Assembly (NCBI GenBank): GCA_902608415.1
Contig: CACLNZ010000011.1
Location: forward strand, 1 to 34,897
DNA: 34,897 nucleotides
Source: an uncultured PS1 clade bacterium
GTDB taxonomy: Bacteria; Pseudomonadota; Alphaproteobacteria; MED-G09
Direction: 5' to 3'
Shown: positions 1 through 34,897 of the stretch, one piece after another
How positions within the stretch are numbered: position 1 is the first letter of the stretch
Layout of the letters: each line of letters opens with the position of its first letter
Notes under the pieces: generated by a model
Databases searched by the model: none
Told to the model about the DNA's origin: nothing
What the model saw: the letters and a program-made list of their open reading frames with translations, nothing else
Program-made: the position numbers and the translations under genes

Positions 1-893
1 AAATGGTTGTTTCTGATGCAATTGTTTATGGTGATAAAGACTTTTTTTTAAAATTTGATGAGTCCGAGCATCCGGTAGCGCTTCAAATAGCAGGTAGTAA
101 CCCTAAAAACTTATCATATGCTGCCAAATACGGTGAAGATTATGGTTATGATGAGATTAATTTTAATCTTGGTTGTCCGTCTAAAAGAGTCCAAGAAGGA
201 AACTTTGGAGCATGTTTAATGAGCGATTTAGATCTAGTTGAAGCCTGCTTAACATCAATGATGAAATCGGTAAATATACCTGTTACGGTTAAATGCAGAG
301 TTGGCCTAGATGATGATGATCCCTATGAAGTTCTTCCAAAAATGATTGAAAGATTAAAAGCAATTGGAATTAAGACAATTATTATACATGCAAGGAAGGC
401 AATTTTGAGTGGGCTTGATCCTAAGAAAAATAGAGAAATTCCTCCTTTAGATTATGATTTAGTGAGGTTGATAAAAAGAAAATGGCCAGAATTAAATTTA
501 GTTTTGAATGGAGGGATTAATTCAATTGAGCAAGGTAAAAAGGAATTAAATTTTAATCAAAACGATCCTGATGGCGTTATGATGGGAAGAGCGGCATATA
601 CAGATCCATTTTTATTAACAAATGTAGACCATGTTTTTTACAAAGAGAGAAAAAACGACCATTCTAGATTTGATATAGTCAGAGAGATGATACCTTATAT
701 AGAATCTGAAATTGCAAAAGGTGTATACATAAATCATATCACAAGACATATGCTAGGTCTTTTTCATGGAGTTAAGGGAGCAAAGTTTTGGAGAAGTCAC
801 TTATCAGAAAATGCACCAAAAAGAAAAAAAGATATAAATGTTATTAAAGAAGCATTAATTAAAATTGAAGAAATTCAAAAAGAGGCGGCCTGA
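1..893 (+). CDS. dusA: tRNA-dihydrouridine synthase A, 5' end cut by the window
   Basis: This enzyme reduces uridine to dihydrouridine in the D-loop of tRNA, using FMN and NADPH. The visible 296 residues match the DusA subfamily: EHPVALQIAGS near residue 22, the NLGCPS motif whose Cys58 is the expected catalytic cysteine, FGACLM near 68-73, TVKCRVG near 95, IIHARKA near 126 and NGGI near 169. DusA proteins usually carry about 25-30 more residues, with an APM-type start and a TEM motif. The first Met visible here lines up with the Met of TEM, so it is internal and the true start lies before base 1. The stop TGA shares one base with the ATG of the next gene (TGATG), so the two are probably cotranscribed. 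Function is secure from family motifs; only the N-terminus is unknown. Confidence 0.93.
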   Translation, partial: MVVSDAIVYGDKDFFLKFDESEHPVALQIAGSNPKNLSYAAKYGEDYGYDEINFNLGCPSKRVQEGNFGACLMSDLDLVEACLTSMMKSVNIPVTVKCRVGLDDDDPYEVLPKMIERLKAIGIKTIIIHARKAILSGLDPKKNREIPPLDYDLVRLIKRKWPELNLVLNGGINSIEQGKKELNFNQNDPDGVMMGRAAYTDPFLLTNVDHVFYKERKNDHSRFDIVREMIPYIESEIAKGVYINHITRHMLGLFHGVKGAKFWRSHLSENAPKRKKDINVIKEALIKIEEIQKEAA

Positions 894-1714
894 TGTATTA
901 CAACGGTATAGGCCTACTGCCCTTTATTTTTGCCTTAATTCTTTCAGGATTATTATCTGGTTTTATAGCAGGTCTTTTAGGTGTTGGTGGAGGAATAATA
1001 ATTGTTCCAATTCTTTATCATGTATTATCATCTCTTGGTTTTTCAAAAGAAATTATAATGCATGTTTCTGTAGCAACATCTCTTGCTATTATCATACCAA
1101 CGGGATGGCGTTCTTATGTAGCGCATAAAAAAAATAAAGCAGTTGATTTTTCAATTATAAAAAAATGGATAATACCAACTTTAATAGGATCTGCTATTGG
1201 TGCAACTATTGCTGGTTTAATATCAGGTTTTTATTTGACGCTATTTTTTGCAACTATTGCTCTATTGGTTTGTATTCATTTATTAACACAAAATGAAAAT
1301 TTAAAACTAGGAAATAAATTACCTGCTGGCTTTTTTGGTTATAATATTCCTCTGTTAGTCGGTTCATTTTCATCAATGCTTGGTATTGGAGGAGGAACAT
1401 TTAATGTAAGTATCATGTCTTTATATGGTATTCCTATTCATAAAGCTGTAGGAACTTCAGCAGGGCTTGGTTTTTTTCTATCTATACCAGGGACACTATT
1501 TTTTATCCTTACTGGTTTGTTTGTGTCTGATTTACCTCCTGGCTCATTAGGATATGTAAATTTATTGGGTTTATTGTTAATAGCTCCTTTAGCTGCTCTC
1601 TCAGCTCCTTTTGGAGCAAAATATGCACACTCACTCCCTAAGAAAACATTAACTAGATTATTTGCAATTTTTTTACTTTTTACATCAATTAGGATGTATC
1701 TAGAGCTTTTTTAA
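893..1714 (+). CDS. TauE/SafE-type sulfite exporter family permease
   Basis: This 273-residue inner-membrane protein of the TSUP (TauE/SafE) family has about eight hydrophobic segments. It shows the family's two glycine-rich repeats: GLLGVGGGIIIVP near residue 28 and SMLGIGGGTFNVS near 160. Each is followed by hydrophobic stretches and a VA/GTSLA/AG-like segment (VATSLAII near 65, VGTSAGLG near 187). The family exports sulfite, sulfonates or other small organic anions, but the substrate cannot be told from sequence. It starts inside the dusA stop codon, so it is translationally coupled to a tRNA-modification gene with no obvious functional link. It runs head-on into the phosphomannomutase gene, and the two stop codons share the palindrome TTAA at 1711-1714. 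No terminator was seen between them. Confidence 0.85.
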   Translation: MYYNGIGLLPFIFALILSGLLSGFIAGLLGVGGGIIIVPILYHVLSSLGFSKEIIMHVSVATSLAIIIPTGWRSYVAHKKNKAVDFSIIKKWIIPTLIGSAIGATIAGLISGFYLTLFFATIALLVCIHLLTQNENLKLGNKLPAGFFGYNIPLLVGSFSSMLGIGGGTFNVSIMSLYGIPIHKAVGTSAGLGFFLSIPGTLFFILTGLFVSDLPPGSLGYVNLLGLLLIAPLAALSAPFGAKYAHSLPKKTLTRLFAIFLLFTSIRMYLELF

Positions 1715-3207
1715 ATTTTCTGATCATAATCACCAATTTCTTCAAATTTTACTAGTTCACTATTAAGGCCATTAAATACTTCTTTCATCCTATCTTCGGA
1801 TTTTGTGCTTTCACAAACAACAACAAGATTTGGTGAATTTGAAGATGCCCTTATCAAACCCCATGAACCATCCTCTAGATGAATTCTAACTCCATTTACA
1901 GTTAAGATAGATAATATTTTTTGACCTGCTAAAAGTTGTTTGTTTTGCATTTTATTTTGAAAAATCTTTTCTAATTTTTTTATAACATCATACTTACTTT
2001 CTTCAGAGCATTTTGGAGACATAGTTGGTGAGGAGAAGGTAATAGGAAGCTCATTATATAAATCATTAAGTTTTTTATTTTTGTTGTTGTCTAATATTTT
2101 GAGAATTTCAAGCGCCGATAAAATACCATCATCATACCCTCGACCTATGGGGTTATTGAAAAAGAAATGACCAGACCTTTCGAAACCAGCTGTAGCATTT
2201 ATCTCAGATGTTTTTCTCTTAATATAACTGTGACCAGTTTTCCAAAATATAACTTCAGAATTGTTCTTTTTAAGAATTTTATCAGTTAGAAAAAGGGAGG
2301 TAGACTTAACATCAATTACAAATTTTGAATCTGGATTTTCTAAGGATAAATTTCTAGCAATTAGCAGTCCAATTTTATCTGCAAATATTTCTTGTCCATT
2401 ATTATCAACTACACCTACACGATCTCCATCACCGTCAAATGCAAAACCTATATCTGCATTATTTTCTAAAACATGTTTTCCTAAATCTCTTAGCATTATC
2501 AAATCTTCAGGATTAGGGTTATAATTTGGAAATGTGCTATCTAAATCGCAATGCAACGGAATAACCTCAACACCTAATGAACTAAGAGCGTTAGGCGCAA
2601 AAAGACCTGCTGTCCCATTTCCACATGCTACTACAGCTTTAATTTTTCTATTTATTTTATATTTTGAAATTAGATCTGTGAGATATTCATTATTAATATT
2701 TCTAAAAAAATATTTTCCAGGCTTATTTGAGGTATTATCTTTGTCTTCTATAACCTTTTTTAAGTTATTAATTAGATCTGGACCAAATGTAAGAGTCTTT
2801 TCATTTCCCATTTTTATTCCAGTCCAACCATTAGGGTTATGGCTAGCTGTAACCATTGCAACATTATCACAGTCGAGAAAATATTGAGAAAAATAAGCTC
2901 CAGGAGAAATTGTTAAACCTACATCATAAACATCAACTCCAGATGCTATTAATCCAGCAATAAGAGCTTCTTTTATTTCTTCAGAGTATGATCGAAAATC
3001 ATGTCCTACAGAAATTTTACCATTATTATCAGATTGTTTGATAAGTTTTCCTAAACCTAGTCCAATTTTTTGAACACCTGCTAAATTAATTTGTTCAGGA
3101 TATAACCATCGTGCATCATACTCTCTAAACCCTAAATTATATATTTCAGGCTTTTCATTATAATCTTTAAGTTTAAAATTTACTGGATTTGAATAGTTGA
3201 TATCCAA
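1711..3207 (-). CDS. phosphomannomutase/phosphoglucomutase
   Basis: This cytoplasmic alpha-D-phosphohexomutase interconverts hexose 1- and 6-phosphates for surface-sugar and lipopolysaccharide synthesis. Its 498 residues carry the four family signatures in order: FREYD near 28, the phosphoserine loop TASHNP with Ser122, the metal loop DGDGDR at 258-263, the sugar loop as GFERSGHFFF near 338, and the phosphate-binding loop as RASSNSPNL near 455. The last form is familiar from proteobacterial PMM/PGM proteins. The start codon is TTG at 3207-3205. It directly follows the TAG stop of the upstream dehydrogenase gene (TAGTTG), with an AAGGG ribosome-binding sequence before it. No in-frame ATG lies ahead of the FREYD motif, which supports TTG. 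Mannose versus glucose preference cannot be decided here. Confidence 0.92.
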   Translation of the reverse strand: MDINYSNPVNFKLKDYNEKPEIYNLGFREYDARWLYPEQINLAGVQKIGLGLGKLIKQSDNNGKISVGHDFRSYSEEIKEALIAGLIASGVDVYDVGLTISPGAYFSQYFLDCDNVAMVTASHNPNGWTGIKMGNEKTLTFGPDLINNLKKVIEDKDNTSNKPGKYFFRNINNEYLTDLISKYKINRKIKAVVACGNGTAGLFAPNALSSLGVEVIPLHCDLDSTFPNYNPNPEDLIMLRDLGKHVLENNADIGFAFDGDGDRVGVVDNNGQEIFADKIGLLIARNLSLENPDSKFVIDVKSTSLFLTDKILKKNNSEVIFWKTGHSYIKRKTSEINATAGFERSGHFFFNNPIGRGYDDGILSALEILKILDNNKNKKLNDLYNELPITFSSPTMSPKCSEESKYDVIKKLEKIFQNKMQNKQLLAGQKILSILTVNGVRIHLEDGSWGLIRASSNSPNLVVVCESTKSEDRMKEVFNGLNSELVKFEEIGDYDQKI

Positions 3208-4110
3208 CTAAATCCCTTTCATTGCTTTTTCTAATACTTTACCAGTTTGTTCTCCACCATTAAAGAATGGTTTAGCTTTAGAGAAATCAGAGATTTTATC
3301 CCAGTTTTTTTCTAAATCTTCAGCCGATGCTTCTAAACCAAGGTTTTCTCCATCGCTTTCCATTATCTTAGCAACAGAATAAACACCAGCACCTGCACAC
3401 AAAATAGTGCCAGTAGGACCATTTTCACTTGATAAATAAATTACCGCAGGAGTAACACTACTTGGTGTTAAAAGTTGTTCCGCTTCAGGAGGCATAAGAT
3501 TTTCTGTCATTCTGGTATATGCTACCGGACATAAGACATTACAATTAATATTATACTTTTGGCCTTCAAGTTTAAGAGTATTTACAAATCCTACAACACC
3601 AAGTTTTGCAGCCCCGTAATTTGATTGGCCAAAGTTTCCATATAAACCCGTAGATGAAGTAGTAACTAAAATTCTTCCATAATTTTGTTCTTTCATAATT
3701 TCCCATACCATTTTTGTAGGTTTGACTGATCCCATTAAATGAATATCTGTTACAAGAGTAAAATCTTCTATAGTCATTTTAGTAAAAGACCTATCCCTTA
3801 ATATTCCTGCATTATTTATAAGTATATCTATTCGACCAAACTCATTCATTGTTTGATCAACCATATTTTTTACACCAACATCATTAGTGACAGATGAACC
3901 GTTTGGGATAGCTACTCCGCCAGCTTCAGTTATTTCTTTTACAACATTATTGGCTGCGTCAGATGAACCTCCTGATCCATCAACAGAACCTCCAAGATCA
4001 TTTACAACAACTTTTGCTCCTCTTTTTGCAAATTCTAGAGAGTGACTTCTACCCAATCCACCTCCTGCTCCAGTTACAATCACAACTTTATCTTTGAAGC
4101 TTATTGTCAT
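3208..4110 (-). CDS. SDR oxidoreductase, MFE-2 (3R)-hydroxyacyl-CoA dehydrogenase-like
   Basis: This NAD(P)-dependent short-chain dehydrogenase has a Rossmann fold. Numbered from the start chosen here, it shows the cofactor loop VTGAGGGLGRSH near 13-24, NDLGG near 37, NNAG near 99 and the catalytic set Ser152/153, Tyr165 and Lys169 (NYGAAK). The VTGAGGGLG/VVNDLGG combination and the sequence after Lys169 resemble the dehydrogenase domain of peroxisomal multifunctional enzyme type 2, suggesting a beta-oxidation-like 3-hydroxyacyl-CoA step. That is inference; the hydratase and SCP2 domains are absent. An ATG four codons upstream (4122) is rejected because its own codons form the Shine-Dalgarno sequence GGAGG, placed correctly for the ATG at 4110. 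It abuts the phosphomannomutase gene, forming a two-gene operon, and diverges from the GST gene. Confidence 0.85.
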   Translation of the reverse strand: MTISFKDKVVIVTGAGGGLGRSHSLEFAKRGAKVVVNDLGGSVDGSGGSSDAANNVVKEITEAGGVAIPNGSSVTNDVGVKNMVDQTMNEFGRIDILINNAGILRDRSFTKMTIEDFTLVTDIHLMGSVKPTKMVWEIMKEQNYGRILVTTSSTGLYGNFGQSNYGAAKLGVVGFVNTLKLEGQKYNINCNVLCPVAYTRMTENLMPPEAEQLLTPSSVTPAVIYLSSENGPTGTILCAGAGVYSVAKIMESDGENLGLEASAEDLEKNWDKISDFSKAKPFFNGGEQTGKVLEKAMKGI

Positions 4111-4122
4111 TTTATCCTCCAT

Positions 4123-4217
4123 AATGAATATATATACTCTTAATATTTTGAAAAACTTATGGTCAAGTTAAATTTTCATAATAGAATGAATTAATATATT
4201 TTTAAAAAGAGGTTTAG
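4123..4217. promoter_or_regulatory. divergent intergenic region between SDR and GST genes
   Basis: This stretch of about 95 bases is very AT-rich and separates two divergent genes, so it must hold both promoters. On the minus strand a TTGACC at 4166-4161 could be a -35 element for the dehydrogenase operon, but no -10 at 17 bases is convincing. On the plus strand an AGAGG ribosome-binding sequence at 4208-4212 precedes the GST ATG by five bases. No operator repeats were recognised. Confidence 0.4.
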
Positions 4218-4826
4218 ATGATTTTATATGATTTTATTCCAGCGCCAAACCCTAGGAGAGTAAGGGTATTTCTTCATGAAAAAGGAATAGAGGTTCCAAC
4301 AAAACAAATTGATATTATGAAGGGAGAGCATAAAAAAGAGGATTATAAAAAATTAAGCCCTTTATCTCAAATCCCCACTCTAAAGTTAGATGATGGAACA
4401 TGTATAACTGAATCTATAGCTATTTGTAGGTATTTTGAGGCTTTGCACCCAGAGCCAAGTTTAATGGGAAGTAATCCAGAGGAAATAGCTGTTATTGAAA
4501 TGTGGCAAAGAAGACTAGAGTTATTACTCATGATAAGTATTGCTAATACCTATAGACATGGACATCCTGCAATGGCTGCTTTGGAAGATCAAGTTAAAGA
4601 ATGGTCAGAAGCAAGCCGTCCAAGGGTTATAGAAATGCTTCGTTGGTTTGACAAGCAAATGCAAGATAAAGAGTTTATATGTCTAGACAAATATACTATT
4701 GCCGATATTTCTGCGCTCATTTGTTTTGATTTTGCTAAATGGCCAAAGATTGAGATTCCCGAGGAATGCATTAATCTTAAAAATTATTATGAAAGACTCA
4801 ATTCTAGACCAAGTGCAAAAGCATAA
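4218..4826 (+). CDS. glutathione S-transferase family protein
   Basis: This 202-residue cytoplasmic protein has the two-domain GST layout. The N-terminal thioredoxin fold (about 1-80) includes PNPRRVRVFL near 11, the cis-proline segment SQIPTLKLDDG near 50 and the glutathione gamma-glutamyl contact TESIAICRYF near 64. An all-helical C-terminal domain follows. The NPRRVR start with no catalytic Tyr or Cys at the usual place suggests a serine/beta-like bacterial GST. Such proteins conjugate or reduce electrophiles and peroxides, but the substrate is unknown. It is preceded by an AGAGG ribosome-binding sequence and followed by the rnpB promoter, so it is probably a single-gene transcript. Confidence 0.87.
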   Translation: MILYDFIPAPNPRRVRVFLHEKGIEVPTKQIDIMKGEHKKEDYKKLSPLSQIPTLKLDDGTCITESIAICRYFEALHPEPSLMGSNPEEIAVIEMWQRRLELLLMISIANTYRHGHPAMAALEDQVKEWSEASRPRVIEMLRWFDKQMQDKEFICLDKYTIADISALICFDFAKWPKIEIPEECINLKNYYERLNSRPSAKA

Positions 4827-4835
4827 GATTATTTC

Positions 4836-4864
4836 TTGACCAAATTATTGTTTTTTAATAAAAA
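4836..4864 (+). promoter_or_regulatory. probable rnpB promoter
   Basis: TTGACC at 4836-4841 is followed after 17 bases by TAAAAA at 4859-4864. This fits a sigma-70-type -35/-10 pair and would start transcription at about 4870, exactly where the RNase P RNA is predicted to begin. The -10 is a weak match, so the call rests mainly on spacing and agreement with the RNA 5' end. Confidence 0.55.
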
Positions 4865-4869
4865 AAATA

Positions 4870-5211
4870 GTCAGATGGCTGGATGATCGCACTTTAATGT
4901 GAGGAAAGTCCGGGCTCCAAGAGACACAGTGCCGGATAATGCCCGGCGAGGGCGACCTCAGGGAAAGTGCCACAGAAAATATACCGCCATTTTGGTAAGG
5001 GTGAAAAGGTGCGGTAAGAGCGCACCGCAAATATGGTAACATATTTGGCAAGGCAAACCCCACTGGGAGCAAAACCAAATAGGAATAGTGATGTAAACGT
5101 CTCTTTTTATACTATTCGGGTAGGTTGCTAGAGATTTATGGTGACATAAATCCAAGATGAATGATCATCACCACTTTGTGGATACAGAACCCGGCTTATA
5201 AGCCATCTGAC
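4870..5211 (+). ncRNA. rnpB: RNase P RNA, class A
   Basis: This is the catalytic RNA that removes 5' leaders from pre-tRNA, about 342 nt long. The ends pair to form helix P1: GTCAGATGGCT at 4870-4880 and AGCCATCTGAC at 5201-5211. The conserved core is present: GAGGAAAGTCCGGGCT at 4901-4916 and ACAGAACCCGGCTTA at 5184-5198, which build helix P4. Between them are the typical A-type blocks GGTAAGGGTGAAAAGGTGCG near 4995 and AACCAAATAGGAATAG near 5073. Open reading frames on the opposite strand here are artefacts of the RNA's structure. It lies directly ahead of the mraZ control region. Confidence 0.97.
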
Positions 5212-5246
5212 AAAAAAATACACTATTTTAATGAATTCTAAAAAAA

Positions 5247-5262
5247 GTTATCCATAGATAAC
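5247..5262. repeat. perfect inverted repeat GTTATC-CATA-GATAAC
   Basis: Six-base arms GTTATC and GATAAC flank the four-base spacer CATA. The left half contains TTATCCATA, one mismatch from the DnaA box TTATCCACA. The symmetry fits a dimeric regulator's operator, but the regulator is unknown. Confidence 0.5.
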
Positions 5263-5278
5263 CTTAATTTTTCATATA

Positions 5279-5287
5279 TTATCCACT
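5279..5287 (+). promoter_or_regulatory. DnaA-box-like nonamer
   Basis: TTATCCACT differs from the DnaA box TTATCCACA in the last base and lies 31 bases after a second near-match (TTATCCATA, 5248-5256). In such AT-rich DNA chance occurrence is possible. Confidence 0.3.
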
Positions 5288-5300
5288 TTTTACCATTGAC

Positions 5301-5325
5301 TCCCATAAAATCCCATGTTAACCCA
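5301..5325. promoter_or_regulatory. probable MraZ operator (three direct repeats)
   Basis: TCCCA at 5301, TCCCA at 5311 and ACCCA at 5321 recur every ten bases with five-base spacers. On the other strand they read TGGGT, TGGGA, TGGGA. MraZ of other bacteria binds direct TGGGN repeats separated by five bases in its own promoter, and mraZ begins 38 bases downstream. The arrangement predicts autorepression of the dcw operon by MraZ. Confidence 0.75.
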
Positions 5326-5362
5326 TAATATAGCGCCATGCGTGCGTTTAATGGGATTATGA

Positions 5363-5842
5363 ATGAATATTTTTTTGTCTAATACAGTTAACAAGATTGA
5401 TACCAAGGGAAGGGTTTCAATTCCATCTCAATTTAGATCTGTTCTTGAAAACCAAGGGTTTGCTGGAGTTTATTTATATCCGTCATTTACAACTCAATCT
5501 ATTGATGGTGGCGGCGAGTCTCTAATTAATCAAATTGCCCAAAGTATAGAAAAAATGCAGCTCTTTGCAGAAGAAACTGATGCATTGGCCACTGCTCTTT
5601 TTTCAGAGACATATCAACTTAACTATGATCAGGACGGAAGAGTTTCTCTTCCTGGGTCTTTAATTAAGCACGCGGGATTAAAAGATAGAGTAACATTCGC
5701 GGGTATAGGGCAAAAATTTCAAATGTGGGAGCCATCTGCTTTTGAGAGATTTAAAAATGATGCTAGAATAAAAGCACTTCAAAATAGAGATTTGATAGGG
5801 CCATCCGTTAATTTTTCAAAAAACTCTCAGGTTGATGAGTGA
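5363..5842 (+). CDS. mraZ: transcriptional regulator MraZ
   Basis: This 159-residue DNA-binding protein forms rings and represses the division and cell-wall operon it heads. It has two SpoVT/AbrB-like swapped-hairpin domains. The first carries VNKIDTKGRVSIPSQF near 9-24, with the DxKGR signature intact. The second carries NYDQDGRVSLP near 89-99, ending in a FQMWEP segment near 128. The ATG at 5363 is chosen because an in-frame ATG at 5351 hits a stop after three codons. The three CCCA repeats just upstream look like its own operator. Its stop TGA overlaps the rsmH ATG by one base, so the two are coupled. Confidence 0.95.
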   Translation: MNIFLSNTVNKIDTKGRVSIPSQFRSVLENQGFAGVYLYPSFTTQSIDGGGESLINQIAQSIEKMQLFAEETDALATALFSETYQLNYDQDGRVSLPGSLIKHAGLKDRVTFAGIGQKFQMWEPSAFERFKNDARIKALQNRDLIGPSVNFSKNSQVDE

Positions 5843-6819
5843 TGTCAAAAAAAGAACTTCATCATAAACCTGTAATGTGTGAAGAAGTTCTTTCAATACT
5901 AAGTCCTTCTGACGGTTGTGTATATCTAGATGGAACTTTAGGGGCAGGAGGTCATTCAAGAAAAATTTTAGAAAGCGCAGATTGCAGGGTTGTTGGAATT
6001 GATAAAGATCCAACTGCAATTGAGTTATGTAGAGACCTTGAAAACCAATACGGTAATAAATTTTTATCAATTAATGGAAGTTTTGGTAATTTATCTGAAC
6101 ACCTTCATTCTATTGGGATTAACAAAATTGATGGAATTCTCCTAGATTTAGGAATCTCTTCAATGCAGCTAGAAACACCCGAGAGAGGGTTTTCTTTTCA
6201 ATTTGATGCACCTTTAGATATGCGTATGACTCAGACCGGGGAGACGGTATATGATATAATAAACTCGTTAAGTGAAAATTCTTTAGCAGATATAATTTAT
6301 TATTTTGGTGAAGAAAGAAGCTCAAGAAAAATTGCAAAGGCAATTGTCAATAAAAGAAAAATTAAGAAAATCAAAACTACATTTGATTTAAATGAAATAG
6401 TTTTAAATGTAAAAAAAACAAAAAATAGAAAAATACATCCTGCTACTAAAACTTTTCAAGCATTAAGAATATATATTAACAATGAACTTAAGGATTTATT
6501 TGAAGCATTAATTTCGACTGAGAAAGTTCTTTCTGAAAAAGGAAGATTAGTAGTTGTTTCTTTCCATTCTCTTGAAGATAGGATTGTAAAAAACTTTATT
6601 AAAGAAAATTCTATATCTTTAAAAAAATATGACCCTAAAAATCCTGATAAGACTTTTGTGTATGAAAACAGAAAAGTAATAAAGCCATCTGAAGGTGAGG
6701 TTAAGAAAAATAGAAGATCAAGATCAGCAAAGTTAAGATGGGCTTTTAGATCATCACTTAAATTAAACGAATTAAATTCATCCCATAATTTTATTAATTA
6801 TGGAGGCATAGAATGTTGA
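5842..6819 (+). CDS. rsmH: 16S rRNA (cytosine(1402)-N(4))-methyltransferase
   Basis: RsmH (MraW) methylates N4 of C1402 in the 16S rRNA P-site using S-adenosylmethionine. The protein shows HHKPVMCEEVL at 7-17, the SAM loop DGTLGAGGHS at 30-39, GILLDLGISSMQL near 118, the family block PERGFSFQFDAPLDMRM near 133, VVSFHSLEDRIVK near 238 and the basic NRRSRSAKLRWA near 290. A GTG one codon earlier (5839) is possible, but the ATG at 5842 is preferred because it overlaps the mraZ stop as TGATG. At 325 residues it is of normal length. The final codons overlap ftsL by seven bases. Confidence 0.96.
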   Translation: MSKKELHHKPVMCEEVLSILSPSDGCVYLDGTLGAGGHSRKILESADCRVVGIDKDPTAIELCRDLENQYGNKFLSINGSFGNLSEHLHSIGINKIDGILLDLGISSMQLETPERGFSFQFDAPLDMRMTQTGETVYDIINSLSENSLADIIYYFGEERSSRKIAKAIVNKRKIKKIKTTFDLNEIVLNVKKTKNRKIHPATKTFQALRIYINNELKDLFEALISTEKVLSEKGRLVVVSFHSLEDRIVKNFIKENSISLKKYDPKNPDKTFVYENRKVIKPSEGEVKKNRRSRSAKLRWAFRSSLKLNELNSSHNFINYGGIEC

Positions 6820-7103
6820 AGATAATTTCATTTTTTAGCCTCTTAATTTTTTTGATAATTAATATCTATCATTACAATATTAGTTATGATGTCATTAAAT
6901 TAGAAAAGAAAATTTATAAAATTGAAAATGAAATTTTAGGTGAACAAAATCGTGAAACTCAGTTAATTACTGAATGGGCTATAATAACTAGTCCTAAGAA
7001 TTTAGAAAAATTAGCAAAGAGATATTCTAAAAGCCTAAATCTGAAACCAGTTACAGGCAATCAGATATTAATTAATTCTCACAATAAAGATGAGGTTAAT
7101 TAA
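6813..7103 (+). CDS. ftsL: cell division protein FtsL
   Basis: This is a small bitopic inner-membrane divisome protein of 96 residues. One membrane segment spans about residues 3-22, and a coiled-coil-like stretch rich in K, E and I (about 28-50) follows on the periplasmic side. The segment TEWAIITSPKNLEKLAKRY near 49-67 matches the conserved tail motif of alphaproteobacterial FtsL (E-W-[AS]-x-L-x-x-P-x-x-[LI]-x-x-[LA]-A). Sequence identity in this family is low, so position between rsmH and ftsI is an important support. A clear GGAGG at 6802-6806 lies six bases before the ATG. FtsL normally recruits FtsQ/FtsB and activates FtsWI. Confidence 0.88.
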   Translation: MLKIISFFSLLIFLIINIYHYNISYDVIKLEKKIYKIENEILGEQNRETQLITEWAIITSPKNLEKLAKRYSKSLNLKPVTGNQILINSHNKDEVN

Positions 7104-7104
7104 G

Positions 7105-8838
7105 ATGTCTAAATCAAAAACAAACAATAAAATAATTGTTGGGGATGATATTCAACACCTATTGATAAATAATCAGAAGACTAATGACCTATCTTTATCA
7201 AAGGACCCTATAACAATTGGAAAAGAAAGACTAAAAATTGCACTTTATTTTTTTGTTTTCTTCTTTGTCATTTTTTCTGTCAGAAATACATTCTTATCTG
7301 TATTTCCAGGCGATGTAATTAGTGAACCTCAATTTTCTATTGCTTTATCAACAAAAAAACCATTACCAGATATTTACGATAGGACTGGCAAAAATCTCTT
7401 AGTTACCACTTTTAAAACTACCAGGGCCGCTGTGGTTAAGAGGTCTTCTTTTAATAATTTTGATGTTCATAAAGCGGCAAATAAATTATCCCCTTATCTA
7501 AAAGAAGAGCCTAAAGAATTGTTGGAAAGACTTTCAAGTGGGAAATATGTCGAAATTGCTAATGATATAAGTGAAAAACAACAATATGATATTCTAAACT
7601 CCGGTGTTGCAGAAGTTGAATTCCATAAAGTTTGGAGAAGAGTTTATCCTAGTAAGTCATTGGCATCACATATTCTTGGTCATTCAAACCGAGATTTTGA
7701 TCAGAAATCTTCATCTGGATTTGAAAGGTGGCTATACAAAAATGAAATTAAAAATAATAAAATAAATTTATCAATAAATTTAAATGTTCAGAATCATCTA
7801 GAAAATATCCTTGAAAATGCAATTACTCATTATGATGCAGAAGCAAGTTTTGGTGTTGTTCTTAACGCAAAAAATGGGGAAATTATAGCTTTGGCATCAT
7901 TTCCTAATTTTGATCCAAATACAGTTAATAATCATTCACAATCAAAAACAGCTAATCAAAGATTTAATAGAGTTATACAAGGAAGTTATGAGCTTGGCTC
8001 AGTAATGAAAATATTTACACTGGCTATGGCTTTAGAAGAAGAAAAAATTAATCTATCCAATGAGTTTGATGTATGGAAATGTATTAATAAAGGCCGAAAA
8101 AAATGTCTTTCAGATTATCGTAAGAGTAAGGTGCAATATTTGAATGCCGCACAGTGTCTTATCAACTCTTCTAATATTTGTATGGCTCAAATTGCTCATA
8201 TAGTTGGATTAGAAACACAAAAAAGATTTTTATCTGAAACAGGGTTACTCGACGAACAATTTGTTGAACTTTATGAAATGGGAAAGCCAAGTCTACCAGA
8301 GAGGTGGAATGAATTATCAATGGAGCAGATATCCTTTGGACAGGGTTTAGGTGTAGTACCTTTATCATTTGCATCAGCTGTTGCTGCAGTTGTTAATGGA
8401 GGATATTTAATAGAACCAACATTATATCCTAGAGATAAAAGTTATAAAACTAACGCTAAATTAATTAGTTCTGATGTAAGCAAAAGCATGCGTTATGTTA
8501 TGCGCGAAGTTGTTAAGAATGGTTCTGGAAAAAAAGCTGATGTTGATGGATATAATGTTATTGGTAAAACTGGGACTGCTGACAAACCTTGTATCACAGG
8601 AGGTTATTGTGGAAGGATGACTAGTTTTGTAGGTGCTTTTCCAGGAAATGATCCCGAGTATATTGTTTTGGTTAGTCTAGATAACCCAAAAGGAAAAAAA
8701 GATGTAAGAGGTTCTTCAGCATACTGGAATGCCGCACCCGCTGCTGGTGAAATCATAAAACTAATAGCTCCTCAATTAAATATTCCAATTCAAAATAATT
8801 TTAGTGCTTTCCAAGAACACGCAAGGGCAGATAATTAA
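7105..8838 (+). CDS. ftsI: peptidoglycan D,D-transpeptidase FtsI (PBP3)
   Basis: This class B penicillin-binding protein cross-links septal peptidoglycan. Counting from the ATG at 7105, it has one membrane anchor near 44-68, a pedestal domain and a transpeptidase domain with the three active-site motifs: Ser299-x-x-Lys302 (GSVMK), Ser355-Ser-Asn357 (SSN) and Lys488-Thr-Gly490 (KTG, in GKTGTAD). The DRTG segment near 92-95 starts the PBP dimerisation region. An ATG at 7090 overlaps ftsL, but the GAGG at 7092-7095 sits nine bases before 7105, so the later start is favoured (577 residues). The stop TAA overlaps the murE ATG by one base. Its partner FtsW is encoded downstream. Confidence 0.96.
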   Translation: MSKSKTNNKIIVGDDIQHLLINNQKTNDLSLSKDPITIGKERLKIALYFFVFFFVIFSVRNTFLSVFPGDVISEPQFSIALSTKKPLPDIYDRTGKNLLVTTFKTTRAAVVKRSSFNNFDVHKAANKLSPYLKEEPKELLERLSSGKYVEIANDISEKQQYDILNSGVAEVEFHKVWRRVYPSKSLASHILGHSNRDFDQKSSSGFERWLYKNEIKNNKINLSINLNVQNHLENILENAITHYDAEASFGVVLNAKNGEIIALASFPNFDPNTVNNHSQSKTANQRFNRVIQGSYELGSVMKIFTLAMALEEEKINLSNEFDVWKCINKGRKKCLSDYRKSKVQYLNAAQCLINSSNICMAQIAHIVGLETQKRFLSETGLLDEQFVELYEMGKPSLPERWNELSMEQISFGQGLGVVPLSFASAVAAVVNGGYLIEPTLYPRDKSYKTNAKLISSDVSKSMRYVMREVVKNGSGKKADVDGYNVIGKTGTADKPCITGGYCGRMTSFVGAFPGNDPEYIVLVSLDNPKGKKDVRGSSAYWNAAPAAGEIIKLIAPQLNIPIQNNFSAFQEHARADN

Positions 8839-10265
8839 TGATTTCATTAAAAGATATAAAAAATGATTTACCTTCAGATGTTATTATTGAGGGCGTGACA
8901 TGCGATAGCAGAAAAGTTAAGCCAGGATATATTTTTGTAGCTATTCAAGGAGAAATAAATCGAGGTGAAGATTTTATCAATGAAGCAATTAGAAAAGGTG
9001 CTTGTGTCATTGTAACTTCTCCAGATTCTGATTTAAAATTAGATATTCCAGTAATCAAAGATGAAAATCCAAGAAAATACTTATCCTATATTTCATCAAT
9101 TTTTTTTAATAATTCTCCTGAGACAGTTTGTGCAATTACAGGAACTAATGGAAAAACATCTACAACAAATTTTTTACAACAAATTTGGAATTTAATGGGA
9201 TTGAAATCTTCTAGTATTGGTACTTTAGGTATTATTGGAAATGAAGAAATACAAGATACAAATATCACTACCCCAGACCCCGTTTTGTTACATAAGACAT
9301 TAGAAAAATTATATAATCAAAGCTTTACACATTTAGCTTTAGAGGCCTCAAGCCATGGTTTATCTCAATATCGAATTGATAATGTTAAAATTAGAGCAGC
9401 AGGATTCACAAATATTAGCCAAGACCATCTTGATTATCACAAGACTATGGAAGAATATTTTGATGCAAAGAAACGTCTTTTTACAGAAATACTTCCTAAA
9501 GATAACTATTCAGTTATTTGTATTGATACCGAAGAAGGCAGAGAATTATCTTCAATTATAAATGCTAGTGGAAAAGGCGTAATAGAGGTTGGTGAGTCAG
9601 CGAACGCACTTAATTTGAGAAGGTTGATTCCAACAGAGTCTGGAATGGAAATGATCTTTAAATATAGTGGTAGACAATTTTCAATTCCTCTTAAGGTTGA
9701 AGGTTATTTTCAAGCCATGAATATTTTATGTGCAGCAGGATTAGCAATAGCCTCAGGCTCACCATCAGAAAAGGTTTTTGAGCATTTAAAAGATCTTAGG
9801 TCAATTCCTGGAAGACTTGAGTTCTGTGGATTGAGCAAAATAAAAGCAAAGATTTATGTTGATTATGCTCATACTCCAGATGCATTAACTGCAGCTTTAT
9901 TTTCTCTAAGAGAGCTTACAGAAAATAAGATAACTCTTGTTTTTGGTTGTGGAGGGGGTAGAGATAAATTTAAGAGACCTATTATGGGAGAAATAGCAGA
10001 AAATTTTGCAGATGGTGTAATTATTACAGATGATAACCCAAGAAATGAAGATTCTGAAAGAATTAGAAAGGCAATATTAGAAACTTGTCCATCAGCCTTA
10101 GAAATTCCTAATCGAAAAGAGGCTATAATTACGGCAATCAATCAAGGTAAGAAAGGTGACTCAATTTTAATTGCTGGTAAAGGTCATGAAAAGTTTCAAA
10201 TTATTGACGATAAAAAAATTCCTTTTTCTGATCAAGAGATAGTAAGAGAAGTGATAGGTAACTGA
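8838..10265 (+). CDS. murE: UDP-MurNAc-L-Ala-D-Glu:meso-diaminopimelate ligase
   Basis: This Mur ligase adds the third residue to the peptidoglycan stem peptide in the cytoplasm. The ATP loop TGTNGKTS is at 101-108. TTPDP is near 144 and EASSHGL near 169. The carbamylated lysine position is Lys211 in YFDAKKRLF. The GRLEFCG and VDYAHTPDAL blocks lie near 325-350. The motif DNPR at 399-402 selects meso-diaminopimelate over lysine, so this organism should have DAP-type peptidoglycan. GKGHE occurs near the C-terminus. At 475 residues it is of usual length. The gene begins within the ftsI stop (TAATG) and murF follows with no gap. Confidence 0.96.
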   Translation: MISLKDIKNDLPSDVIIEGVTCDSRKVKPGYIFVAIQGEINRGEDFINEAIRKGACVIVTSPDSDLKLDIPVIKDENPRKYLSYISSIFFNNSPETVCAITGTNGKTSTTNFLQQIWNLMGLKSSSIGTLGIIGNEEIQDTNITTPDPVLLHKTLEKLYNQSFTHLALEASSHGLSQYRIDNVKIRAAGFTNISQDHLDYHKTMEEYFDAKKRLFTEILPKDNYSVICIDTEEGRELSSIINASGKGVIEVGESANALNLRRLIPTESGMEMIFKYSGRQFSIPLKVEGYFQAMNILCAAGLAIASGSPSEKVFEHLKDLRSIPGRLEFCGLSKIKAKIYVDYAHTPDALTAALFSLRELTENKITLVFGCGGGRDKFKRPIMGEIAENFADGVIITDDNPRNEDSERIRKAILETCPSALEIPNRKEAIITAINQGKKGDSILIAGKGHEKFQIIDDKKIPFSDQEIVREVIGN

Positions 10266-11666
10266 ATGGCTGAGATATTATGGAATGGTAAAGAGGTACT
10301 AGGTATAATTAATGGGCATGGTAGCTGTGATTGGTCTGCTTCAGGTATTTCAATTGATACTAGAACATTAAATAAAGGTGACATTTTTTTTGCTTTACCT
10401 GGTTTTAATAATGATGGAAATGATTTTATTGAAGATGCCCTAAATAGAGGAGCCTGCTCCGCAATTTCAAATAGACCATCTCTTATTAATTCAAATAAGG
10501 TAATTTTTGTTAATGATGTTTATAAAGCGCTTAATGAGTTAGCCAATTATGCTCGTCAAAGAACTAAAGCCAAAATAATAGGAATAACAGGAAGTTCAGG
10601 CAAAACAACATTAAAAGAGATGATATCAAGTTGTTTGATTGATTATGGCAGAGTTCACAAATCTGAAAGATCATTCAATAATCATATAGGTGTACCTTTA
10701 TCTCTTTCAAGAATGCCAATAGATGTTGATTACGCTGTATTTGAAATCGGAATGAATAATAAAGGTGAAATATTAAAGTTAACAAATCTTATTAAGCCTC
10801 ATATTGGTATTGTTAATAATGTAGGAGAAGCTCATATAGGTAATTTTAACTCAAAAGAAGATTTAATAGAAGAAAAGCTATCGATTGCCAAAGGTGTTGT
10901 CGATAACGGAAGTTTAATAATTAATGAAAACCTCAAATCAGATTTAGATATAAATATAATTAAAAATAAAAGTTTAAATATTTCAACTTTTGGAGTTTTA
11001 GAAGACTCTGACATTTATCTAAAAGAGAATATTGAAATAGATAATAGCAATGTACTTAAAGTAAAAATTAAAGATAAAATAATAAATTATAAATTAGCAA
11101 TGTCTGGTGAGCACATGGCCTTAAACACTTTACCTGCATTAATGACTTGTCAAATTACAAATAATCCAACTGAAAAATTCATAAAGAAACTATCAAATTT
11201 TAAAAATATTGAAGGTAGAGGAAACAAATTTAATTTAAACTTCCTTGGTAAATCATTATCAATAATTAATGAAAGCTTTAATGCAAACCCCAATTCAATG
11301 GAAGCCGCTATAGTATCCTTTAGTAACCTAAACTCTGATTCTTGTTCAAGAAAAGTTTTATTGATTGGAGACATGATGGAATTAGGTAAATTTTCTGAAA
11401 ATTATCATAAGAAAATTGCTCAATTAATAAATAATACATCTATAGATATTGTTTATGCTGTAGGTGAAGAAATTAGATATCTATGGGAAGAAATTGATTT
11501 TCAAAAGAAAGGTGCTCTTTTTCAAAATGTTGATCAAGTTATTCTTAATTTACAAGATCTATTTGATAATAACGATACTGTAATGCTTAAAGCATCATCA
11601 AAAATTAATTTTACAAAAATAATTGAAGAGATAAATGCCCAAAAACCTATAAGAAAGATTGCTTGA
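10266..11666 (+). CDS. murF: UDP-MurNAc-tripeptide:D-Ala-D-Ala ligase
   Basis: MurF adds the D-Ala-D-Ala dipeptide made by Ddl to the UDP-MurNAc-tripeptide, completing the pentapeptide precursor. The N-terminal substrate domain shows SIDTRTLNKGDIFFAL near 29. The ATP loop GITGSSGKTT is near 106-115. The Mur-ligase middle domain has RSFNNHIGVPLSL near 134, FEIGMNNKGEI near 159 and NNVGEAHIGNF near 183. The C-terminal domain has INESFNANPNSMEAA near 336 and the VLLIGDMMELG block near 364. At 466 residues it is of normal size. It starts on the base after the murE stop, and its own TGA shares a base with the mraY ATG. Confidence 0.95.
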   Translation: MAEILWNGKEVLGIINGHGSCDWSASGISIDTRTLNKGDIFFALPGFNNDGNDFIEDALNRGACSAISNRPSLINSNKVIFVNDVYKALNELANYARQRTKAKIIGITGSSGKTTLKEMISSCLIDYGRVHKSERSFNNHIGVPLSLSRMPIDVDYAVFEIGMNNKGEILKLTNLIKPHIGIVNNVGEAHIGNFNSKEDLIEEKLSIAKGVVDNGSLIINENLKSDLDINIIKNKSLNISTFGVLEDSDIYLKENIEIDNSNVLKVKIKDKIINYKLAMSGEHMALNTLPALMTCQITNNPTEKFIKKLSNFKNIEGRGNKFNLNFLGKSLSIINESFNANPNSMEAAIVSFSNLNSDSCSRKVLLIGDMMELGKFSENYHKKIAQLINNTSIDIVYAVGEEIRYLWEEIDFQKKGALFQNVDQVILNLQDLFDNNDTVMLKASSKINFTKIIEEINAQKPIRKIA

Positions 11667-12754
11667 TGTTTTTATACTTAATTCAATTATTAAACTTTGA
11701 TTTTCCAGGAGTGAACTTATTTACATATCTCTCTTTTAGAGCTGGCTGTGCGATAATAACATCACTGCTAATTGTTTTACTTATTGGACCAAAGTTTATA
11801 AAGGACATGCTTAGCAAACAAGGTAATGGACAGCCTATAAGGGAAGATGGGCCAAAAAGTCATTTATATTCAAAAAAAGGGACACCTTCTATGGGAGGGC
11901 TATTAATTCTCTTTAGTTTTTTAATTAGCACACTAATCTGGGGGGATATTTTTAATAGTTTTATGTGGATAGTTATTTTATCTGCAATTTTGTTTGGTTT
12001 GATTGGGTATATTGACGACAGAAAAAAAATTAGAGATCAAAACCCAAAAGGAATTTCATCAAAAAATAAGTTTTTATTACAAATCTTATCTTCTTTTGTT
12101 TTAATTTTTTTAATTTCTTTGCAGTCGTCTTCAGAATTAGTCTTCAGTATATCAATTCCATTTGTGAATGGTGTTTTTTTCTTAGGATTAATTCTTTATT
12201 ATTGTTTTACAAGTTTTGTCATTGTTGGAACATCAAATGCAGTTAATTTAACTGATGGATTAGATGGATTAGCCATAGTCCCAATAATGATTGCAATAGC
12301 TAGCTTTGGTTTAATTACATATCTATCTGGTAATCTAGTGTTTTCGGAATATTTAAGAATAAATTATATACCAGATTCAGGAGAGTTAAGTATTTTATGT
12401 TGCGCGCTTTTGGGAAGTTGTTTAGGTTTTTTATGGTTTAACGCTCCTCCAGCTATGATTTTTATGGGGGATACGGGCTCACTATCTTTGGGTGCTATTT
12501 TAGGCTCTATAGCTGTAATTACTAAACATGAACTAGTTTTAATTGTCATTGGCGGTATTTTCGTTCTTGAAGCAATGTCTGTAATAATTCAGGTTTTCTC
12601 TTATAGAGTTTTTGGAAAGAGAGTATTTAGAATGGCTCCGATACATCATCATTTTGAAAAGAAAGGTTGGTCTGAGTCAACAATAGTAATTAGATTTTGG
12701 ATCATATCTTTTGTACTAGCGATAATTGGATTAGCGACATTGAAAATAAGGTAA
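11666..12754 (+). CDS. mraY: phospho-MurNAc-pentapeptide transferase
   Basis: MraY is the polytopic membrane enzyme that moves phospho-MurNAc-pentapeptide to undecaprenyl phosphate, giving lipid I. The protein has about ten hydrophobic segments and the family motifs: GTPSMGGLLIL near 72, IGYIDDRKK near 112 with the Asp pair, NLTDGLDGLA near 194, FMGDTGSLSLGA near 265 and the histidine loop APIHHHFEKKGW near 323. The reading frame extends one codon upstream to a TTG, but the ATG at 11666 is taken because it overlaps the murF stop (TGATG) and suits the usual N-terminus. Length is 362 residues. Confidence 0.96.
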   Translation: MFLYLIQLLNFDFPGVNLFTYLSFRAGCAIITSLLIVLLIGPKFIKDMLSKQGNGQPIREDGPKSHLYSKKGTPSMGGLLILFSFLISTLIWGDIFNSFMWIVILSAILFGLIGYIDDRKKIRDQNPKGISSKNKFLLQILSSFVLIFLISLQSSSELVFSISIPFVNGVFFLGLILYYCFTSFVIVGTSNAVNLTDGLDGLAIVPIMIAIASFGLITYLSGNLVFSEYLRINYIPDSGELSILCCALLGSCLGFLWFNAPPAMIFMGDTGSLSLGAILGSIAVITKHELVLIVIGGIFVLEAMSVIIQVFSYRVFGKRVFRMAPIHHHFEKKGWSESTIVIRFWIISFVLAIIGLATLKIR

Positions 12755-12762
12755 AACGAATA

Positions 12763-14052
12763 ATGTTAGAGAATTATGAAAATATTATTATTTATGGTTT
12801 AGGGCAAAGTGGCATTTCTTCATATGAAAAACTTAAGGACAAAAAAAATATTTTTATTTGGGATGATTGTGAGAAAAAAAGAAAAGAATTAGAAAAAAAA
12901 GGTTATGAGTTTAATGAGCCAAGAAAATGGCCATGGGAAAAGATTGACTTATTAATATTAGCACCAGGTATTGCATTAAATTTTGGCGCTGACTCCTTTA
13001 TTGTTAAAGAATCTAAAAAAAATAAAATAAAGATTGCTGGCGATATAGAGGTTTTTTACCAAGAGCTAAAAAGCTTAGGAATTAGAAAAAAGATTATCGC
13101 TGTAACTGGAACAAATGGTAAATCAACATTTGTATCCGTTTTAAATGAAGTACTCCAAAAATCAGGCCTAAAAAGTTCTATAGCCGGAAATATAGGTATA
13201 CCGGTCTTATCTATAAATGCAGATGAATTTGATATCATTATTTTAGAGGTTTCATCCTTTCAATTGGAGTTAATTGATGAGTTTAGGGCGGATATATCGG
13301 TTTTATTAAATGTTTATGAGGATCACAATGAAAGATATGAATCCTATGAAGAATATCAAAAAACAAAAACAAAAATTTTTTTAAATCAAGGAAATGCAGA
13401 TTATGCAATTTTTGATGATTTTTATTTATCAGAAAAAATATTAAAGGAAATTAATCCTTCTCCAAAGCATGTATTATTTAAAGATAATGAATTTAATGAT
13501 CTGAGTAATAAAATTTCTCAAAATGGAATAATTAAAAAATTTTTACCAGCCTTAATTAAGGTAATGGATATTTTAGATATTGATCGAAATTTCGTGATAA
13601 ATCAATTAACAAAATTTAAGAATCTTAATCATAGAATTTATGAAGTTTGTTCACGTGATGGCGTAAGCTTTATTAATGACTCTAAAGCAACTAATCCTGC
13701 AGCAGCTAACTTTGCCGCAAGTCAGTTTAAAGATATATATTGGATTCTTGGCGGGCTATCGAAAAACAATGATCTAAGTAAATTAGATTTATCTAATAAA
13801 AATATTAAAAAAATCTACTTGATTGGATCATCATCTGATCAACTCAGTCAAATAATACCGAAAAAAGTTAAATTTGAACTATCGTATAATTTAGAAAGTG
13901 CAACTAAAGCCGCCTACAAGGAAGTTTTAAAAAGTCAAAGAGGTTGTATTCTTTTATCTCCTGGATGTAGTTCACAAGATCAATTTATTGATTATCAGGA
14001 AAGAGGAAATAAATTCACTAAAATAGTGAATAATTTAGTGGTAAAATGTTAA
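12763..14052 (+). CDS. murD: UDP-MurNAc-L-Ala:D-Glu ligase
   Basis: MurD adds D-glutamate to UDP-MurNAc-L-alanine. The N-terminal Rossmann-like domain starts IIIYGLGQSGISS at 8-20. The ATP loop is VTGTNGKST near 114-122. The block AGNIGIP near 146, LEVSSFQLE near 164, NVYEDHNERY near 187 and the C-terminal FINDSKATNPAAA near 303 and LLSPGCSSQDQF near 402 are all family signatures. An earlier in-frame ATG at 12697 would bury 58 bases in mraY and add 22 residues foreign to MurD. The ATG at 12763 sits after an AAGG at 12748-12751 and gives 429 residues, a little short of the usual 440-460. The stop overlaps ftsW by seven bases. Confidence 0.95.
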   Translation: MLENYENIIIYGLGQSGISSYEKLKDKKNIFIWDDCEKKRKELEKKGYEFNEPRKWPWEKIDLLILAPGIALNFGADSFIVKESKKNKIKIAGDIEVFYQELKSLGIRKKIIAVTGTNGKSTFVSVLNEVLQKSGLKSSIAGNIGIPVLSINADEFDIIILEVSSFQLELIDEFRADISVLLNVYEDHNERYESYEEYQKTKTKIFLNQGNADYAIFDDFYLSEKILKEINPSPKHVLFKDNEFNDLSNKISQNGIIKKFLPALIKVMDILDIDRNFVINQLTKFKNLNHRIYEVCSRDGVSFINDSKATNPAAANFAASQFKDIYWILGGLSKNNDLSKLDLSNKNIKKIYLIGSSSDQLSQIIPKKVKFELSYNLESATKAAYKEVLKSQRGCILLSPGCSSQDQFIDYQERGNKFTKIVNNLVVKC

Positions 14053-15203
14053 GAATTTCACGAACCAATACAGGTCCAGTCGGTGAATGGTGGTTCACAG
14101 TAGATAGGTATATGTTATTTGGTATAATATTTCTTGGGTTAAGTGGATTATTCTTTTCGTTGGCAGTTAGTCCAGTAGAAGCGGGACATCTAAAAGCTAA
14201 TCAATATTATTTTTTAATTAAACAATCAGTTTTTCTATTTATTTCTGTGGCTTTAATGGTGACAATATCAATATTACCGAAAGACTTTACTCGAAAAATA
14301 TCCCTTATCCTATTTGCATTTAGTTTGTTAGGGGTTTTATTAACACTTGTTATTGGCTTTTCGAGCGGAGGGGCGTCAAGGTGGATATCAGTTTTTGGGA
14401 TAATTACGATTCAACCTTCAGAATTTTTGAAACCCTGCTTAATCATTTTATCGGCTTGGTTTTTTGCCAGATCGAAAGAAGAGCAAAATAATAAATATAG
14501 TTTAATTCCAGGATTACTATTTATTTTAGTTGCTACACCTTTAATGCTCCAACCGGATCTAGGGCAAACTATATTGTTATTTATAACAATTCTATGCTTG
14601 GTATTTGTACAGGGGTTCCCTTGGGTAATAATAGCTCCAGCTGGTTTAATTTCTATGATATCAATAATTTTATTTTATTTTAATTTCCCTCATTTTGCTT
14701 CGCGATTAGATTCATGGATAGAAATATGGTTTGGAGGAGGTGCGATTAATTCAAAACTGACACAAACTCAAGCTGCTATTGATGCTATTGAAAATGGACA
14801 AATTTTTGGAAAAGGTATTGGTGAAAGTTGGGTTAAATATCATCTTCCTGATGCTTATACAGATTTTGTTTTTGCAGCAATTGCTGAAGAAAATGGTTTA
14901 ATAGTAACTATGTCGCTGATGTTTTTATATTTAATATTAATAATGAGAGGATTAATAAGATCTATGAATCAAAATAATTTTTTCAATCAACTTGCTTCAT
15001 CTGGATTAATTATTTTGTTTGGGCTTCAAGCGCTAATACATATAGCAGTAAATTTAAGTTTAATACCTGCAAAAGGAATGACTTTGCCTTTTATTAGCTA
15101 TGGAGGCTCTTCATTACTGGCTATGGGCATTACAATGGGAATGTTTTTAGCATTAACAAAAAAAACAAATGACTTAAAGGCGCCAGATAAATTAAAAAAT
15201 TAA
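14046..15203 (+). CDS. ftsW: septal peptidoglycan glycosyltransferase FtsW (SEDS family)
   Basis: FtsW is a ten-segment inner-membrane SEDS protein that polymerises lipid II at the septum together with FtsI. Visible family blocks are GGASRWI near 108, QPSEFLKPCLI near 119, the LQPDLGQ segment near 169, the large periplasmic loop with GKGIGESWVKYHLPDAYTDF near 257-276, FAAIAEENGLI near 278 and the last-helix motif ISYGGSSLLAMG near 350. At 385 residues it is typical. Neighbouring murD and murG fit the usual dcw order, and it is more likely FtsW than RodA because it lies between them. Confidence 0.95.
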   Translation: MLRISRTNTGPVGEWWFTVDRYMLFGIIFLGLSGLFFSLAVSPVEAGHLKANQYYFLIKQSVFLFISVALMVTISILPKDFTRKISLILFAFSLLGVLLTLVIGFSSGGASRWISVFGIITIQPSEFLKPCLIILSAWFFARSKEEQNNKYSLIPGLLFILVATPLMLQPDLGQTILLFITILCLVFVQGFPWVIIAPAGLISMISIILFYFNFPHFASRLDSWIEIWFGGGAINSKLTQTQAAIDAIENGQIFGKGIGESWVKYHLPDAYTDFVFAAIAEENGLIVTMSLMFLYLILIMRGLIRSMNQNNFFNQLASSGLIILFGLQALIHIAVNLSLIPAKGMTLPFISYGGSSLLAMGITMGMFLALTKKTNDLKAPDKLKN

Positions 15204-15219
15204 TCAATGTTAAATATTT

Positions 15220-16311
15220 ATGAAAAATAAACCTTACATAATGATCGCAGCAGGAGGATCAGGTGGTCACTTATTTTCAGCTGATGCTGTTTCTAATGAA
15301 TTAAGGAAAAGAAACTATAGAATAATATTGCTGACCGATAAAAGAGTAAAAAAATTCTTAGATAATTTTAAAGCCGACAAAATTATTCTTGTTCCATCAG
15401 ATACCTTTACAAATAAAGGTTTTATAAAATGGCCAAAAGTGGCCTTTAAATTATTATTAGGATTTTTTATTTCCCTTTTTTGGATAATTTTAACCAGACC
15501 AATATTGTCTATTGGCTTTGGAGGTTATCCGAGTTTATCTCCTTTGCTAGCCTCGAAGTTATTAGGTCGTAAAATAATAATACATGAACAAAATACGATT
15601 TTTGGAAGAGCAAATAGTTTTTTATGTTCTTTTTCTGATGGTGTTTCAAATGGATTTAAAAATACAAGAATAAAGGCACATAAAAATATTAATAACCATA
15701 ATTTCTTGGGTAATCCAGTTAGAGAAGAAATAGTTAAGTATAAAGACGAAAAAAAGATATTTGATAAAAGAAACATTAGTATACTAATATTTGGCGGTAG
15801 TCATGGAGCGGCCTTCCTAACAGAATTAGTTACTAAGTCACTGAATTATTTACCATCAGAAATATTTCAAAATTTGAATATTGTTCAACAATGTAGAAAA
15901 GAAGATATTAATTTCTTAACAGATTATTTTTCAAAAAATAACATAAGACATAATGTTAGTGAATTTTTTTACGATCTACCAAAGTTAATAAACCAATCAG
16001 ATATTGTTATTTCTAGAGCTGGAGCATCAACTTTAAGTGAGATGGCTATATGCGGTAAACCATGCATTTTTATTCCTTTGCCAAATACACTTGATGGAGA
16101 TCAAGAACATAATGCAAGAAATTTTGAGTTGGCAAATGCAGCAATTGTATGTGATCAAAACAATCTTAATCCCCAATCTTTATCTAACAAAATATTAGAA
16201 TTAATTAATGATTCAAACAAGCGTGAAAAACTTTCTATAAATATTAAATTACTTGGTATGCCTAATGCATCGTCAAATATTGCTGATTTTGCTGAAAAGG
16301 TTATAGGTTAG
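15220..16311 (+). CDS. murG: UDP-GlcNAc:lipid I N-acetylglucosaminyltransferase
   Basis: MurG is the membrane-associated GT28 enzyme that adds GlcNAc to lipid I, forming lipid II. The first glycine loop AAGGSGGHLFSA is at 10-21. The second motif GFGGYPSLSPL is near 98. IHEQNTIFGRAN is near 121, NPVREEI near 165 and GGSHGAAFL near 191. The UDP-GlcNAc site SRAGASTLSEMA is near 265, followed by PCIFIPLPNTLDGDQEHNA near 281. Length is 363 residues. The intergenic gap to ftsW is 16 bases and to murC two bases, so translation is closely linked along the cluster. Confidence 0.95.
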   Translation: MKNKPYIMIAAGGSGGHLFSADAVSNELRKRNYRIILLTDKRVKKFLDNFKADKIILVPSDTFTNKGFIKWPKVAFKLLLGFFISLFWIILTRPILSIGFGGYPSLSPLLASKLLGRKIIIHEQNTIFGRANSFLCSFSDGVSNGFKNTRIKAHKNINNHNFLGNPVREEIVKYKDEKKIFDKRNISILIFGGSHGAAFLTELVTKSLNYLPSEIFQNLNIVQQCRKEDINFLTDYFSKNNIRHNVSEFFYDLPKLINQSDIVISRAGASTLSEMAICGKPCIFIPLPNTLDGDQEHNARNFELANAAIVCDQNNLNPQSLSNKILELINDSNKREKLSINIKLLGMPNASSNIADFAEKVIG

Positions 16312-16313
16312 AA

Positions 16314-17726
16314 ATGGACCATCTTAATAAAAAAGGAAGAATTTTTTTAGTTGGTATAGGCGGCATAGGAATGAGCGGTATAGCTGAAATACTTCACAAT
16401 TTAGGATATGAAGTAACAGGCTCAGATCAAAAGGAAGGATCAAATGTTGTTAGATTAAAGAAATTAGGTATAAAAATTAAAATTGGACATAATGCTAGCA
16501 ATATTAAAGGTTCATCATTAATCGTTTATTCATCTGCAATAAAAAAACAAAATGTTGAAATAAAAGAGGCCATAAAGATTAAAATCCAATTGATAAGTAG
16601 AGCAGAAATGCTTGCAGAATTAATGAGAATGAAAAAAACAATCACAGTAGCCGGAAGCCATGGCAAAACTACAACAATATCAATTATTTCTGAAATATTT
16701 GTAAAATCTGAATTAGATCCTACCGTTATAAATGGGGGAATAATAAATTCTCTTGGATCTAACACTAGGTTAGGTTTAGGTGATTGGATGATAGTTGAAA
16801 CAGATGAGTCTGATGGAAGTTTTATTAAATTACCGTCTTTTAGCGGGTTAATAACTTCAATTGATGACGAACATATTGATTTCTACAATAATATGAAGAA
16901 TCTTGAAAATGCATTTGAACAATATATTAACAACATATCTGTTTTTGGGTTTTCTGTTATTTGTTCTGACGATGACAAATTATATAAAATAGCAACCCAA
17001 CAAAAGAGATCTGATCATTTCTTTTATGGAACAAATGCAAGAGCTAATTATAAGGCAAAAAATATTAGAATTAATAAGCACGGACAAACTTTTGATATTG
17101 AAATTAAAAATATAAATGAAGAGAGAAAAATATATAAAAATATTCAATTCCCAATGCACGGAAGACACAATTTACTTAATGCTCTAGGAGCAATTACAAT
17201 ATCTCATAGAACTGGAATAAGTTTTAAATTTATTCGCCAAGCATTGAGAGGTTTTGAAGGTGTAAAAAGGAGAATGACATTAATAAAAACATTAGATCAA
17301 AAAAAATATTTTGACGACTATGCTCATCATCCAACAGAAATTGAAGCTTCATTAAAGGCATTAAGAGATTTGTCAAATAGAAGAATAATTACTGTTATAC
17401 AACCTCATCGTTTTTCTAGGATAGAGCAAACTTTTGATAAATTTTCTAAAAGTTTTAAAAATTCTGATTTTGTTATTGTTCTTCCAGTATATGCAGCTGG
17501 CGAAAACAAAATAAAAAATATTAATGCTAATAGCTTGGCTATAAGTATACAAAAAAATTCTAAAACTAAAACTCTTGCATTTAATAATTTTAAAAAAGTT
17601 GAAGATTTTCTAAATGATGAAGTTAAAAAAGGAGAAACAGTAATATTTATGGGTGCAGGAAACATTTCTGAGTTAGCTAATAATTATTTAAATGATTTAG
17701 GTAAAGAACATGCCTCAATTTCATGA
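16314..17726 (+). CDS. murC: UDP-MurNAc:L-alanine ligase
   Basis: MurC starts the stem peptide by adding L-alanine to UDP-MurNAc. The N-terminal domain holds FLVGIGGIGMSGIAEIL at 11-27 and VTGSDQ near 34. The ATP loop GSHGKTTT spans 114-121. ETDESDGSF near 163, SIDDEHIDFY near 182, MHGRHNLLNALGA near 280 and the C-terminal DDYAHHPTEI near 338 with VIQPHRFSR near 362 complete the family set. At 470 residues it is normal. Its final 17 bases overlap murB in another frame. Confidence 0.96.
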   Translation: MDHLNKKGRIFLVGIGGIGMSGIAEILHNLGYEVTGSDQKEGSNVVRLKKLGIKIKIGHNASNIKGSSLIVYSSAIKKQNVEIKEAIKIKIQLISRAEMLAELMRMKKTITVAGSHGKTTTISIISEIFVKSELDPTVINGGIINSLGSNTRLGLGDWMIVETDESDGSFIKLPSFSGLITSIDDEHIDFYNNMKNLENAFEQYINNISVFGFSVICSDDDKLYKIATQQKRSDHFFYGTNARANYKAKNIRINKHGQTFDIEIKNINEERKIYKNIQFPMHGRHNLLNALGAITISHRTGISFKFIRQALRGFEGVKRRMTLIKTLDQKKYFDDYAHHPTEIEASLKALRDLSNRRIITVIQPHRFSRIEQTFDKFSKSFKNSDFVIVLPVYAAGENKIKNINANSLAISIQKNSKTKTLAFNNFKKVEDFLNDEVKKGETVIFMGAGNISELANNYLNDLGKEHASIS

Positions 17727-18627
17727 TTTAATTAATAGTAATTTGATTCAGGGAAAGATTTTCTTTGATAAATCCCTTGAAAATTTAACATGGTTAAAAG
17801 TTGGCGGAAAGGCCTCATGTTTATATATACCTAAGAATAAAGAAGATTTAGCAGTTTTTTTAAAACACATTGATAGTAAGGTTAAAATTAGTGTTTTTGG
17901 AAGGCTATCAAATGTTTTGATAAGAGATGGGGGTATTTCTGGAGTTACTATTCTTATACCGCCAAGTTTTTCACAACTTGAAATTCATAAAAATAATAAA
18001 ATTACACTTGGATCAGGATTGCTTGATAAAAATGTTTCACAATTTGCTTATGATAATAATTTAGGGGGTTTTGAATTTTTATCTGGTATTCCTGGTAATA
18101 TAGGAGGCGCTATAGCAATGAATGCCGGTTGTTATGGTTCAGAAATAAAAGATATTATCGATGAAGTTTTAATTCTAGAAAAAGATGGAGAATTAAAATC
18201 ATACAATAACGAAGAAATGAATTTTTCATATAGAAATTCTACTATTAAAACAGATCAAATTATAATTGAAGCTACTTTCCAAGGAAGACATGAGAATAAA
18301 TCAAATATTAAAGAGAAGATCGATTCAGTTATTAGTTCTAAGGAGGAATCGCAACCTTCTAAGGTAGCAACAGGTGGAAGCACATTTAAAAATCCAAAAG
18401 AAGTAAAGGCTTGGGAATTAATCAATTCTTCTGGTTTGAGTGGTTATAAAATTGGTGGTGCAATGATTTCACCAATTCATAATAATTTTTTTATAAATAC
18501 AGGTAACGCATCAGCAGAAGATTTTGAGAAGCTTGGTGAATTTGTAATTCATAAGGTTGAGAAACATCATGGCATAAGGCTTGAATGGGAAATTCAACTT
18601 ATAGGAGAGAGCATTGATGACATTTAA
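17710..18627 (+). CDS. murB: UDP-N-acetylenolpyruvoylglucosamine reductase
   Basis: MurB is an FAD enzyme that reduces UDP-GlcNAc-enolpyruvate to UDP-MurNAc with NADPH. The FAD domain shows NLTWLKVGGKA near 25 and GFEFLSGIPGNIGGAIAMNA near 121-140. The block SYRNSTIK near 176 is followed by GGSTFKNP near 219, whose serine is the expected proton donor. The C-terminal GYKIGGAMISPIHNNFFINT near 240 and GNASAEDF are also typical. Length is 305 residues. It begins 17 bases inside murC and ends inside ddl. Among the six-step Mur pathway enzymes, only MurA is missing from this window. Confidence 0.95.
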   Translation: MPQFHDLINSNLIQGKIFFDKSLENLTWLKVGGKASCLYIPKNKEDLAVFLKHIDSKVKISVFGRLSNVLIRDGGISGVTILIPPSFSQLEIHKNNKITLGSGLLDKNVSQFAYDNNLGGFEFLSGIPGNIGGAIAMNAGCYGSEIKDIIDEVLILEKDGELKSYNNEEMNFSYRNSTIKTDQIIIEATFQGRHENKSNIKEKIDSVISSKEESQPSKVATGGSTFKNPKEVKAWELINSSGLSGYKIGGAMISPIHNNFFINTGNASAEDFEKLGEFVIHKVEKHHGIRLEWEIQLIGESIDDI

Positions 18628-19528
18628 GGGAAAGATTGCAGTTTTAAAAGGGGGTTACTCAGATGAAAGAGCAATCAGTCTAAAAACAGGTGAAAATGTG
18701 GAGCAGGCTCTTAAAGAATTAGGTCTCAGATATACTTCGATAGACTGCAAAGACGATTTTTTAGAAAAATTAATCAGTTCTAATTTTGATCTATGTTTTA
18801 ATGCTCTTCATGGTGAATTTGGTGAGGATGGCCAAATACAGGCACTTCTTGAAGAAATTGGTATAAAATATACTCATTCAGGCATTTCCTCATCTATTCT
18901 TGCAATGAATAAGGCATTTTCTAAAGAAATTTTTATTAGAAATGATGTACCTACTCCTCAATATAAAATGATTGATAAGGATGACATAAATGAAAATGAT
19001 ATTTTAATTCCATCTGTAATTAAACCAATAAATAATGGCTCAAGTTTTGGTGTATACATAATTTTGAGTGAATCAGATAAGACTAGTTTCTTGAAAGGTA
19101 TAAAAAATTGGAAATATGGTAAATATATAATGGTTGAAAAATATATTGAAGGCAGAGAGCTAACATGTGGAATTATAGCTGATAAACCTACAGAAGTTAT
19201 GGAGATTAAAACTAAAAATATTTTCTATAATTACGAAACTAAATATACGCAAGGTATGTCAGAATATATTTTAGCCAAGGATATCCCTCGCGAAACTTAC
19301 AAAAAAATTCAAGACTTAACTATAAATTGCCATAACTTGCTTGGATGTAAGGGTGTTACAAGAACAGATTTTCGTTTAGAAGAAGATACAATCCTTAGTC
19401 CTTATGTTTTAGAGTTAAATACAAACCCCGGTCTAACTAAAACATCATTAATTCCGAAATTGGCAGCTTTTCAAGACATTTCTTATAATAATTTAATTAG
19501 TTTAATCATTGAGGATGCAATATGTTAA
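18617..19528 (+). CDS. ddl: D-alanine-D-alanine ligase
   Basis: This ATP-grasp ligase makes the D-Ala-D-Ala dipeptide used by MurF. It starts with IAVLKGGYSDERAISLKTG near 7-25, carries NALHGEFGEDGQIQALLE near 57 (substrate loop), the central-domain KPINNGSSFGVY near 138 (omega-loop region) and the C-terminal metal-binding ELNTNPGLTKTSLIPK near 273. A TTG one codon upstream is in frame, but the ATG at 18617 is better placed behind GGAGAG at 18603-18608. Length is 303 residues. It overlaps murB by 11 bases and ftsQ by seven. Confidence 0.95.
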   Translation: MTFKGKIAVLKGGYSDERAISLKTGENVEQALKELGLRYTSIDCKDDFLEKLISSNFDLCFNALHGEFGEDGQIQALLEEIGIKYTHSGISSSILAMNKAFSKEIFIRNDVPTPQYKMIDKDDINENDILIPSVIKPINNGSSFGVYIILSESDKTSFLKGIKNWKYGKYIMVEKYIEGRELTCGIIADKPTEVMEIKTKNIFYNYETKYTQGMSEYILAKDIPRETYKKIQDLTINCHNLLGCKGVTRTDFRLEEDTILSPYVLELNTNPGLTKTSLIPKLAAFQDISYNNLISLIIEDAIC

Positions 19529-20259
19529 AATTAAAAAGAAAAACATATTTTTTTCTTATCCTGTTTTTGATCATAATTACTTTTTCAATTTATTTATTCT
19601 TGTATGAAAATAATCCTGTAAGTAATTATTATAATAATTTTTCAAATTCATTTTTTAAACTTGAAAAATTAAAACTTGATGGAAGGGTAAGATCAAATAA
19701 GACAAAAATCTTATCTTCTTTATCTATTGAGCTCAACTCGCCAATTCTTAATGTCAATTTAGAAAAAATAAAAAAAAATATTTTATCAGTCCCTTGGATA
19801 AAAAGTGCAAAAGTAAGTAGAAGGCTACCGAATGAAATCCATATTTTTATTGAAGAGTATGAACCTGCTGTTATTTGGGAATATAAAAATGAAGTTCTAA
19901 TACTTGATAAGGATGGATATCATATTGAAAAAATCCAAAAAAAAGACTCTTATGCTGATTTATTTTTTATTTATGGAAATGAAGCGGATTTAAATCTTAG
20001 TAATTTTTTAAATGCTTTAGATGATTATCCTTCATTAAGAGGAAGGATTGATTATGCAACTTTTATTGGAAAAAGGAGATGGGATTTATATTTTAAAGAG
20101 GGTGTCTTAATTAAATTACCTATGGGGGATGTAAATGATGCCTTGCTTGAGCTCGATCAGCATTTAAAAGATTATAATTTAATAGAAAAGGGTCACAAAA
20201 AGATTGATTTAAGAATAAAAGGTGAAATCTCTACAGATAGAATTTTCAAAAGAAGTTAA
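19522..20259 (+). CDS. ftsQ: cell division protein FtsQ
   Basis: FtsQ is a bitopic divisome scaffold protein. A short basic start (KLKRK) precedes one membrane segment at about residues 9-27. The periplasmic POTRA-like domain follows: FKLEKLKLDGRVRSNKTKI near 46, SVPWIKSAKVSRRLPNEIHI near 90-109 and the EYEPAVIWEYK block near 113. The later FtsQ beta domain ends with KKIDLRIKGEISTDRIF. Length is 245 residues, within the short end of the family. It overlaps ddl by seven bases and shares one base with the ftsA ATG. The order ddl-ftsQ-ftsA-ftsZ is the classic dcw order. Confidence 0.92.
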   Translation: MLKLKRKTYFFLILFLIIITFSIYLFLYENNPVSNYYNNFSNSFFKLEKLKLDGRVRSNKTKILSSLSIELNSPILNVNLEKIKKNILSVPWIKSAKVSRRLPNEIHIFIEEYEPAVIWEYKNEVLILDKDGYHIEKIQKKDSYADLFFIYGNEADLNLSNFLNALDDYPSLRGRIDYATFIGKRRWDLYFKEGVLIKLPMGDVNDALLELDQHLKDYNLIEKGHKKIDLRIKGEISTDRIFKRS

Positions 20260-21548
20260 TGAAAAAAAATAGCAATCAAATAGATTTATTTTCAACAGAA
20301 AATAAATCAAATCAATCAAAAAATATTTTGACATCTATAGATATTGGCTCAGATAAAATTGTTTGTTTTATTGCTAAAATTGACGAAATAACAAGAGAAA
20401 AGAGAGCATTGCGCGTTGTTGGATCTGGATATTGTCAAACAAGAGGCATAAGGAATGGTAAAGTTATTGACCAGATGGAGGCAGAAAAATCGATAAGGCT
20501 TGCCTTAGATAAAGCTGAAAAAGACGCAAATATTGAGATTAATAATGTTTATGTTTGTATTTCTGGCGATTTCCTGAAAAGTCATGTTTTAAAAGGCTCG
20601 ATAAATGTTCCAGAAAGAACAATTAAGCAAGAGCATGTTGCTGAAGTTATTTCTATAACTAATAAAAAATATACTCCGACTAACCAGAAAATAATTCATA
20701 TTGTTCCATCGAATTTTTTTGTAGATGGAACCAGAAATGTTAACGATCCATCAGGTTTAGTAGCAGACAAGCTTGGTGTAGAATTGAATTATATTACATC
20801 TGAAATTAATCCTCTTATTAATATAGAAAATATAATTAAAAATATGCATTTGAATATTGAGGGCTTTGTTGCAAAACCATATGCATCAGGTTTAGCATGC
20901 TTACAGGAGCATGAATTAGATTTTGGTTCAGTTTGTATTGATATTGGTTGTGGCACCACATCAATATCAATATTTTTTGAAGGAACAATAGTTTATGCCA
21001 AAACTATAAATCTAGGAGGGTGGTATATAACTAATGATGTCGCCTTAGGGTTGCATACATCTTTTGAGTATGCTGAAGGAATTAAGAATTTATATGGCAA
21101 TACAATTATGGGCGCTAATGACTCTGAACAATATTATGAAATTCCCAATGACAGTGAAAACAATATTAGGAGTAAATTTAAACTAAGTAATTTGATCTCT
21201 ATAATTAAATACAGGTATGAAGAAATACTAGAGAAAGTCGATGAAGCAATTGAACAATCTGGTTATTCTGAATATGCAAAAAGAAATGTTGTATTAACAG
21301 GTGGTACAGCGGGATTACCAGGAAGCATTGAATTAGCTCAAAGAGTTTTTGATACAAATGTTAGGGTAGGCTCACCTACTAAAATTGGCGGTTTGTCAGG
21401 AGAAATTGGAAGTCCTTCATTTTCGTCATGTTCAGGTGTATTAATACACTGCTTAAAAAAATCTAAAAAGAATCATGAAACAATAACAATAAAGAGTGCT
21501 GAGAAAATTGGTAATTTCTTTAAAAATCTTATGGGTCAAGATTTTTAA
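20259..21548 (+). CDS. ftsA: cell division protein FtsA
   Basis: FtsA is an actin-like ATPase that tethers FtsZ to the membrane. The phosphate-1 loop TSIDIGSDKIVCFIA is near 26-40. The 1C domain covers roughly 100-185. The second phosphate loop CIDIGCGTTSISIF is near 227 and the adenosine motif VLTGGTAGLPG near 345. The C-terminus SAEKIGNFFKNLMGQDF looks like the amphipathic membrane-targeting helix. Length is 429 residues. The 68 bases from its stop to the ftsZ start are the largest gap in the cluster since mraZ and may hold an ftsZ promoter, though no clear -35/-10 pair was seen. Confidence 0.95.
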   Translation: MKKNSNQIDLFSTENKSNQSKNILTSIDIGSDKIVCFIAKIDEITREKRALRVVGSGYCQTRGIRNGKVIDQMEAEKSIRLALDKAEKDANIEINNVYVCISGDFLKSHVLKGSINVPERTIKQEHVAEVISITNKKYTPTNQKIIHIVPSNFFVDGTRNVNDPSGLVADKLGVELNYITSEINPLINIENIIKNMHLNIEGFVAKPYASGLACLQEHELDFGSVCIDIGCGTTSISIFFEGTIVYAKTINLGGWYITNDVALGLHTSFEYAEGIKNLYGNTIMGANDSEQYYEIPNDSENNIRSKFKLSNLISIIKYRYEEILEKVDEAIEQSGYSEYAKRNVVLTGGTAGLPGSIELAQRVFDTNVRVGSPTKIGGLSGEIGSPSFSSCSGVLIHCLKKSKKNHETITIKSAEKIGNFFKNLMGQDF

Positions 21549-21616
21549 GTGCTCCTATTTCTTGTTAAAAATTAAGAATCAGTAGAAAAATTAACTAAAC
21601 TTTTATGGAGGTTGGT

Positions 21617-22975
21617 TTGTCAATAGAATTATCTGCACCTGAGGTTGAAAAATTAAAGCCTCGTCTTGCCCTTCTTGGTATTGGAGGCGGAGGCGGTAAT
21701 GCTCTAAGAACTATGACTGATAATGGTTTAAAGGGTGTAGATTTATATGCTGTTAATACAGATGCTCAAGCATTAGAGGAACATGGCCAGACTACAAGAA
21801 TTCAGATTGGAGCAAATATTACAAAGGGTTTAGGCGCAGGAGCTGATCCCAAAATAGGAAAGAAAGCAGCGCAGGAATCTATAGAGGAGTTAAAAAGTTA
21901 CCTTAAAGGAATAAATATGCTTTTTATTACTGCCTGCATGGGTGGAGGAACAGGTACAGGTGCTGCTCCAGTAGTAGCAAAACTTGCAAAAGAGATGGGC
22001 ATACTTACCGTTGGAGTTGTAACGACTCCATGGAAGTATGATGGAACAAAAAGAATGAAGATGGCCAAAGAGGGCATTGATGAGCTCTCAAAATGTCTTG
22101 ATACACTTATAGTTGTACCAAATGAGAATGTATTTAGAGTTGCTAATATTGAAACTTCTTTTGATGAATGTAATGAAATAATCAATAAAACTCTATATGA
22201 TGGTGTTTCTGCAATTAGCTCATTAATAACTAAAAGAGGAAGAATTAATATAGATTTTGCAGATGTTAAGACAATTATGGCATTTATTGGAAAAGCAATG
22301 TTTGGTGTTGGCCAGGCTTCAGGTGAAGATAGAGCAGTTATTGCTGCTAAAACATCTATATCAAATCCAATGCTGGACGGTATCAATTTAAGGGATGCTA
22401 GAGGATTGCTTATCTCAATTACTGCAAACACTGAAATCACCCCTGTAGAAATTGATGCAGCAACAAATGTTATTCAAAATGAAGTAAATAACCCGGATGA
22501 TTGCGAAATTATAACAGGTGTTTTTATGGATGAAGAGTTAGGTGATGAGCTAATTGTAGCTACTGTTGCTACAGGAATGAATGATCATGTTGAAGATAAA
22601 GTTATTGAAATTGAAGCTTCAAGCAATGATCATCCTGAAGAGCTTGGTGATGATGTTCAGTCAGTGGATCTTGAAGTAAGAAAAGTTAATCAAGATCTTC
22701 CAGTAAATACAAATGATTATCCAGATTTAATGGAAGATAAATCTTATGACCAAAAAATGGACGATATCGAAGAAGAAGAAATAAAAGAAGAAGAAATAAA
22801 AGAAGAAGAGACAGAGGATGAAGTGCAAGTTATTGAAGATCTGCCTGACCCCGAAGACTGGGAGAATGATGATGTTCCTTTATTTAAGAGTGATAGACTT
22901 GATAATAGCGAAGACGATAAAGATTTTGATTCACAAATGGAAATTCCTGCTTTTTTAAGAAAAAATAAACAATAA
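21617..22975 (+). CDS. ftsZ: cell division GTPase FtsZ (divergent, TTG start)
   Basis: FtsZ polymerises into the cytokinetic ring. Counted from TTG 21617 (452 residues), the GTPase domain has GIGGGGGN near 21-28, NTDAQAL near 47, the tubulin signature GGGTGTG at 109-115 and the T7 loop INIDFAD at 210-216. The residue three before GGGTGTG is Cys107 (ACMGGGTG) where most FtsZs have Gly, and RGRINIDFAD replaces the usual PGLxNxDFAD. The core ends near 320. An acidic linker with EEEIK repeats follows, then the FtsA-binding tail MEIPAFLRKN. The ATG at 21605 lies inside the GGAGG ribosome-binding site (21607-21611), five bases before TTG. The TTG start also gives MSIELSAPE, which lines up with typical alphaproteobacterial N-termini. 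Confidence 0.95.
   Translation: MSIELSAPEVEKLKPRLALLGIGGGGGNALRTMTDNGLKGVDLYAVNTDAQALEEHGQTTRIQIGANITKGLGAGADPKIGKKAAQESIEELKSYLKGINMLFITACMGGGTGTGAAPVVAKLAKEMGILTVGVVTTPWKYDGTKRMKMAKEGIDELSKCLDTLIVVPNENVFRVANIETSFDECNEIINKTLYDGVSAISSLITKRGRINIDFADVKTIMAFIGKAMFGVGQASGEDRAVIAAKTSISNPMLDGINLRDARGLLISITANTEITPVEIDAATNVIQNEVNNPDDCEIITGVFMDEELGDELIVATVATGMNDHVEDKVIEIEASSNDHPEELGDDVQSVDLEVRKVNQDLPVNTNDYPDLMEDKSYDQKMDDIEEEEIKEEEIKEEETEDEVQVIEDLPDPEDWENDDVPLFKSDRLDNSEDDKDFDSQMEIPAFLRKNKQ
22771..22807 (+). repeat. 15-base tandem repeat in the FtsZ linker
   Basis: The unit AGAAGAAGAAATAAA occurs at 22771-22785 and 22786-22800, followed by a partial third copy. In the ftsZ frame it encodes EEEIK-type repeats inside the acidic, unstructured C-terminal linker. 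Unit length is a multiple of three, so copy-number change keeps the frame. Confidence 0.85.
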
Positions 22976-22998
22976 AATTAACTAAAAAACTATCTAAA

Positions 22999-23484
22999 AT
23001 GAAAACTGTCGAAGTAAGCCGTGTTGCCAATATACCTTCTAAAATAATTTGGGATGAGATGAAACATTTCGATCGCGTTCTTAGGTGGGTTCCTGGAGGA
23101 AGTGAAAGTACAATTTCTGTTGAAGGTAAAGGTGTTGGGGCAATAAGAGATATTAACTTAATTACACAAGGATATGTTCAGCATGAATTAATTGCATATA
23201 GCGATAAAGATTTATCATTTTCCTATAAGCTGACAGATGGAAAACCAGTCGGTATGCAAGATTATGTTGTTGTCGCAAAAATTATACCTATTAATGATAA
23301 TAGTTCTGAAATTAGATGGTCAGGTAAAGTAGAGTCAGATAATAGGCTTAATGATGATGATGTAGCTGAAGCCTTAAGTGTTGCTTTAAATAATATGATT
23401 ACAGGTTTAATTGCTTTAATAGAAAAACAAAAACCTGCTTTTGTTCATCAACCGCTTGAAGATTGGCAAAAAACTAATAAATAA
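22999..23484 (+). CDS. SRPBCC (START/Bet v1-like) family protein
   Basis: This 161-residue soluble protein resembles the SRPBCC/polyketide-cyclase family, whose members form a helix-grip cavity that binds lipids or other hydrophobic ligands. Support comes from the N-terminal beta strand plus VxxxASxxxVWxxM-like block (VSRVANIPSKIIWDEMKHF near 5-23), the WVPG turn near 31, GVGAIRDI near 46, alternating beta strands to about 110 and a long C-terminal helix near 120-143. No signal peptide or membrane segment was seen. The specific function is not known. It sits between ftsZ and lpxC with 23 bases after ftsZ and no clear ribosome-binding sequence. A gene of this type is not part of the usual dcw cluster. 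Confidence 0.75.
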   Translation: MKTVEVSRVANIPSKIIWDEMKHFDRVLRWVPGGSESTISVEGKGVGAIRDINLITQGYVQHELIAYSDKDLSFSYKLTDGKPVGMQDYVVVAKIIPINDNSSEIRWSGKVESDNRLNDDDVAEALSVALNNMITGLIALIEKQKPAFVHQPLEDWQKTNK

Positions 23485-23593
23485 AATTTAAATTAATATT
23501 GATATTTAAAGTTACAAATAGACACAAAGTTTGATTTGGATTCTTTAATTATCACTGATAACTAGTATATTAATATTTTAGTGGAAATTTAAA
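23485..23593 (+). promoter_or_regulatory. intergenic region before lpxC with small palindrome
   Basis: These 109 AT-rich bases separate the SRPBCC gene from lpxC and probably hold a promoter for lpxC-bamD-ligA. An inverted repeat TTATC-ACT-GATAA at 23549-23561 lies just ahead of a possible -10 TATATT at 23566-23571. No matching -35 at 16-18 bases stands out. The palindrome recalls the GTTATC-CATA-GATAAC element before mraZ, with a spacer one base shorter. Confidence 0.35.
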
Positions 23594-24538
23594 ATGTCTT
23601 GTAATTTTCTAGCGGCTTCCGGTTTTTATCCATGGCAGACAACAATAAAGAATACAATATCAACATCTGGAATTGGTCTCCATAAGGGTGATTTAATAGA
23701 GATTACCTTAAAACCTTCAAAACCTAATTCAGGAATTAGGTTTATAAGAACAGATATAGAAGGTGATATATCTGAAAGAGCAATTTTAGCTAGCTATCAG
23801 AATGTATCTGATACAAATATGTGCACTACAATAAAAAATAAAAACGATTGTAAAATTTCAACAATTGAACACTTAATGGCTGCATTATCAGGATCTGGAG
23901 TTGATAATATTGACATTGAAATTAATGGTCCTGAAGTTCCAATTATGGATGGAAGCTCAAAACAATTCATTGATCTTATTGAAAATTCAGGATTATCTAA
24001 ATTATCAGAAAAAAGAAAATTTCTTAAAATTACTAAAAATATTGAGATTGTTGATGGAGAAAAAAAATGTTCCCTTAGTCCCAGCAATAATATGAATTTT
24101 TTTGCTTCAATAGATTTTTCAGATAAAGTAATTGGAAAGCAAGAAGCATCAATAAACCTTGAGAACTTTAACTTTAAAGATAATGTTTCTAAGGCTAGAA
24201 CTTTTGGTTTTATGCGAGATGTTGAAGCTTTACGAATGTCGGGTCTTGGTCTTGGCGGTAGTTTAGATAATTGTATAATTATTGATGATGATGAAGTTAT
24301 AAATTCCGAAGGATTAAGATTTGAAAATGAATTTGTTGTTCATAAACTATTAGATGCTGTAGGAGATATTTTTACTTCTGGGTATCGCATTCAAGGTGAA
24401 TACAGGGGTTACTTATGTGGTCATCATATGAATAATCTTCTCTTGAAAGAGTTATTTGACAATGAAGACTCTTTTGAGTTTTTTGAAATAGATGATGCAG
24501 TAAGTACTGATAGTAACAAAGAATTATTGACGGCTTAA
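23594..24538 (+). CDS. lpxC: UDP-3-O-acyl-N-acetylglucosamine deacetylase
   Basis: LpxC is the zinc-dependent deacetylase that commits precursors to lipid A synthesis. The expected zinc ligands are His93 (IEHLMAAL), His250 and Asp254 (HKLLDAVGD), with the catalytic His277 in CGHHMNN. TSGIGLHKG near 24-32, the VPIMDGSS block near 115, the ARTFGFMRDVEALR block near 201 and GLGLGGSLDN near 217 are all present. Length is 314 residues, typical. Its presence shows that the organism makes a lipopolysaccharide outer membrane. It is separated from ftsZ by an extra gene. Confidence 0.96.
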   Translation: MSCNFLAASGFYPWQTTIKNTISTSGIGLHKGDLIEITLKPSKPNSGIRFIRTDIEGDISERAILASYQNVSDTNMCTTIKNKNDCKISTIEHLMAALSGSGVDNIDIEINGPEVPIMDGSSKQFIDLIENSGLSKLSEKRKFLKITKNIEIVDGEKKCSLSPSNNMNFFASIDFSDKVIGKQEASINLENFNFKDNVSKARTFGFMRDVEALRMSGLGLGGSLDNCIIIDDDEVINSEGLRFENEFVVHKLLDAVGDIFTSGYRIQGEYRGYLCGHHMNNLLLKELFDNEDSFEFFEIDDAVSTDSNKELLTA

Positions 24539-24589
24539 TTTTTCAACCAACATGTAGCTCTTTTATAAATTTAATAATATAATCATTTT

Positions 24590-25360
24590 ATGAAACTTTT
24601 ATTCAAAAAAAATAGAGTTAATTTAATGACCATTACTTTAGCGCTTTTCCTTTCTGCATGCGCAAGTGATAGTGAAAGACCTGAATATCGTGAAAGGACT
24701 TTAGCTGCTATTTATAACAACGCTGTATACCATCTGGAAAACGGAAGATACCAGGCTGCAGCATATGAATTTGATGAAGTTGAGAGACAACATCCTTATT
24801 CCCCTTGGGCAAGACGTTCAATGCTAATGTCTTCCTATACTTATTATCTTCAAAATAAATATGATGAAGCTATTTCATCAGCTCAAAGATTTATATCTTT
24901 ACACCCAGGCAACAGACACGCTGTTTATGCTTATTATTTAATAGGCCAATCTTACTATGAAAGAATTTCCGATGTTGCTCGAGATCAAAAAATAACAGAT
25001 TTAGCATTGAATTCTTTTAATGAGGTGGTTAGGCGTTATCCAGAATCTGATTATGCTAAAGATGCTCAACTTAAAATTGATTTAACTCGCGATCATTTAG
25101 CGGGAAAAGAAATGTATATAGGTAGATATTATATGAAACAAAGCGCATTTCTAGCCGGTATTAACAGGTTTAGATATGTTATAACTGAATATCAGAACAC
25201 TAGCCATACTCCAGAAGCCCTTCATAGAATAGTTGAGGGATATATTTCTCTTGGCTTAATCAATGAAGCAAAAGCTACCGCAGCAGTGTTAGGGTATAAC
25301 TTTCCAGATAGTGAATGGTATGAAAGTACCTATGATTTAATCAATGATTTTTTACAGTAA
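24590..25360 (+). CDS. bamD: outer membrane assembly lipoprotein BamD
   Basis: BamD is the essential lipoprotein of the BAM complex that inserts beta-barrel proteins into the outer membrane. A basic start and hydrophobic stretch lead to the lipobox LSAC with Cys24, the lipidation site. TPR-like repeats follow: YNNAVYHLENGRYQAAAYEF near 41-60, VERQHPYSPWARRSML near 63, the YDEAISSAQRFISLHPGN block near 90, YYLIGQSYYERI near 115 and the VVRRYPESDYAKDA block near 146. At 256 residues it is of normal size. It is the usual neighbour downstream of lpxC in Alphaproteobacteria. The ligA gene begins five bases after its stop; recN, often found between them, is absent. Confidence 0.94.
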   Translation: MKLLFKKNRVNLMTITLALFLSACASDSERPEYRERTLAAIYNNAVYHLENGRYQAAAYEFDEVERQHPYSPWARRSMLMSSYTYYLQNKYDEAISSAQRFISLHPGNRHAVYAYYLIGQSYYERISDVARDQKITDLALNSFNEVVRRYPESDYAKDAQLKIDLTRDHLAGKEMYIGRYYMKQSAFLAGINRFRYVITEYQNTSHTPEALHRIVEGYISLGLINEAKATAAVLGYNFPDSEWYESTYDLINDFLQ

Positions 25361-25365
25361 GCTAA

Positions 25366-29245
<3,880 letters not shown>

Positions 29246-29252
29246 TTTTTAA

Positions 29253-31487
29253 TTATATCTTTTCTACAAAATTTTCCATAACTTTTCTTGTTCCGTTTGA
29301 TCCAAAGCTAATTGTCAGTTTTTTTCCATCAATACTTAAAATTTTACCTTTCCCAAATTTTTTATGTATTACTTTTTCATTTAATTCAAATGGTGAATCT
29401 TTGACAAGATAATTTTCAGCAGTTTTGTTGTCGATAATCTTAGACTTTGACTCAAATCTAGCTCTTTCCCAACCAGGTGTTTCGTAATCTGATTGATCAA
29501 AGTCAATATATTCTTGTTCTTTAAATAACTCCTTTTCACCTGCATAATTAGATAAATCTGTTTCAATATTTTCTTCGGGTAACTCTGTCACAAATCTAGA
29601 TGGAATTGATGAGATCCACTGATTATGCATCCTTCGATTAGCGGAATAATAAATTGATGCCTTTTTCTTAGCCCTGGTAACCCCAACATAAGCTAACCTT
29701 CTTTCCTCCTCAAGCGCCTCTAGCCCGCCTTCATCTAATGCTCTTTGATTGGGAAATACCCCTTCCTCCCAACCCGGCAGAAATACATAATCAAATTCTA
29801 AGCCTTTAGCTGCATGGAGAGTCATTAGACTTACCTTTTTACCATGTTGGTTGCTGTCTATTTCCATGACAAGAGAAATATGCTCTAAATACGCTTTTAT
29901 GCTCTCGAATGGTTCAAGTGATCGAAATAATTCGTAAACATTTTCTACACGACCTTCAGCAGTAAGTGATTTGTCATTTCTTAGCATTTCTAGATAGCCT
30001 GAATCTTCAATTATCACTTCTGCTATTTCAACCTTATCTTCTTCTTTTATTAACTGGTTCCAGTGAAATATAAGGTTAACCAGTTTATTTAAGGAATCAG
30101 CCGTTTTACCTTTGAAAGACTTTTCTTCAATTAATTCTTTTATAGACTCTATTAAAGGTAAATTACTTTCTTTAGAACGATTTCTAATTTTTTTAACTGA
30201 AGTTTCGCCGATACCTCTTTTAGGAGTATTAATAATTCTTTCTAATGCTAAACTATCATTAGGTTGCGTTGCAAGCCTCAGATACGCATTTACATCTCTA
30301 ATTTCTTTTCTTTCATAGAATCTTGGGCCTCCAATTACTTTATAAGGAAGCCCAACTGCTATGAATCTGTCTTCAAATTCTCGCATTTGGAAACTAGCCC
30401 TTATTAAGATAGCTGTTTCATCTAGGTTATAATTATTAAGAGATAGTTTTTCTAACTCTGAAGTAATTTGTCTCGCTTCTTCTTCACCATCCCAATTTGA
30501 TTTAACAGTTATTTTTTCCCCTTCGCCAGAATTAGTCCATAATGTTTTTCCCAATCTTGAATCATTATTTTCAATTAATTTTGATGCCGCAGTAAGTATG
30601 TGGCCTGTAGATCTATAATTTTCTTCTAACCTTATCGTTTTTGCATTAGGAAAATCTTTTTCAAACCTTAAAATATTTGATATTTCCGCTCCTCTCCAAG
30701 AATAAATTGATTGATCGTCATCTCCTACACAACAAATATTCTGATACTTACCAGTTAAAAGCTTTAATAGTCTGTATTGAGAAACATTTGTATCTTGATA
30801 CTCATCAACTAAAATATATTTAAACCTATTTTGGTAGCTTTCTAGAATATCTGGGTTATTTTCAAATAACCTGATTGATTCAAGAATCAAATCTCCAAAA
30901 TCTACTGCATTGAAATATTTTAATCTCTCTTGATAAATTTTATAAAGCAAATGACCTTTACCATTAGCAAAATAATCATCATCCTTAGTTGAGATACTTT
31001 CTGGATATAAACCTTTATTTTTCCATTTATCTATTAGGTTAAGTAATTGTTTGGCTGGCCATCTTTTGTCATCAATATTTTCATCTTTTATTATTTGCTT
31101 TAAAAGCCGGATTTGATCATCTGTGTCTAGAATTATAAAATCATTCTCTAAGCCTACTTTATTGGGATGAAATCTTAATATTTGAGAGCCAACTGAATGG
31201 AATGTACCTAACCATTTTAATCCAGAAGATAAATCACCAATTTGATTGGTTATTCTTTCTTTCATCTCATTTGCAGCCTTGTTTGTAAAAGTAACTGATA
31301 GAATTTCACCTGGTAATGCTATTTTTTCTATTAACAATCTTATTAATCTTGTTGTAAGAACGCCGGTTTTTCCAGTACCTGCTCCAGCTAAAACTAAAAT
31401 AGGTCCTTCAGTGTGGTAGACAGCCTCCCTTTGAGGATCATTTAACCTTTTAAAAATTTCTGAATTTTCAAATTTTTTATTAGTCAT
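29253..31487 (-). CDS. uvrD: ATP-dependent DNA helicase, UvrD/PcrA type
   Basis: This superfamily 1 3'-5' helicase takes part in nucleotide-excision and mismatch repair and clears proteins from DNA. It carries NDPQREAV (Q-motif) near 16-23, Walker A GAGTGKT at 35-41, TFTNKAANEMKER near 67, the Walker B LVDEYQDTN near 225, GDDDQSIYSWRGA near 256, LEENYRS near 287, LMTLHAAKGLEF near 556, the EERRLAYVGVTRAKK block near 597 and a C-terminal Tudor-like segment (KVIHKKFGKGKI) ending VENF. The last segment is typical of PcrA/UvrD and argues against Rep or AddA. Length is 744 residues. It follows the ribbon-helix-helix gene by four bases. Confidence 0.94.
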   Translation of the reverse strand: MTNKKFENSEIFKRLNDPQREAVYHTEGPILVLAGAGTGKTGVLTTRLIRLLIEKIALPGEILSVTFTNKAANEMKERITNQIGDLSSGLKWLGTFHSVGSQILRFHPNKVGLENDFIILDTDDQIRLLKQIIKDENIDDKRWPAKQLLNLIDKWKNKGLYPESISTKDDDYFANGKGHLLYKIYQERLKYFNAVDFGDLILESIRLFENNPDILESYQNRFKYILVDEYQDTNVSQYRLLKLLTGKYQNICCVGDDDQSIYSWRGAEISNILRFEKDFPNAKTIRLEENYRSTGHILTAASKLIENNDSRLGKTLWTNSGEGEKITVKSNWDGEEEARQITSELEKLSLNNYNLDETAILIRASFQMREFEDRFIAVGLPYKVIGGPRFYERKEIRDVNAYLRLATQPNDSLALERIINTPKRGIGETSVKKIRNRSKESNLPLIESIKELIEEKSFKGKTADSLNKLVNLIFHWNQLIKEEDKVEIAEVIIEDSGYLEMLRNDKSLTAEGRVENVYELFRSLEPFESIKAYLEHISLVMEIDSNQHGKKVSLMTLHAAKGLEFDYVFLPGWEEGVFPNQRALDEGGLEALEEERRLAYVGVTRAKKKASIYYSANRRMHNQWISSIPSRFVTELPEENIETDLSNYAGEKELFKEQEYIDFDQSDYETPGWERARFESKSKIIDNKTAENYLVKDSPFELNEKVIHKKFGKGKILSIDGKKLTISFGSNGTRKVMENFVEKI

Positions 31488-31491
31488 TTTA

Positions 31492-31707
31492 TTAGTTTCG
31501 AGCTTTTAGTATATTTAATATATGAACCCTTATCGATGAAGCCAAGCTCCCCTTTCTTTCAATTGTGTCTATTTTTTCAATTAATTTATTTAGTGATAAA
31601 GATTGATTATTTGCAATAATATTAAGTTCTTCCCAGAACTCTTTTTCTAGAGCAAGGCTAGTTGTATGACCATTAAGCCTTACAGTCTTTTTGATCTGAT
31701 TTACCAT
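31492..31707 (-). CDS. ribbon-helix-helix (RHH_4) domain protein
   Basis: This 71-residue protein matches the RHH_4 family of predicted DNA-binding proteins. A basic beta strand (KKTVRLNGHTTSLALE near 6-21) is followed by FWEELNIIANNQSLSLNKLI (two helices, near 24-43) and a conserved LASSIRVHIL tail near 54-63. Members of this family are common in Alphaproteobacteria, usually near fumC, but their regulatory targets are not known to me. It starts one base after the fumC stop and ends four bases before the helicase gene, so it belongs to a fumC operon. It is too small to carry any catalytic domain. Confidence 0.85.
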   Translation of the reverse strand: MVNQIKKTVRLNGHTTSLALEKEFWEELNIIANNQSLSLNKLIEKIDTIERKGSLASSIRVHILNILKARN

Positions 31708-31708
31708 C

Positions 31709-33100
31709 TTAAGATGGCTTAATCATTTTTTCAGGACGAACTATCTTGTCGTATTCCTTTTCAGAGATATATTTTAATTTTATTGCCTCTTCCTTGAGGG
31801 TTGTGCCATTTTTATGTGCTTTTTTTGCTATTTCAGCAGCTTTATCATAACCAATTACTGGCGCTAATGCAGTAACTAGCATCAAAGAATTATTAAGGTG
31901 TTGATTAATCATTTTCTTATTTAACTTAATTCCTGAAACACAATTTTTAACGAAACTATTGCAGCCATCCGATAATAATTCGATCGATTGTAAAATATTA
32001 TAGGCAATCATAGGCTTATAAACATTTAATTCAAAATGACCCTGACTTCCACCTATTGTTATTGCTGAATGGTTTCCCATCACTTGGATGCATAACATAG
32101 TCATTGCCTCACATTGAGTAGGATTTACTTTACCAGGCATTATTGAAGAGCCGGGTTCATTTTCAGGTAATTGTATTTCGCCAAGACCAGCTCTAGGACC
32201 AGAACCCAAAAGACGAATATCGTTAGCAATTTTAAATAATGATGATGATAATGTATTTAAAGATCCAGAAAATTCAACTATTGCATCATGAGTTGCTAAA
32301 GCTTCAAACTTATTATCAGCAGTTTCAAATTTCATTTTTAGAAATACACTGCATTCTCTTGCAAATTTTTTATCAAACCCTTTTTTTGAATTTATACCAG
32401 TTCCTACAGCTGTTCCACCTTGTGCGAGATACATTAAATCTTTTAAAGATTTATTAACACGCTCGATCCCTTTTTCCACTTGAGTATAATAACCAGAGAA
32501 CTCTTGTCCGAGAGTAACAGGCGTAGCATCTTGTAAATGAGTTCTTCCTATTTTTACTGTATCCTTAAATTCTTCTGATTTATTTTTTAGGATATCGGCA
32601 AGTTTTTTAAGAGACGGAAGTAATTTTTCTTTAGTATCTAATGTACATGCAATATGCATTGCTGTTGGGAAAGTATCATTTGATGATTGAGACATATTAC
32701 AGTGATCATTCGGATGAACTGGTGTTTTTGAACCTTTTTTTCCACCAAGTAATTCAATCGCACGATTTGAAATAACTTCATTAGCATTCATATTTGATTG
32801 AGTACCTGATCCAGTTTGCCATACAGATAAAGGGAAATGATCATTTAATTTTCCAGAGATAACTTCTTTTGAGGCTTTTACAATTGCATTGCTAATTTTT
32901 TTATCAAGTTTACCTTGTGAGTAATTAACTTTTGCAGCCGCAAGTTTGATAACACCTAAACTCTTTATGATTGAAGTTGGTATAACTTCATTACCTATAT
33001 CAAAGTTTTTTAATGATCTCTGGGTTTGAGCTCCCCAATATGCATTGGCTGGAACATTTATATAACCAAAAGAGTCAGATTCTTTTCTGTTTTTTACCAA
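31709..33100 (-). CDS. fumC: class II fumarate hydratase
   Basis: FumC hydrates fumarate to malate in the citric acid cycle and needs no iron-sulfur cluster. Family signatures are [10 protein letters not shown] at 97-106, the [11 protein letters not shown] segment at 139-149, [10 protein letters not shown] at 185-194 with His188 and the flexible loop [11 protein letters not shown] at 317-327 with Ser318/Ser319. Length is 463 residues, as usual. The start codon is TTG at 33100-33098. AGGAG lies five bases before it (33110-33106 on this strand), and no in-frame ATG precedes the conserved YWGAQTQRS. It is the first protein gene after the tmRNA on this strand. Confidence 0.96.
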
Positions 33101-33171
33101 AATAACTCCTGAAAAAAATTCATTATAGCTGACTCTTTTTTAGAGGAAAATTTAATTTTTATAAAATTAGC

Positions 33172-33458
33172 GAGAAGCTTCTGTTGCCAGGCGCCTCTCA
33201 AGCCCCGCCTAATTATGCAACTAATTAGGAGTTAATTTGAGCGCTCGCGCTTAAGCAGCGAGAGGTAACTCAGCATAGTCGTTATTTGCAACTATAAAAT
33301 AGCCCGATAACGGCGGTACAATGCCGAGCAAAAAGAGAATCTTTACACTTTCGTCGATCCTATTTCACCCCCATATTTATGGTGGAGGTGCCGGGTACCG
33401 CCCCCGGGTCCGATAAGTTTATTACATAATCCGTTTATTGCCATAGCTGTAAACAGCA
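33172..33458 (-). ncRNA. ssrA: two-piece, circularly permuted tmRNA (alphaproteobacterial type)
   Basis: tmRNA rescues stalled ribosomes and tags the unfinished protein. Reading the minus strand, the acceptor piece comes first (about 33458-33380). It has a T-arm with stem CCGGG/CCCGG and loop GGCGGTA, and ends CACCTCC-A-CCA. A seven-base spacer (33379-33373) follows, then the coding piece starting GGGGGTG at 33372. GGGGGTG pairs with CACCTCC to make a seven-pair acceptor stem, with the G3-U70 wobble that marks alanine. GGATCGACG follows, like the usual GGATTCGACG. The tag frame is at 33289-33251. The 3' region GGCGCCTGGCAACAGAAGC is also typical. Exact ends are estimated. The gene is read toward fumC. 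Confidence 0.93.
33251..33289 (-). other. tmRNA tag reading frame (ANNDYAELPLAA)
   Basis: After ATAGTT the resume codon GCA opens a frame of twelve codons and a TAA stop, encoding ANNDYAELPLAA. The start (AxxxYA) and end (LAA) fit known proteolysis tags, and the final LAA should be seen by ClpXP. Known alphaproteobacterial tags commonly begin ANDN, so the NND order and the short ELP core are unusual. Confidence 0.9.
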
Positions 33459-33463
33459 AATTA

Positions 33464-33492
33464 ATTATATACCGGATCAATTAAAATTTGAA
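33464..33492 (-). promoter_or_regulatory. probable tmRNA promoter
   Basis: On the minus strand TTCAAA (33492-33487) and a perfect TATAAT (33469-33464) are 17 bases apart. The predicted transcription start near 33457 coincides with the estimated 5' end of the acceptor piece. A TTGACA further upstream (33499-33494) has a spacer of 24 bases to the same -10 and is less likely to be the -35. Confidence 0.65.
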
Positions 33493-33539
33493 GTGTCAAA
33501 TAACTTGTTTAAAATAGAATGTGAGTCGTGGAGTAATTT

Positions 33540-34334
33540 ATGCAACAGTACTTAAATCTTCTTCGTCATGTTATGGATAATGGTGAAGAAAAATCTGATA
33601 GAACTGGAACAGGAACAAGATCAGTGTTTGGTCATCAAATGAGATTTGATCTAGCTGATAATTTTCCATTATTAACAACAAAAAAAGTACATTTGAAATC
33701 AATAATATATGAGCTTTTGTGGTTCTTGAAAGGTGAAACAAATATAAAATATCTAAAAGAAAACGGTGTAAGAATATGGGATGAATGGGCTGATAGTAAC
33801 GGAGAATTGGGCCCTGTTTATGGTCATCAATGGAGATCTTGGCCTTCAGATGATGGAGGAAAAATCGATCAAATTACTCAACTTATAGAGCAAATAAAGA
33901 ATAACCCTGACTCCAGAAGATTAATTGTCTCAGCTTGGAATCCAACGGATGTTGAGAAAATGGCTTTACCACCATGCCATTGTCTTTTTCAATTCTATGT
34001 CAGCAATGAAAAATTATCTTGTCAACTTTATCAAAGATCTGCTGATATTTTTCTAGGCGTACCATTTAATATCGCTTCTTATGCGCTTTTAACTATGATG
34101 ATAGCAAAAGTTACAAAATTAAATCTTGGTGAATTTGTTCATACTTTTGGTGATGCACATTTATATTCAAATCACTTTTCTCAAGCTGAAGAGCAGTTAG
34201 TAAGGTCCCCTAAATCATTACCAAAAATGATAATAGCCTCTAATCCAAAAACAATTTTTGATTTCGAGTATGAGGATTTTATTCTTGAGGATTATGATCC
34301 GCATCCTCATATTTCTGCTCCAATAGCAGTTTAG
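33540..34334 (+). CDS. thyA: thymidylate synthase
   Basis: ThyA methylates dUMP to dTMP using methylenetetrahydrofolate and releases dihydrofolate. The protein has 264 residues, exactly the length of the Escherichia coli enzyme. Arg21 lies in DRTGTGT and the catalytic Cys146 in [11 protein letters not shown]. The dUMP-binding segment [20 protein letters not shown] is near 157-176, and [12 protein letters not shown] near 201 is intact. GGAG at 33530-33533 is six bases before the ATG. It diverges from the tmRNA gene and overlaps folA in function: the dihydrofolate it makes is recycled by the reductase four bases downstream. Confidence 0.97.
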
Positions 34335-34338
34335 TAAG

Positions 34339-34842
34339 ATGATCATTAGTTTAATTGCAGCAATTGATAAGAATGGCGTTATTGGAGTTGATGGTGATCT
34401 TCCATGGAATATACCCTCCGATTTAAAAAAATTTAGAGAAATTACATCCTACAAACCTATAATAATGGGAAGAAAAACATGGGAGTCAATTGGAAGACCT
34501 CTTCCTAACAGAGACAATATTATAATCTCTAGAAATAAAAACTTTAATTTGGAGGGCGCAATACTGGCTTCATCACCCGAGGAAGCTATTACGATTGCGA
34601 AACAAAAAGCTAAAGAAAATGGTGCAGATGAAATAATGATTATAGGTGGCGGTTATATTTATAATGAATTCATAGCTACATCAGACCGATTATATATAAC
34701 TGAAGTCGATATAGAAGTTGAAGGTGATGCTTTTTTTCCTAAAATAGATAGCTCAAAATTTAAAGAAGTAAAACGCGAAGAAAAATCAAAAGAACCAGAT
34801 GACGATGCTTATCATTCAATGGTAATTTACGAAAAAATTTAA
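34339..34842 (+). CDS. folA: dihydrofolate reductase
   Basis: This NADPH-dependent enzyme reduces dihydrofolate to tetrahydrofolate, restoring the cofactor spent by ThyA. The 167 residues show ISLIAAIDKNGVIGVDGDLP at 2-21 with PWNIPSDLKKFRE following, where Asp27 is the expected acidic catalytic residue. GRKTWESIGRPLPNR near 44 and the NADPH loop IIGGGYIYNEFI near 99 are also clear. It begins four bases after the thyA stop, so the two form an operon. Confidence 0.95.
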   Translation: MIISLIAAIDKNGVIGVDGDLPWNIPSDLKKFREITSYKPIIMGRKTWESIGRPLPNRDNIIISRNKNFNLEGAILASSPEEAITIAKQKAKENGADEIMIIGGGYIYNEFIATSDRLYITEVDIEVEGDAFFPKIDSSKFKEVKREEKSKEPDDDAYHSMVIYEKI

Positions 34843-34854
34843 TAAGATATTTTT

Positions 34855-34897
34855 ATGAAAAAAGAATATATAGAGATCACAAAGGATTTAATGTTTC
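34855..34897 (+). CDS. possible start of a further gene, cut by the window end
   Basis: An ATG at 34855, 12 bases after folA, opens a frame of 14 codons (MKKEYIEITKDLMF) to the window edge. Same-strand position and short spacing suggest a third gene of the thyA-folA operon, but no ribosome-binding sequence was seen and the peptide is too short to recognise. Confidence 0.35.
   Translation, partial: MKKEYIEITKDLMF

Follow-up and report, generated by a model that had tools for sequence, protein, structure and literature searches.

The tmRNA encoded in the window (the whole stretch of DNA analysed, 34,897 nucleotides from an uncultured PS1 clade bacterium) adds a peptide tag that begins ANND, and the question raised by this locus is whether its departure from the usual ANDN has to do with the ClpX adaptor SspB. 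In this class, the Alphaproteobacteria, SspB is thought to bind the N-terminal part of the ssrA tag; the primary studies of alphaproteobacterial SspB are reportedly those of Lessner (2007) and Chien (2007). The genome that holds the window, 1.1 Mb in size and 83% complete, falls in an order represented here by 18 genomes, all of one family (f1) and three genera.

By its predicted architecture the tmRNA is an ordinary two-piece gene (Table 1). The one gene that ARAGORN calls in the window is a permuted tmRNA with the tag ANNDYAELPLAA (33160-33475, minus strand), and the Rfam model RF01849 (alpha_tmRNA) matches 33496-33169 of that strand over its whole length (model positions 1-355), with 268.8 bits against a gathering score of 50; RF04321 (tmRNA_permuted) also matches ssrA, with 147.3 bits. 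The acceptor piece comes first in the gene and the coding piece second, their predicted ends lying about 7 bases apart, and a G3-U70 acceptor pair is legible as 33370 with 33386. The codons over 33289-33251 read GCA AAT AAC GAC TAT GCT GAG TTA CCT CTC GCT GCT TAA. ARAGORN, RF01849 and the sequence agree exactly with the preliminary description on frame, tag, resume codon and stop, and the covariance alignment, run on the minus strand, kept that frame. Elsewhere in the window there is a complete class A RNase P RNA gene (4871-5214, plus strand; RF00010, 332 bits), just upstream of a mraZ-like gene.

Table 1. Features of the ssrA neighbourhood in the window
Feature	Position	Strand	Basis or remark
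fumC, fumarase class II	31709..33100	-	Pfam Lyase_1, FumaraseC_C; downstream of ssrA, same strand
ssrA-fumC junction, 68 bases; place of sspB in three f19 genomes	33101..33168	-	
ssrA, permuted two-piece tmRNA gene	33169..33496	-	RF01849 full model; ARAGORN
Coding piece, 5' GGGGGUG (acceptor stem)	33169..33372	-	Covariance alignment and sequence; ends predicted
Tag frame ANNDYAELPLAA with TAA stop; GCA resume codon at 33289-33287	33251..33289	-	ARAGORN, sequence, homologous frame in 13 relatives
Codons 10-12, LAA, presumed ClpX signal	33254..33262	-	LAA in 14/14 tags of the order; ClpX role from E. coli (PMC8512704, available extract)
Codons 2-4, AAT AAC GAC = N-N-D; N-D-N where SspB is present	33278..33286	-	190 tags compared
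Acceptor piece, encoded CCA at 33382-33380	33380..33496	-	Covariance alignment and sequence; ends predicted
thyA, thymidylate synthase	33540..34334	+	Pfam PF00303; upstream, divergent from ssrA
folA, dihydrofolate reductase	34339..34842	+	Pfam PF00186

A tmRNA above cut-off was found in 14 of the 18 genomes of the order. Three genomes of the window's genus carry ANDDYAELPLAA, which a single base change at codon 3 (GAC to AAC), altering one residue, separates from the window tag; one further genome of the genus shares ANDDYAELALAA with the single g3 genome, and the eight g2 genomes have AKSDYAEYALAA, AKSDYAEYSLAA or AKRDYAEYALAA. None of the 14 tags starts with ANDN, four kinds of first four residues being present, while all end in LAA; a proline stands at -4 in four of them. 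The tag does mark lineages, as had been proposed, with ANDD or ANND in genera g1 and g3 and AKSD or AKRD in g2. By parsimony, N4 would have changed to D order-wide, after which a one-base change in a subclade would have turned D3 into N; the NND first taken for a reordering of NDN is thus better described as two steps. Two other supposed peculiarities dissolve on comparison: 12 residues is the commonest length rather than a short one (69 of 156 tags from SspB-positive genomes), and the ELP core is common to three sister genomes.

The same tag recurs in a second genome of the genus, in records PBRS01000061.1 (L165) and G002:C58 (L052), which are probably one contig seen twice (each 94.41% to the window over about 1.79 kb). 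Because it stands in PBRS01000061.1 and in the second ssrA copy of G002, the tag is genuine and not confined to a single assembly, and an assembly error at codon 3 is ruled out. The G002 bin (PBRS01) holds two ssrA genes, one with ANNDYAELPLAA (L052/L165) and one with ANDDYAELALAA (L005/L168), and is either a mixed bin (4% contamination) or a genome with two true copies. A phage-borne copy was considered and rejected: the tag-region pattern of the order turns up 14 times in genome_contigs, in 13 genomes, and not at all in viral_contigs, collections that may omit the window's own record.

A search with PF04386 found no SspB in the order (18 genomes, six with a completeness of at least 93%) and found it in 21 of 23 other genomes of the class. 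Over a larger sample of the class the domain is present in 337 of 385 genomes, and in 288 of the 314 with completeness of 90% or more and contamination of 5% or less. Our own profile, built from 20 SspB proteins of the class, also gave 0/18 for the order, in a search that carried no control genome; run on 38 further genomes, it recovered all eight SspB-positive ones outside its training set and matched a single one of the 30 PF04386-negative genomes, G167, weakly (E 0.07) and with internal stops. The preliminary description had looked to an sspB gene elsewhere in the genome for a comparison of its tag-binding groove; these searches turned up no such gene in the order. Solved relatives are 2nys, 2qas and 2qaz.

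Other SspB-negative genomes are of several sorts. (i) The absences in G167 and G217 look like gaps; their families have SspB. (ii) Family f98 includes four single-contig genomes, 99-100% complete, without SspB and with the tags ANESYAIAA or ANESYALAA. (iii) Three genomes of families f83 and f58 (L070-L072), with no SspB found, have tmRNA matches below the cut-off of the alpha model; ARAGORN calls a one-piece tmRNA in L070 and L071 (tags ADDNFEYAMAA and AEDNFEYALAA), and the tag of L072, read by eye, is AEDNFEYKLAA. A review, in the text available of it, describes SspB as confined to certain proteobacteria and not indispensable (PMC8138137).

The gene neighbourhood suggests where sspB once lay. 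Three f19 genomes (L011, L142 and L147) have the order thyA (divergent)-ssrA-sspB-fumC, against thyA-ssrA-fumC in the window. The distance from ssrA to fumC is 612-646 bases in those three and 33-75 in 13 measured loci of the order, which therefore have no room for sspB. In 14 of the 21 SspB-positive genomes of the PF04386 search, sspB starts no more than 250 bases 3' of ssrA and on its strand. Since sspB is so common in the class, we infer loss in the order rather than gain elsewhere. In L061, of the SspB-negative family f24, fumC also lies 3' of ssrA, 297 bases off, and the tag is ANDKLAIAA. A thyX-type gene stands beside ssrA in one f98 locus and one f31 locus; such a neighbour is recorded for Pelagibacter in the available part of PMC2704228.

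Tags were read in 190 genomes, 156 SspB-positive and 34 SspB-negative, which are not a random draw. They include 52 SspB-positive genomes chosen for small size (55 sought, 52 with a tmRNA) and 60 taken at about one per family from the better-scoring part of a longer list; 43 SspB-negative genomes of the class outside the order yielded a tmRNA match in 20 (three below cut-off) and none in 23. Where ARAGORN gave no call, the tag was picked out by eye among the frames that end in AA. The departure from ANDN remarked on at the outset is real, an ANDN start being the rule in the class: it occurs in 124 of 156 SspB-positive genomes versus 4 of 34 SspB-negative ones, in 123/131 versus 4/32 when tags of at most 16 residues are taken, and in all short tags of 78/85 SspB-positive versus 1/9 SspB-negative families; Fisher tests on these counts, and on those for small genomes given below, take genomes or families as independent.

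Exceptions exist on both sides. Eight of the 131 short SspB-positive tags lack the ANDN start (among them that of G170, ANNNSAPVAMAA, whose third residue is N), and ANDN occurs in four SspB-negative genomes, three of them less than 90% complete or with SspB-positive relatives in the family. Tags of more than 16 residues (25 of 156 SspB-positive) are mostly not ANDN; many of these long tags are basic-rich with repeated N-x-N elements, and they come mostly from small genomes (loci L081, L086, L088, L100, L115, L117, L118, L120, L121 and L123). The first four residues differ within 1 of the 29 SspB-positive families that have two or more short tags, as against 2 of 5 SspB-negative families, namely this order and f31. 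In f31, three genomes of one genus without SspB (L064, L065, L066) have ANDNELALAA, ANNNELALAA and AKNNQLALAA, as if changing stepwise.

Where SspB is present, it is the peptide that is kept. The entropy of short SspB-positive tags is 0.22-0.36 bits at positions 2-4 and about 3 bits at positions 5-7, with none at the last two alanines, and the synonymous forms of codons 2-4 in the SspB-positive ANDN tags are used nearly equally (65:59, 68:56 and 72:52), which places the constraint on the residues; an RNA-level cause of N-D-N conservation in these tags is ruled out by the same codon choice.

Taken together, the comparisons suggest to us, with a probability of about 0.65, that the tag works through its LAA end on ClpXP alone and that its former SspB-binding part has drifted since an ancestral loss of sspB; drift of that part would be explained by the apparent loss of SspB from the lineage. 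The preliminary suggestion that the NND part bears on SspB was sound. The remaining machinery is at hand: SmpB is found in 12 of the order's 18 genomes, among them the window's (PF01668, E 1.8e-56), and ClpX carrying the zinc domain in 14, again with the window's included; the window's genome also has tig-clpP-clpX-lon, with clpP and clpX adjacent in L235. The parts for direct recognition (ClpX, ClpP and the LAA end) are thus all present, degradation itself being predicted, and the features of SspB-assisted degradation are not seen, with no sspB in the 18 genomes and N-D-N in 0/14 tags. By analogy with E. coli and Caulobacter, an alanine-charged, SmpB-bound tmRNA would enter the stalled ribosome, translation would resume at GCA and append A-ANNDYAELPLAA, and ClpX would engage the C-terminal LAA directly, for ClpP and without SspB. 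Across most of the class, SspB seems to be what maintains N-D-N in the tag; an ancestor of the order would have lost sspB from the thyA-ssrA-sspB-fumC neighbourhood, and positions 2-4 would then have been free to drift to ANDD, ANND (the window) and AKSD/AKRD. The E. coli tag, AANDENYALAA, has its SspB binding in AANDENY and its ClpX binding in ALAA, and E. coli ClpXP degrades a protein with the wild-type tag without SspB, at a higher KM, 3.38 versus 0.47 uM (both from the available extract of PMC8512704).

How often SspB was lost independently bears on causation. A tmRNA tree (tag excluded; about 300 bases, weak, and joining f1 with f98) needs five changes of SspB status when rows with insecure SspB absence (L026, L054, L062, L067 and L069) are dropped and AANDN is counted as ANDN. 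That version holds 2 supported independent pairs, usually concordant and never opposed on average; with nothing dropped there are 5 independent pairs, mostly without a tag difference. Both trees omit the three one-piece tmRNAs (L070-L072), and the phylogenetic contrasts fall short of significance in both versions, being underpowered at 2 or 5 pairs. The association of SspB with the tag is therefore strong in counts, while the contrasts rest on those few pairs and a weak tree; SspB loss as the cause of the tag change is not proven, because the independent losses are few (at most five).

Genome streamlining with A+T bias might instead drive drift at the N-terminus of the tag, SspB loss being a parallel effect and not a cause. 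The genomes of the order are indeed small (about 0.9-1.4 Mb), several other SspB-negative families have small genomes too, and 7 of 30 short tags from small SspB-positive genomes lack an exact ANDN start. Small genomes nonetheless keep ANDN when they have SspB (23/30, versus 1/25 without; by family, 13/19 versus 0/6), the SspB-negative side of this comparison being seven families in which no sampled genome has SspB, among which f118, f24 and f154 are represented by genomes less than 90% complete. The step from GAC to AAC does add one A+T base, whereas the g2 tags with AKSD and AKRD introduce G and C as well. We consider this account unlikely, and keep to drift after adaptor loss.

One observation goes against simple drift. 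D4-Y5-A6-E7 is present in 14/14 tags of the order, across three genera, and its codons (33269-33280 in the window) read GAC TAT GCW GAG with near-invariance that extends to third positions, even though fumC in g2 and g3 departs from that of the window at 26-28% of residues; an invariant peptide with near-fixed DNA is not predicted by relaxation. Perhaps, after SspB was lost, ClpX itself or a new adaptor began to recognise D-Y-A-E, so that the tag was re-specified and not relaxed. This seems to us quite improbable, since conservation at synonymous sites points at least equally to a constraint on the RNA, possibly its structure. When the 14 loci are folded as a consensus, the DYAE codons are predicted to pair with bases upstream of them, and a single-sequence fold has a z of -1.85. 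A hairpin of the bases before the resume codon with codons 4-5 (mean longest stem 5.5, versus 4.9 with partners swapped) is not claimed, because those bases change in g2 and break the pairing. That sspB is present and was missed, through assembly gaps or divergence beyond the profiles, is very improbable: most of the 18 genomes, like the window's, are incomplete, gap-like absences are known elsewhere (G167, G217) and our profile ran on the order without a control, but two profiles agree, one of them validated separately, six genomes are nearly complete, and the ssrA-fumC junction is closed in 13/13 measured loci.

By itself the window tag, one step from its sisters, is minor; the combination of adaptor loss with change in the adaptor element seems to be the point of interest. 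Among the literature matches listed, titles and abstract openings do not describe SspB loss linked to tag change. The order and its relatives offer a natural experiment on what holds the ssrA tag fixed: with SspB, N-D-N is near-frozen as peptide with its codons free; without it, N-D-N varies and the final AA is constant. Should the correlation survive a full species tree, adaptor status could be told by the tag, from the genome alone, and these lineages would be a source of natural SspB-free tags with which ClpXP must cope unaided. If the tag was re-specified instead, tag and reader would have changed together in a marine order after SspB loss.

One of the closest known systems is the alphaproteobacterial arrangement with sspB 3' of ssrA on the same strand: the thyA and fumC neighbours are those of L011, L142 and L147, and the window differs in having no sspB between ssrA and fumC. 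The two-piece tmRNA of the RF01849 type is matched at full length, with the same piece order, encoded CCA, GCA resume codon and LAA end; the window tag differs in starting ANND, not ANDN, and SspB was not found in the order. E. coli has SspB and a one-piece tmRNA, in contrast to the two-piece tmRNA of the window. What the window has in common with the E. coli ssrA/SspB/ClpXP system, as far as the available extract of PMC8512704 describes it, is a modular tag with a C-terminal LAA.
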